Part shown: piece after piece, positions 1 through 48,484 of the stretch
Position numbering within the stretch: position 1 is the first letter of the stretch
How the letters are laid out: each line of letters opens with the position of its first letter
IMG/VR virus record: IMGVR_UViG_3300005753_000001
Location: 1 to 48,484 of that record
Direction: 5' to 3' (one strand)
From: a virus
DNA length: 48,484 bases
Program-made: the position numbers and the translations under genes
Notes under the pieces: generated by a model
Database searches by the model: none
Told to the model about the DNA's origin: nothing
Seen by the model: only the letters and a program-made list of their open reading frames with translations

Positions 1-183
1 CACCATGATGAGATACGTGAGACCAGTTTAATGATTCTTGAACGACACAGAACCCTTTGCGCTCCCGACGCCTATGCAGCCCAAGGTGGATATATGTCAG
101 GAAGAAGTGCCAAACGAATCACATATCATGTAGACTATGGTGAAGTATCCCGAATTACAATAACCCCAGAGATGTTAAAATAA
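1..183 (+). CDS. 3' end of an unrecognised gene (partial)
   Basis: An open frame enters from the left edge in frame 1 and ends at TAA 181-183, giving a 60-residue C-terminal fragment. The tail is mostly polar and ends in ITPEMLK. I do not recognise the family. Its stop codon overlaps the ATG of the next gene (TAATG), an arrangement typical of translationally coupled phage genes, which supports real coding. The start and most of the protein lie outside the window. Confidence 0.6.
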   Translation, partial: HHDEIRETSLMILERHRTLCAPDAYAAQGGYMSGRSAKRITYHVDYGEVSRITITPEMLK

Positions 184-404
184 TGGCTGTGAAGTTCATC
201 ACAAAATCAATTGATTGGACTAACTATCCTAATCTTCAAAAAGAGAGTTTCTTTACTGAACTTCAATTATGGTACAGGAGGTATCACTTAAAAGTACCTT
301 CTTACATTAGAGGGTTGATCAAGGTGGGCCCACCAGTAAGTACTGAGGTGGATTTAGAGCTAAGATTACTCTTACAAAATGTTGCAAAGGAGTTGGGGGC
401 ATAA
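183..404 (+). CDS. Small hypothetical protein, 73 aa
   Basis: ATG 183 overlaps the upstream stop (TAATG) and the stop overlaps the ATG of the next gene in the same way, so it belongs to a tightly packed operon. The product is soluble and mixed-charge, with aromatic residues around FFTELQLWYRRYHLK. I do not recognise a family. Its first residues (MAVKFITKS) resemble the start of the 95-residue protein at 6294-6581 (MAVNFISKS), which may reflect a shared N-terminal module or chance. Confidence 0.6.
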   Translation: MAVKFITKSIDWTNYPNLQKESFFTELQLWYRRYHLKVPSYIRGLIKVGPPVSTEVDLELRLLLQNVAKELGA

Positions 405-592
405 TGTGTAAGTTGAGTATTCGAGTGCGAGAGGATATTATTGGGGTGCTACACCTGTTAGGAGGAGGTTTAGTTATCGCGCTTGCATTACTAGCAGTAG
501 CTATTCTAACCGGTAGTGCTAGGGTTGCTCAAGGCCCCTATAATTTGGCCCAATACCTTGACAAAAAGTTACAATCCAGGCAAGATACCTAA
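404..592 (+). CDS. Small single-span membrane protein, 62 aa
   Basis: The start ATG 404 overlaps the previous stop. Residues about 15-37 form one hydrophobic segment (LLGGGLVIALALLAVAIL) after a short basic N-terminus, and a polar tail follows. This predicts a single-pass inner-membrane protein. No catalytic motif is visible and the function is unknown. Small membrane proteins like this are common among phage early and accessory genes. Confidence 0.6.
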   Translation: MCKLSIRVREDIIGVLHLLGGGLVIALALLAVAILTGSARVAQGPYNLAQYLDKKLQSRQDT

Positions 593-620
593 ATAGAAAT
601 CCTACTAACGGAGTGAGAGC

Positions 621-662
621 ATGATCAAATTAAAGACCCCCCATTGCACTCAGTTGCAATGA
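621..662 (+). CDS. Putative 13-aa leader ORF running into a dyad repeat
   Basis: A good Shine-Dalgarno (GGAGTGAG, about 611-618) precedes ATG 621. The frame reads MIKLKTPHCTQLQ and then TGA 660-662. Its last codons are encoded by the dyad repeat, and the TGA overlaps the ATG at 659 (ATGA). It may be a leader coupled to the next gene, or the original N-terminus of that gene cut off by repeat insertion. Being short, it may not be expressed as a stable peptide. Confidence 0.35.
   Translation: MIKLKTPHCTQLQ
643..660. repeat. Dyad repeat copy 1
   Basis: ATTGCACTCAGTTGCAAT. The arms ATTGCA and TGCAAT are inverted around a 6-nt centre. The right edge plus the following G makes ATG 659, the probable start of the next gene. 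Confidence 0.85.
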
Positions 663-901
663 GTCAATTTATGTTAAGCGACTTAGAGAAACTATTTTTT
701 CATCAACTATCAGATGGAGATACTAGTATTGTAATGACTGAAGTTATCGACCATAACAATCAACGGTATATTTACTTAGGTTATGCCGAGTCAACTTCTA
801 ATATACTTAAGGGTTTTCAGCCCATATTTTTACTCACACCAGCCCCCGATTTTTGGCGTAAGTGGAAGCCTTTATTAATTTCTATTTTTGACAACGAGTA
901 A
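659..901 (+). CDS. Hypothetical protein sharing its C-terminus with the pentapeptide protein, 80 aa
   Basis: The frame is open from TTG 644, but ATG 659 is formed by the right edge of the dyad repeat and overlaps the stop of the 13-aa leader. There is no Shine-Dalgarno of its own, so coupling is the simplest reading. The last residues (FWRKWKPLLISIFDNE) are identical to the end of the pentapeptide-repeat protein downstream, and 56 nt of DNA are also identical. This indicates tandem duplication or gene conversion. The remaining residues are polar and mixed; the function is unknown. Confidence 0.55.
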   Translation: MSQFMLSDLEKLFFHQLSDGDTSIVMTEVIDHNNQRYIYLGYAESTSNILKGFQPIFLLTPAPDFWRKWKPLLISIFDNE

Positions 902-906
902 ACAAC
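851..906 (+). repeat. Direct repeat, left copy (56 nt)
   Basis: Runs from TTTTGGCGTAAG through the stop codon to GAGTAAACAAC and is identical to 1654-1709, at an offset of 803 nt. The pair brackets the pentapeptide-repeat gene and encodes the shared C-terminus. Confidence 0.9.
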
Positions 907-924
907 ACACAGGTGACAAATACT

Positions 925-1704
925 ATGACTATACTAGACTTAAAAGGTGACATTAAAAAAGTGCTGTCTCTACACCGCGAATGGTTATCTGACCCTTCCA
1001 CCGGCCAACGCGCGGATTTGTCGGGTGCAAATTTTAGGGATGCAAATTTTAGGGGTGCGAATTTAACGGGTGCGAATTTGATGTATGCAGATTTAGCGGG
1101 TGCAAATTTTAGGGATGCGAATTTGTCGGGTGCGAATTTGATGTATGCGAATTTAACGGGTGCGGATTGTAGGCGTGCGAATTTTAGGGATGCGAATTTG
1201 TCGGGTGCGAATTTAGCGGGTGCTGATTTTAGGGATGCAAATTTCAGGGATGCGGATTTAACGGGTGCTGATTTTAGGGATGCTGATTTAGCGGATGCGA
1301 ATTTGTCGGGCGTAAATTTTAGGGGTGCGAATTTAACGGGTGCGAATTTGATGTATGCAGATTTAGCGGGTGCAGATTGTAGGCGTGCTGATTTTAGGGG
1401 CGTAAATTTTAGGGGTGCGAATTTAACGGGTGCGAATTTGATGTATGCAGATTTAGCGGATACAGATTTGTCGGATGTGAATTTGTCAGGCTGCATTGGT
1501 AACAATAGAGAGATAAAAACTCTAATGTTGGGTACTTATATAGTCAACTACACCAAAGACATCGTACTGATAGGGTGCCAAGGCCATACGTGGGCAACGT
1601 GGTTAAGTTTTAGTGACGCCGATATAGCAAACATGGACTCTGCAGTCCCTAAGTTTTGGCGTAAGTGGAAGCCTTTATTAATTTCTATTTTTGACAACGA
1701 GTAA
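925..1704 (+). CDS. Pentapeptide-repeat protein, 259 aa
   Basis: About 32 consecutive A(D/N)(L/F)xx quintets fill roughly residues 30-190 (for example ANLSGANFRDANLTGADFRD), predicting a right-handed quadrilateral beta-helix. A C-terminal domain follows with an IGCQGHTWATW motif, ending in FWRKWKPLLISIFDNE; similar tails occur on other phage pentapeptide proteins. I chose ATG 925 because AGGTGA lies about 9 nt upstream. Some pentapeptide proteins (Qnr, MfpA) mimic DNA and shield gyrase, but nothing here fixes the target. The DNA is internally repetitive, so the repeat number may vary by recombination. Confidence 0.85.
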   Translation: MTILDLKGDIKKVLSLHREWLSDPSTGQRADLSGANFRDANFRGANLTGANLMYADLAGANFRDANLSGANLMYANLTGADCRRANFRDANLSGANLAGADFRDANFRDADLTGADFRDADLADANLSGVNFRGANLTGANLMYADLAGADCRRADFRGVNFRGANLTGANLMYADLADTDLSDVNLSGCIGNNREIKTLMLGTYIVNYTKDIVLIGCQGHTWATWLSFSDADIANMDSAVPKFWRKWKPLLISIFDNE

Positions 1705-1709
1705 ACAAC
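1654..1709 (+). repeat. Direct repeat, right copy (56 nt)
   Basis: Identical to 851-906. It ends just after the stop codon of the pentapeptide gene, so recombination between the copies would delete that gene cleanly. Confidence 0.9.
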
Positions 1710-1772
1710 CTTCAGGTTAGAGAGGCCATAAAAGGCAAAGCGTATAACCCAATTACTCATTAGGAGATTAGA

Positions 1773-3113
1773 ATGTTACCGTACTTAGACTTAGTTAAAA
1801 CCGTTAGAGATTATGGCCATGAAAAAGGAGATAGAACAGGTATAGGGACTAGAGCATTATTTGGCACTCAAATGAGGTTTGACTTAGAACATTCGTTTCC
1901 TCTCCTCACAGCCAAGAAAACTAGATTGGATTTGATTCAAACCGAGTTATTCTGGTTCCTCCAGGGTGGCACGAACACAGAATATCTACATGAGCATGGT
2001 TGTCATATATGGGATGAGTGGGCAGATAAGAATGGCGATCTAGGGCCGATCTATGGTAGTCGTTGGAGATCATGGGGAACTCCCGAATATATTATCCCAC
2101 CCAAGCCAAAACTAAGGAAAGAGGTTCCCATAACATATCTTAATGTTGCCAACGGGAAAGGAAAGACAGGACATCCCCTAGGTAAGACTTGGGAGGGGAT
2201 GATTGCCCGATGCTACAGTAAGACTAGTCCTAGTTACCTATTGTATGGTGGGAAAGGGGTTTTTGTTAGTGATGCTTGGTTAGAGTTCGCGCAGTTCGCA
2301 GAGGATGCTGAGAAAATTCCTAATTGGGAGTTGAAGAGAGATAATCCAACTAGTTTTGAGTATCAATTAGATAAAGATATTATAGGAAACGGGTTTAGGT
2401 ATAGCGTTGATACTTGTATGTGGGTTAGTGCAAAAGATAACATTCGACCAACCCATGAACATGTTGTTCTTAAAGGAACTAAGAAGTACACTTTTACAAG
2501 TGTGACAGATTTTTGTGATGAGTATGGCTGTGAAGCTAAGAATTTTTCTGACTTATGGACAGATAAGAAGAATGCCAAGGTTAGAAACGGGTTCACCTTG
2601 GTATCCAGAAAACCTTTGAATCCCACTATAGACCAAATTGCTAATGTCATTGAAGAAATAAAGACTAATCCTACCTCTAGAAGGTTGATAGTATCTGCAT
2701 GGGATCCTGAATGGGTAGAGTACACCGCGCTTCCACCATGCCACATGTTTTTTCAATTTGAAACCCACATGCGGGGAGATGGGAAGAGAATGTTATCTTG
2801 CCAGCTATACCAAAGAAGCGCAGACCTCTTTCTAGGAGTCCCATTTAACATAGCATCATACGCACTACTAACTATGATGATCGCCCAGGTAACAGGCTGT
2901 GTGGCGTCGGAATTCATCTGGACAGGTGGAGACACTCATATCTATAACAATCACATAGATCAAGTGAACACTATGTTGAATCGTGAAATACTCCCAGCCC
3001 CAACTATGAGACTTAATCCAGACATTAAGAACATTGACGATTTTAAGCACGAGGATTTTGTATTAGAAGGATATAATCATCATCCGTATATCAAAGCAGA
3101 TGTGGCGGTTTAA
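1773..3113 (+). CDS. thyA: Thymidylate synthase with an in-frame HNH-like insertion, 446 aa
   Basis: ThyA makes dTMP from dUMP using methylene-tetrahydrofolate. Residues 1-101 and about 282-446 form a complete ThyA core of about 266 residues, the usual length. Visible motifs are DRTG (R21), WDEWAD and GPIYGSRWRSW; then SRRLIVSAW, the catalytic Cys323 in PPCHMFFQF, QLYQRSADLFLG, PFNIASYALL and TGGDTHIYNNH. Between the halves lie about 180 extra residues that resemble phage HNH-type and NUMOD-type DNA-binding segments. They fall in the small-domain loop where Lactobacillus casei ThyA also carries extra residues, so the enzyme may remain active. A Shine-Dalgarno (TAGGAGA) precedes ATG 1773. Confidence 0.92.
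   Translation: MLPYLDLVKTVRDYGHEKGDRTGIGTRALFGTQMRFDLEHSFPLLTAKKTRLDLIQTELFWFLQGGTNTEYLHEHGCHIWDEWADKNGDLGPIYGSRWRSWGTPEYIIPPKPKLRKEVPITYLNVANGKGKTGHPLGKTWEGMIARCYSKTSPSYLLYGGKGVFVSDAWLEFAQFAEDAEKIPNWELKRDNPTSFEYQLDKDIIGNGFRYSVDTCMWVSAKDNIRPTHEHVVLKGTKKYTFTSVTDFCDEYGCEAKNFSDLWTDKKNAKVRNGFTLVSRKPLNPTIDQIANVIEEIKTNPTSRRLIVSAWDPEWVEYTALPPCHMFFQFETHMRGDGKRMLSCQLYQRSADLFLGVPFNIASYALLTMMIAQVTGCVASEFIWTGGDTHIYNNHIDQVNTMLNREILPAPTMRLNPDIKNIDDFKHEDFVLEGYNHHPYIKADVAV
2076..2615 (+). other. HNH/NUMOD-like insertion within thyA (about residues 102-281)
   Basis: The insertion begins after the conserved GSRWRSW and ends before PTIDQI. The first part has WEGMIARCY, YLLYGGKGVFVSDAW, F..F and YQLDKDIIGNGFRYSVDTC followed by WVSAKDNI, matching the pattern of small phage HNH-type endonucleases (WxxMxxRCY, YGGxGxxVxxxW, LDKD...NxxYSxxxC). 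The second part (YTFTSVTDFCDEYG, then GFTLV) resembles NUMOD1/IENR helix-turn-helix repeats of homing endonucleases. There is no intein block A, no TxxH and no terminal HN-C/S/T, so splicing is not expected. Edges are approximate. Catalytic competence is not proven. Confidence 0.7.
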
Positions 3114-3122
3114 GAGGATATT

Positions 3123-3719
3123 ATGTTTAAAAATGGACATATAATGGTAGATATTGAAACAGGAGATACGAAGTCCACAGCCCTAATCAGATCTATTGGT
3201 GCTTGTGAATTTGATTTATTAACCGGAAAAATAGGTAAGAAATTCTACATAAACATTGATTGGGATTCGTGCTTATATGCCGGACTCACAGTTTCACAAG
3301 ATACAATGGAGTGGTGGGAAAAACAAAGTACTCAAGCAAAGGAGATTTTTAACACCCCACCCCCTGTACCGCTTGAGATTGGCTTACTAGAGTTAAGTAC
3401 TTGGTATGACCTTCTAAGGGGTAAGCCTGATGTTTGGTATAACCCAGCTACGTTTGACGGAGAGATCTTAACAAACGCATACGCGGCTGTGGGATATAAG
3501 TTCTTCCACCACTGGTCTAAAGAAACGTGCCTTAAGTCAGTACTAAAAACCATAACCGCCTTAACAGGATTTAAAAAAACTAACATCCCGTTTATGGGGG
3601 TAAGGCATAACGCATTAGATGATGCCGTGTACCAAGCAACATATCTGGCCGCAGGATATAAGCAAGTTCATGATAAGGTTGCCCCAAAGGGAATAACCCT
3701 TAGACCTGGAGTTCTATAG
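3123..3719 (+). CDS. DnaQ/DexA-like 3'-5' exonuclease, 198 aa
   Basis: The DEDD exonuclease motifs are visible: Exo I as VDIETGD near residue 10, an Exo II-like PATFDGEIL near residue 105, and a final RHNALDDAVYQA around residue 165 that supplies the catalytic His and Asp. This arrangement is like T4 DexA and related phage exonucleases of the RNase H fold. The likely role is trimming 3' ends of DNA or RNA during replication or host degradation. A Shine-Dalgarno (AAGAGGA) precedes ATG 3123. The TAG stop overlaps the GTG of the next gene. Confidence 0.8.
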   Translation: MFKNGHIMVDIETGDTKSTALIRSIGACEFDLLTGKIGKKFYINIDWDSCLYAGLTVSQDTMEWWEKQSTQAKEIFNTPPPVPLEIGLLELSTWYDLLRGKPDVWYNPATFDGEILTNAYAAVGYKFFHHWSKETCLKSVLKTITALTGFKKTNIPFMGVRHNALDDAVYQATYLAAGYKQVHDKVAPKGITLRPGVL

Positions 3720-3967
3720 TGCAACAATCTAAGCTAGAGTCTGTACTAGAAGTTACCTGTAATACTATGAGTGGGTTTCTAGTTGCTTTACTTTGGTGGG
3801 AGTACGTAATATTACCTAATGTGGGAGTATTCTCTAGTTGGATTATTGTAGGTAGCTTCACCGTTTTAAGTATCCTACGAGGATACATGTGGAGAAGAAT
3901 TTTTGTGACAGGCACCCATAGGTTAATTCATAGTGGGGTCTCTAAATTGTATAGGAGAGTAATGTGA
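3719..3967 (+). CDS. Two-span membrane protein, 82 aa
   Basis: The GTG start at 3719 overlaps the previous stop (TAGTG). Two hydrophobic segments are visible, about residues 17-36 (SGFLVALLWWEYVILP) and 40-60 (SSWIIVGSFTVLSILRG), followed by a basic stretch (MWRR) that suggests cytoplasmic anchoring. Similar small two-span proteins recur in phages of Gram-negative bacteria next to nucleotide-metabolism genes. The function is unknown. Confidence 0.65.
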   Translation: MQQSKLESVLEVTCNTMSGFLVALLWWEYVILPNVGVFSSWIIVGSFTVLSILRGYMWRRIFVTGTHRLIHSGVSKLYRRVM

Positions 3968-4419
3968 GTACACCAGATAACAAATGCCTAAGGTATAATA
4001 AGGGAAAGGCTAAATTAAGCTACAACCTTTTAGGGCCTGAAGCTCAGGAAGGTGAGGCGATGGTTTGGGAGACGGGTAACGTTAAATATTTTCGAGGTAA
4101 CTGGAAGGACGGGGCACCATGGACAGAAGCCATGGATAGTTTACTTCGACACACTATGGCATTGTTGAACGGGGATGATCTAGATGTGAATAAGAATGGG
4201 GAGGCTGATGAAAGTCATTCAGGGTTACCTCACGCCGATCATTTAATTTGTTGCGCTAAGATTATCAGTCAATCCTACCATACTAGAAAAGATCTAGACG
4301 ATAGACAAGGGAAGAGAGAATCAGCAATTATACCTGAGTTAGAAAAATCTTTTAGAGATGGGAGAAACGACCCTCTCCATAAGGAGGTTAGTGTTACTGG
4401 AGTATCTTTAGGTAAGTAA
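3964..4419 (+). CDS. dATP/dGTP diphosphohydrolase-like protein (DUF5664 type), 151 aa
   Basis: The motif order YNKGKAKLSYNLL, GNVKYFRGNWKDG, SLLRHTMALLNGDDLD and ESHSGLPHADHLICCAKI matches the phage family annotated as dATP/dGTP diphosphohydrolase, which hydrolyses purine dNTPs to dNMP and pyrophosphate with an all-alpha, metal-binding fold. The GTG start at 3964 overlaps the upstream TGA and has AGGAGA upstream. With ThyA and the DNA polymerase nearby, a role in shaping the dNTP pool is likely. Some relatives serve phages with modified purines, but no purZ is visible in this window. Confidence 0.7.
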   Translation: MSTPDNKCLRYNKGKAKLSYNLLGPEAQEGEAMVWETGNVKYFRGNWKDGAPWTEAMDSLLRHTMALLNGDDLDVNKNGEADESHSGLPHADHLICCAKIISQSYHTRKDLDDRQGKRESAIIPELEKSFRDGRNDPLHKEVSVTGVSLGK

Positions 4420-4422
4420 TCC

Positions 4423-4440
4423 AGTGCAATCAATTGCAAT
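4423..4440. repeat. Dyad repeat copy 2
   Basis: AGTGCAATCAATTGCAAT, lying 5 nt upstream of a sigma70-type promoter. The same repeat-promoter-leader arrangement recurs at 6198-6284. Confidence 0.85.
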
Positions 4441-4445
4441 AATAT

Positions 4446-4474
4446 TTGACAAACTGAATGACTAAAGGTATTAT
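4446..4474 (+). promoter_or_regulatory. Sigma70-type promoter P1 with extended -35
   Basis: TTGACA (4446-4451), 17-nt spacer, TATTAT (4469-4474). The -35 continues as AACTGAAT, an extension shared by six promoters in this window. It reads into the PPDK-like remnant and probably the regulator and CsrA-like genes. Confidence 0.85.
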
Positions 4475-4499
4475 AAAGAATAACTTATCTTTCATGGAG
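4468..4499 (+). repeat. Duplicated -10/leader segment, copy 1
   Basis: 32 nt, from the base before the -10 through AAAGAATAACTTATC to CATGGAG, identical to 6253-6284. The duplicate covers the -10, the likely transcription start, the 5' leader and the Shine-Dalgarno. Confidence 0.9.
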
Positions 4500-4508
4500 G
4501 ACTGAATT

Positions 4509-4962
4509 TTGGGTACAGTTACAAAATTATCATACACATTTGGGCTTGTTGGTTATAGTGAGACCCAATCGGAGTTTCCACCAACATTAGAGATGGTTGG
4601 TGGTAAAGGACTTCATTTAATTGAAATGAGTGGATTAAGGTTGCATGTCCCTTCGGGAGTTATTCTAACTACTCAGACCTGTAACAGTTACCTTGGGCCA
4701 TACTTTCAATTTGCCTACCTTATGAAGGATACTCTGATTTGGCAGAACGTCTGAGCACAAAGGGCTATAAGATAATTTTTCAAACCCCTCCATTACTGAG
4801 TTACACCATCAATCAGGGCTAGTAAGATTCTCTGAGGTAGATCCCAAAACACAAGAAATGATGCCTTGCATACATAGCTTAGTCCAAGGTTCAGATAAGG
4901 ATCTAAGAATACTAGACCCGATATGTACATTAGAATCGTCGTTATCAATCTTGTTGGGATAG
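4509..4962 (+). pseudogene. Decayed PPDK-like gene, readable in three successive frames
   Basis: TTG 4509 has GGAGG 7 nt upstream and opens an 81-residue frame ending at 4754. Residues VGGKGLHLIEMS and VPSGVILTTQTC resemble the N-terminus of pyruvate phosphate dikinase/PEP synthase (GGKGxxLxEM...VPPGFxxTT). Fluent coding then continues in a second frame (4685-4834, including PYEGYSDLAERL and GYKIIFQTPP) and a third (4771-4962, including GLVRFSEVDPKTQEMM and SDKDLRILDP). Each step is one frame apart, which suggests a longer gene broken by at least two indels. The 81-residue peptide may still be made. The identity of the later segments is unknown. Confidence 0.6.
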
Positions 4963-4976
4963 ACATAATGTGTTAT

Positions 4977-4994
4977 GCTGCAATCAATTGCAAT
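4977..4994. repeat. Dyad repeat copy 3
   Basis: GCTGCAATCAATTGCAAT. The left arm differs at its first two bases. It lies 18 nt upstream of the ATG of the zinc-ribbon regulator. Confidence 0.8.
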
Positions 4995-5012
4995 AACTTT
5001 TTAGGTGTAGGC

Positions 5013-5426
5013 ATGGTCAGAGATCCTTGTCCCAAATGTGACGGATTATCGTGGTACGAGAAGGAGAATAAGGATATTATTCAACGATGCTTATGTGGTT
5101 ATCTTGCCTTTGTTCAAACCGAGAAGAACGGCGTATACATAAAGCATGTGCAACCGAAAACACAGGTAGTGTTGCCCAGAAAAGGATCAAAGTTATTAAA
5201 GTGTTTAGGAGCAATTGTTAGTTTATCCCCTTCTCACGTTACTACGGGCGATGTATCTGAACGAAGCGGGTTCACTACTAGTAAGACCGCCTCTTACCTT
5301 ATGTTGTTAGAGCATAAAGGATTAGTATTAAAAATACTCCATCGTAGAGGATACGTTGGGGGTAGTACCTGGGAAGTAACAAGTAGAGCGGTAACATTAT
5401 ACAATTTTAAGATCAAGGAGGTTTAA
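5013..5426 (+). CDS. Zinc-ribbon plus winged-helix-like regulator, 137 aa
   Basis: I chose ATG 5013 because the protein then starts MVRDPCPKCDG; an upstream in-frame ATG (4923) would translate the dyad repeat. Residues 5-30 hold two Cys pairs (CPKCDG and CLCG), a zinc ribbon. Residues about 70-125 read as a helix-turn-helix (SHVTTGDVSERSGFTTSKTA, then YLMLLEHKGLVLKI, then a beta wing), in the style of MarR/ArsR winged helices. It is probably a DNA-binding regulator. It sits directly after a dyad repeat, so autoregulation through that site is possible but not shown. It is adjacent to the CsrA-like gene. Confidence 0.6.
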   Translation: MVRDPCPKCDGLSWYEKENKDIIQRCLCGYLAFVQTEKNGVYIKHVQPKTQVVLPRKGSKLLKCLGAIVSLSPSHVTTGDVSERSGFTTSKTASYLMLLEHKGLVLKILHRRGYVGGSTWEVTSRAVTLYNFKIKEV

Positions 5427-5427
5427 G

Positions 5428-5730
5428 ATGGCATTAGTACTTGGATTGTCCCAAGGGGGTAGTATGTACGTTGGGGATACTAAGGTAGAAGTTACAAATG
5501 TAATTTCGAAAACCAGATTTGAAGTAACTGTTTACGGGATGTGTATGGAGAATAAGTATACTATAACTGATCAACGGGCGACTGAGATCCTACCACAGGT
5601 TCAGGTGAGTGCTGGGGATAAGTCATGCCTCACCCAAGTAAAATTAGTAATAGATGCGCCACGACACATCAAAATTTTTAGAGAAGAGATTTATTTTAAG
5701 AGAAAGCAAGATAATGCCAAGCGCAATTAA
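5428..5730 (+). CDS. CsrA-like RNA-binding protein with an internal insertion, 100 aa
   Basis: CsrA is a small dimeric protein that binds GGA motifs in mRNA leaders. Residues 1-26 (LVLGLSQGGSMYVGDTKVEV) align with the CsrA N-terminus (LxLTRRxGExxxIGDxxxV), and residues 71-90 (VKLVIDAPRHIKIFREEIYF) match the CsrA C-terminal half closely, including the APR turn and the Arg of xREEIY (R85, equivalent to R44). About 44 extra residues (27-70) lie between the third and fourth strands, so the protein is 100 rather than 60-70 residues. A strong Shine-Dalgarno (AAGGAGG) precedes ATG 5428. The TRR loop is changed to GLS. Confidence 0.75.
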   Translation: MALVLGLSQGGSMYVGDTKVEVTNVISKTRFEVTVYGMCMENKYTITDQRATEILPQVQVSAGDKSCLTQVKLVIDAPRHIKIFREEIYFKRKQDNAKRN

Positions 5731-6013
5731 GGTATCAGAGCATGTAATTGACTACGTAATGTCTTTAGAGGTGTACGATAATTCAACCGAGGCTGAATTC
5801 ACCTTAATTACCATGGTTAAAAGTGCAGCCAATTGTACCCACCAAAGAGGTAATAAAAGGTTTGAGGGGTGGATTTTCAAGTACTCTAATCGGGTCATAT
5901 CCTCTGCGTATAAACATGATTGTGAACTTTGCGGGGGTCAAGGGGAGATAATGATGAGGGATATAGAGGCCGGATCTACCCAATACCTGAGTTGCCCAAA
6001 TTTTAATATTTAG
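5714..6013 (+). CDS. Small protein with a Cys-rich knuckle, 99 aa
   Basis: The frame is open from 5654, but ATG 5714 avoids deep overlap with the csrA-like gene and leaves a 17-nt overlap. Residues about 75-95 contain CELCGGQGE and a later Cys (LSCPNF), which resembles a DnaJ-type zinc knuckle. The remainder is alpha-rich (VIDYVMSLEVYDNS). It may bind nucleic acid or partner proteins. I do not recognise a family. Confidence 0.55.
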   Translation: MPSAIKVSEHVIDYVMSLEVYDNSTEAEFTLITMVKSAANCTHQRGNKRFEGWIFKYSNRVISSAYKHDCELCGGQGEIMMRDIEAGSTQYLSCPNFNI

Positions 6014-6026
6014 TTAGAGGTTAAAC

Positions 6027-6194
6027 ATGATTGTAGACGTTAAAGCACTAATCCATAATTATATGAGTAAGGGATATTCCCTACCTAAGGCAATTAAAAA
6101 AGCCAGAACACAGATTCAAAATCAGAAGGGCGTATTAGAGAAGAGTAAGACAAGCCATAATTCTGAATCGCTGTTTAAACTAAAGAGGAAGTAA
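6027..6194 (+). CDS. Small basic protein, 55 aa
   Basis: ATG 6027 is preceded by TTAGAGG, and the frame ends at TAA 6192-6194. The product is Lys/Arg-rich (KAIKKARTQIQNQ, ending FKLKRK) and predicted helical, consistent with a small nucleic-acid-binding or phage accessory protein. It is the last gene before the second repeat-promoter module. I do not recognise a family. Confidence 0.5.
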   Translation: MIVDVKALIHNYMSKGYSLPKAIKKARTQIQNQKGVLEKSKTSHNSESLFKLKRK

Positions 6195-6197
6195 CTC

Positions 6198-6225
6198 ATT
6201 GTAACCAATTGCAATCAATTGCAAT
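6198..6225. repeat. Compound dyad repeat, copies 4 and 5 overlapping
   Basis: ATTGTAACCAATTGCAAT (6198-6215) overlaps ATTGCAATCAATTGCAAT (6208-6225). This gives three half-sites spaced by 6 nt. It ends 5 nt before promoter P2. Confidence 0.85.
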
Positions 6226-6230
6226 AACAG

Positions 6231-6259
6231 TTTACAAACTGAACCAATAATCGTATTAT
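6231..6259 (+). promoter_or_regulatory. Sigma70-type promoter P2 with extended -35
   Basis: TTTACA (6231-6236), 17-nt spacer, TATTAT (6254-6259). The -35 extension AACTGAAC matches the family. It drives the 95-aa gene and the DNA polymerase. Confidence 0.85.
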
Positions 6260-6284
6260 AAAGAATAACTTATCTTTCATGGAG
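6253..6284 (+). repeat. Duplicated -10/leader segment, copy 2
   Basis: Identical over 32 nt to 4468-4499. Here the shared GGAG serves as the Shine-Dalgarno for ATG 6294. Confidence 0.9.
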
Positions 6285-6293
6285 AAATGTGAT

Positions 6294-6581
6294 ATGGCGG
6301 TTAATTTTATATCAAAGAGTACACTAGAATCATTCGATGAGGCGGTAGAACTTAAACATGCAACACCCTGTAAGTTCACAAACGCTACAATACTGCCCCA
6401 GAGGGTTAGATCAACTTCAAAAAGTTCAGTATTGTGGGTTTTAGATGGGCCTAATTGTAACCTTAATATATCAGACCAAATGGATACGGTTAGTAAGGCA
6501 GAAGTTACCTTGACAGAAGGGCTAGTTAAACGCTATTTAAGCAACTTAACATATGTTACGCCTATATGGGTTGAACAATAA
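6294..6581 (+). CDS. Hypothetical protein upstream of DNA polymerase, 95 aa
   Basis: ATG 6294 lies about 9 nt after the GGAG of the duplicated leader. ATG 6279 is inside the leader and is less likely. The product starts MAVNFISKSTLESF and is a mixed alpha/beta polar protein with no recognised motif. Its stop directly abuts the polymerase ATG (TAAATG), so the two are co-translated. A replication-associated role is a guess from context only. Confidence 0.6.
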   Translation: MAVNFISKSTLESFDEAVELKHATPCKFTNATILPQRVRSTSKSSVLWVLDGPNCNLNISDQMDTVSKAEVTLTEGLVKRYLSNLTYVTPIWVEQ

Positions 6582-8891
6582 ATGCTTGTACTTTGGACAT
6601 CAGTAAACGATAAGTTGTACAAGAAATTTGTTAAACCTAGTATTGCACATCTTTCAGTTCATGTTAAAAAAATTCCAGTAGTCTCTAAACCCCCCATCTT
6701 ACACCCGGGTGATGTTTGTCTCGCATTTGGAGGTAAAGCCGTTAAGATATTACAGGATCACGGGCTTATACCTAAGAATCGTACCGTCGGATCTTTAAGA
6801 GGGAAACCTTTAAGCATGGCCAAAGGTAAGGCCCAGCTAATGATCACGTATAACCCAAAATTAATATTAAGCGAGTACGCCCGAAAGCCTGATATATTGT
6901 GGGATATAAAATTAGCTGCAAGGCTCATTACCACAGGTAGCCTAAAACCCACCATAGGTGACTATGAATTTGTAAATGATTATAAAAACCTAATTTCTTA
7001 TGTGAATCAGACTTATGCATTGACAGGGAAACCCGTTCCACTTGCCACGGATTTAGAGACCATGGGCTTAGTCTGCTATGAACCAGACAAACATATAGTT
7101 TCAATATCCTTCACGTACCTGGAAGGACAGGCTTCAGTCAGAAGGTTTATAAATGGGGCATATCCTAAACCCCTTACCCAACAAATCAAATGGTTATTGA
7201 CCACTCCTAAGGTGGCGATGCGGGGGGCTAATCTGAAGTTTGACAAGGGGTGGTTTGCGATTAAATGGGGGATCGAGTGCATAAACGATACCTTAGATAC
7301 TTTGTTAATAGGATCTTTACTGGATGAGAATAGGAGTAATACCCTAGAATCTCATGCAAAGACATTTACTACTATGGGAGGGTACGACAACGCCCTAAAT
7401 AAGAAATATGATAAAGGACACATGGAACTAGTACCTGATGAGGAGTTACTACCCTACGCTGGGGGAGACACAGATGCTACCTTCCGAACCGCTAATGTCT
7501 TTAAGACCAAGTTAATTAAAGATAAAAGACTAGTTAATTTCTATCAAAAATTAGTTCATCCTGCCTCCAAAATGATAGAGCGGGTTGAGCGTAGAGGGAT
7601 GTTAGTTGATATTCCTAGATATCATGAATTGAAGATTGAGGTTCAAGGTGAGTTAAAGAGATTATCCACAGATGCGTTTGGAATGATGCCGCGCCGATTA
7701 CGCCTAAAATATTCTAATGATTTAAAGTTAACCCGTGATGTAATTCTACGTGAGTTTCTGTTCACGCCTAAAGGACTAAACCTTAAGCCTGAGGTGTTTA
7801 CCGACAAAGAGAAACTACCTTCTTGCTCCATGAAGCACCTAGAATTGTTTAAAGAGATTCCAGAGGCGAAAGCATTCATTGATGTAATGCGAGAGTATAA
7901 TTCCGCAAAGAAAACATTAGATACTTATATCGTTGGTTTCATGAAGCATCTACGCCCAGATTCCAGATTCCACACCACGTACATTCTGCATAAGGGTGAC
8001 TTTGGGGGTAAGGATGCCGGAACCATTACTGGTAGGGTAAGTTGTAAAGATCCAGCATATCAAACAATCCCCTCTCACACGAAATGGGCCAAAAAACTTA
8101 GATCAGTCTATGTGCCCCCACCAGGATATGTTATTTTGAATTGGGATTTCTCCCAAGGTGAATTACGGGTTGCAGCAGACATTGCGAACGAAGAAAATAT
8201 GATCAAAGCATATTCTGCAGGGCTAGATCTCCATGCAATTACAGCAGCCCAGTTATCAGGATATTCGTTAGAAGATTTCTTTAAACTACCAGAAGCCCTT
8301 CAAAAAGAATTACGGTCTGGAGGTAAGGCAGGGAATTTTGGATTTTTATACGGCATGGGTTGGAAGGGATTCGTTGATTACGCGAAGAACACTTACGGAT
8401 TCACTATATCTGAGTCTGATGCTCAACGATTCCGAGAGTTATTCCTATATGAGACTTGGCCTAGACTAAGTGAGTGGCATAAGGAGTACTACGCCTTAGC
8501 CCATAAACAAGGATACATACGTAGCCCATTAGGAAGAATTAGGCACCTTCCATTAATTAATTCATCTTTTAATGATGTTCGGGCCAAAGCTGAAAGACAA
8601 TCCATAAACTCCCCCGTACAGAGTACCTTGTCGGATATGTCCCTACTATCTATGGTAAGGCTAGAGCGTAGATACCCTGAGCTACAGATGTTCGGCATGA
8701 CTCATGACTCCATAAGTGCTTATGTCCCTGAAGATGAGGTAGATATTTGGGTGCCTAGAGGATTAGAAGTTATGGAGAATTTACCCTTAGAGAGAGATTT
8801 TGGGTGGACGCCTAAATTAAAATTCATAGCTGATGCTGAGGTAGGTATAGAGAATCTAGGAGCCTTGAAAGAATATAAAATAGATGCTTAA
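6582..8891 (+). CDS. Family A DNA polymerase with UDG-like N-terminus, 769 aa
   Basis: Main replicative polymerase. The 3'-5' exonuclease is intact: Exo I ATDLETMGL (D157, E159), Exo II ANLKFDKGW (D221), Exo III PYAGGDTD (Y292, D296). Polymerase motif A is DFSQGELR (D522), motif B is GGKAGNFGFLYG (K582, F586) and motif C is THDSI (D709). Phe in motif B matches E. coli Pol I rather than T7 (Tyr). The 5'-nuclease domain is absent. Residues about 44-115 (AFGGKAVKIL, RTVGSLRGKPL, LMITYNPKLIL) resemble the second half of a family 4-type uracil-DNA glycosylase, with the usual HPS replaced by NPK, so that part is probably inactive. It follows P2. Confidence 0.93.
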   Translation: MLVLWTSVNDKLYKKFVKPSIAHLSVHVKKIPVVSKPPILHPGDVCLAFGGKAVKILQDHGLIPKNRTVGSLRGKPLSMAKGKAQLMITYNPKLILSEYARKPDILWDIKLAARLITTGSLKPTIGDYEFVNDYKNLISYVNQTYALTGKPVPLATDLETMGLVCYEPDKHIVSISFTYLEGQASVRRFINGAYPKPLTQQIKWLLTTPKVAMRGANLKFDKGWFAIKWGIECINDTLDTLLIGSLLDENRSNTLESHAKTFTTMGGYDNALNKKYDKGHMELVPDEELLPYAGGDTDATFRTANVFKTKLIKDKRLVNFYQKLVHPASKMIERVERRGMLVDIPRYHELKIEVQGELKRLSTDAFGMMPRRLRLKYSNDLKLTRDVILREFLFTPKGLNLKPEVFTDKEKLPSCSMKHLELFKEIPEAKAFIDVMREYNSAKKTLDTYIVGFMKHLRPDSRFHTTYILHKGDFGGKDAGTITGRVSCKDPAYQTIPSHTKWAKKLRSVYVPPPGYVILNWDFSQGELRVAADIANEENMIKAYSAGLDLHAITAAQLSGYSLEDFFKLPEALQKELRSGGKAGNFGFLYGMGWKGFVDYAKNTYGFTISESDAQRFRELFLYETWPRLSEWHKEYYALAHKQGYIRSPLGRIRHLPLINSSFNDVRAKAERQSINSPVQSTLSDMSLLSMVRLERRYPELQMFGMTHDSISAYVPEDEVDIWVPRGLEVMENLPLERDFGWTPKLKFIADAEVGIENLGALKEYKIDA

Positions 8892-8917
8892 GTTAAGTTG
8901 GTGTATACTACGGGGAT

Positions 8918-8935
8918 AGTGCAATCAATTGCAAT
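8918..8935. repeat. Dyad repeat copy 6
   Basis: AGTGCAATCAATTGCAAT, followed by G to make an ATG at 8934. The true portal start lies 20 nt further on. The copy marks the boundary between the replication genes and the head module. Confidence 0.85.
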
Positions 8936-8953
8936 GACCGGAGTCCCCCCCGT

Positions 8954-10699
8954 ATGACCGTCAAGATAGTTTCCAAACAAACTACCGGCCCAGATCCCCT
9001 AGCCAATGCGTTAGGTGTAACCTTATGTAGTAAAGCGGATATTCCTACTAATCAACAAATGTTAGTAATTCCAAATTCATCTGAAATGGTCGATGAGTTT
9101 CAAGAAGAATACCTTGATACGCAGGACAAATCTAAAATCCAAGTACTAAAACCACCATACAATTTATTGCAATTAGCAGAATTACGCCACACGAATAATG
9201 CATTAGGCCAGTGTGTCGCCGCTATGGAAGTTAACGTTGATGGAACAGGTTGTGTAATAGAACTACCTGGTAAAGTAGGGACTAAAGAAGAAGATACCTT
9301 AGCAGACCAAATTAAAGAGTTCTTTGATGAGCCATTTCCAGGAGAATCATTTATAACTCAGAGAAAAGCATTACGGGTAGAAGTTGAGGTTACTGGTAAT
9401 GCCTATCTAGAGGTGTTAAGAACTATAGACAACACCATTGTTATGACTAAAGTAGCCGATTCAGTTCACATGAGATTACTTCGATTAGATGAAGCTGTAC
9501 CTGTACAAAAAACTGTTCGTCGGTTTGGGAAGGATGTGAAATATACTATACACATGCAAGAACGTAGATTTGTTCAGAAGATAGGAAAAATAAGCGTTTT
9601 CTTTAAAGAATTTGGCTCAACCCGCGCACTAAATAAACACACTGGGAAATGGATTGAACCTGGGGAGGAATTCTTACCCGAAGATCGGGCATCTGAAATT
9701 ATACATTTCACAGGTATTCGTGATCCCCGAAGCCCCTATGGCCTACCCAGATGGATCGCGCAAGTTCCCTCTATACTCGGATCTAGACAAGCTGAGGAAT
9801 TAAACCTTGATTTTTTTAACGCAGGTGGGTTACCCCCAGCGTTAATTATGATTCAAGGCGGGGCCATGGCTACCGAAACGAAGAAAGAATTACAATCCTA
9901 TTTAACCGGAAAGGGGCAGTCAAAACACAGGGCCGCAATTATAGAGACCTATTCTAACTCGGGTAGCTTAGATGGTAGGGGGAATGTGAAAGTAACCGTA
10001 GAGAGGTTTGGCGCGGAAAAACAGAAAGATTCTATGTTTGAAGCCTATGACATGAATTGCGAGAAACGAGTACGTGCATCATATAGGCTACCCCCTTTAT
10101 TTATCGGGAGATCTGAAGATCATACTATGGCCACTGCAGTAGCGTCATACCAAGTGGCTGAAGCCCAAGTATTTCAACCTGAGCGTACTGAGTTTGATGA
10201 GAGAATAAACAACACGCTTATGAGAGAGATTGGAAAGGGTTACAAATTCAGGTCTCTACCATTAAACGTTAAGGATGTTGAAGCCCGATTGAAAGGTATT
10301 GAGTTAGTCTTAGAGAAGGTCGAACCTGTAAGTGCTATTAAGGCTATCAACGAGATTACTAATTTAGATCTAGTAGCTAGAGAGGGCGTAGATGTCCCAC
10401 CTGAGCCTAAAACCACATTACTAGACCCCACTACAATTGAGGTGGTCAAGAAAAGCGATCCCCTAGAATTACTGTCTCTCGCTTCAGACTGGGCATGTGC
10501 TGCTGTGGGGGATAAGATATTTACCTCAGAATCAATGCAGTCTATGCAGGAGACTATTGGGAGTCTCCAAAAATCTGAGCGGGAGTTATTTGATACTTAT
10601 GTGAGTACAACTTTAATGGCTGGAGTCCAGCATGATCCAGACGGTGCAGCGGAATTATGTGGCTGTGCAGTAGATATAATCAATGCCAGTAAAGAATGA
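8954..10699 (+). CDS. Portal protein, 581 aa
   Basis: Twelve subunits form the ring at the capsid vertex through which DNA enters and to which the connector binds. The sequence follows PBSX/HK97-type portals: an N-terminal clip region (LAELRHTNNALGQCVAAMEV), NAYLEVLR, EIIHFTGIRDPRSPYGLPRW, a helical stem around LDFFNAGGLPPALIMIQGG, and VRASYRLPPLFIGRSEDHT. Length is normal for the family. GGAG (about 8939) lies upstream of ATG 8954, separated by a C7 run. The stop overlaps the minor head gene by 17 nt. The terminase that normally precedes it is not in the window. Confidence 0.88.
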   Translation: MTVKIVSKQTTGPDPLANALGVTLCSKADIPTNQQMLVIPNSSEMVDEFQEEYLDTQDKSKIQVLKPPYNLLQLAELRHTNNALGQCVAAMEVNVDGTGCVIELPGKVGTKEEDTLADQIKEFFDEPFPGESFITQRKALRVEVEVTGNAYLEVLRTIDNTIVMTKVADSVHMRLLRLDEAVPVQKTVRRFGKDVKYTIHMQERRFVQKIGKISVFFKEFGSTRALNKHTGKWIEPGEEFLPEDRASEIIHFTGIRDPRSPYGLPRWIAQVPSILGSRQAEELNLDFFNAGGLPPALIMIQGGAMATETKKELQSYLTGKGQSKHRAAIIETYSNSGSLDGRGNVKVTVERFGAEKQKDSMFEAYDMNCEKRVRASYRLPPLFIGRSEDHTMATAVASYQVAEAQVFQPERTEFDERINNTLMREIGKGYKFRSLPLNVKDVEARLKGIELVLEKVEPVSAIKAINEITNLDLVAREGVDVPPEPKTTLLDPTTIEVVKKSDPLELLSLASDWACAAVGDKIFTSESMQSMQETIGSLQKSERELFDTYVSTTLMAGVQHDPDGAAELCGCAVDIINASKE

Positions 10700-12737
10700 A
10701 GCCTTCATAGTTATTGAGGAGTCTCTTACCACTAGACTCCAAAATTCCTGGGCACGTCATATAACCTCTACGTTAGCCCAGATAGCTAATAAAGCATCAG
10801 TAGGTGACTTTAGTGCTGCTTATAAACTAGTGAGTACTATTGATCTAACCCCCCCTATCCAAAAAAACGAACAATTCTTAGCCGTTAGTGGAATGTCTGC
10901 GGCATTATTCGGTGCGTCAAGATTCGCACCAGTACAAAAGACTAGTTTTGCTACTCAAGATAAACCCCCTATACTAGACAATTCCGTTAATGTAATCTCT
11001 AGAGTGCTTACCGAGAATGGTTCTGAGATCGTTAGACGAACTGCCAATAAGCTTTTGAATATAGAGGAGCGAAGACAATCTGAAGACATAGTGGTTAAGA
11101 GCGAAAAGCTCATTTTTACGCGAGATTTTATTTTTACGACTAAGAAATCCGGAGATGATATGTTATCCCTGGCCTCTAATTTACACACATCTAGACTGGC
11201 CGCCTGGGGGTTTACTGTAGAGGCGACCGTCCGTGGGCAGAAGTACTATCAAGTATCTGAAGTCTTAGATTCAATTATTTGTCCTGTCTGTAGGACTATG
11301 CACGGGAAGGTCTTTGCAGTACCTCAAGCAAGAAATAAATTAGAGAGATGGTTGGATGTTGAAGATCCAGATGATCTTAAATCTCTAGCCCCTTGGCCTA
11401 AACAGAATAAGAAATCTGTTGAGAATTTGCAGGCCATGAGTGACGGAGACATCTTGGCTTCAGGGTGGGACACTCCCCCATACCACCCAAAGTGCTATTC
11501 AGACACTATGAGGGTATATACTAGGAAGGGGTTTCAGCTATTTAGAGATGTGAGTGTGGGCGACGAGTTTCTAAGTCTTAATCCAGACAGCCTCCAGTTA
11601 GAATGGATTGTAGCAGTTGCAAAACAAGAATATGCCTATGAAGGACTTATGGTAAGGTATAGTAATAAACAAGGGTCAGTAGGGTTATTAGTCACTCCAG
11701 ATCATTCCCAATTTGTTCGACGACGGGTTGATAAAGGCACTCATCGTGAAATGGTGTCAAAATTTGTTCCTGCCTGCGAGGCCTTTACCAGCCCTGAGAA
11801 TAAGCTATTCCTTTCAAGTGAGCATGTAGGTGTTGCCCACGAAACAATTCAAGGATACCGAGCAGAACCCTTTGCTAGGTTTATGGGATGGTACTTATCA
11901 GAAGGCCACACGACGCACCGTACTAAGAATCATTACGAAAGTTGCATAACTCAATTTAAACACCCTTTAGATGTATCGGCCACCTTAGAGGATTGCGGGA
12001 TCCCGTATACCAAGCATAAGGGGGGTAAGTTCTACCTACGCGACCAAGAGTTGAATAAATGGTTATATAAATTTGGAAAGTCTTTTGAAAAGTATATTCC
12101 CGCAATCATCATGGAGAGTAGTGTGGGGTTATTACGAGCGTTTCTTCAGACGTATTTATTGGGCGACGGGAGTACAACTACTAATAGGTGTTTTGGGTAT
12201 AAGTCTACATCTAAAGTAATATTCACTACTTCGATACGAATGAGGGATCAATTAGTCGAGGTGAGTATACGATGTGGAGGGAGTGGTTCTTTTAGGGTAA
12301 GTTCTTTAAAAGGGATGTCAACGAAACATAATAACGGGACATATACTAGTAATCATGACTGTTGGGCCGTGAGCCTAAATACTACGATACACCGTAACCC
12401 TGAGGTTTCTCATGAGGACTATAGGGGGTTGGTGTATGATGTGACCTTAGAGAGGAACCACACTTTGCTTGTGGAATTAGATGGAAGTATAGCCTGGTCA
12501 GGGAATTGCAGAGGCATTTTAGTTCCTACGACTAAAGTACCCGCACCCACAAGTGGAGTTGTTGCACAGGATGAACCACAATTGATAGGGTTATCGAGTA
12601 AAGACGTCGCCACTTTATTGATTGGAGGGGCAGCAGCTTTAGTCACCTCAAACTCACCAGACCCAGAAGAAGAGGGTTTAGGGGCTTTAGGGGTTGTACT
12701 CGGGGTAGCCCTAGATCAACAATTAAATGAGGAGTAG
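10683..12737 (+). CDS. Mu gpF/SPP1 gp7-like minor head protein interrupted by an intein, 684 aa precursor
   Basis: The protein joins the portal during head assembly. Extein hallmarks are SIICPVCRTMHGKVFAVP near residue 205 and PPYHPK|CRGILVP, split exactly at the conserved PPxHPxCR motif. Residues 271-608 are a LAGLIDADG intein. Removal leaves 346 residues, a plausible family length, with a small-residue-rich tail (LIGGAAALVTS). The ATG lies inside the portal reading frame, so the two are translationally coupled. Assembly of functional heads presumably requires splicing. Confidence 0.9.
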   Translation: MPVKNEAFIVIEESLTTRLQNSWARHITSTLAQIANKASVGDFSAAYKLVSTIDLTPPIQKNEQFLAVSGMSAALFGASRFAPVQKTSFATQDKPPILDNSVNVISRVLTENGSEIVRRTANKLLNIEERRQSEDIVVKSEKLIFTRDFIFTTKKSGDDMLSLASNLHTSRLAAWGFTVEATVRGQKYYQVSEVLDSIICPVCRTMHGKVFAVPQARNKLERWLDVEDPDDLKSLAPWPKQNKKSVENLQAMSDGDILASGWDTPPYHPKCYSDTMRVYTRKGFQLFRDVSVGDEFLSLNPDSLQLEWIVAVAKQEYAYEGLMVRYSNKQGSVGLLVTPDHSQFVRRRVDKGTHREMVSKFVPACEAFTSPENKLFLSSEHVGVAHETIQGYRAEPFARFMGWYLSEGHTTHRTKNHYESCITQFKHPLDVSATLEDCGIPYTKHKGGKFYLRDQELNKWLYKFGKSFEKYIPAIIMESSVGLLRAFLQTYLLGDGSTTTNRCFGYKSTSKVIFTTSIRMRDQLVEVSIRCGGSGSFRVSSLKGMSTKHNNGTYTSNHDCWAVSLNTTIHRNPEVSHEDYRGLVYDVTLERNHTLLVELDGSIAWSGNCRGILVPTTKVPAPTSGVVAQDEPQLIGLSSKDVATLLIGGAAALVTSNSPDPEEEGLGALGVVLGVALDQQLNEE
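11493..12506 (+). other. LAGLIDADG intein, 338 aa
   Basis: It starts at Cys271 (block A CYSDTMRVYTRKG). Block B is GLLVTPDHSQFV with TPDH at intein residues 68-71. Endonuclease motifs are FMGWYLSEG (about 130-138) and LLRAFLQTYLLGDGS (213-227), both with the acidic residue retained. Block F is GLVYDVTLERNHTLLV and block G ends AWSGN followed by extein Cys609. The penultimate residue is Gly, not the usual His, which is seen in some active inteins but can slow Asn cyclisation. The endonuclease looks intact, so homing into intein-free relatives is plausible. Confidence 0.92.
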
Positions 12738-12741
12738 GGTA

Positions 12742-12975
12742 ATGGGACAAGCAGAAAAAGATTTATTACTATCATCAAATTTTTGGGGATTACTAGCTAT
12801 GGTGGCAGGCATGTACTGTCAGTCCAAGGGCATTCATTTTGATTCAACTGAGTTTATTAATATGGGAGTAATGTTCTCAGGAGCGTTAATGAACATTTAC
12901 GGTAGGACTTCAGCGACCCAACCTATAGGATCTGTCTTGGGTGTTAAGTTACCCCCGTTTATGAAATCAAACTAA
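12742..12975 (+). CDS. Small membrane protein in head operon, 77 aa
   Basis: ATG 12742 is preceded by AGGAG (12730-12734). The frame is also open from ATG 12727, but that lacks a ribosome site. Two moderately hydrophobic segments, NFWGLLAMVAGMYC and FINMGVMFSGALMNIYG, suggest a hairpin membrane protein. The position between minor head protein and protease does not explain it. A holin-like role is possible, but a better holin candidate lies at 38890. Confidence 0.55.
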   Translation: MGQAEKDLLLSSNFWGLLAMVAGMYCQSKGIHFDSTEFINMGVMFSGALMNIYGRTSATQPIGSVLGVKLPPFMKSN

Positions 12976-12980
12976 AGTCC

Positions 12981-13008
12981 ATTGCAATTGAGTGCACTCA
13001 GTTGCAAT
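12981..13008. repeat. Compound dyad repeat, copies 7 and 8 back to back
   Basis: ATTGCAATTGAGTGCACT (12981-12998) overlaps AGTGCACTCAGTTGCAAT (12991-13008). Together they form a nearly perfect 28-bp palindrome with three TGCA cores spaced by 6 nt. It lies between the small membrane protein and the protease gene. Confidence 0.9.
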
Positions 13009-13036
13009 TGGGTCTAGGAAGCTGTATTTTTACGCT

Positions 13037-13633
13037 ATGACTTCAGTAACGCTTAAGAAATTCGATGAGGAGCTTCAGATAGTATACGGGGAGGTGTATG
13101 TCCCTAATGTACCCGATACTGACGGAGACTTTATGACTGTAGATGGTGTCCGTAAAATGGCCTATGAGTTCTTAGCTAGTATGTTTGATGCCCAACAGGC
13201 CAAACCTGTAGTAGACACCAACCATAATCATATTGACACGAATTCGTGTGTTGTCGAATCGTTTGTAGCTCGAAAGGGCGACCCAGATTTCATAGAAGAC
13301 TCTTGGGTGGTAGGTGTTCATATTCCAGACGAAGATATTTGGGATCAGGCTAAGAAAGGCGAGTTAAACGGGTTCTCTTTCGAAGGTTTAGTTAAGAGAA
13401 CTACTAGGGTAATAGAGATTGAAATACCTGAACTGATAGCGGGGCACACGCAGGTAGCTGACGGTCACAAACATACGTTTTATGTTAGGTTTGATGAGTT
13501 AGGTGAGTTCCTAGGAGGGCATACCTCTGAAAGTGACGGGCACTCCCATCAAATTACCAGAGGAACGATTACAGATATTATGCATGACCATACACACCGA
13601 TATTCTATTAACGAAGGAATTATAAGTGGTTAA
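13037..13633 (+). CDS. XkdF-like prohead protease, 198 aa
   Basis: The sequence YGEVYVPNVPDTDGDFMTVDGVRKMAYEFL, with VDTNHNH, SCVVESFVA and DSWVVGVHIPDEDIWDQAKKGELNGFS, follows the PBSX XkdF serine-protease family that processes the prohead. A His-rich tail has four GH or DGH turns (for example ADGHKH and SDGHSH), which could bind metal. ATG 13037 gives the family's usual start; the open frame reaches back into the dyad repeat (12992). No strong Shine-Dalgarno is visible; AGGAAG lies about 16 nt upstream. The 3' end overlaps the next gene by 8 nt. Confidence 0.75.
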   Translation: MTSVTLKKFDEELQIVYGEVYVPNVPDTDGDFMTVDGVRKMAYEFLASMFDAQQAKPVVDTNHNHIDTNSCVVESFVARKGDPDFIEDSWVVGVHIPDEDIWDQAKKGELNGFSFEGLVKRTTRVIEIEIPELIAGHTQVADGHKHTFYVRFDELGEFLGGHTSESDGHSHQITRGTITDIMHDHTHRYSINEGIISG

Positions 13634-14831
13634 TACTACAAGAAAACGCATTAAAGTAGAGGTAACTGAGTTAGAGGCTCAGAAGATTACGCATGTATCG
13701 TTAGTTAAACATGCTGCGAATCGTACCCCCTTCCGCACTTTTAAATCTGATACTACTAATTCCCCCCAGGAGAGTACCCTAATGACCCATCTTAGTGATA
13801 TGCTGTTTACAGGAAAGAAGAAAGAAAAAGCAATAGTAGTAGGGGTTATGGTACGAAAAGACGCATACCCACAGTTAAGAGATCAGTTGATCAAGGCAGG
13901 CATTGATACAACTAATATTGTTGAGGAAAATGAGCATACATTAGTCCTGAAGCAGGCAGATTATACCGAAGATGAGGTTCAAGGGTATAAGGCTAGCGAT
14001 GACATTATAGTGCTGCTGACCGGAGTTAAAAAATCCTTTGATCCATTCCCAGATTCCACCAATTTTACTGAAAACATCCAAGCCGCTGGATTCTTTCCAA
14101 GTTTTAGGATGGCTACAGACACCTTATTTGATACTATACATAGCATCATGTTCGAGTCCAGGGGCCCGTCTGAGGCAAAAACAATGCTGAATTCAGCTAT
14201 CGAATCTTACAAGCTGTACACAGGTGGACTAATTGAGAATTTACCAACAGTCGCGTTTAAAATGGAGGGCATGATTATGTCTCAAGCGAATGAAGAAAGC
14301 ATGTCTAAAAACGATGAAGATTCGATTCCTGCTAAGACGAAAGCCCTTAGCGAGCCTGAATCTAAAGCCGTAGAAAAGGAATCTTTCGATATCTTAGTTA
14401 AATCTGACGATGAGAGTCCGAAAGAACCTGCACAGGTTGATACCGCTGCCGAGTCCACCCCCGAAGTCCCTGGTGATCATGAAGAGGAAGGCGTAGTATC
14501 TAAGAAGGATGAAGATATTATAGTTAAGGAGGATAACGCGGAGGCCCCTAAAGAAGATACAGAGACCCCCAATTTAGCAGAGTTGTTACTTTCAATGAAG
14601 TCAGAAGTTATGGAAAGTATTAAAGTCCTCAGTACAGATGTTAAAGGATTATCTGCACGGGTAGACGAAGTAGAGCAAGTAGCTAAGTCCGCTAAAGATG
14701 CAACAATTAGTACCGTTCTAAGCGCATCAGATAACTCATTAGATGAGAGTCTAATAGCTAATGATAGAGTTCAGAAAGGATCAAAAGATGATGAACAATG
14801 GAACGGCGTATTAGATAATATTCTTTCATAG
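13626..14831 (+). CDS. Putative capsid scaffold-like protein, 401 aa
   Basis: The GTG start at 13626 is preceded by GAAGGA and overlaps the protease gene. The N-terminus (ITHVSLVKHAANRTPFRTFKSD) is a segment often found in protease/scaffold proteins of PBSX-like phages. The middle is Glu/Lys-rich and low complexity (about residues 225-320), followed by a predicted coiled coil (ELLLSMKSEVMESIKVLSTD). Acidic coiled-coil proteins between protease and capsid are typical scaffolds. No catalytic motif is visible, and the exact role is inferred from position. Confidence 0.6.
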   Translation: MVNTTRKRIKVEVTELEAQKITHVSLVKHAANRTPFRTFKSDTTNSPQESTLMTHLSDMLFTGKKKEKAIVVGVMVRKDAYPQLRDQLIKAGIDTTNIVEENEHTLVLKQADYTEDEVQGYKASDDIIVLLTGVKKSFDPFPDSTNFTENIQAAGFFPSFRMATDTLFDTIHSIMFESRGPSEAKTMLNSAIESYKLYTGGLIENLPTVAFKMEGMIMSQANEESMSKNDEDSIPAKTKALSEPESKAVEKESFDILVKSDDESPKEPAQVDTAAESTPEVPGDHEEEGVVSKKDEDIIVKEDNAEAPKEDTETPNLAELLLSMKSEVMESIKVLSTDVKGLSARVDEVEQVAKSAKDATISTVLSASDNSLDESLIANDRVQKGSKDDEQWNGVLDNILS

Positions 14832-14880
14832 ACCTAAACCAACCACTATTTACAATACTAATTATAATGAGGATAGTAAC

Positions 14881-15831
14881 ATGACCACTAATTCTAAGAT
14901 TTTGCAAAAAGCTGATTGGGTGATTGGTGACTTAACACCTACTACAGGTCTATTAAGCCCAGAGCAAGCGAATATTTTTATTCGTAAGCTCTTAATCCAG
15001 CCAACCATTTTACGTCAAGCCCGAGCTGTAACTATGTCGGCACCGACACGTAAGATTAATAAGATCCAATTCGCATCACGTATTCTAAAGCCTGGTGTTT
15101 CTGGAACAGCCTTGAGTGTTGGTGATCGTAGTAAAGTTACTACGGAACAAATTGAGTTGAATACTAAGGAAGTAATAGCAGAGATCAGACTGCCTTACGA
15201 CGTAATCGAAGATAATATCGAGCGCGGCAATATAGGCATGGCAACTGATACAGGAGGTACTCCTACTACAGGTGGAATTAAAGATACCATCATGACTTTG
15301 ATTGCTGAACGAGCGGCGCTAGATTTAGAAGAGTTAAGTTTACACGGCGACACGTTATCCGGTGATCCTTACTTAGCATTGGTGGATGGTTATCTTAAGT
15401 TAGCAACTTCGAATGTAGTAGATAACTCACTGGCTGGCGCTAATCGCGCAATGTTTAGTGCAGGTCTTAAGGCAATGCCTGACCAGTATTTGAGGAGTAG
15501 AGCCTCTATGCGTAACTGGTTGTCTGTCAATAACGAGATAGATTACCGTGAAGCTCTAGGGAATCGCGAGACCTCTTTAGGAGATGCTCAAATACAAGGC
15601 ACCGCTCCTGTATTTGGGGCAGGGGTTCCAGTCGAGTCAGCAGCTATTTTAAATAATAGTACTGGTTTAATGACCAACCCTCTGAACATGTTATTCGGGA
15701 TCCAACGTCAGATCCACATCGAGACTGCTAAAGATATCACTGCCCGTGTTTATATCATTGTGCTTACCGCACGAGTTGACTTTCAACTTGAAGAAGAATT
15801 GGCGGTCGTCAAGTATACAAATATCGTTTAA
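14881..15831 (+). CDS. Major capsid protein, 316 aa
   Basis: HK97-fold capsid candidate. It has the right length and place (after protease and scaffold), an N-terminal delta-like region, FASRILKPGVSGTAL, a beta-rich EIRLPYDVIEDNIERGN segment, a spine-helix region MTLIAERAALDLEELSLHGD, and a C-terminal AKDITARVYIIVLTARVDFQ resembling the P-domain strand of SPO1/PBSX-type capsids. ATGAGGATAGTAAC precedes ATG 14881. A perfect hairpin follows the stop, perhaps stabilising this highly expressed message. Confidence 0.82.
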   Translation: MTTNSKILQKADWVIGDLTPTTGLLSPEQANIFIRKLLIQPTILRQARAVTMSAPTRKINKIQFASRILKPGVSGTALSVGDRSKVTTEQIELNTKEVIAEIRLPYDVIEDNIERGNIGMATDTGGTPTTGGIKDTIMTLIAERAALDLEELSLHGDTLSGDPYLALVDGYLKLATSNVVDNSLAGANRAMFSAGLKAMPDQYLRSRASMRNWLSVNNEIDYREALGNRETSLGDAQIQGTAPVFGAGVPVESAAILNNSTGLMTNPLNMLFGIQRQIHIETAKDITARVYIIVLTARVDFQLEEELAVVKYTNIV

Positions 15832-15840
15832 GTCTATCTA

Positions 15841-15869
15841 GCTTAGGAAGGATATATACCTTCCTAAGC
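15841..15869 (+). promoter_or_regulatory. Perfect 11-bp hairpin after the capsid gene
   Basis: GCTTAGGAAGG (15841-15851) pairs perfectly with CCTTCCTAAGC (15859-15869) around a 7-nt loop ATATATA. No U-run follows, so it is unlikely to be an intrinsic terminator. Blocking 3' exonucleases to stabilise capsid mRNA fits better. Confidence 0.75.
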
Positions 15870-15904
15870 AGACTTCCAGAATTAAATTAATTGGAGAATA
15901 TAAT

Positions 15905-16552
15905 ATGACTGCTTTTCCTTCAGGCTCAACCGTTAAAGGTAGACCTATTGTAGATGGGATGGCTGGGGTACATGCCCGAGGGCATATCCGCATTGCTGCT
16001 AATGTGGCTGATGCAGAAACGGTTACTATAGGTGATGACGTTTACGAATTTGATCGCACCGCAAATGGGGTAGTTGCCGGTAATATTGCTGTAACTGGTC
16101 ATGCTGATGACACTCCGGCGAATGCAACAGATGCTCTAATTGTTGCAATTAATACTCGGGACAATATGGTTAAGGCCGTTGATCTTGGTGTTAATGACAT
16201 TTTAATTGTAGCTAAGTCTGCTAATGTTAACGAAACCGTAATGTCTGAGACTATGGGTGGAGCTGGTAACGTTGTGGATGGTGCTCTGTACGCTGGATCT
16301 GATAGCACATTAGTCCAGGTTCACGCAACACAGGTAGTTGTAACCGCAAATGAGGTTGCCGCAGGTGAAGCAGTGATCCCTTTAACCTTTACCCCAACAG
16401 AAGCAATTGTTGTTGTGAGAGACGCAGCCGGTGCCTTAGTCGCTTGGAATGGTGCAGTAACGTTAGATGCTACGAATGATTTTGTTCGTATAGATAACGG
16501 CGGAGTAACGAATTTTTCAGCTACAGATGTACTAAATGTTCTTGTTTGGTAA
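15905..16552 (+). CDS. Putative head decoration protein, 215 aa
   Basis: It follows the capsid gene with TTGGAGAATATA before ATG 15905. The sequence is Ala/Val/Thr-rich and beta-dominated (AETVTIGDDVYEFDRTANG, TEAIVVVRDAAGALVAWNG), lacks long helices and has no Cys. A domain of this kind (IGDDVYEF...NIAV) occurs in phage structural proteins. Position and composition suggest a capsid decoration or stabilisation protein. Confidence 0.5.
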   Translation: MTAFPSGSTVKGRPIVDGMAGVHARGHIRIAANVADAETVTIGDDVYEFDRTANGVVAGNIAVTGHADDTPANATDALIVAINTRDNMVKAVDLGVNDILIVAKSANVNETVMSETMGGAGNVVDGALYAGSDSTLVQVHATQVVVTANEVAAGEAVIPLTFTPTEAIVVVRDAAGALVAWNGAVTLDATNDFVRIDNGGVTNFSATDVLNVLVW

Positions 16553-16602
16553 TACTTAGTAGGATATACTTTCAATTCAAACGCATATTTTAGGAGGATT
16601 AC

Positions 16603-16962
16603 ATGCATAAGATTGAGTTAATAGGGGCCAAGTCTCTTGTAAAGCGTAGTGGCAAGAAGATGGTTCACTATGTTACAGGGAAACATTATCTTGTTAAGAA
16701 GGATAAGTACATCGAACTTATGGATCTGTTTACTGATCAGGAAGTTCCTTATTTTCGGGACGTTACTGCTGCAAGACCGGCGCGTAAGAAGGTTGAGGCC
16801 CTTGTAGACGTGGAGCCTGAGATAGAGGTAGTTTCTGAACCAGAGTCCAAGGATGTTGGTATTGAGAAGCTTGCTGCAGGGATGACTAGTGTTGTTGAGG
16901 CCGAAGGTGAAGACGTAATAGTTCCTGAGTCAGTAGACGATGAGACCGCAGTAGACGTTTAG
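16603..16962 (+). CDS. Hypothetical head-region protein, 119 aa
   Basis: AGGAGG precedes ATG 16603. The first 60 residues are basic and folded-looking (KIELIGAKSLVKRSGKKMVHYVTGKHY); the C-terminal half is strongly acidic and low complexity (EPEIEVVSEPESKD). Proteins of this size between decoration and connector genes are common in siphovirus head operons. The function is unknown. Confidence 0.55.
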   Translation: MHKIELIGAKSLVKRSGKKMVHYVTGKHYLVKKDKYIELMDLFTDQEVPYFRDVTAARPARKKVEALVDVEPEIEVVSEPESKDVGIEKLAAGMTSVVEAEGEDVIVPESVDDETAVDV

Positions 16963-16970
16963 GAGTTACA

Positions 16971-17615
16971 ATGCCTAAGTTAGTTAGTGTGGAGGTTGTC
17001 AGGAGACGTGGTGGCCTCCAGGACATAGACGAAGTTAATGTAAGATTGTCAGCCGCACTGGATGCGGCTACATTACATTTAGCGGGTATGTTACGAACTG
17101 ATTTTGTCAGAGGTACATATCAAGACCAGTACTGGTTAGACCCTCAAGAGAAACCATATACCGATGACTTTGTGAGATTATTACTCACAAATGGGTTTGT
17201 AGATGGGACGCAACCATTTGAATTACGAACCGCCGTCCAATTAGCTGACTTAGCATTAGAAGATCCCGTAAACAGTGACTATATCAAGCGCCATGATGAG
17301 CGCGGGACGTTATTAATTACTGGTACAGATACCATTCGACCACCATTACGACCTTTCTTTTTAGAGGGGCAGCAGTTTATGCAAATAGATTACACGTCAG
17401 GATTCACCACCGTAGCCACAGAATACGGCCAATTATATATTGGAGTACCTACTTGGTTAGTAGAGGCAGCAACTTTAACTGGATTAACTTTGGTGGGGGC
17501 AAGCACTACTTGTATTGAGATAGAAGGTAAGGACAAGAAATTGCATATAAACCTCCTACCATTAGTAGAGAGTCATATTAGGTATTTTCCCTCTGCTTTA
17601 GCACCCTTGTCCTGA
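16971..17615 (+). CDS. Head-tail connector (gp6-like) protein, 214 aa
   Basis: Starts at ATG 16971 with AGGAG upstream. The N-terminal two-thirds is helical (VRLSAALDAATLHLAGMLRTD), and the segment DLALEDPVNSDYIKRHDERG is followed by a beta-rich C-terminal part with YTSGF. The order after the capsid and before an HK97 gp10-like protein is that of the head-completion/adaptor proteins that dock beneath the portal. Sequence similarity is weak to my eye, so position carries most of the call. The TGA overlaps the dyad repeat. Confidence 0.5.
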   Translation: MPKLVSVEVVRRRGGLQDIDEVNVRLSAALDAATLHLAGMLRTDFVRGTYQDQYWLDPQEKPYTDDFVRLLLTNGFVDGTQPFELRTAVQLADLALEDPVNSDYIKRHDERGTLLITGTDTIRPPLRPFFLEGQQFMQIDYTSGFTTVATEYGQLYIGVPTWLVEAATLTGLTLVGASTTCIEIEGKDKKLHINLLPLVESHIRYFPSALAPLS

Positions 17616-17632
17616 TTGCAATCAATTGCAAT
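17615..17632. repeat. Dyad repeat copy 9
   Basis: ATTGCAATCAATTGCAAT, matching the consensus. It begins on the last base of the upstream TGA and its right edge forms the ATG (17631) of the next gene. Confidence 0.9.
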
Positions 17633-18044
17633 GGCTAAATTACTCCCCCGCGCTCGCCCAGGCTTAACAGTTAATAACGACGTAAGAGAGATCATATCGT
17701 TGCTTAATCGGGAAGTGGCTAGACAATTTTATGATATAGCCTTAGAAATATACCGACAGTTCGTTAGACGTAACCCAGTTCTGACCGGCTATAGTAGGGC
17801 GAACTGGAATATCTCAATTGATGATCCAGAGAGGTTTGTATCAGAGCCACCGGCTAAAGGGCAGGGGGTACTACCTCCTCCAGTTGTATCCTTAGCGGAT
17901 GTAGAGGGTGGTAAGCGATTAGCGGATGTTTACATTGTGAACGGTGTGAAGTACATAGCCGCTCTTGAGCTAGGAAGCTCCAGTAAAGCCCCCGAGGGAA
18001 TGGTACGAATCACGTTAGCAGATATAGAGAGCAGATTTAGATAA
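17631..18044 (+). CDS. HK97 gp10-like neck protein, 137 aa
   Basis: The open frame reaches TTG 17616 inside the repeat, but ATG 17631 at the repeat edge is the natural start. No Shine-Dalgarno is present, so translation is probably coupled to the stop 15 nt upstream. The motifs NPVLTGYSRANWNIS and YIAALELGSSSKAPEGMVRITL match the phage HK97 gp10/neck family (VxTGxLRxSW...YA..vEfGt..apag). It closes the connector and joins the tail. Confidence 0.72.
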   Translation: MAKLLPRARPGLTVNNDVREIISLLNREVARQFYDIALEIYRQFVRRNPVLTGYSRANWNISIDDPERFVSEPPAKGQGVLPPPVVSLADVEGGKRLADVYIVNGVKYIAALELGSSSKAPEGMVRITLADIESRFR

Positions 18045-18068
18045 TAGGGTTAGACCTGGAGTATAGGC

Positions 18069-18494
18069 ATGTCTTTTCAAGCAGAACGAGATGCAATTGT
18101 TACGAGATTTAAGTCTAAGTGGGCTAAGACCACTCCCTGGGAAACAGATAGGAGTCGGTTAGACAAAGCAGTGAAGACAAAGCCCTGGGTGCGTTTATCT
18201 ATACTTGATGTTAATGCAGATCAGATATCAATCTCAGGGGCGTTACGTAATTTCAGATACGAAGCAATTATCGTCGTACAGATATTCATCCCGTGCGCTT
18301 TAGTAGATGAGAACCTTCTCAGATATCCAACACATAATCCAGAGTACTTGGCGGATAAAGTAAAGACCATATTTAACGCCCTGTGCTTCGATAATATAGA
18401 GACTCGTGAAACTAGAATTGTAGGTCGTCTGTGGAGTAACGAGTACTACCAAGTAAATGTTAACACTCCGTTCAGTAGAGATGAGCTACTATAA
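18069..18494 (+). CDS. Tail terminator-like protein, 141 aa
   Basis: ATG 18069 follows TGGAGTATAGGC. An N-terminal helix (FQAERDAIVTRFKSKWA) leads to alternating strands (KPWVRLSILDVNADQISISG, FRYEAIIVVQIFIP) and a helix (YLADKVKTIFNALCF), a pattern like lambda gpU/DUF4128 tail terminators. It would cap the tail tube at full length and join it to the neck. Its position directly before the tail tube gene agrees. The gene ends in five consecutive in-frame TAA codons. Confidence 0.65.
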   Translation: MSFQAERDAIVTRFKSKWAKTTPWETDRSRLDKAVKTKPWVRLSILDVNADQISISGALRNFRYEAIIVVQIFIPCALVDENLLRYPTHNPEYLADKVKTIFNALCFDNIETRETRIVGRLWSNEYYQVNVNTPFSRDELL

Positions 18495-18506
18495 TAATAA
18501 TAATAA
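18492..18506 (+). repeat. (TAA)5 tandem stop codons
   Basis: Five consecutive in-frame TAA triplets end the tail terminator gene. A shorter tract of four ends the lipoprotein gene at 43078-43089. Confidence 0.9.
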
Positions 18507-18543
18507 GAGTGCTTAAACCAATTATAATTAGGAGCTTCAAGCT

Positions 18544-19707
18544 ATGAGTGATACTAATAGAACCGCGATACGTATTAAGAAGGAGTCCACCCCAGGCACA
18601 GTGGCGACTGGTAATTATCAAGATATTAGATTCACCTCAGCCAATATCGTGAATAGTGTCACCACCCAAGAATCAGGGGAGATTGACAATACCAGAAATA
18701 TCAGTGATGTAACGGTCGTGGATTCTGAACCAGGTGGAGACATAGCGTTCGAATTATCTTATGATACTTTAGATGCCAACGGAGAGTCTTTACTTGAGGC
18801 GGCTATGTTCAATTCCTGGAGCACCTTAGTCGCTGTATCTGAGGCTGACATCAGCGCATCAGCCGTGGATAATTCCTTGAATACCATCGTAGGGGATTTC
18901 ACTCTTGAGAATATTATAGTCGGCCAATGGCTGGATATCAGAGGTTTTGTGACCAACGGTACTAGAATTTTTGGTAAAGTAGTATCATTAATTTCGACTA
19001 AAGTTATATTAACTGGGGTTACTTTGGTGAATGAGAGTGCTACCACCGTGACTATGGCTGGAGAATCGTTGCGAAATGGTACGAACCAAGACCATTTTAC
19101 GATCGAAGAAGGGTTTTTAGACATCACTCAATTCCTAGTATACAAAGGTATGGCGGTTAACAGCCTGACGCTAGATATTAGTTCCGCTGGCCGGATTACC
19201 GGATCAGTTAACTTCATGGGATTCGGAGTAGATCCTTTATCTAATACGAGCATAGCCGGAGCAGTGGTCACCGCCCCAACCAATAAAGTGTTTAATACTT
19301 CCAGTAACGTGAACGACGTGCAAGAGAATAATACCTCTTTGAACAACAAGATTAGTTCTATGACTTTAACACTAGAGAATAATCTCCGAGGCCAAAAAGC
19401 AGTCCGTGTGCTTGGTAATGCAGGAATTGGTAATGGACAGGCTAAAGTTACTGGGAACTTAGAGCTTTATTTTGAAGATGAGATAATGTACAACAAGTTC
19501 TTGAATAACACTGACAGTGTGTTAAGTTGGTTAGTACGAGATGATGTGGGTAATGCTTATATGTTCACCTTACCAAAAGTCAATTACACTGAAGGCCAAT
19601 TAGATATATCTGGCCCTAATGCAGATACGTTTGTACCTCTCGGGGTGCAAGGTATTAAAGACCCGTTGACTGTTTGTAGTCTTCAGATTGATAAATTCGC
19701 AGCATAA
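18544..19707 (+). CDS. Major tail tube protein, 387 aa
   Basis: The start NRTAIRIKKESTPGTVATG followed by IRFTSANI and repeated beta-strand stretches (GDIAFELSYDTLDANGESLLEAAM) match the phage tail-tube family typified by PF18906. Its hexamers stack around the tape measure. The length (387) includes an internal insertion or Ig-like domain of the sort many tube proteins carry. AGGAGC precedes ATG 18544. No sheath gene is adjacent, in keeping with a non-contractile tail. Confidence 0.8.
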   Translation: MSDTNRTAIRIKKESTPGTVATGNYQDIRFTSANIVNSVTTQESGEIDNTRNISDVTVVDSEPGGDIAFELSYDTLDANGESLLEAAMFNSWSTLVAVSEADISASAVDNSLNTIVGDFTLENIIVGQWLDIRGFVTNGTRIFGKVVSLISTKVILTGVTLVNESATTVTMAGESLRNGTNQDHFTIEEGFLDITQFLVYKGMAVNSLTLDISSAGRITGSVNFMGFGVDPLSNTSIAGAVVTAPTNKVFNTSSNVNDVQENNTSLNNKISSMTLTLENNLRGQKAVRVLGNAGIGNGQAKVTGNLELYFEDEIMYNKFLNNTDSVLSWLVRDDVGNAYMFTLPKVNYTEGQLDISGPNADTFVPLGVQGIKDPLTVCSLQIDKFAA

Positions 19708-19743
19708 CATTTTGTAATTATCGTAAACAGTGAGGTACACGAT

Positions 19744-20166
19744 ATGGATCTAAACGACGTAACACTAGATGATAAAGCCTTGGAAGAGGGTCGATGGTTT
19801 CATTATGACGATGAGACTAAGTTCAAGATTCTTAAAGCGGGCAGTAAGCCGATTAAGGATGCTTATAAACGGATCAACAAAAAGTTCGCTGCTGCCCAAG
19901 CCATGAATAACGAGGAAATGCTGAGAAAACTCTTAGCAATCGTTTACGCTGAGATGTGCGTTGGATGGGAAGGCTTAACGGAAAATGGGAAGGAGTTACC
20001 TTACAGCAAAGACGATGCCCTACGGTTGTTTTCAAATAAGAGCCTAAGTGTTCTATTAGAGAATATTATCTTATTCTCAAATAATGCTGAGAACTATTTT
20101 ACCTTCGATACCACCGACGTGACTCCTTTTGATGAGGAGGTTATAGAAGAGTCAGTAAAAAAGTAG
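19744..20166 (+). CDS. Tail assembly chaperone, short form, 140 aa
   Basis: Lies between tail tube and tape measure, the universal place for lambda G-type chaperones. It is alpha-rich (IKDAYKRINKKFAAAQAMNNEEML, AMCVGWEGLTENGK-like core) and ends in an acidic tail. Its last codons read GTA AAA AAG TAG, and the slippery heptamer there permits the long form. GTGAGGTACAC precedes ATG 19744. The chaperone is expected to coat the tape measure during assembly and not to be in the virion. Confidence 0.8.
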   Translation: MDLNDVTLDDKALEEGRWFHYDDETKFKILKAGSKPIKDAYKRINKKFAAAQAMNNEEMLRKLLAIVYAEMCVGWEGLTENGKELPYSKDDALRLFSNKSLSVLLENIILFSNNAENYFTFDTTDVTPFDEEVIEESVKK

Positions 20167-20507
20167 CTGAGTTAATCGAGTGGTTACTGAGACACGGTAA
20201 GAAACTTATTGTGTACCAGAGATTCTTGGTTCAGGATGGGATCATGCCAGCAACCTTAGACCAGCAACCAGACGATTTAACGGATTTTGAGAATAGTATC
20301 TTCGAATGGTTCAGTCGGTTGTCTGCGTCTAGGCTTGGGGGTAATCCCCTACTGATCTCAGAAATCTCTGCATTTTGGGATGTTTTCGATATTGGTTATG
20401 ACCAGTCTTATTTTGTACAGGTGATGCTAGACTTAGATTGGAAACACAACGAGGTTGTCATTGAGCTAAATACTCCGGTAGAAAAACCAGGACGCCCAAA
20501 AACCTGA
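19744..20507 (+). CDS. Tail assembly chaperone, long form by -1 frameshift, about 254 aa
   Basis: A -1 slip at 20157-20163 joins the 140-residue short form to 114 further residues (VAELIEWLLRHGKKLIVYQR, then MPATLDQQPDD, ending EKPGRPKT). This is the G/GT arrangement; the T-like part binds tail tube subunits while the G part binds the tape measure. The T part has no ribosome site of its own. After the stop, a different frame reads PEPEPEP and continues to TAG 20552-20554, so the true C-terminus may be longer (see findings). Confidence 0.75.
20157..20163 (+). other. Programmed -1 frameshift site A AAA AAG
   Basis: The heptamer is in the zero frame as A AAA AAG, the slippery sequence of E. coli dnaX, one codon before TAG 20164. 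After a -1 slip the next codon is GTA 20163 and the new frame is open to 20507. Confidence 0.85.
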
Positions 20508-20546
20508 ACCTGAACCTGAACCTAAGCATAATCGAGGACTAGAAGA

Positions 20547-22586
20547 GTGGATGTAGGTATAGACTTTGTTCTTCGATCCGGCAAAGCCCAGAAATCCTTA
20601 TCTAGGGTTGAGCGTCAGCTTAATGGCGTTAAAAATAAAAGTAACTTAGCTAATAGAGATATGCAAAGAGGATTTAAACAGTCCGGTTCTGCTATTAGTT
20701 CTATGAAAAGTCTATTAGTACCTCTCATTGCTACGTTAGGGGGACTGTCCTTGGCTAGAGGATTCATTGAGGCTAACAACGCATTCGAGGTTAATATAAC
20801 CACATTACGAGTTCTGGAAGGGTCTGTAGAAGCTGCAGATACTGCCATGGATTTGATCGTTAGAACCACTAAGCAATTACCTGACTCAGTACAAGATGTA
20901 ACCACGGCTTACGTGCGGATGAAAGCGTTAGGCTTAGATCCAACTGAAAAAGCGTTGCTTTCTTTTGGTAACACAGCAGCAGTCATGGGTAAGACCACCT
21001 TAGATTTTGTTGAGGCTGTAGCTGATGCTGCAACTAATGAGTTTGAACGTCTTAAGGAGTTTGGTATTAAGGCCAGCCAAGAGGCGGACACAGTAGCGTT
21101 CACGTTCCAAGGCTTAACGACTAGTGTAAAGAAGGATTCAGAATCCATTAAAAACTTTCTCCTAAGCATAGGAAACACCACTTTTGCTGGAGCAGCCCAG
21201 AAGCAGATGGATACAGTTAGAGGCGCAGTTAGTAACCTAGGTGTTGCCGTAGGTGGGCTGTTCGTTAAATTAGGGAATGAGGCTGGATTCAGTGAGTTTG
21301 CTCAAGGGTTTTTAGGTAGTTTAACTTCGATGGTAGAGGGATTTGGTAATGCCATTGAGGCTATGAAATTTGTGGGAGCATCATTTTTTGAGTTCTTTGC
21401 GGTAGGATTCGTGACCGCATCAGCAGCTATAAAAGGTGGGATAGCAGTCCTGACCACTGTATGGAATACTATGGTAAATGGGTGGAGACAAATTTGGAAC
21501 ACCTTTCTCGCAGGGCCAATAACTACAGGAGTTAATTTTTTACGTAAAATAATTGGTGACGAGCCACTCACATTTGAATTAGATGTGGATGTACCTAAGC
21601 TTGTAAGCATTACAGAACAGCTTGATCTAATAAATAAGGCTAGGAACACTGAGATTGGATTAATTAGAGAATCTGTTCAGGCAACCAAAGACTTTATTGT
21701 CGAGGTCGAAGCCCTAGCTAAGGTGAAGGAAGCTGCAAAAGGAGAGGGATTTAGTAGTGTCTTAGATGACCCAAAATTAAGAACAGATACTACTTTCGCG
21801 ACCGATGATGGGAAAGCATCTAGTAAATTTAAGGAACAAAATGCAAAACGTTTAGAAGCATTAATAGCGTCTTTTAGAACTGAAGAAGAAGAATTACAAA
21901 TAAGTTTAACAGCCAAACAAACGATCATTAGTAATGCGTTTGTACAGGGCGAGCTTACTCAAACAGAAAGAGATTCTAGATTACGTCAATTGGCCAAGCA
22001 GCATTCAGATGGATTAGTGGCGATCGCGACGCAAGAAGAGGAGGAGAAACGCAAAGTCCGAGAAATGGGCTTAAGCGCAGCAGCAGGGATCTTTGGATCA
22101 TTAGCATCTTTAGTTGGTAATTCTAGTAGGAAAGCGTTTAATCTTCAGAAGAAGTTAAGTCGAGCCGGGGTTATACTAAGTACAACCCAAGCGATCTCGA
22201 ATGCTCTGGCTGTATCTCCGTACCCATTAGGTGTTGCCTTAGCGGTAGGGGCGGCTATCAAGGGTGCAGCTAATCTGGCCGCGATTAATAGGACGACGTT
22301 TAGTGGGGGAGGCTCTCTACCATCAGGTGGGACAGGTGGGGGTGTGGGTAATGTAGGGGGAATTACTATCCCAGAAATTGGGAATCAGTCTGAAGGTAGG
22401 AGTGCCGCAACTGTAATCAATACCTATGTAACCATTAATAGTGATATTGTGACCGATGAAATCGCAGATAAATTTACTAACGAGAAGATTATCCCAGCAA
22501 TTCAGGTTGCTATGCAGGATAGGGGGGTTACACTTTTTGATGAAAATTCGAGTCAGCAAAGTGCAATCACAGAGGCAGTACAGTAA
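20547..22586 (+). CDS. Tape measure protein, 679 aa
   Basis: The GTG start (20547) follows CGAGGA by about 9 nt. The N-terminal part is VDVGIDFVLRSGKAQKSLSR, then helical coiled-coil segments (RVERQLNGVKNKSNLANRDM), a conserved tape-measure core (VQDVTTAYVRMKALGLDPTE, EFERLKEFGIKASQEADTVA) and a hydrophobic region near residue 290 (FFEFFAVGFVTASAAIKGGI). The C-terminal third is Ala/Gly-rich. At the usual 1.5 angstrom per residue this predicts a tail of about 100 nm. Confidence 0.88.
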   Translation: MDVGIDFVLRSGKAQKSLSRVERQLNGVKNKSNLANRDMQRGFKQSGSAISSMKSLLVPLIATLGGLSLARGFIEANNAFEVNITTLRVLEGSVEAADTAMDLIVRTTKQLPDSVQDVTTAYVRMKALGLDPTEKALLSFGNTAAVMGKTTLDFVEAVADAATNEFERLKEFGIKASQEADTVAFTFQGLTTSVKKDSESIKNFLLSIGNTTFAGAAQKQMDTVRGAVSNLGVAVGGLFVKLGNEAGFSEFAQGFLGSLTSMVEGFGNAIEAMKFVGASFFEFFAVGFVTASAAIKGGIAVLTTVWNTMVNGWRQIWNTFLAGPITTGVNFLRKIIGDEPLTFELDVDVPKLVSITEQLDLINKARNTEIGLIRESVQATKDFIVEVEALAKVKEAAKGEGFSSVLDDPKLRTDTTFATDDGKASSKFKEQNAKRLEALIASFRTEEEELQISLTAKQTIISNAFVQGELTQTERDSRLRQLAKQHSDGLVAIATQEEEEKRKVREMGLSAAAGIFGSLASLVGNSSRKAFNLQKKLSRAGVILSTTQAISNALAVSPYPLGVALAVGAAIKGAANLAAINRTTFSGGGSLPSGGTGGGVGNVGGITIPEIGNQSEGRSAATVINTYVTINSDIVTDEIADKFTNEKIIPAIQVAMQDRGVTLFDENSSQQSAITEAVQ

Positions 22587-22990
22587 TGGCGAAATTAACA
22601 TACATAGCCGTAGACAGGGGCCACCTAGTGTCAGGGCATACTGCTACGGTATCTTATAACATCACTTTCTTAGTAAGTTCGTTTAATCGGTTTAGAAACT
22701 TAGTACGAATCAGAACCCCCACCCTAAACGGGAATAGGCAAACCACGTATGATCGTGGAGATGATATGATTAATATTGTAGCCACCTTTATTAAGACAAC
22801 TGCTGAGGATGATTTAAGGGAATTTTTCACTTCAGTTGAGGCAGGGGAGACTTTTACGTTTGACCCTGAAGATGCGAGTTTAGGTACAACTACTTTTGTC
22901 TGCGAGCTAGAATCTAATGACTATGCCCCCTCTAGACAAGGAAAGCAAGATTTGTGGGATATACCCTTAACATTTTTGGTGGTGGGTTAA
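22586..22990 (+). CDS. Distal tail/minor tail protein, 134 aa
   Basis: The ATG overlaps the tape measure stop (TAATG). It is beta-rich (HTATVSYNITFLVSSFNRF, DDLREFFTSVEAGETFTFDP, TFVCELESND), ends YLVVG-like (IPLTFLVVG) and sits directly between the tape measure and the large tip protein. This fits a small distal-tail protein forming the ring at the tube end, like the N-terminal domain of Dit or lambda gpM. No enzymatic motif is visible. Confidence 0.6.
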   Translation: MAKLTYIAVDRGHLVSGHTATVSYNITFLVSSFNRFRNLVRIRTPTLNGNRQTTYDRGDDMINIVATFIKTTAEDDLREFFTSVEAGETFTFDPEDASLGTTTFVCELESNDYAPSRQGKQDLWDIPLTFLVVG

Positions 22991-25900
22991 GTGAGATTAG
23001 ATAATTTTCGATTTCAACAAGCGAATCAGAACGCCGTTAAGGTTCCACGGATGGTTGTGCGGATTAATTTTGGCTCAACCCTCATTCCTGATTACGTCTA
23101 TTTTACAGATGATGTGGCTACAGCAACCCCCGCCGCAGCCGTAGTTCATGTAGGTGTACTTAAAATCACCACCCAGACATCTCAGCGGCTCAACCTATCC
23201 TCAGCTATATCCCAAATAGGACATATTAACTTAGAGATCGTAGATATTTCAGACGCCCTGACTACGCTTTTTAACGCTAAATTAGTAGGTCTAAAAGGAT
23301 TACGGCGTCAAACAGTAGAAGTCTTTCAGGGGTTTGGGGAGGTTGGGGTTGCAGGCACACTAGCATCTAAAAATCCAGTGATAGGGGAGTTGCCCTGGGA
23401 AGATTACGTTTTAACCGCTACACAATTGATTATCAAGGATGCGTACAAGAATGGGACATATAAAATATCATGTACAGATTTTAGTAGAATCACTGATAAA
23501 AAGTTGTTTGTTCCTAAGATAACCACCCTGTTTAGTACAATATCTGATCTAGATACAAGCATTGAATTAATTAACTCAACTGAATTTGATTTAATAGAGC
23601 ATGGGTCCTCATACACTGATGCCCCTAATCAGTTAGTTGGGTATGTTCAGATAGATCAAGAGATAATTAGTTACTCAGGAAAAACAAGTAATACTTTAAC
23701 GGGTTGCGTAAGAGGAAGATTTAATACTAAACCAGCCACCCATGAAGTAGACGTTATGAAAGCGGTGGCCCAAAGGACGCGAGTGACTGAGTATATCTAC
23801 TTAGAGATGCCAGCAGTTAAATTAGCATTAGCAGTACTAACAGGGCAGCTTTACAATCAGGTTGGGTCTTTACCTTTACATTGGCACCTTGATGTAGAAG
23901 ACAGGTTTGTTCGATCCTCAGATTTTGTCAACATTGGTATAGATTGGTGGGATCCGTTAGATGATAGGGTTGGAAGATCCGTTGTCTTTAGAGGAAAAAC
24001 GATTAGTAGTATTAAGGGCCAAGAGTTCTTAACTCGTAGATTGTATCGTGAATCTTTAGGAGCATTATCTCCTATTTATAATAATGGTAGTTTTGGGTTA
24101 AAACGGCAGGCGGCAGTATTAAGGGACGTATCCCCTGTAATGCTTTTAGACGAGAGTATAGTAAAATCAGTGGGTGAGTTACTTCGCGATCATGATGCTG
24201 TACGCAATAATTTCCATTTTAAGTGGAACTTTGAGCCAGGATTAGGGTACACAAGAAACACTATTGTAGATGATCCGGTCTCTATAGCTACCCATGGGAG
24301 ATCCAAATTACTTACTATTGAGGCGTTAGGACTACATGGTAGCATAAGAACAGAGGCAGAAGTAATTTCAAGGTTCGACACTTTAAGAGATAGATTCGTA
24401 TCCCCCCCCCTACTAATTACGGTTGTATGTACTTTTGAGGCTAATGCTTTAGAAGTAGGAGATATTGTCCAACTTAAGTTGGATAAAGTTAAGGAGTATT
24501 CGAAAGGAGTTAATCCCCTAGACAGTTCTTTTGAAGTTCAACAAATATCCGTTGATTGGGCGAACCATGTTACGACTTTGTTATTGTTTGCAAGCACGTC
24601 CGTCGCAGCCCCCCTTGCCATTGTTGGTGGGACGACCACACTACCTAACTCATTTTATAACTCGAAAGGCATAGATCTGGTCAATTTTTTATCTATAAAT
24701 TTTCCAGGAAAGTACTCAGATGTAAGTGGACTATTAACTATCACAGGTAATGTGACTTTACCTGGGGCAATTAGTATGAATATTGCTGCATCCATTTATT
24801 ACTACTTAGGAGATGTGACTGTTGACTCAGGGGTATCCGTCTTTAGCTCTGGTAATTTACAGTTACGTAATGCCGGATTTTTACAATTAAACGGCCTAAT
24901 TATTTTAACCGGTGGTGGACGGTTAGGGCAAGATGCAATATTACCAACTGGATCAGTTGGGCAAGTTTATGATCCTCCAGCACCGACATTTGGGTTAGTT
25001 GGGCAAGCATACCGAGGGCCTGGGTTGAATAGGTTACTACTGACAGGGGCCACGGACGCAGAAATATTTCAAGATACTGTCCAGTCTACCGGTAACAAGA
25101 CAATAGTCGTAATTAATCAGGTGGATCAAACGTTTAGTTGGGGTTCATCAGCGTTCCCAGCTATTGACCTAATTGTTACTGGGACTGAGGTCTTAGGTAT
25201 TCCTAATGATTTTAGAGGTACCCCAGGGGGTGGTGGCGATCCAGTTAGACTAAGTGAGGTTAATGGTGGGCCATTTGCCTTAGGGGGTAAAGGAGGTACT
25301 GCGGGGGGTGGCCTAGTTACTATTAATCAAGGTATATCTATGGGTGCGTCTGGAGTGGTTATTACAAATGGGCTTCCAGGTGCAGAAGGTGTTGCAGTCA
25401 CTTCAACCATAGGGAATATTCGCACGTTTAAGGCTGGGAATGGGGGCCCTGGTGGGCCTGGAGCATGGTTGTGCTTAATAGATGGTAGATTGTCTACGAT
25501 CGGTACTTTAAATTTACAAGCTGAGTATGGAGATAACTTAATTCCCGCTGGACACACACTAGTACCCACAACATTCCCCCCAGAGCAAGTAAGTGATTTA
25601 GCATCTCCTTTGTATGGTGCACCACAGTGGATTTCAAAGAATCTAAACCTGTCTGCATTTAAGGTTCAATATTTACCTGGGGATTCTAATCCGGTTGCAG
25701 ACACTCCCCAACCAGCAGAAGATGCCTTAGTAATTTCACTATTATTAATAACTAATTCCCCTAAGAGACCTAATGCAGATTTATCATCAATTGAGGTCAC
25801 GGCTGAACCCCCAAATCCAATTACGAATTACTCTCATAGTATGGTTTATTATAAACTCACGACTGAGACTGATTGGACAGTAGGGGGTATTGCGAAAGAT

Positions 25901-27655
25901 GAATATGTGATCTCAGGATTAGCCGCAAATGGTACTGCATATGATGTGCAATTACGATCAGTGTCTATTGGTGGCGTAGAAGCCCCAGCAGGCCCTAAAA
26001 CCGTGATTACATTAAACGATATTGAAGGGGCACCTGAAGTGGTTATTGTCATTCCGAATATTACTGGTCTAGAGATATTTGATATTGGGCAAGGTAAAGG
26101 AAATGATAATACGTTTACAGGTAAGGAAGTTAAGATCAGGTGGAATCGATCATCGATAGATCAGTCTATCGCCTTTGGAAGTGAGCCTGGGGTTCTAGGT
26201 GCTGGTGCGGGGAGCCAGTCAGGGTATTTTAATGATTATGAAGTTCAAGTCTGGGATACTAATACTGACGTGTTATTGCGAACAGAATTTCTGCAAGACC
26301 CAACCTATCTATACACTTATGAAAAAAATGCCCTAGATAATAGTGGGACAGCTCAAAGAGAAATTCGTTTTGAGATATATGCTAGAGGGAGGCAAAACCA
26401 GAGAAGTGAGATGCCAGCCCGCCTCAGTGTAATTAATCCAGCGCCAGGAGTGCCTACGGGTATTGCTCTAAAACCACTGTTTAAGACAATTTGGCTGACC
26501 TTTACCGCACCAGCAGATGATTTAGATTACCAGTTCGTTGAAATATATATCTCTACATCGCCTGGATTCACTAAGGACGCTACTACGTTAGTCACTACAT
26601 TGCGTGAGGCTGATGAGTTCATTATCGGAGCATTAGGAAATGGAACTTCACTCTCATCCGGAACTAGTTATTATGTTGCGTTACAAGCTGTAGACGCTTT
26701 TGGGGGGGTAGGTGCAACTAGTGTAGAGGTTATGACTACCACTATTGCTGAGATAAATGGTGAGTTTGATATTCAATCTCAGTCTATAAAGACTGCCCAG
26801 ATAGGGTTATTACAAGTCACTAGCGCACTAATAAATAGTTTGACAGTTAATAAGCTTACCTCTGGGCAGATTAGTAGTGCTGATATTGAGATCTCAGCAG
26901 GTGGTGTGCTACATAGTGAGTTCATGACGGCTTTTGGGGTAGGTAAAGGATTCTGGATGGACGATGCGAGTGGTTCAGGGAGATTCTCGTTAGGGGATAT
27001 GACAAATGAGAAAGGGTTTACATTTGATGGGAATGACTTCGAGTTACTTCGTGCCACGAAGATGATAGGGGCTGATGCATATAATAATGATGCGTACTAT
27101 CTAAGTGATCTCTTCATTAATGGTTGGTACACCACTCTAATATCAGGGGGTTCCGTATCGGCAGGTTCTGAAGGGGTTATGGTAATAGATTCTGGGGCGA
27201 CAGTAGGTGATAAGGCAGAAGCTTATTACCTCCCATTTCTAACGTTAGATACCTTTACGTGGGCACAGAATCGTAGATTTAAAATCATTGTAACAGCCCC
27301 TGTAACTGGTGCGGAGGTTGCGGTTACAACCGGTGATGATAGTGCCACTAATAATGGGCTTGGGTTCAGGTTTAGAGGAGGTACTATTTATGGGAAAGCC
27401 TCTAAATTATCTCCTTCAGGTGAGACAGAGGTAGTCTTACTAGCCTATACTAGTGGTACTTTTTATGTGCTAGAAATAGATTTTATATCCGGAACTAAGG
27501 TAGATTTTTTTGTTGATGGGATTTTAGAGAATACCATCACAGTAGATTTACCTACTGGCACCGTTTTTGCCAATACGTTACTAAGCGTTGCTGCTGAAAA
27601 TGTTACTGCCCAAGGTAATACTACTGTAGGGCAGTTTAAGTTTAATCAGCAATAA
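22991..27655 (+). CDS. Tail tip/central hub protein with fibronectin-like domains, 1554 aa
   Basis: The GTG start directly follows the previous stop. Residues about 1-560 form a hub-like part (LDIINLEIVDISDALTTLFN-type strands, VQIDQEIISYSGKTSNTLTG, VGDIVQLKLDKVKEYSKG). Then comes a Gly-rich spacer (about 740-850). Two fibronectin type III-like segments (about 925-1020, 1130-1240) include TDWTVGGIAKDEYVISGLAANG. A short trimerisation-like helix (IKTAQIGLLQVTSALINSLTV) and a lectin-like C-terminal domain follow. It should recognise the host surface and seal the tail tube. A C9 run at 24402-24410 lies in frame and is a possible slippage site. Confidence 0.75.
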   Translation: MRLDNFRFQQANQNAVKVPRMVVRINFGSTLIPDYVYFTDDVATATPAAAVVHVGVLKITTQTSQRLNLSSAISQIGHINLEIVDISDALTTLFNAKLVGLKGLRRQTVEVFQGFGEVGVAGTLASKNPVIGELPWEDYVLTATQLIIKDAYKNGTYKISCTDFSRITDKKLFVPKITTLFSTISDLDTSIELINSTEFDLIEHGSSYTDAPNQLVGYVQIDQEIISYSGKTSNTLTGCVRGRFNTKPATHEVDVMKAVAQRTRVTEYIYLEMPAVKLALAVLTGQLYNQVGSLPLHWHLDVEDRFVRSSDFVNIGIDWWDPLDDRVGRSVVFRGKTISSIKGQEFLTRRLYRESLGALSPIYNNGSFGLKRQAAVLRDVSPVMLLDESIVKSVGELLRDHDAVRNNFHFKWNFEPGLGYTRNTIVDDPVSIATHGRSKLLTIEALGLHGSIRTEAEVISRFDTLRDRFVSPPLLITVVCTFEANALEVGDIVQLKLDKVKEYSKGVNPLDSSFEVQQISVDWANHVTTLLLFASTSVAAPLAIVGGTTTLPNSFYNSKGIDLVNFLSINFPGKYSDVSGLLTITGNVTLPGAISMNIAASIYYYLGDVTVDSGVSVFSSGNLQLRNAGFLQLNGLIILTGGGRLGQDAILPTGSVGQVYDPPAPTFGLVGQAYRGPGLNRLLLTGATDAEIFQDTVQSTGNKTIVVINQVDQTFSWGSSAFPAIDLIVTGTEVLGIPNDFRGTPGGGGDPVRLSEVNGGPFALGGKGGTAGGGLVTINQGISMGASGVVITNGLPGAEGVAVTSTIGNIRTFKAGNGGPGGPGAWLCLIDGRLSTIGTLNLQAEYGDNLIPAGHTLVPTTFPPEQVSDLASPLYGAPQWISKNLNLSAFKVQYLPGDSNPVADTPQPAEDALVISLLLITNSPKRPNADLSSIEVTAEPPNPITNYSHSMVYYKLTTETDWTVGGIAKDEYVISGLAANGTAYDVQLRSVSIGGVEAPAGPKTVITLNDIEGAPEVVIVIPNITGLEIFDIGQGKGNDNTFTGKEVKIRWNRSSIDQSIAFGSEPGVLGAGAGSQSGYFNDYEVQVWDTNTDVLLRTEFLQDPTYLYTYEKNALDNSGTAQREIRFEIYARGRQNQRSEMPARLSVINPAPGVPTGIALKPLFKTIWLTFTAPADDLDYQFVEIYISTSPGFTKDATTLVTTLREADEFIIGALGNGTSLSSGTSYYVALQAVDAFGGVGATSVEVMTTTIAEINGEFDIQSQSIKTAQIGLLQVTSALINSLTVNKLTSGQISSADIEISAGGVLHSEFMTAFGVGKGFWMDDASGSGRFSLGDMTNEKGFTFDGNDFELLRATKMIGADAYNNDAYYLSDLFINGWYTTLISGGSVSAGSEGVMVIDSGATVGDKAEAYYLPFLTLDTFTWAQNRRFKIIVTAPVTGAEVAVTTGDDSATNNGLGFRFRGGTIYGKASKLSPSGETEVVLLAYTSGTFYVLEIDFISGTKVDFFVDGILENTITVDLPTGTVFANTLLSVAAENVTAQGNTTVGQFKFNQQ

Positions 27656-27666
27656 GGAGATGTGCT

Positions 27667-27873
27667 ATGATTACCAAAGAATTAACCGTACTTAACACCA
27701 CATTATTAAATATTTATTTAGAGCTTGATAGGGTGTCTGCACTAGAAACTTCTTTAAAAAATAAGAAGTTACAGGTTCAACATCAGATAGGGATTCTAAC
27801 CGCACTCCAATCAAGCCAGACTAAATCTGCGCCAGTGCAATCAGTTGCAATGGACAATCCAAAGGATCCCTAA
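27667..27873 (+). CDS. Small coiled-coil tail-fibre-associated protein, 68 aa
   Basis: AAGGAGATGTGCT precedes ATG 27667. The product is mostly helical with heptad Leu (ELTVLNTTLLNIYLELDRVS, SLKNKKLQVQ), so probably a coiled coil. Its last residues, PVQSVAMDNPKDP, are encoded by an in-frame dyad repeat. The TAA overlaps the ATG of the fibre gene. It may assist fibre trimerisation or attachment; this is inferred from position. Confidence 0.55.
   Translation: MITKELTVLNTTLLNIYLELDRVSALETSLKNKKLQVQHQIGILTALQSSQTKSAPVQSVAMDNPKDP
27834..27851. repeat. Dyad repeat copy 10 (in frame in a coding sequence)
   Basis: AGTGCAATCAGTTGCAAT, translated as VQSVAM near the end of the 68-aa gene, 22 nt upstream of the fibre ATG. 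Confidence 0.85.
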
Positions 27874-29573
27874 TGAGTCAGTATACTGTAGGCACAGTTA
27901 GCATAACTAACGGTAGTAATGTCGTGACTGGGACGGGCACCTTATGGTTAGCGAATGTTTCTGTGGGGGATTGGATACTTTTTAATGCCACCACTCCCAC
28001 ATACCAAATCGCAGGGATCACCTCTAATATAGATCTAACGTTAACCGCTAATTACTCAGGATTGACCTTACCAACTGCATCGTATATTGCCCACAAAGAT
28101 TACACTAGTCCGTACAATTTACCTCTACTCTCTCAAAATGATCTCGAAACGAGTGAGATATTTTCTAGGGCAATGAGGTTGATAAATGATCAACTTGTTG
28201 TAGCGGGTAATACAATTACTCTCCCCCCCGTAGATTTTGTTAATCTTATCGCGGATAATCTGTCCACCCCCCCAGGATCACCTGTTTTAGGGGATGTTTA
28301 TATTTTGAATGCTGCTGGAGCAGGTGCATGGACAGGGTATGCTAATAATGATATAGCAGTCTGGGATGGATCTGCTTGGGTTAATGCTGGTGCTAAGGCC
28401 ACGGGAGATAGATTTATTGTAAGTGGTTTATCCACCACCATTGCTTCTGGTAGTTTTGTCGGGTTAGATGACACGATCCAAGAATGGACAGGGGCCTCAT
28501 GGCTCTCATTTTCTATAGGTAACGGGGTTCAAACAATTATCCTGGATACTAATAGTCAATATACAAGCTGGAGGGTTTTACACACGTCTGCATTTGATTG
28601 GTTTTTGCTAGATCAATCTGGGATACTATCCCCCCATAATCATCTTGAAGTAGATATTACAGATTTACAGGCATACCTTACGGATCTAACAGGAGAAGGT
28701 TTTGGGACGTTATCGGATGTTAATATTACGACTATTACTGATAATGATGTTATCCAATATGATACTGCAACAAGTGAGTACATAAACAGATCTTTAGCTG
28801 TAGCCGGTATCTCTGCAGTAGGTCATGCTCATGTTGCAACGGATATTACTGATTTCAACGCAGCGGTAGATGCTCGGATAGGAGGGGGATCTTTGATTAA
28901 TGTTGTTGATGATTTAACCCCTCAGCTTGGGGGTAACTTAGATGTAAATAGTTTTAGCCTAGTGTCTGTAGCTGCTGGGAATATTCTAATAACTCCTGAT
29001 ACTACAGGAGTAGTTGTCCTTGATGGGATGGTATTTCCTAAGGTAGATGGGACGAACGGCCAACATCTTCAAACTAATGGGGCAGGGGTCATGGCCTGGG
29101 CTGCTGGAGCAGGTCTAGGTAACATAGTTGAGGATACAACACCACAACTTGGTGCAGACTTAGATGTTAATAGCAACGGGCTAGTGTCAACAAGCAACGG
29201 CGATATTACATGTATCCCAAATGGTACAGGTAAGACTAAAGTAACAAACATTGAAGCTCCATTAAATATAAACGCGCAAACAGGCACTACATATACAGGG
29301 GTATTAAGTGATGCAGAGAAGATGATTACTATGAGCAATGCAAGTGCAAACACATTTACTATACCCGCTAATACTTCTGTCGCTTATCCAATAGGCACTA
29401 AATTAAACTTTGAACAACTCGGGGCTGGCGCAACCACAATTGCAATTACAACAGATACATTAAATGTAAATGCTAGTTTAACACTTGTTATGGACGGCCA
29501 ATATTCTGTAGCAACAGCTTTTAAAAATACTGCAACAACTTGGACGCTGTTTGGCATGTTGGTGGCAGTATAA
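27873..29573 (+). CDS. Tail fibre protein, 566 aa
   Basis: The start overlaps the preceding stop (TAATG). The N-terminus (YTVGTVSITNGSNVVTGTGT) is a common phage tail-attachment module. The middle contains a PGSPVLGDVYIL...AWTGYANNDIAVWDG domain (DUF2793-like, found in tail fibres). Repeats of DITDFNAAVDARIGG type and paired PQLGGNLDVNSFSLVS / PQLGADLDVNSNGLVS segments follow, with a typical fibre C-terminus (YTGVLSDAEKMITM). It is probably a trimeric fibre that binds a host surface molecule. A C7 run is present near 28224. Confidence 0.78.
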   Translation: MSQYTVGTVSITNGSNVVTGTGTLWLANVSVGDWILFNATTPTYQIAGITSNIDLTLTANYSGLTLPTASYIAHKDYTSPYNLPLLSQNDLETSEIFSRAMRLINDQLVVAGNTITLPPVDFVNLIADNLSTPPGSPVLGDVYILNAAGAGAWTGYANNDIAVWDGSAWVNAGAKATGDRFIVSGLSTTIASGSFVGLDDTIQEWTGASWLSFSIGNGVQTIILDTNSQYTSWRVLHTSAFDWFLLDQSGILSPHNHLEVDITDLQAYLTDLTGEGFGTLSDVNITTITDNDVIQYDTATSEYINRSLAVAGISAVGHAHVATDITDFNAAVDARIGGGSLINVVDDLTPQLGGNLDVNSFSLVSVAAGNILITPDTTGVVVLDGMVFPKVDGTNGQHLQTNGAGVMAWAAGAGLGNIVEDTTPQLGADLDVNSNGLVSTSNGDITCIPNGTGKTKVTNIEAPLNINAQTGTTYTGVLSDAEKMITMSNASANTFTIPANTSVAYPIGTKLNFEQLGAGATTIAITTDTLNVNASLTLVMDGQYSVATAFKNTATTWTLFGMLVAV

Positions 29574-30331
29574 TGTTTATGCCAGGCGTGGTAGCAAACC
29601 CAGTAGCTGCACCAGTAGCAAACAACGTCCAAGCAATTCAAGCCCCGAGCGGACACTTTTTACAATCAACTAATTTTATAGGAACACACACTAATCAGTT
29701 TACGATATCATTTTGGATCCGTAGACCGGCTACAAATTTTTCAGGTAGTTTACTAGATATGACAGGGCCCTCCGGCAATGAAGTATTAATCAGGGGATCA
29801 TCTTCAGGTAACAAACTACTGATTTTGTTAGCTGGTAATAGTTTTAACAATTTAGCAACTTATGATGGTTCAGATATATGGACACTAGAGTCAGGGAACT
29901 GGGTTCATGTTTTAGTGTCATGTGACTTATCAGCTGCAGGACTAAGACACGTATATGTTAATGATCAAGATGATGGCGGCGTATGGACCAATTATACAAA
30001 TGGGCTAATGAATTATAGCCCATCAGCAATGCAAGTAGGCAGGTATAACGGCGTAATTGAAGACTTAGCAGAACTGTATATGACTAATGAATATTTAGAT
30101 TTGAGCATGGATGCAAATAGACGTAAGTTTATAGACGCATTTGGCGCAGGGGCCAAGCCAGTAGATTTAGGATTAGATGGAAGTTTACCTACAGGAACAC
30201 AGCCGTTATTGTACCTTAAAGGGGACGCATCTGTTTGGAATTCAGGGGCAAACGCAGGCTCAGCAGGAACCTTTAGTGTAATTAACAGTTCAGCAATTGA
30301 TTCACCCAATGAACCAGTTGAATTGCCATAA
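29573..30331 (+). CDS. LamG/concanavalin A-like lectin domain fibre protein, 252 aa
   Basis: ATG 29573 overlaps the fibre stop (TAATG). The frame is open from ATG 29540, but that overlaps fibre coding. Residues about 25-180 follow a laminin-G/ConA-like fold (SFWIRRPATNFSGSLLDMTG, WVHVLVSCDLSAAG, HVYVNDQDDGG, MQVGRYNG). These jelly-roll domains bind glycans. The role is likely host-receptor binding as a second fibre or fibre tip. Fibre fragments after the stop suggest recombination in this area. Confidence 0.7.
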   Translation: MFMPGVVANPVAAPVANNVQAIQAPSGHFLQSTNFIGTHTNQFTISFWIRRPATNFSGSLLDMTGPSGNEVLIRGSSSGNKLLILLAGNSFNNLATYDGSDIWTLESGNWVHVLVSCDLSAAGLRHVYVNDQDDGGVWTNYTNGLMNYSPSAMQVGRYNGVIEDLAELYMTNEYLDLSMDANRRKFIDAFGAGAKPVDLGLDGSLPTGTQPLLYLKGDASVWNSGANAGSAGTFSVINSSAIDSPNEPVELP

Positions 30332-30474
30332 TAACAACAGGAGCAATTACGTTAGATTTTGCATTAGGGAATAGTTTTGAGGTATCACTAACAGAAAATA
30401 TAACGGCCATTACGTTAAGTAATCCCCCCACAGCAGGGAAGTTAGGTAGGTTTTACACACAATCTTTATTCTAA
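30322..30474 (+). pseudogene. Tail-fibre gene remnant lacking a start codon
   Basis: A 50-residue open stretch bounded by TGA 30319 and TAA 30472 reads ITTGAITLDFALGNSFEVSL and then TENITAITLSNPPTAGK. This beta-rich pattern is typical of C-terminal segments of phage tail fibres, where it usually continues to an ilxQDxTG motif; here it ends in GRFYTQSLF. No ATG, GTG or TTG is in frame. It is probably the tail of an older fibre gene displaced by the lectin gene. Confidence 0.55.
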
Positions 30475-30497
30475 GAGCTAAAGTACGAAGGCTTGCT

Positions 30498-30515
30498 ATT
30501 GCACTCAATTGCAAT
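30498..30515. repeat. Dyad repeat copy 11
   Basis: ATTGCACTCAATTGCAAT, followed by G (ATG 30514, a 6-codon ORF only). It lies just after the fibre remnant and before the 94-aa gene. Confidence 0.85.
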
Positions 30516-30564
30516 GAAAGTGAAGAAGATATAGTATTACCAACTAAACCCTTAGGAGATAATC

Positions 30565-30849
30565 ATGAGTGGATCTTTAAATAAATTACTTGATGTAGCC
30601 ACCGCAACCGGTGCAGGATTAGGATTCTTAAAGAAGAATCGTAACTCAACCATCCAAATATTCGGAGATACGATCACATCCTTTTCTGTGAATATAGAGG
30701 TATCTCTAGATAAGGTTAATTGGGTAATTCATTCAACGATAACCACAGTAGGTATTATTGAGGTAATTACTTCAGCGATACATATTCGGGCAAATTTAAC
30801 TGCTTTGGTCGCCACATCTTTAACAGTACTAGAGCATTCACACGACTAA
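30565..30849 (+). CDS. Small virion-like protein, 94 aa
   Basis: TAGGAGATAATC precedes ATG 30565. The product has an Ala/Gly N-terminus (ATGAGLGFLKKNRNSTIQIFG) and a beta-sandwich-like remainder (SVNIEVSLDKVNWVIHSTIT, IHIRANLTALVATSLTVLEH). Its place in the fibre region suggests a tail component. I do not recognise a named family. Confidence 0.5.
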   Translation: MSGSLNKLLDVATATGAGLGFLKKNRNSTIQIFGDTITSFSVNIEVSLDKVNWVIHSTITTVGIIEVITSAIHIRANLTALVATSLTVLEHSHD

Positions 30850-30864
30850 TTTAGGATAGGTATT

Positions 30865-31212
30865 ATGCCAGCCGGAAAATTAGATTTAACAATAGAGCAA
30901 GGCGCAACTTTCAGTAAGTTATTAACTTGGAAGGATAGTGCTGGCGTTGCTGTAGATCTCACAGGGTACACGGCTCGTATGCAAATTAGAGAGGTTAAGT
31001 CTAATGCTACCAGTGTAATTAGTCTTGTTTCACCCACAGACATTACTTTGGGGGGGGTGGCCGGAACTATCTTAATTAAAATCACTTCTACCATTACTAC
31101 AGCTATCACCTGGACGACAGCAGTTTATGACTTAGAACTCATAGATGGTGTCGGAGAAGTTACTCGTTTGGTTGAGGGGGGTGTGTCAGTAAGTTTTGAG
31201 GTAACTCGATGA
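30865..31212 (+). CDS. Putative baseplate/fibre adaptor protein, 115 aa
   Basis: Starts MPAGKLDLTIEQGATFSKLL followed by LTGYTARMQIRE and VYDLELIDGVGEVTRLVEG, a beta-sandwich pattern recurrent in phages and comparable to the N-terminal domain of BppU-like baseplate proteins (IxQGxxxxxxxxW, DLTGxTxxxxxR, YDLEL...TRLLxGxxxxxxxVT). It probably anchors fibres. A G8 tract (31050-31057) lies in frame. The stop overlaps the next start by 4 nt. Confidence 0.6.
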   Translation: MPAGKLDLTIEQGATFSKLLTWKDSAGVAVDLTGYTARMQIREVKSNATSVISLVSPTDITLGGVAGTILIKITSTITTAITWTTAVYDLELIDGVGEVTRLVEGGVSVSFEVTR

Positions 31213-31649
31213 GTGAGATTACCGAAAATACAATTGTTTATCAGGTCATCGAAGATTGTAATGATATTGAGGTACTAGAAGTCCTTGTTCAAGATATAAT
31301 TGTTACTTCAGACGAATCTATTGATATAATTACCGAGCAAGGGGATTCTGTAGTTGTCATAGAAGATAACTTCCAGATAGTAGAAGTAGCTGTTCAAGGG
31401 CCTCCTGGCCCACCAGGCCCAATTGGTGAGGATTTAGATGTGCCATATGCTAAACGGATCGATTTCGAAAACAACGATACAGTTATTTACAAGGGGGAGG
31501 CTACCGTAGGATCATTGACCTCAGCCTCTTTGTGGAGAATAAGCCGGATAACCTTAAACGCAGAGGGCGATGCGGTTACTGAATGGGCGGATGGGGTCGC
31601 TGGTTTTACGAAGATCTGGGATGACCACCTAACGTTATCCTACTCATAA
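31209..31649 (+). CDS. Collagen-like motif tail protein, 146 aa
   Basis: Starts at ATG 31209 overlapping the upstream gene. The N-terminal 60 residues are acidic and beta-prone (VLVQDIIVTSDESIDIITEQ), followed by a short collagen-like GPPGPPGPIGE (residues about 73-83), a motif used to trimerise phage fibres. The last part (TVIYKGEATVGSLTSASLWR, WADGVAGFTKIWDDHLTLSYS) resembles small host-binding or capping domains found after such repeats. Confidence 0.65.
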   Translation: MSEITENTIVYQVIEDCNDIEVLEVLVQDIIVTSDESIDIITEQGDSVVVIEDNFQIVEVAVQGPPGPPGPIGEDLDVPYAKRIDFENNDTVIYKGEATVGSLTSASLWRISRITLNAEGDAVTEWADGVAGFTKIWDDHLTLSYS

Positions 31650-31684
31650 ATTATTTCTTTTTTTTAGACTCAAGGTAATCTTTA

Positions 31685-33358
31685 ATGGCCACTGCGACAT
31701 TAACCAGTCTTTTAGTAGATATTCTCTTAAATCCAGGTGTCCCCACTACGTTTGGAACTGGTAATGCCCCCGCTTCAGAAACTTCAATTCATTTAGAGGG
31801 CACTAGTGCTGGTGCCACGGGCCATGCAGGGGCCTTAGGGCCAGTAAGCCCCACCACAATAAATGGGTTTTGTGGTGCTTATTCAACTGTGACCAGTTTC
31901 AGTGGTGCGAGTAGACATCTACACATTTATTTAAGAGTCCTGTACCCTATACGTAATAAGAGTGTAGGGGGCGTGTGTTTGTATCTGGGGGATGCTACAA
32001 ATCAGGGATTATGGTACGCGACTGGATTAGACCAAGGGTACTCTGGAGACTACTTTCACTACGTATTGAATATTGATGCTACAGACGGGCCGAATTCCAA
32101 TCTAAATAGTGGAACAGAGCCAAGTATGACGGCTTTAGTTAGAATAGGTGTAGGGGGTAATATCTCAGCTACAAAAGGTGAGGATTTCACCACAAATCAT
32201 TTTTTTGATGCTATCAGACGCACAGATGCAAATGGGAATAATGGTATACGCATCCTAGGAGGAACTACTGGAGATAGATTAGTCTTAGCGGATATAGCTG
32301 TAGGAGATGCTACTTTAAAAACAGGTATTCTACGAGATCAGGCGGGAGCTATCTTTTGTGATGGTGAACTTCATTTTGGCAACGCAGCTAGTACAATGTA
32401 TTTTGAAGAATCGTTGAACACAGTTATATTTTCAAACCTGCCAGTCTCATCAACCTATTACGGTATCTATTTGAATGATGGAACTACCGGCATCACAAGT
32501 TTGACAACAACAGACTTTACTTGGAAAGGAGTTTCCAGAGCAATTCCCTTTGTATTTGATGCCTCAGCAATTACAACAGGGGATGAATTAGTCTCGTTAA
32601 GAACCACATATTTATTTGCATCCACGATAACTTTTAGTGCATTCTGCAGTAGTTCTAATGATTCATTTATAGAGTGTGTAACCATAGTTCCTAGTGGGAT
32701 AGCCCTTATAAACTCTACTTTTAGTAATTGTGATGTAGCCACACTAACGGCGATTAATGATGCAATAACTGGAGGGACTACGAATTCACACAATACCCTA
32801 ATCAATGTCCCATTTATCACTACAAATTCCTTATCAAAAATATCAGGACATTCGTTTGATAACACTGGAGGTGTTGGACATGCTATCGAGATTACCACCA
32901 TAGGAACATACACATTCTCAGCCAATTTTTTCACAGGGTACGGGGCCGATGCTTCTAGTTCAGCAGCTATCTATAATAATAGTGGGGGATTAGTTACAAT
33001 TAACATTACAAACGGAGGGGATACTCCCACTATCCGTAACGGGACATTAGCCTCAACAACTCTAAACAATAGTGTTACATTGACAATTACTGTTTTAGAT
33101 TCTTCAGGATCACCAATAAATCTAGCTCAAACAGCTATTTATCTTTCTGCAGACGATACACAGGTCATGAATGTAGATACAAATGCTTCAGGCATAGCCA
33201 CTATTTCAAGGAATTACGTTAGTGATGAGAGTATATATATTCGAGTTAGAAAAAGTTCCACTGGGACTAGATACCTAAATTCTTCTAGCACAGGAACCAT
33301 TACCGTAGCTGGACTGAATGTTACAGTTACTTTACGAGAAGATAATATCGTTACATAG
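31685..33358 (+). CDS. Large structural protein with Ig-like C-terminus, 557 aa
   Basis: An ATG 31685 follows a T-rich gap. The product is Thr/Ser/Gly-rich, with alternating strands throughout and very few helices. GVCLYLGDATNQGLWYATGL and RILGGTTGDRLVLADIAVGD are in the first half and a beta-repeat section (about 250-450) in the middle. The C-terminal domain TITVLDSSGSPINLAQTAIY, followed by DTNASGIATISRN, has the pattern of a carboxypeptidase-regulatory/Ig-like adhesion domain. A virion surface role is likely. Confidence 0.55.
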   Translation: MATATLTSLLVDILLNPGVPTTFGTGNAPASETSIHLEGTSAGATGHAGALGPVSPTTINGFCGAYSTVTSFSGASRHLHIYLRVLYPIRNKSVGGVCLYLGDATNQGLWYATGLDQGYSGDYFHYVLNIDATDGPNSNLNSGTEPSMTALVRIGVGGNISATKGEDFTTNHFFDAIRRTDANGNNGIRILGGTTGDRLVLADIAVGDATLKTGILRDQAGAIFCDGELHFGNAASTMYFEESLNTVIFSNLPVSSTYYGIYLNDGTTGITSLTTTDFTWKGVSRAIPFVFDASAITTGDELVSLRTTYLFASTITFSAFCSSSNDSFIECVTIVPSGIALINSTFSNCDVATLTAINDAITGGTTNSHNTLINVPFITTNSLSKISGHSFDNTGGVGHAIEITTIGTYTFSANFFTGYGADASSSAAIYNNSGGLVTINITNGGDTPTIRNGTLASTTLNNSVTLTITVLDSSGSPINLAQTAIYLSADDTQVMNVDTNASGIATISRNYVSDESIYIRVRKSSTGTRYLNSSSTGTITVAGLNVTVTLREDNIVT

Positions 33359-33411
33359 ATTAGAGAAATAGGAAGCCCTATTATTAGCGTAATAATAACA
33401 GGAGCAAATTC

Positions 33412-35841
33412 ATGTCTGATACTATCCTAGCCACTCGATGGATTATTTACTACGACGTAGAGAATCGCCAAAAACGATTAGCCCGCGATACCTCTGTAAC
33501 CCCCACCGTTAGAGATACGGTAAATGCTCTTTATTCCGCGTTACAAGACCATTTTGATGAGCTAAATCAGATGGATGATGGTACACCCATGTCCGCCCAA
33601 ACTCCGACAGCATATACAATTGGTATTGTAGATGCTGGAGATTCTGATCCTTGGTTTATTGATCAGGAATCCACAGAATATCTTACAGGTGGTGCGATTA
33701 AAAGCTCCAACTGGGCACGAGTGGAGGGGGCTAATACTGGGATTGTTCGAATGGGATACACCCAAACAGTTGCCTTAGTTGCCGCTGATATTGGCCGAAC
33801 CATTGTCATGACTACTGATGGAGACTCAGGCACAATTCTAGATTTTAATGCAACGACTCTTGAGCTTATAATTCGTCCGGATACCAATGTTATTGGCAAT
33901 AGTTTCAATGACGCACCTACTGCAAATGGTGCATGGACGATTACTGCGGGTACTGGTACGGGCTCTCAAGCTGGTGGTGCTGCCACTACGGGGGAGTGGA
34001 CGTATTCCAATATTGTATCCACCGGATTGACGGCCTTACAAAGCAATACTACTTTAGCAGTGTTTCAAAATGGGGCGACTCTAACCTCATACAAAAATAC
34101 TACTGATTGGTGGGGGACAGGAGATATTGACCTTCTAGTTCCGGTTCAAAAGGACGGGGTTTTGGTTGATGAGGGTTTTCTAACCGTAGTAGCAAAACGT
34201 CCGTCCACCACCCATTCGTACTTTATTACTGACGTTAGCGCAGGGGGTTCTAACCCTATACCATTATCAGCAGGTAATGACTTAGATGACGCCGACGGGT
34301 ATCGTCAAATGGTAGTCACAACTGCTTCAGCAGATTTCACGATAGGTGAGATTATTGAGGATGATACGGATCCTACGATTCAAGGCGTGGTTACTGCAAA
34401 TACTGGTACTGCCCCAAATCTGACTATTCAGTATTACTTGATTGGCGATCCGTTAAACGATTTTACAGTTGCTACTGGTGCCCTTACTGGGCAAACCTCA
34501 GCATCAACCGCAACAGCAGTCGCGCCTACAGATGTTAATGGCGCCGTTGCCTTAGGTATCACGGTAATTCATGCCAACACTGGAGTAGATGTTGATCAGA
34601 ATGGTATTGCTGAACGTTACTCAGTGACCGTTGATTGTAATAATAATGCCTTCCCAATTGTCTATAAGCGTCTAAAATACTTGACTCGTCGAGGTGAGGT
34701 TAGTACTAGTGAAACTGATGGTATTGAAGGTCAGCAGTACCTAGGGATTGATCTTAGGGTTACATACGATACGCTTACGGGTACGGTTGGTGAGGGGGCG
34801 GTAGTCACCCAAATATCTAGTGGTGCCACTGGCACAGTAATTGCGCATCACACAACGGATAAGATCCTGACGTTACGTAATTCACGAGGTACTTTTGATA
34901 ATACTAATGACATTCGGATTGATGGTGCGAATTTAATTGCGGCTACTACCACGTACCCAGCATTAGAAGCCATCACCCCGTTTGCGGCAGCACCATTTGG
35001 TTTATATCCTGGCTCAGGAACCTTTTTCTTCGCTCCAGGTGTAGTACCTATTAACGTCGAATCTACTGAGGTAAATAACTATTCCGTTGTGGATGATACT
35101 GGCACCGTTATTGTTGAGCCTACTTCAGTTGCTGTTAGTATTGGTAATACTCGTGCATTAGACCGTATTTCTGTATTTAGACTTACTGGTGCAGGAGGTA
35201 CAATCGACAAAGCTGAACACGCTAATACAGTGCAATTAATTGCAGCAACAAGTTTGGTAGTAGGTAGTGCTATTCCCTCTGATGTCCCAGGTAAAACTGC
35301 TGGAGGTATTATTCGAATAGTTGATGTATCTGCTAATCAAGAGTATAGATTACGATTCTCATCTTGGGCGGCATCTACTTTCACACTAGCTAGTTCCTCT
35401 CTTACACCTGAGGCCGGAACCACTACAACTAATATAACTGACACTGGTGCATTTACGACTACTCAGATAGGGGATTTAGTTTATAACACTACCCAAGCAA
35501 CAGTGTCCTACGTATCAGCAGTCATTGATAATAATAATGTTACGATCTCACCCGCAATTACCGGACAGAGTTCAACTGATACAATTGATATTAATGTCTT
35601 GCCTGTTGCGACAACGGCCTCAGACACCTCTTATGTGCCAATAATTGATTCCCATGAGACTACTGGTAGTGATGGTGCTCCTGGTAGTGAGGCGATTAAT
35701 ATGATTTACATTGCAGACGTGCCTGTACGTGTTCGAGCTAGGCAGGGTAAAGTTATTTTACCTTATGAGGCTGATGCGACTATCACAACCTCTGGGTTAA
35801 GTAATAACGTTATTAGAACAGCAGACACAATCGCAACATAA
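33412..35841 (+). CDS. Large virion protein, possible adhesin, 809 aa
   Basis: AGGAGC precedes ATG 33412. The N-terminus (RWIIYYDVENRQKRLARDTS, TVRDTVNALYSALQDHFDEL) is helical and occurs on other phage tail proteins as an attachment module. The rest consists of beta-repeats rich in Thr, Val and Asp, with three recurrences of a TVGEGAVVTQISSGATGTVI-like unit (also SADFTIGEIIEDDTDPTIQG). This suggests a repetitive stalk. The function is inferred from composition and location. Confidence 0.55.
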   Translation: MSDTILATRWIIYYDVENRQKRLARDTSVTPTVRDTVNALYSALQDHFDELNQMDDGTPMSAQTPTAYTIGIVDAGDSDPWFIDQESTEYLTGGAIKSSNWARVEGANTGIVRMGYTQTVALVAADIGRTIVMTTDGDSGTILDFNATTLELIIRPDTNVIGNSFNDAPTANGAWTITAGTGTGSQAGGAATTGEWTYSNIVSTGLTALQSNTTLAVFQNGATLTSYKNTTDWWGTGDIDLLVPVQKDGVLVDEGFLTVVAKRPSTTHSYFITDVSAGGSNPIPLSAGNDLDDADGYRQMVVTTASADFTIGEIIEDDTDPTIQGVVTANTGTAPNLTIQYYLIGDPLNDFTVATGALTGQTSASTATAVAPTDVNGAVALGITVIHANTGVDVDQNGIAERYSVTVDCNNNAFPIVYKRLKYLTRRGEVSTSETDGIEGQQYLGIDLRVTYDTLTGTVGEGAVVTQISSGATGTVIAHHTTDKILTLRNSRGTFDNTNDIRIDGANLIAATTTYPALEAITPFAAAPFGLYPGSGTFFFAPGVVPINVESTEVNNYSVVDDTGTVIVEPTSVAVSIGNTRALDRISVFRLTGAGGTIDKAEHANTVQLIAATSLVVGSAIPSDVPGKTAGGIIRIVDVSANQEYRLRFSSWAASTFTLASSSLTPEAGTTTTNITDTGAFTTTQIGDLVYNTTQATVSYVSAVIDNNNVTISPAITGQSSTDTIDINVLPVATTASDTSYVPIIDSHETTGSDGAPGSEAINMIYIADVPVRVRARQGKVILPYEADATITTSGLSNNVIRTADTIAT

Positions 35842-35869
35842 ACCAAGCCTGTATTTTTAGGAGTAAATA

Positions 35870-36040
35870 ATGAGCTTACCTCCGTATGACTTAGCAGCTC
35901 TCAAGGAAGAGAGTATTAGGATTGATACACATATCGCGACTTTTGAGACTAAGATTCAAGAGCTGCGAACTACTAAAACTCAATACGCTGTGTGGATAGC
36001 TCAATTGGAGGCATTACATGAAAATAGTTCCAAGCCTTAA
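35870..36040 (+). CDS. Small coiled-coil protein, 56 aa
   Basis: TTTTTAGGAGTAAATA precedes ATG 35870, and the frame ends at TAA 36038-36040, overlapping the next gene by 23 nt. The product is amphipathic and helical (LAALKEESIRIDTHIATFET, then KIQELRTTKTQYAVWIAQL), a good coiled-coil candidate. It could help multimerise the neighbouring fibre proteins. No family recognised. Confidence 0.6.
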   Translation: MSLPPYDLAALKEESIRIDTHIATFETKIQELRTTKTQYAVWIAQLEALHENSSKP

Positions 36041-36224
36041 TGGTGATACAATTATTTATTTAATTCGCACCAAGAATAATAAAACTATTCACCGTGCTAC
36101 ATCTTTAGCTGATGCTGAACAATGGCGCAAGGATCAAAATAAACCTAAACAAGTTCAGCCAAGCTTACTAACACCTTCCAAAGCAACCAAGTCTTTTACT
36201 TCATTTAAGAAGAAAAAGAAGTAA
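36018..36224 (+). CDS. Small basic protein, 68 aa
   Basis: GGAGGC precedes ATG 36018 inside the upstream gene. The first 40 residues look folded (MKIVPSLNGDTIIYLIRTKN, TSLADAEQWRKDQ), and the C-terminal part is Lys-rich (TKSFTSFKKKKK). The role is unknown; it may bind nucleic acid or an acidic virion partner. Confidence 0.5.
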   Translation: MKIVPSLNGDTIIYLIRTKNNKTIHRATSLADAEQWRKDQNKPKQVQPSLLTPSKATKSFTSFKKKKK

Positions 36225-36249
36225 ACCGTCACTCACGTAGGAGTGTAGC

Positions 36250-37782
36250 ATGACTGTACGTAATGACATTACCGTTGATTTTACGTTATCTCCTAGACTC
36301 ATCAAGATAGCAGCACCCTCCACTAACCTGTCTATGCAGGACTTAGTAGATACCGTGAGATCTATTGAAGATGATCTGACTAATATGGACGACCCCCACT
36401 TATTAAATGCCTCCGGAAAAGAGGATCTTGGTGGGGGAGTTGTGGTGGGTATTACCATACAACTGCAAAATGCCCAAGTAGAATTCGAAGGAAGAACCGC
36501 CCCGACTTCAGGAGGAATCGTTACTTCAGCAGGTACTCTTAGCCTCACTGATTCAAGTGCAACCTTCTTACTAGATGGAGTTACACGAGGAGCGCAGATA
36601 ATAAATTTCTCAGATTTCTCAGTCTCAATTGTATTATCGATTGCGTCTGAGACTCAACTAACACACACTCCTTTTGAATCAGGAACTCTTAATCAGTGGA
36701 CGATAGGAGATACCTATAGGATTGTTAATGAGATTCAATGTGAGGCATCTGGGGGTAATTTAACTGCTGTTGATCAGAATATAAGCCCTATTAATGCCAT
36801 ATTCCCTTCAATAGGAACTCAGATTGTTCGTGCATCCTCATCATCGGCTACAATTGCTGGCCTTGAAATTCAGAATATCCAAAGACTTATTGAGAGTGCA
36901 AGAGATAGTCACCATGCCTATGGTAGTGTGTTCTACTGGGATCCCTTCGGGGGAAGTGACCTTGCTAACGGACTTAACCCTAGCACAGCTAAGAAAACCT
37001 TTGATGCTGTACAAGCCCTATGCACCCCTATTGTAGGGGATGTTATCTTTGCTTTAAATGGCAATCCGAGTGGCGCAACTATCGTAACCGATCCAGTCCG
37101 TCTTACTGTGGCCCGAGTATCTATTCGTGGCCCAGGACGAGCATTTAACATAATAGTTGATAATGGTACTGCCCCCGCAGTTTGGATAGATGCACCAGGA
37201 GCTAGTTTAGAGGGTGTTGCGGTAAAACAATTAAACGCTGCTCAACCAGGATTACTTATTACCACTCATAACGTTTTGATTCAGAGATTATTAGTGGGGC
37301 AATGTGCAGGTGATGGGATTGAGATTACTAATACTGTTACATTAACTGAAGCAAACGCAGCCGTCACGATTTTCGATAAAATTGAAGTAATTGATAACGC
37401 AAGGCATGGTATACATATCCATAATAATGTTGGTTTAACGTTTATCAAACATAGTCATGTTGAAGAATCAGGTGTAGATGGTATTCGTATGGAAACTAAT
37501 GTTGATGATGTGCATGTTACTGACACTATTGTGCACGAGAGTTTAGGGTGGGGGATTAATATCATAAATAATACAGTAAGTAATACCGCCCTAATCAATA
37601 CGTCTTATATTAATAACGCTTTAGGAAATTTAACCGATGGGGGAGTTAATACTGTTATTATTGATGGGGATGCGAAGGCAATATGGGATTGGCAAACTAC
37701 AGCAACTACCCTTACAGGTAGTATGGGGGAGTATATTCAGAAAAAAGTACTAAGCGTTTCTAAGTTTCTTGGGCTAAAATAA
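36250..37782 (+). CDS. Tailspike-like beta-helix protein, 510 aa
   Basis: ACGTAGGAGTGTAGC precedes ATG 36250. The N-terminal part (about 1-215) is an attachment domain. From FYWDPFGGSDLANGLNPSTA (about 230) it becomes a right-handed parallel beta-helix with pectate-lyase/Asn-ladder rungs (SIRGPGRAFNIIVDNGTAPA, GDGIEITNTVTL, RHGIHIHNNVGL, VDGIRMETNV, GWGINIINNTVS). Such tailspikes bind and often cut capsular or LPS polysaccharide. No catalytic triad can be assigned from sequence alone. Confidence 0.75.
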   Translation: MTVRNDITVDFTLSPRLIKIAAPSTNLSMQDLVDTVRSIEDDLTNMDDPHLLNASGKEDLGGGVVVGITIQLQNAQVEFEGRTAPTSGGIVTSAGTLSLTDSSATFLLDGVTRGAQIINFSDFSVSIVLSIASETQLTHTPFESGTLNQWTIGDTYRIVNEIQCEASGGNLTAVDQNISPINAIFPSIGTQIVRASSSSATIAGLEIQNIQRLIESARDSHHAYGSVFYWDPFGGSDLANGLNPSTAKKTFDAVQALCTPIVGDVIFALNGNPSGATIVTDPVRLTVARVSIRGPGRAFNIIVDNGTAPAVWIDAPGASLEGVAVKQLNAAQPGLLITTHNVLIQRLLVGQCAGDGIEITNTVTLTEANAAVTIFDKIEVIDNARHGIHIHNNVGLTFIKHSHVEESGVDGIRMETNVDDVHVTDTIVHESLGWGINIINNTVSNTALINTSYINNALGNLTDGGVNTVIIDGDAKAIWDWQTTATTLTGSMGEYIQKKVLSVSKFLGLK

Positions 37783-37786
37783 TAGT

Positions 37787-38404
37787 ATGCCTAATCAAAA
37801 TCCCTCTTTATTAGAAACCACCCTTAATTATATGATCCAAGGAGCGGGTGTAGCTCTTGGGGTTATGGTTTTAACCTTGTTTTATAAGGCATCTAAATGG
37901 ATTAAAAGATCTCTCAAAAAGAACACTATGGCTACTCAGATGATATGTGCCTTAAGAGTACAAGATTACTTAACTGAACTAAGGGTTTTAGGAGATGCAG
38001 AGAGAGCCTATGTGTTTCAGTTCTCTAACGGCACGTATTATTTGAATAAGATGAGTCAGTACCAAATGACATGTACTCATCAGTCTGTTAAGGCGGGTAT
38101 CGCGCCTGTTATGGTACGTAAACAAGAGATGTTAGTATCTCATACCCCTCAATTCCTTAAAGCCCTTGTAACAGGCTGTGTGTGTCTTCAGGTGAAAGAT
38201 ATGACTGACGTGTATTTGAAAACTGCTTTACTTCGCCAAGGTGTTGATCTCATGATTGCATGTCCTATGATGGATACGAAAGGCAATCTAGAGGGATTTG
38301 TTGGGATGGATTTTATGGAAGATACAGGTAATCCTAAAATAGGATTAAGTCAAGACGCGTTATCAGAAGTAACTGCAAAAATTAGATTTGAATTAACTGT
38401 TTGA
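37787..38404 (+). CDS. Membrane-anchored GAF-like protein, 205 aa
   Basis: Residues about 13-33 form one membrane segment (MIQGAGVALGVMVLTLFYKA) followed by a basic stretch (KWIKRSLKKN). The soluble part (RVLGDAERAYVFQFSNGTYY, LLRQGVDLMIACPMMDTKGN, LEGFVGMDFMED) has the order of a GAF/PAS-like sensor domain: FxFHNG, then ACP and GxxxGxxGxD. It lies immediately upstream of the lysis genes. A sensory or lysis-timing role is speculative. The stop TGA abuts a dyad repeat. Confidence 0.5.
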   Translation: MPNQNPSLLETTLNYMIQGAGVALGVMVLTLFYKASKWIKRSLKKNTMATQMICALRVQDYLTELRVLGDAERAYVFQFSNGTYYLNKMSQYQMTCTHQSVKAGIAPVMVRKQEMLVSHTPQFLKALVTGCVCLQVKDMTDVYLKTALLRQGVDLMIACPMMDTKGNLEGFVGMDFMEDTGNPKIGLSQDALSEVTAKIRFELTV

Positions 38405-38421
38405 TTGCACTCAGTTGCAAT
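38404..38421. repeat. Dyad repeat copy 12
   Basis: ATTGCACTCAGTTGCAAT. It starts on the last base of the upstream TGA. The ATG at its edge is 12 nt before the true endolysin start. Confidence 0.9.
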
Positions 38422-38431
38422 GGGAGGATTT

Positions 38432-38866
38432 ATGGTTTCATTAAAATCCGTTAAGTATTTAGTTATACATTGTTCAGCGACCCCACCACAGATGGACATC
38501 GATGTTTCAGATATAAGAAGGTGGCATCTTGATCGAGGGTGGTCTGATGTGGGCTATCATTATATTATTACTCGTACTGGGTCTCTGCAAACCGGTAGAG
38601 GCATAGATACTCGTGGTGCACATGTTAAAGGTCATAATAGTCACTCCCTTGGGATTTGTTTAGTCGGTGGGGTTGATATTGAAGGGGAACCAGATAATAA
38701 TTTCACCTCAGATCAATTTGAAACTCTACACGGCTTACTTGGTTGGTTGAAGAACGGGTTTCCTGATGCAAAAATACTTGGTCATCGGGATTTTGAGGGG
38801 GTCTCTAAGGCTTGCCCTAGTATGGATGTAAGGGAGTGGCTTACGAACCACCCAAAACTACAATAA
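38432..38866 (+). CDS. Endolysin, N-acetylmuramoyl-L-alanine amidase (T7 lysozyme-like), 144 aa
   Basis: Cleaves the amide between MurNAc and L-alanine in peptidoglycan. Zinc ligands H13 (VIHCSAT), H118 (ILGHRDF) and C128 (SKACPS), with Y42 (VGYHYII) and K126, match T7 lysozyme H17, H122, C130, Y46 and K128. The length is that of the compact Amidase_2 family, with no signal peptide, so release needs the holin. ATG 38432 has GGAGG 4 nt upstream; longer frames would include the dyad repeat. Confidence 0.93.
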   Translation: MVSLKSVKYLVIHCSATPPQMDIDVSDIRRWHLDRGWSDVGYHYIITRTGSLQTGRGIDTRGAHVKGHNSHSLGICLVGGVDIEGEPDNNFTSDQFETLHGLLGWLKNGFPDAKILGHRDFEGVSKACPSMDVREWLTNHPKLQ

Positions 38867-38889
38867 AGGAATATAAGGGGGAACGCGGC

Positions 38890-39402
38890 ATGAATATTTT
38901 AGGAAGTATATTTTCGGGAGTGGGTGGGAAGATTGTTGATTCATTAGATGGATTATTTACCTCAGATGAGGAGAGGTTGAAAGCTCAGAATGCTTTACAG
39001 GTTATTCTTAACCAGGCCGAAAAGGATGTTCGAGGTGCAGCACAGAAGCATGATGAGGAGCGCACCACAAGACATGCTGCGGATATGAAGTCTGACTCTT
39101 GGCTATCTAAAAATGTGCGCCCAGCATCCTTGGTCTTTCTACTAGTAGTAGTGTCCATACTAGCTATTACAGATGGTAATATCTCCTTAGAGGGAGTATG
39201 CGTAGGAAACCCCTGTACCCCTGAAAGATTCAAAGTAGGGGCTGAGTACATCACATTATTTAATGATTTATTGGTATTAGTCTTTGGGTTTTACTTTGGG
39301 TCGCGAGGAATCGAGAAGGTCGCAAAAGCAATCACCCCTATACTTAAATCTAAAAGAAAAAAACCAAAAGAAGACTCGTGGTTTGACCAAGATGGAGATT
39401 AA
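38890..39402 (+). CDS. Holin, 3TM-family type, 170 aa
   Basis: AAGGGGGAACGCGGC precedes ATG 38890; the frame is open from 38836 inside the endolysin gene. The N-terminus (GSIFSGVGGKIVDSLDGLFT, SDEERLKAQNAL), then DSWLSKNVRPASLVF, two or three hydrophobic segments (about 78-93 and 119-138) and FGFYFGSRGIEKV match the Holin_3TMs/gene-transfer-release family (RPxxxx...GYxxGSRxxEK). The C-terminus is basic then acidic. It would permeabilise the inner membrane for the endolysin. Confidence 0.82.
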   Translation: MNILGSIFSGVGGKIVDSLDGLFTSDEERLKAQNALQVILNQAEKDVRGAAQKHDEERTTRHAADMKSDSWLSKNVRPASLVFLLVVVSILAITDGNISLEGVCVGNPCTPERFKVGAEYITLFNDLLVLVFGFYFGSRGIEKVAKAITPILKSKRKKPKEDSWFDQDGD

Positions 39403-39403
39403 T

Positions 39404-39718
39404 ATGATTTCAGCAGCAGCTTTGGTGCTGACTATAGTAGGCATGGGTTCAGGTTTTTACGTCCACATGGAAACCCGCCATGCCAATAAGGAGGTGATCC
39501 AGAACCGGATAGTGGTAGCCGAGATCAATGCTCAGGAGGGTTTGATCGAATATCAGTTAGACGACATTCTAGACAAACTCAATGACCTGTATGATAAGGA
39601 GCGTACAGGGTCATTAACCCCCTACGATAACCGTCGCTTGAAGGATCTGAAGAAGAAGCAAGACCGCCTGTATAAAAAGAAGGATTATTTGGATAAATTA
39701 CGTATTAATAGTTCATAA
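39404..39718 (+). CDS. Putative inner-membrane spanin (Rz-like), 104 aa
   Basis: ATG 39404 lies two nt after the holin stop, with GGAG (39394-39397) in place. The first about 20 residues (MISAAALVLTIVGMGSGFYV) form a signal anchor, and the rest is a long charged coiled coil (LIEYQLDDILDKLNDLYDKE, RRLKDLKKKQDRLYKKKDYL). A small type II membrane protein with a periplasmic coiled coil directly after holin/endolysin is the i-spanin pattern. No overlapping Rz1 lipoprotein was found, so a unimolecular or remote partner is possible. Confidence 0.6.
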   Translation: MISAAALVLTIVGMGSGFYVHMETRHANKEVIQNRIVVAEINAQEGLIEYQLDDILDKLNDLYDKERTGSLTPYDNRRLKDLKKKQDRLYKKKDYLDKLRINSS

Positions 39719-39722
39719 TTAT

Positions 39723-39751
39723 TTGACAAACTGAATTCTATCATCTATACT
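39723..39751 (+). promoter_or_regulatory. Sigma70-type promoter P3 with extended -35
   Basis: TTGACA (39723-39728), 17-nt spacer, TATACT (39746-39751), with the family extension AACTGAAT. It starts the early gene block after the lysis cassette. Confidence 0.85.
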
Positions 39752-39800
39752 TTAAGTATAATCAAAAACTTATCTACAAATCTAAAAACGGAGTTACAAC

Positions 39801-39986
39801 ATGTTATCAGCTTTAGAAGCACAATCCCCCGCACTCGTAGTCATCCTTCCTGATTGGTGGAGGGATACTGAGAATGATAGACGTGGCCTTTTACTTCATG
39901 GGGCCGCTATAGGGATGTACGCTTGTAATATAGAGGCCGCTGACGAGCTGGTTTTTCTTAGAGATCTAAGTAGGGTTGAATTATGA
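39801..39986 (+). CDS. Small early protein, 61 aa
   Basis: CGGAGTTACAAC precedes ATG 39801, first gene after P3. The product (LSALEAQSPALVVILPDWWR, GLLLHGAAIGMYACNIEAAD) is neutral and soluble-looking, with a Trp pair. First genes behind early phage promoters often encode host-takeover or anti-defence proteins, but no family is recognised here. The TGA overlaps the next ATG. Confidence 0.6.
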   Translation: MLSALEAQSPALVVILPDWWRDTENDRRGLLLHGAAIGMYACNIEAADELVFLRDLSRVEL

Positions 39987-40186
39987 TAATAGTAACTATT
40001 AAAGATACAAAAACAGGGAAGGAGTACCAGCGTGAGATTAACCCCTTATCTGAGTTCTACGGTAATTCTCATCAAGCCCAAGTAATTTATATTGAAGAAT
40101 GGATTAGAGATCGCGCCAATGCTCAACATGATTCCATTATGGGGTACGTTAGTCATAAAGTAGTAAATTTAAAAACTAATTTGTAA
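39983..40186 (+). CDS. Small early protein, 67 aa
   Basis: The ATG overlaps the preceding stop (ATGA). The N-terminus is a beta hairpin (IIVTIKDTKTGKEYQREINP) and the rest helical (QAQVIYIEEWIRDRANAQHD). The product is acidic and soluble. No family is recognised. The 140 nt after it hold an AT-rich stretch with no gene, then a dyad repeat. Confidence 0.6.
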   Translation: MIIVTIKDTKTGKEYQREINPLSEFYGNSHQAQVIYIEEWIRDRANAQHDSIMGYVSHKVVNLKTNL

Positions 40187-40290
40187 TAACCCTAAAGTTT
40201 TTAAGATTTTGTCCGATATACATTATATAACATATTACTTTAAAGATTAATTAATCACCAAGTAGTTAAATCAAGACCTACTTTATAATC

Positions 40291-40308
40291 ATTGCACTCA
40301 ATTGCAAT
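40291..40308. repeat. Dyad repeat copy 13
   Basis: ATTGCACTCAATTGCAAT, followed by G (ATG). It lies 20 nt before the real ATG of the 129-aa gene. Confidence 0.88.
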
Positions 40309-40327
40309 GGAATTTTGGAGAAATAAA

Positions 40328-40717
40328 ATGAAAAAATCTAAATTTAGTGTTACCTTTTTGATTGATAATAACCAAACAACCTTAAAAGTGCAGTGTCCTA
40401 CGTCTAAAGAGCTGATTCTAGATCTTGATTTCACGAATGAGCAATTGATTCAACTTATGAGCCGTCTAGCGTGTGTTGAGGTTGATGGGGAGGTCTCAGA
40501 ACATCTTGAACGTGTCGGGATGAAAAGAGAACATAAAGATTTTACGTTCCCGCTACTGCAAAAAGATGCCTACAATACAGATAAGGCTAGAGAAATCATA
40601 AAAGATGCTTGTCCTGACGGCTGGCTTGCCCAGACTAGTTTTAGTTCCCAAAATTCCTTCTTTACTACTACGGATGGTGTAGCTATGGCTCGAACTACGC
40701 TCTATCGGTGGGTTTAA
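40328..40717 (+). CDS. Hypothetical early protein, 129 aa
   Basis: ATG 40328 has GGAG 7 nt upstream; the frame also opens within the dyad repeat (40292). The N-terminal 60 residues are beta-rich (KFSVTFLIDNNQTTLKVQC, ELILDLDFTNEQLIQLMSRL), and the rest is mixed. It resembles small phage acidic proteins of unknown role. It may be transcribed from P3, or from a promoter in the AT-rich gap at 40190-40290 that I cannot define. Confidence 0.55.
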   Translation: MKKSKFSVTFLIDNNQTTLKVQCPTSKELILDLDFTNEQLIQLMSRLACVEVDGEVSEHLERVGMKREHKDFTFPLLQKDAYNTDKAREIIKDACPDGWLAQTSFSSQNSFFTTTDGVAMARTTLYRWV

Positions 40718-40721
40718 TCAT

Positions 40722-40750
40722 TTGACAAACTGAATGACCTGAAGTAATAT
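40722..40750 (+). promoter_or_regulatory. Sigma70-type promoter P4 with extended -35
   Basis: TTGACA (40722-40727), 17-nt spacer, TAATAT (40745-40750), extension AACTGAAT. Its extension and following bases (GACC) are closest to P1. It drives the AAA ATPase and probably the replication operon. Confidence 0.82.
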
Positions 40751-40781
40751 AAAGATCCCAACCATCTAACGGAGTGCATAT

Positions 40782-42023
40782 ATGAGCCTGTTAAAACAAG
40801 CCTTATTATCTGAATTACCTTTTATACAGATTAGTTCCGACGATGTATTGAACTTTCCCGCGGTCTTAAAACACTATGTTGGGGCCACCCCAGAGATACT
40901 AAACCCAGAACGATACGCAAAAATACGGGATAAGCACCCCTCCTTAGATAATACTAAGGTGTATTACTGCTTGAATCAGAAATTGAAGCCAACCTCTGAA
41001 CTATATCTGGCGTGTGTCCACCTTGGATTAAGTATAGTATGGGTTAATCGCGATATAGATACTGCCTTTAACGCAGGAAGTGTTCACTTACCTGTCCCAT
41101 TATTACGGTCATTCTTAGAACTCCAAATACCAGAAGAGTCAATTGATGAAGTAATTATTGTTTTAAACGGATTATCTTTGAAAGAGGTGGGAGAGGTTAT
41201 TAGATTGTGCTCAACTAAATACAAGAAATTAACTCCTTTGGCTTTACTAGGTACTCGGCGCGAATGCCTCACAGGGACAACAGGATTGCAGTCTATTGAT
41301 ACGAAATATGATTTCTATCTCCCCAACCCCGATATTTTAAACTGGGTTGATCGAGAAGGGAAGTTATTTCAAATTCAAGATGTCCCTGATATGTTACGAC
41401 CTAGGGGGTTATTATTCACTGGTGGGCCTGGACTAGGAAAATCGCTAGGGGCCAAGTATATTGCAAAAACACTCGGATTGAACTTATTCCACTTAGATCT
41501 AAGTAGTTTGATGGCAAAATACGTAGGCGAATCCGAACAAAACTTAGCAAGTGCTTTACAAAAAATAGATCAATCAGCCCCGTGTGTAGTTCTGATTGAT
41601 GAAATTGAAAAGAGCTTTATGAGTTCAGGAGATGGAGGAGTCACTAGTAAACTACTCGCCCAGTTACTATGGTGGTTACAGGCGCATAAGAGTAATGTTA
41701 TTACTATTATGACTACGAATGATCAGCGTAAAATCCCCCCAGAATTATATCGTCCTGGGCGTATAGATAAGATTATTCGATTTACGGGGTTAGGGCATAA
41801 AGATGCAAAAGTGTTTATAAGTCGATTGTGCCAGAACTTACAAGGCTGGTTTGAAGCCCTAGACGCTAAAGATGTGTTTAATATCTCTATGAAGTTATAC
41901 GGCGAGTTAGAACTCACCAGCTTAGGCCAAAAACACCTAAAATCACATGCTGAGGTTACACAGGCAGTTTATGAGGAGGTCAAGACAAATATACTATTAA
42001 ATCTAGATGAAGATCCTAATTAA
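40782..42023 (+). CDS. AAA+ ATPase (Ycf46/FtsH-like core), 413 aa
   Basis: Walker A GGPGLGKS (residues 214-221), Walker B VVLIDEIEK (D273, E274), and the second region of homology PPELYRPGRIDKI with two Arg fingers mark a classical AAA module. The pore-like segment is LMAKYVGESEQNL. Residues 1-200 lack FtsH or ClpX features and resemble the N-terminal domain of Ycf46-type proteins (FIQISSDDVLNFPAVL, then a Rossmann-like part VIIVLNGLSLKEV). No protease motif is present. It may remodel replication or host proteins. ACGGAGTGC precedes ATG 40782. Confidence 0.8.
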   Translation: MSLLKQALLSELPFIQISSDDVLNFPAVLKHYVGATPEILNPERYAKIRDKHPSLDNTKVYYCLNQKLKPTSELYLACVHLGLSIVWVNRDIDTAFNAGSVHLPVPLLRSFLELQIPEESIDEVIIVLNGLSLKEVGEVIRLCSTKYKKLTPLALLGTRRECLTGTTGLQSIDTKYDFYLPNPDILNWVDREGKLFQIQDVPDMLRPRGLLFTGGPGLGKSLGAKYIAKTLGLNLFHLDLSSLMAKYVGESEQNLASALQKIDQSAPCVVLIDEIEKSFMSSGDGGVTSKLLAQLLWWLQAHKSNVITIMTTNDQRKIPPELYRPGRIDKIIRFTGLGHKDAKVFISRLCQNLQGWFEALDAKDVFNISMKLYGELELTSLGQKHLKSHAEVTQAVYEEVKTNILLNLDEDPN

Positions 42024-42042
42024 CCTAATAATGGAGTTAGAC

Positions 42043-42192
42043 ATGACTAAAACTAAGAAAATAAATAACATGGAGTTTAAACTTCAGGCTCAGACGTATA
42101 TAAAAGCCCCCAAAACTTCAGGTACTCGAAGAAAGAACTCGGGAAAATCTATCTGTTATATACCCAATAAAATATTTTATTTTATTAATTAA
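42043..42192 (+). CDS. Small basic protein, 49 aa
   Basis: ATG 42043 has GGAG 6 nt upstream, better than the upstream ATG 42007 within the ATPase gene. The product is rich in Lys/Arg and Thr (MTKTKKINNMEFKLQAQT, SGTRRKNSGKSICY). It is a likely nucleic-acid or membrane-associated peptide. No family recognised. Confidence 0.5.
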   Translation: MTKTKKINNMEFKLQAQTYIKAPKTSGTRRKNSGKSICYIPNKIFYFIN

Positions 42193-42208
42193 TAATCGGA
42201 GAAGTAGC

Positions 42209-42529
42209 ATGATTGGTACAGACAAACGAGAGGTGGTTGGTTGGTGGATATGGTTACTTATTTTAGTAATGTTTCCTCTAGTTATCCTAACCATATTTGG
42301 ATATATGGGGAAGTTCACTGGTACGGTAGTAGAGAGAGCTGTGTTTGAAAATAGCTTCCAATACTCAGAATCTAGAAAGTCGGAGGCTTTACTCTATGAG
42401 GCCCAGTTAGCGGAGGTTAATAGGATGTTGAGTAGCCTAGACCTAACAATAGATAGTCGGCGCAATTTAGAGAGACAAGCCTCTGGCCTTAGAATTCAAT
42501 TAACCGTAGCAAGAGGAAAACAACGATGA
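42209..42529 (+). CDS. Single-span membrane protein with coiled coil, 106 aa
   Basis: GGAGAAGTAGC precedes ATG 42209. Residues about 12-33 span the membrane (WWIWLLILVMFPLVILTIFG), followed by YMGKFTGTVVERAVFENSFQ and a charged coiled coil (EALLYEAQLAEVNRML, RRNLERQASGLRIQL). Similar proteins recur in phages of Gram-negative hosts, paired with a lipoprotein just as here. The stop overlaps the lipoprotein ATG (ATGA). An envelope or superinfection role is plausible but unproven. Confidence 0.65.
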   Translation: MIGTDKREVVGWWIWLLILVMFPLVILTIFGYMGKFTGTVVERAVFENSFQYSESRKSEALLYEAQLAEVNRMLSSLDLTIDSRRNLERQASGLRIQLTVARGKQR

Positions 42530-43080
42530 GACCTATGATGAAAACGTTTTGGTTGATGTTCGTGATGACATCAATAGTAGTACTATCTGGGTGTAATAAT
42601 GAGACTTCAAATAAAGAGGCTAAGAAGGTATCTGCTCAACAAGATCAATATGAGATTGGTCAACCCGTACCAGTATTTGATTGGTCGCTTGAACGGCATT
42701 TACTGATTCAGTTGTATTCCTTGCGAAATCAGAAGGCCGCGACTCATTCGGTTTGGCGATCAGACTACGGGATGATCGAGGGGGATTGCCCGTCATTAGG
42801 GTACGGGTTGCCGTATGATACGAGCCTAACCAACCCTCTTAAAAGCACAAGTCATCGAGGATCAGCCCTCACTACGATTGAACAGGCTGAACCTAACGGG
42901 ATATTCGCCAGTAAAAATACCACGGCCACGTTTGTTATGTGTGTGGGGGACACAGGAGCCTTAGAGCCGATGTATATCGAATCCAAGGTAACTGCCTACC
43001 CAGGCCCAGTTAATGTAGACTATAAGACTAATAGAGTAAAAAGGATTGGCCCAGCGTCAGTTACAATCTCTAAGCAATAA
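42526..43080 (+). CDS. Phage lipoprotein, 184 aa
   Basis: The N-terminus (MKTFWLMFVMTSIVVLSGC) is a signal with lipobox LSGC (Cys23), so processing by signal peptidase II and anchoring is predicted. The mature part contains ATHSVWRSDYG, DCPSLGYGLPYD and SLTNPLK, which match a recurrent phage family pattern CPSxGxxxPxxxxLTNP. It pairs with the upstream membrane protein. Candidate roles are superinfection exclusion or receptor blocking, by analogy with other phage lipoproteins only. It ends in four consecutive TAA codons. Confidence 0.7.
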   Translation: MRPMMKTFWLMFVMTSIVVLSGCNNETSNKEAKKVSAQQDQYEIGQPVPVFDWSLERHLLIQLYSLRNQKAATHSVWRSDYGMIEGDCPSLGYGLPYDTSLTNPLKSTSHRGSALTTIEQAEPNGIFASKNTTATFVMCVGDTGALEPMYIESKVTAYPGPVNVDYKTNRVKRIGPASVTISKQ

Positions 43081-43089
43081 TAATAATAA
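43078..43089 (+). repeat. (TAA)4 tandem stop codons
   Basis: Four in-frame TAA codons at the end of the lipoprotein gene, like the five at 18492-18506. Confidence 0.9.
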
Positions 43090-43126
43090 GCTACAAGCCA
43101 AGGATGGCTACTCAGAGGTTTCATTT

Positions 43127-43459
43127 ATGATAAATGTCACAGTTCATACTAACGAAAGATGGCACGAAAGATTCCCCACATTTGATATCGTCGAGCAATG
43201 GGAAACATCTACCCAAATTAGTCTTAGAAAAGTCACTAAGTTTCTAGATCCGATTAACTACAATTTAACCTTAAAACAAAAGGTTGTTAAAAAGCCAGTA
43301 ATCTATTACATGTCGAAAAACAATTTAATGATTTTTGTAGTTAGCACAGACGCAAAAAGTATTATCACAGTCTGGCCTGCAGTACACCCTAGAAGCAAAG
43401 TAGGTACTGACAAGCGTAATCACCGTAATAGAAGAATCGCTCGGGGAGTTCATAGATAA
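43127..43459 (+). CDS. Hypothetical protein, 110 aa
   Basis: ATG 43127 has AGAGG 9 nt upstream; the frame is open from 43046 inside the lipoprotein gene. The product is basic and beta-rich (VTVHTNERWHERFPTFDIVE, MIFVVSTDAKSIITVWPAVH) and ends in Arg/His/Asn (KRNHRNRRIARGVHR). The fold resembles small RelE- or RNase-like phage proteins, but I see no secure catalytic match. It is co-transcribed with the replication genes. Confidence 0.55.
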   Translation: MINVTVHTNERWHERFPTFDIVEQWETSTQISLRKVTKFLDPINYNLTLKQKVVKKPVIYYMSKNNLMIFVVSTDAKSIITVWPAVHPRSKVGTDKRNHRNRRIARGVHR

Positions 43460-43463
43460 TATT

Positions 43464-44504
43464 ATGTGTATTTATATTATGAATAATGTCTTTAAAATGT
43501 CCCCTGAAGTACTAACTAATACGGAAAAAAGTGTCTTATTGGTACTTGCTAGATATGCAAATACTAAAGGAATAGAGTGCTTTCCGGGGTTAGATAGGAT
43601 AGCCCATAATAGCAGCCTACACCCAAAAACAGTATCTAAGGTTATTTCTCAATTACAAAAGAAGAAATTAATCATACGAATCTCTAGAAATAGGCAAAAT
43701 CCACCACTCCCGAATGAGTATATTATTGCAGTGCAACTGATTGCAATGATGGCCGAGAAATCTGAAAAACTACCTAACCCAGGTAATCCTCCGTTACCAA
43801 CCCAGGTAACTTTAAAGTCCAACCCAGGTAACGCACGGGCACACTATAGATCAGTTAAGAATCAGAAGCAGAGATTAAAAGAAGACGAGGGTAAATCTCT
43901 CGTCAAAACTAAGGTAATTATTCCTCCACAAATACTCAAGATAACCTCTGGAGATGCTATGAAAAAAGATATGCCGAATAAATTTAAAGTACTTGGCTCC
44001 GCAAAGAACGTAGAGGGTGTTTACAGCTCGTTAAAAGGTAAACCTACATCGACATATACGTTAGAGGGTAAAAAGGTCACACCAGGCTCCTTGATCGTCC
44101 TGTGGCGAGATCTAGTACCTCACTTCTACCCTGATATGGGAATGTTAGTCGAATTTAAAATAAAAGAGAAAGGACAGTTCGCCCAATTAATAAAATTACT
44201 CCCAGATGATAAGCTCGTTTCTTCAGTCACAGAGGTTCTGGAGCATTGGGTTGAGTTTACTAATTTTGTTGAGAGTAGTTTCGGGGCGAAAAAATCCCCC
44301 TTGTACCCGACGATTGGATATATGCTTCTGTACTCACAAGCGGTATTGAGTTTCTCAGCTCAAGAAAATGAAGATCTTCCAGTGCAATCAGTTGCAATGA
44401 AAGAAGTACAAGATAAAAAGCCTATTGACACAGAAGCTACAAACAGGCAAGATAAACCTATGACTCTAGAAGAGTTCCAAAGCATGGAAGGAGATGATGG
44501 ATAG
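43464..44504 (+). CDS. Winged-helix replication initiator-like protein (O-like), 346 aa
   Basis: Residues about 12-85 form a winged helix (LTNTEKSVLLVLARYANTKG, CFPGLDRIAHNSSLHPKTVS, KVISQLQKKKLIIRIS) of the kind in phage O/DnaD-like replication proteins. A Pro-rich linker and a helical C-terminal domain (about 190-300) follow, ending acidic. It precedes the loader-like protein and DnaB, the usual O-P-helicase order. Two dyad repeats lie in frame in this gene (VQLIAM near residue 90 and VQSVAM near residue 308). ATG 43464 lies 15 nt after GGGGAG, a long spacing. Confidence 0.7.
   Translation: MCIYIMNNVFKMSPEVLTNTEKSVLLVLARYANTKGIECFPGLDRIAHNSSLHPKTVSKVISQLQKKKLIIRISRNRQNPPLPNEYIIAVQLIAMMAEKSEKLPNPGNPPLPTQVTLKSNPGNARAHYRSVKNQKQRLKEDEGKSLVKTKVIIPPQILKITSGDAMKKDMPNKFKVLGSAKNVEGVYSSLKGKPTSTYTLEGKKVTPGSLIVLWRDLVPHFYPDMGMLVEFKIKEKGQFAQLIKLLPDDKLVSSVTEVLEHWVEFTNFVESSFGAKKSPLYPTIGYMLLYSQAVLSFSAQENEDLPVQSVAMKEVQDKKPIDTEATNRQDKPMTLEEFQSMEGDDG
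43730..43747. repeat. Dyad repeat copy 14 (in frame in the replication gene)
   Basis: AGTGCAACTGATTGCAAT, the centre being inverted (ACTGAT). Translated as VQLIAM at the end of the winged helix. Confidence 0.85.
44381..44398. repeat. Dyad repeat copy 15 (in frame in the replication gene)
   Basis: AGTGCAATCAGTTGCAAT, identical to copy 10. Translated as VQSVAM about 35 codons before the stop. Confidence 0.85.
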
Positions 44505-44527
44505 TCTAAAAACACCTGAGAGTATTC

Positions 44528-45088
44528 ATGCAGGATAAAATACAAAAAGCAATTTCTGATGGTGTGATTGACCCTGAACATCACGTCAGGTTACTTAGAG
44601 ACATCGATAAGGTTTCTCGAGTAGCAGGAATTCCAGTATCTTTTATTCTAACCTCAGCGGTTGATATCTGTACTGCAGAGGAGCTAGTTTGGGTTAAAGC
44701 CCTTAAATCCCACGAACATGCTAACTTAGCATTTGTTAATAGTTCTAAACCATCAACCCCCTCAGAGACGAGAATGATGGCCTTAACAGGTTTGTTTATC
44801 CGTAATTTTATAAACGCTCAGTACATGAGTGTTACCAAAGTTCTTAAATCAGACCCACAAGAATTATTAGAGCCCACAGTTCTGCTCATCCCTAATTTCT
44901 TCCTAAGTAGGGCGAATGGAGGGGGAATTGCAACGTGGCATGTTTCAGATTTATATGGACTCTTATTACATCGAACAGGATTAAACAAAAGCACAATAAT
45001 TCATATAGATAATTTTTCGGTCCTAACGAAAGAGTATGGGCAAGGATTATCGGATCACATAAAAACTTATTTTAAGATAATGCGATAA
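44528..45088 (+). CDS. Helicase-loader-like protein lacking Walker A, 186 aa
   Basis: Located between the O-like protein and DnaB. The order EPTVLLIPNFFLSRANGGGI, HVSDLYGLLLHRTGLNKSTI and IHIDNFSVLTKEYG matches the second half of DnaC/IstB-type loaders (LLVIDE... LxxVLxxRxxxxxPTIIxSN...YG), but the Walker B Asp-Glu is changed to Pro-Asn and no GxxxxGKT is found upstream. It is likely a non-hydrolysing loader. The ATG 44528 lies 24 nt after the previous stop with a weak Shine-Dalgarno (GAG). The TAA overlaps the helicase ATG. Confidence 0.5.
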   Translation: MQDKIQKAISDGVIDPEHHVRLLRDIDKVSRVAGIPVSFILTSAVDICTAEELVWVKALKSHEHANLAFVNSSKPSTPSETRMMALTGLFIRNFINAQYMSVTKVLKSDPQELLEPTVLLIPNFFLSRANGGGIATWHVSDLYGLLLHRTGLNKSTIIHIDNFSVLTKEYGQGLSDHIKTYFKIMR

Positions 45089-46365
45089 TGATTGAAGGCA
45101 AAGCGACAGTAGGTAAAAGACTTTTAGCAAGTTTAGTAGACTCTCCAAAAGGGGTTAAGAATCTTATGGATCTAGGATTGTTTGATGAGTTGTTTTCAGG
45201 GGGGGAATTACATGTTTATAATTTCTTAAACGATCACGCCATGAAATACGGGACGATGCCAGATAGACTTACTATTGAAGAGGAGTTGGATGTTGAACTC
45301 CCCTCAGTTGTAGAGCCTCCAAGTTATTACTTAGCTAAAGTTGAGAGTAGATATTTACATCAGCAAGTTAAAACAACTTTGAAACTTGCTAAAGACCAGA
45401 TTAACGCCGACGCCCCAGAAAAAGCATTAGCATCCATCACAGAATTAGTGACTAAAAGTTATCGGTCTAAGAATAGAAAACGAATTATAAACTTCACCGA
45501 CGATGCCCATAAGATCATCAAGCTAGATTACAAAAATCACTTATTGTTAGGTGACGATTACGGAATTAAATTAGGATACCCTTACCTTGATAACATGGTT
45601 GGGGGCCTACAGGCTGGAGATTTTGCAGCTATAGCTGGGCGTCCGTCCGCTGGCAAAACATATCTCATGTTGCACATGGCACACCACATTTGGCAAGTAG
45701 CTAAGAAAGTACCATTAATGATTTCCATGGAAATGGCGACGTTACCTTTAGTTCAAAGGGTAGCAGCCATGCACTCGAAAATATCTATTACAAAGCTAAA
45801 GAATGCGGCGTTAAGTACCAAGAGCTGGAAGAAAATTGACCATGATTTAAGTTCGCTACATGAGGACAACGTTCCCTTTTGGATAGTAGATGGGAATCTC
45901 ACCGCGACCATAGATGATGTCATTTTATTGTCCCACCAATTTAAACCAGACATTATCCTAATCGATGGAGCGTATTTATTGCGAGCCAAGTACAACAACG
46001 CTCAGAAGTGGCAACAGATAGCAGCTAATGCTGAGGCCATGAAACAAGAAATTGCCTCTGATCTAGGAATCCCTGTAATTGCGTCCTATCAATTTAACAA
46101 GGATGCGACTAGGGTGAAAAGCGCAGAGGATATTGGTTTAGAGCACATTGCAGGTAGTGAAGCAATCGGACAGCTATCTACCGTAGTATTGGGTTTAATG
46201 GAAAGAGAGAGTATTGAGACTATGAATCGCAGGCATGTATCAATACTAAAAGGGCGGAACGGGGAGGTCGGAGGATTTAATATTAATTGGATCTTTGATA
46301 CTTGGCCCCACATGAGTTTCGATGAGATCATAGGAGACTCTGAAGCTGAATTAGATTTCTTATAG
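45088..46365 (+). CDS. Replicative DNA helicase, DnaB-like, 425 aa
   Basis: RecA-fold helicase of the DnaB family that unwinds DNA at the fork. Walker A is AGRPSAGKTYL (G184-T191), motif H2 is PDIILIDGAYLL, and H3/H4-like segments are GIPVIASYQFNKDATR and ISILKGRNGEVGG. The N-terminal region is shorter than in bacterial DnaB and helical. The Glu of the DE motif is replaced in part (LIDG). The start overlaps the loader-like gene (TAATG). It ends the operon at the terminator 46463. Confidence 0.88.
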   Translation: MIEGKATVGKRLLASLVDSPKGVKNLMDLGLFDELFSGGELHVYNFLNDHAMKYGTMPDRLTIEEELDVELPSVVEPPSYYLAKVESRYLHQQVKTTLKLAKDQINADAPEKALASITELVTKSYRSKNRKRIINFTDDAHKIIKLDYKNHLLLGDDYGIKLGYPYLDNMVGGLQAGDFAAIAGRPSAGKTYLMLHMAHHIWQVAKKVPLMISMEMATLPLVQRVAAMHSKISITKLKNAALSTKSWKKIDHDLSSLHEDNVPFWIVDGNLTATIDDVILLSHQFKPDIILIDGAYLLRAKYNNAQKWQQIAANAEAMKQEIASDLGIPVIASYQFNKDATRVKSAEDIGLEHIAGSEAIGQLSTVVLGLMERESIETMNRRHVSILKGRNGEVGGFNINWIFDTWPHMSFDEIIGDSEAELDFL

Positions 46366-46428
46366 AAATACTTGTATAATAGTAAAAGACTATAATAGTA
46401 ATAAGTGGTTAACGTAATGTGCCACCCT

Positions 46429-46455
46429 ATCGAGATATTGCCCCATATCTTCGAT
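46429..46455 (+). promoter_or_regulatory. Imperfect hairpin upstream of the terminator
   Basis: ATCGAGATAT pairs with ATATCTTCGAT (one bulge) around a TGCCCC loop. It lies in the gap after the helicase, just before the terminator. A role in stability or attenuation is unproven. Confidence 0.5.
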
Positions 46456-46462
46456 CTTATAG

Positions 46463-46493
46463 GAGTCCTTTTTGCTGAGAGGACTCTTTTTTT
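46463..46493 (+). terminator. Rho-independent terminator after the helicase gene
   Basis: GAGTCCT (46463-46469) pairs with AGGACTC (46480-46486) over a 10-nt loop, followed directly by seven T. It is followed 3 nt later by promoter P5. Confidence 0.88.
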
Positions 46494-46495
46494 AT

Positions 46496-46524
46496 TTGAC
46501 AACCTGAATCTTTTTATATATGAT
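46496..46524 (+). promoter_or_regulatory. Sigma70-type promoter P5 with extended -35
   Basis: TTGACA (46496-46501), 17-nt spacer, TATGAT (46519-46524), extension ACCTGAAT. The terminator-promoter junction insulates the helicase operon from the primase operon. Confidence 0.85.
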
Positions 46525-46561
46525 ACAACGGTAATTAAATTTCCTATAAAGGGGTGTGAGT

Positions 46562-47047
46562 ATGGCTTTAACGATTACAAAAAAGAAGAGCATCCAGGCA
46601 GTAGTTGTGGATTCTGAAACTTATGAGCAGTATCAACTACAATTAATAGAGTACGGTGATGCAGCGACGCATCTAGCTAAATTGGAAGATATCTTAGCGA
46701 AGGATATTAAAGATCGCGTCCAGAATATTAAGGAGATTAAAGCACAGCAAGTTAATCGCGCTAAGTACCTTATTGATTATGTAGATACAACGTGCAAGGC
46801 AGAGGATAGTAAAGTGCTAACAGCAGGGAAGTACTCTGTTAAAATTGGGAAGAAGGCTAAGGTCTCTAAAATTGTCTCACCTGAGAAAGTACAAGAATTA
46901 TTAGATAGGGTTCAGTCAGGATTATTTATTAAGTTAGCCAAGGTTACTTTAGGAGATTTAGGAAAGTACTTAGGCAAATTAGAATACGATCAAATTGTTA
47001 GTGAGACAGATGACGGTAAAAGGACGTTTAAATTACAAGGGGATTAA
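46562..47047 (+). CDS. Helical early protein, possible Gam/Gp157-like, 161 aa
   Basis: AAAGGGGTGTGAGT precedes ATG 46562. Residues about 15-80 are a long charged helix (YEQYQLQLIEYGDAATHLAK), and the end (GLFIKLAKVTLGDLGKYLGK) is helical with Lys clusters. Phage early genes with this coiled architecture include nuclease inhibitors (Gam) and Gp157-type proteins. The match is weak and based on architecture. It is the first gene behind P5, in a primase operon. Confidence 0.45.
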   Translation: MALTITKKKSIQAVVVDSETYEQYQLQLIEYGDAATHLAKLEDILAKDIKDRVQNIKEIKAQQVNRAKYLIDYVDTTCKAEDSKVLTAGKYSVKIGKKAKVSKIVSPEKVQELLDRVQSGLFIKLAKVTLGDLGKYLGKLEYDQIVSETDDGKRTFKLQGD

Positions 47048-47049
47048 TT

Positions 47050-47289
47050 TTGGAAGTCTTAGACACAATTCAAGGCTTGTTATTAGCAATGCGTAAGAAG
47101 AACCCTGGGAGGCCAGGGGCTAGACCGTATTTTACGATTATTTGTAATTCCCAAGGAGATATTAAAGTACATAATGATTCTAATATTAAAGATCACATGT
47201 GCTTTCGACATAAGATTCCCCATTTATTTGGGTATCCTTATTTAGTTGATCTACAGCAAGAAGAAGTTGTAAGAATAGTATTAAGATAA
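47050..47289 (+). CDS. Small early protein, 79 aa
   Basis: The start is TTG 47050 with GGGG upstream; no ATG is near. The product contains RKKNPGRPGARPYFTIICNS and DHMCFRHKIPHLFGYPYL, basic with Cys/His. It may bind nucleic acid, but no family is recognised. It is the second gene of the primase operon. Confidence 0.5.
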   Translation: MEVLDTIQGLLLAMRKKNPGRPGARPYFTIICNSQGDIKVHNDSNIKDHMCFRHKIPHLFGYPYLVDLQQEEVVRIVLR

Positions 47290-47317
47290 CGCCACTTACC
47301 TAAAATCAGGAGGATTT

Positions 47318-47455
47318 ATGCAAGCATATCACACTCATAAAGGGCGCGGAAAGCGCCATGTATCTAAGCCAGGATTAAGCCCCCTAGATAAATTCATACG
47401 TTCAAAGAATACTGAGAAATTAATGGATGAGTTCAGAGTACGGGCTAATATCTAG
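47318..47455 (+). CDS. Small basic peptide, 45 aa
   Basis: A strong Shine-Dalgarno (AGGAGG) lies 4 nt before ATG 47318, and the TAG overlaps the primase GTG (TAGTG), both supporting translation. The product is basic (YHTHKGRGKRHVSKPG) with a helical end (TEKLMDEFRVR). It is probably co-translated with primase. The function is unknown. Confidence 0.6.
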   Translation: MQAYHTHKGRGKRHVSKPGLSPLDKFIRSKNTEKLMDEFRVRANI

Positions 47456-48426
47456 TGAACAAGGATAGGATATACAAGCTCCTACCTACGATTAATTCGG
47501 CCCCAATGCAAACCCAATCTAGATCAGGTTGGGTAATTGCAAAATGTCCATTTTCAAGATGGGATCATGAATCAGGTGTAGATACCAATCCTAGTTTCGC
47601 AATCACTATTAAAGATTCTGAAGAATCCAGGTATAACTGTTTCGCGTGTGGGAATCACGGTGATCTAGAAGAGTTAGTGCAGAAGTTACAATATAACCTT
47701 AAGGATGGTAGTAATGATGGGGCGTATAATCTGCAAGTTGCATTGCAACTGATTGCAACGGAGGATGAATTCGATCTCATGATTAAGGATTATGAGGAGC
47801 CAGAAGATAAATCGGAGCCAATACATTACTTCCCAGAGTATTGGCTAGACAGTTTTATACTTGCCTCAAAATCATCCGACGCCATAGAGTACTTGCAAAG
47901 TAGAAACGTCTCACCCAAAGTTACCAAGTCATTAGATCTTCGGTATGATTCATTTCGAAAGATGGTTTGCTTCCCGATTCGAGACTCCCAAGGCGATTTG
48001 GTCGGGCTCCATGGTAGAGACATCACTGATACGGGCCCACTTAAGTACAATGTTTATTTACATGAACAACACAAAAACACAACTGTATGGTTAGGGGAGT
48101 CTTGGATTGACCCAGACAAACCTGTAGTTTTAGTGGAGTCAGTGTTTGATCTAGCTTCGGTGTATAGAGTCTACACTAATGTCATGTGTGGGCTATCAGC
48201 GGGGTTAAGTTACGCTAGGGTTAAGAGAGTCTCAGATATTGTCGAACTCATAACTTTGTACGACCATGGGAAGGGAGGTGACTCTGCTAGGATGAAATTA
48301 TCTCAATATTTACCCCATAGTAATCTAACACACTTAATACCAACTGAGTTACAAGGAGATCCAGGTAATTGTAATTGTAGTGAGTTATCTGAGTTGTTAT
48401 CCCCCTACATACATTTGACAACCTGA
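47455..48426 (+). CDS. DNA primase-like protein (zinc finger plus Toprim), 323 aa
   Basis: Primase makes RNA primers for replication. Residues about 27-75 form a CHC2-type zinc finger (CPFSRWDH and CFACGNHGD). Residues about 220-290 hold a Toprim fold with PVVLVESVFDLASVY (the acid of motif E) and LITLYDHGKGGDSARMK (the DxD-type motif, with only one clear second Asp). The GTG start overlaps the small peptide stop. It is half the size of DnaG, as in many phage primases. A dyad repeat is translated in frame as LQLIAT near residue 98. Confidence 0.8.
   Translation: MNKDRIYKLLPTINSAPMQTQSRSGWVIAKCPFSRWDHESGVDTNPSFAITIKDSEESRYNCFACGNHGDLEELVQKLQYNLKDGSNDGAYNLQVALQLIATEDEFDLMIKDYEEPEDKSEPIHYFPEYWLDSFILASKSSDAIEYLQSRNVSPKVTKSLDLRYDSFRKMVCFPIRDSQGDLVGLHGRDITDTGPLKYNVYLHEQHKNTTVWLGESWIDPDKPVVLVESVFDLASVYRVYTNVMCGLSAGLSYARVKRVSDIVELITLYDHGKGGDSARMKLSQYLPHSNLTHLIPTELQGDPGNCNCSELSELLSPYIHLTT
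47742..47759. repeat. Dyad repeat copy 16 (in frame in the primase gene)
   Basis: ATTGCAACTGATTGCAAC. The centre is inverted and the last base differs, so no ATG is formed. It lies between the zinc finger and the Toprim region. Confidence 0.8.
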
Positions 48427-48443
48427 ATTTACTAGATTATACT
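48415..48443 (+). promoter_or_regulatory. Sigma70-type promoter P6 with extended -35
   Basis: TTGACA (48415-48420), 17-nt spacer, TATACT (48438-48443), extension ACCTGAAT. It overlaps the end of the primase gene and reads out of the window. Confidence 0.85.
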
Positions 48444-48474
48444 AATCATTCATTTTAGAATCAAATAGGAGCAC

Positions 48475-48484
48475 ATGTTTATGG
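48475..48484 (+). CDS. 5' end of a gene (partial)
   Basis: AATAGGAGCAC precedes ATG 48475; ATG 48481 is a second candidate with better spacing. Only three codons are visible before the window ends. It is the first gene behind P6. Confidence 0.5.

Follow-up and report, generated by a model that had tools for sequence, protein, structure and literature searches.

The CsrA/RsmA proteins (PF02599; CsrA of E. coli and RsmA of Pseudomonas aeruginosa) form a swapped dimer in which each five-stranded sheet combines strands 2–4 from one chain with strands 1 and 5 from its partner (PMC7652899; PMC3791407). Residues L4 and R44 are critical, R44 being essential for RNA binding (PMC7652899; PMC3791407), and two RNA faces are required for full repression of glgC and for the bridging of sites (PMC7652899). 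One relative, RsmN/RsmF from P. aeruginosa (PDB entries 4kji, 4krw and 4k59), carries an insertion that undoes the strand swap while the RNA-binding sheet is kept. Its insert is helical, comprises 16 residues and lies between strands 2 and 3; RsmN, which remains dimeric, has no C-terminal helix (PMC3791407).

Phage csrA genes are also known, having been found in 30 of 2517 phages (PMC7366521) and in a further survey (PMC8450108). Like the protein described here, these canonical copies are phage-encoded CsrA relatives, and they have been proposed to act in host manipulation (PMC7366521; PMC8450108). Those of the latter survey, which demanded 50% profile coverage, are 'highly similar' to bacterial CsrA, unlike our protein (PMC8450108). 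The canonical phage copies compared here are mostly of about 60–70 amino acids. A published gene at the same genomic position is ORF99, annotated 'CsrA', of Vibrio phage vB_VneS_J26 (PP534163), which stands in the order PPDK, CsrA, PTP and, further on, DNA polymerase A and portal (PMC12038007). It differs in being 160 amino acids long, with a C-terminal extension and no Pfam CsrA match. The gene was published in 2025 as an ordinary CsrA, and the passages found of that paper make no mention of its architecture (PMC12038007). No description of the insert reported below, or of a single-chain form, was found in the open-access literature.

Here, we analyse a CsrA-like gene in the IMG/VR virus record IMGVR_UViG_3300005753_000001, a DNA of 48,484 bases with 41% GC that is called the window below. 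The gene and its immediate surroundings are as follows.

5013 to 5426, forward strand: upstream partner gene, zinc ribbon plus probable winged helix; homolog of DLP05_138 (34% identity), ending one base before the ATG of the CsrA-like gene
5415 to 5421, forward strand: strong Shine–Dalgarno sequence AAGGAGG of the CsrA-like gene
5428 to 5730, forward strand: CsrA-like gene, 100 amino acids from an ATG start; CsrA strands 1–3, an all-beta insert of about 40 residues, CsrA strands 4–5 and the C-terminal helix
5680 to 5682, forward strand: codon of R85, equivalent to CsrA R44; Arg in 18 of 21 aligned members
5714 to 6013, forward strand: downstream partner gene with an HxxGN[RK]RF motif and a CxxC, overlapping the CsrA-like gene; homolog of DLP05_140 and of RcZahn gp8

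The translated product of the CsrA-like ORF is MALVLGLSQGGSMYVGDTKVEVTNVISKTRFEVTVYGMCMENKYTITDQRATEILPQVQVSAGDKSCLTQVKLVIDAPRHIKIFREEIYFKRKQDNAKRN. Given the Shine–Dalgarno sequence, the placement of the ATG one base beyond the end of the upstream gene (5426) and the next ATG (5714) inside the 3' end of the gene, the ORF looks like a translated member of an operon.

At the level of sequence, this product is confirmed as a CsrA relative that carries an insertion. It matches the Pfam CsrA family PF02599 with 33.2 bits (E 5e-8; gathering cut-off 27) over residues 70–91 only, which correspond to profile positions 29–50 of 53; the NCBIfam equivalog cut-offs are missed (NF002469, 34.4 versus 73 bits; TIGR00202, 30.8 versus 70.1). 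With 22 of 53 profile positions covered, the protein would fail the coverage filter of the published survey (PMC8450108). Single-sequence searches show the N-terminal match only weakly, but it is real when the family is compared as a profile with about 60 canonical CsrA sequences against a null of 200 column shuffles: residues 1–47 alone align to CsrA 2–26 with a score that none of the 200 shuffles reached, and residues 48–95 did equally well (0/200). Thus, both CsrA ends are genuine, including the APR...REEIY motif, as the original prediction had held, and its observation that GLS replaces TRR was also correct, CsrA T5-R6-R7 corresponding to G6-L7-S8. By sequence the protein shares with CsrA/RsmA strands 1–3, strands 4–5, the C-terminal helix and the equivalents of L4 and R44. 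The differences are about 40 extra residues forming four more predicted strands, which split strands 3 and 4 and so break the contiguous layout of five strands and a helix within about 60 residues, the loss of R6 and a predicted single chain with one RNA face rather than two.

The insert was expected to be 44 residues long, rich in beta strands and situated between CsrA strands 3 and 4. Its position and, in the model, its all-beta nature hold, and its length is close to that expected, at about 40.

5506 to 5628, forward strand: inserted segment, about residues 27–67, with predicted strands 30–36, 41–47, 52–55 and 58–62 and the family motif TEIxPDVFVSxG

It therefore differs from RsmN, whose helix lies between strands 2 and 3, both in structure and in location, and the window protein retains the C-terminal helix (residues 86–99) that RsmN lacks. 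The motif TEIxPDVFVSxG is the strongest of the whole family, and E53, V58 and G63 are among the insert positions kept in the full-length homologs. A chance origin is excluded, as these homologs, at 27–41% identity, keep the insert motifs; a disruption by frameshift or read-through is likewise ruled out by the many homologs with the same insert.

The full-length homologs with this insert occur in Rhodobacter phage RcZahn, Rhizobium phages RHph_TM16 and RHph_Y1_11, Stenotrophomonas phages DLP_5, DLP_3 and Summit, and about ten IMG/VR contigs. The homolog of Vibrio phage LV6 is weak (E 0.1) yet lies in the same genomic slot. By sequence, the insert-bearing protein is thus a family in phages and not an isolated oddity. 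By portal and DNA polymerase, the closest relatives of the window phage are RcZahn, Delepquintavirus, the Rhizobium pair and the Vibrio 80-kb siphophages. Members on the cellular side come from an Acetobacteraceae MAG contig (L010), which carries a phage terminase and the same gene cassette beside the CsrA-like gene, from Acidocella (L011) and from three other alphaproteobacterial genomes. The copies at L011, L019 and L020 have no PPDK-like gene nearby and carry T at the Arg position equivalent to R44, and a PTP-like ORF stands immediately upstream of the L020 copy. A distant CsrA-like ORF beginning MALVLGVKVGEVIDIADHW is found in the alphaproteobacterial genome G656 (L021, about 1489–3250), with an ORF that resembles a reverse transcriptase by eye near it on the same strand. 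Alignment queries were needed to find the family, since a single-sequence search of viral contigs and a search with one family member gave no matches. A match in fecal phage MT836815 (E 9), where the ORFs are unlike the CsrA-like protein, was taken as chance, and weak, partial matches to phrog_782 and a Yersinia 'integrase' were set aside.

In the predicted structure, the four additional strands leave the fold unbroken. Modelled with AlphaFold2 as a lone chain from 12 family sequences, the protein gave a compact nine-stranded chain with one helix (pLDDT 92.6, pTM 0.82).

Strands of the model, by residue: 2–8, 12–15, 18–27, 30–36, 41–47, 52–55, 58–62, 70–76 and 83–85; helix: 86–99

Both the first strand (2–8) and the last (83–85) are assigned in this monomer. 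In a control, a canonical phage CsrA of 61 amino acids also modelled from 12 sequences, strands 1 and 5 were unassigned, as expected where those strands pair only with the other subunit; its confidence was lower (pLDDT 73.4, pTM 0.53), which the lesser diversity of the control sequences may itself explain in part. Strand pairing in the window model is read from the secondary structure, and swapped dimers can be closed artificially by AlphaFold. A fold search of predicted viral structures gave full-length matches to 11 phage proteins (E < 1e-3, TM 0.63–0.85), one of which is named carbon storage regulator. With Foldseek against the PDB, CsrA-family chains were matched weakly, the closest of CsrA type being RsmF (E 0.17, TM to target 0.60), while the canonical control matched 15 CsrA-family chains at E < 1e-3.

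A CsrA dimer contains ten strands and two helices, so nine strands and one helix fit a complete copy fused to a copy without strand 1. The inserted segment would then represent strands 4 and 5 of the first copy followed by strands 2 and 3 of the second, and one polypeptide would hold nine of the ten strands of the dimer, the second strand 1 being the one missing, together with one C-terminal helix. A tandem CsrA template of this form (1–44 plus 9–54) could be aligned to the family along its whole length, over 89 columns with a score of 48.8. Of 300 templates whose middle columns had been shuffled, only 4 reached that score; with the middle halves swapped, it falls to 39.2, at the null. The template was picked after the model had been seen and its ends are anchored, and the support that it lends to this reading is modest. 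A direct comparison of profiles of the N-terminal and C-terminal halves gave no signal. Our preferred reading, for which we judge the chances evenly balanced, is a single-chain CsrA-like regulator with one RNA face.

The most serious alternative is a CsrA homodimer that still swaps strands 1 and 5. The 40-residue insert would then be a beta subdomain peculiar to this lineage, placed at the edge, where it would adjust RNA specificity or contact a partner, much as the helix in RsmN reshapes the dimer there. The middle of the protein has no detectable CsrA similarity of its own, as would hold for an unrelated insert: residues 28–66 show none to CsrA in a plain profile comparison (147 of 200 shuffles score as well), and the middle segment alone is not significant against permuted CsrA (14 of 100 shuffles as good). 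Furthermore, RsmF/RsmN, which is the best structural match of CsrA type, is dimeric with an insertion, and although the fold of RsmN is rearranged, it binds RNA (PMC3791407). Against this stand the confident lone-chain model, in which the end strands are apparently paired within the chain, unlike in the canonical control, and the tandem template that beats its shuffled-middle versions. We regard such a homodimer as doubtful. The original prediction had expected the insertion to alter dimerization; this stands in that the protein is a CsrA relative whose insertion must change it, but a disruption of the interleaved dimer is not favoured, since the model suggests that the partner strands are supplied in cis.

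If the protein is a single chain, its sole RNA face would be formed by the first strand 1 lying beside the last strand 5, with L5 (equivalent to CsrA L4) and R85 in place. The residue at L5 is hydrophobic in all 21 aligned members, and the R44 equivalent is replaced only in the three cellular copies with T; the Vibrio J26 protein, outside this alignment, also lacks this Arg. R6, invariant in the canonical CsrA set, is a non-basic residue in 21 of 21 family members, and TRR is GLS in the window protein, so that RNA may be bound weakly or no longer at all. No Arg is conserved in the strand 5 counterpart of the first half and there is no strand 1', which leaves at most one RNA face. Because bridging by CsrA needs two faces, the window protein would be expected, provided that it binds RNA, to act at single sites: each chain could bind one RNA site, and bridging of two would be impossible.

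GGA-bearing leaders had been proposed as targets, a proposal that the window does not bear out: ANGGA occurs near the starts of 17 of its 50 genes, which is background level (32% of random windows), and outside the Shine–Dalgarno sequences at 18% of the window gene starts against a background of 19%. The sole ANGGA site within -60 to +20 of the CsrA-like gene is its own AAGGAGG, and Rfam found no CsrB/RsmZ-like RNA in the window.

The gene neighbourhood is conserved. At 16 of 18 distinct phage loci a PPDK-like gene precedes the CsrA-like gene and a PTP-like (tyrosine phosphatase) gene comes after it; at some, the zinc/winged-helix gene lies between the PPDK-like and CsrA-like genes. The usual order downstream is the HxxGNRRF gene, the tyrosine-phosphatase-like gene and then DNA polymerase A and portal, although the HxxGNRRF gene was not detected at the locus in the two Vibrio phages. 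In the window, the trio of winged-helix, CsrA-like and HxxGNRRF genes is kept, no phosphatase gene was found and only an N-terminal stub of the PPDK-like gene remains.

4509 to 4754, forward strand: PPDK-like remnant, the first 60–75 residues or so only; relatives are nearly all intact at 640–735 amino acids

Another contig (L027, 6001–6282) retains the same trio and lacks both enzyme genes. The three small genes thus survive without the enzymes, and the PPDK-like enzyme was not accepted as an obligate partner. Co-expression of the CsrA-like protein with the zinc/winged-helix and small HxxGNRRF proteins is probable and, in most relatives, would extend to the PPDK-like phosphotransferase and the tyrosine-phosphatase-like protein.

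The phage 'PPDK' proteins have Pfam matches only to PPDK_N and the phosphohistidine domain; the PEP/pyruvate-binding C-terminal domain had no Pfam match in those examined, and the TIGR01828 match of the L006 protein ends at 468 of 865.

Phage 'PPDK' proteins examined: L002, 3780–5984; L003, 2856–4967; L006, 3830–5968; L010, 3772–5967; L033, 3600–5537; L036, 3612–5543; L043, 14495–16570

Judged by these domains, their substrate may be other than pyruvate, although they have been published as PPDK.

The close linkage to PPDK-like and PTP-like genes would also suit a CsrA-derived adaptor that no longer binds RNA and serves, structurally or in regulation, the phosphotransferase, phosphatase or DNA-binding protein encoded next to it. 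The family-wide loss of R6, the loss of the R44 equivalent in the cellular copies and Vibrio J26, and the lack of ANGGA enrichment in the window agree with this. We nevertheless think it unlikely, as the CsrA-like gene and its two small neighbours persist in the window and L027, where both enzyme genes are absent, nearly all phage members keep the Arg at the R44 position, and the GGA contacts of RsmE and RsmN are made mostly through the backbone (PMC3791407).

Gammaproteobacteria, which include Stenotrophomonas and Vibrio, the hosts of some relatives, typically possess CsrA, a point in favour of action on the host protein. A canonical CsrA over the cut-off was found in 2 of 150 Acetobacteraceae genomes and 55 of 289 from Alphaproteobacteria, and none in G001 and G002, host-side genomes that both carry family members; no chromosomal csrA is reported for S. 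meliloti (PMC7366521). In hosts without CsrA the protein cannot work by competing with it, and for relatives with hosts that for the most part have none, this mode of action looks unlikely; this part of the original prediction is weakened. A decoy that forms mixed dimers with host CsrA or competes for its RNA targets is therefore highly improbable, despite the precedent of plasmid RsmQ, which can act on host networks (PMC9928087), and a like proposal for phages (PMC8450108), since a closed single chain would not enter into CsrA dimers and the RNA face lacks R6.

Other features of the window and its relatives were observed in passing. The thymidylate synthase ORF at 1773–3113 (446 amino acids) has its two domain stretches split by about 170 in-frame residues that resemble a homing endonuclease by eye. 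The head-morphogenesis-type ORF at 10683–12737 has an intein/Hint-like middle by eye, with no Pfam match, and at L010 (200–3064) the terminase large subunit is split by an apparent intein with an HNH-like segment, also by eye. The small ORF at 644–901 and the adjacent pentapeptide-repeat protein at 913–1704 are identical in their last 16 or so residues (FWRKWKPLLISIFDNE), which by sequence is a local duplication.

Returning to the single chain, we infer a duplication origin, a single RNA face, an RNA target and a regulatory role, the most likely role being post-transcriptional control of messages from phage or host during takeover. We tentatively propose, as a possible account, that an internal, incomplete duplication produced a monomeric one-site CsrA, and that this is the normal CsrA of a lineage of 80–100 kb proteobacterial phages, mainly regulating messages of phage or host in cells often devoid of their own CsrA. 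CsrA is a textbook RNA-binding protein whose function depends on its interleaved, two-face dimer. If the proposal is true, a natural one-face single chain would show how such a dimer becomes internalized and would be a clean tool for separating one-site binding from two-site bridging. It would also point to an overlooked phage family, which the profile-coverage filter of a published survey would discard (PMC8450108), and would give a testable function to the conserved block of PPDK-like, CsrA-like and phosphatase genes, so far described only as metabolic genes.
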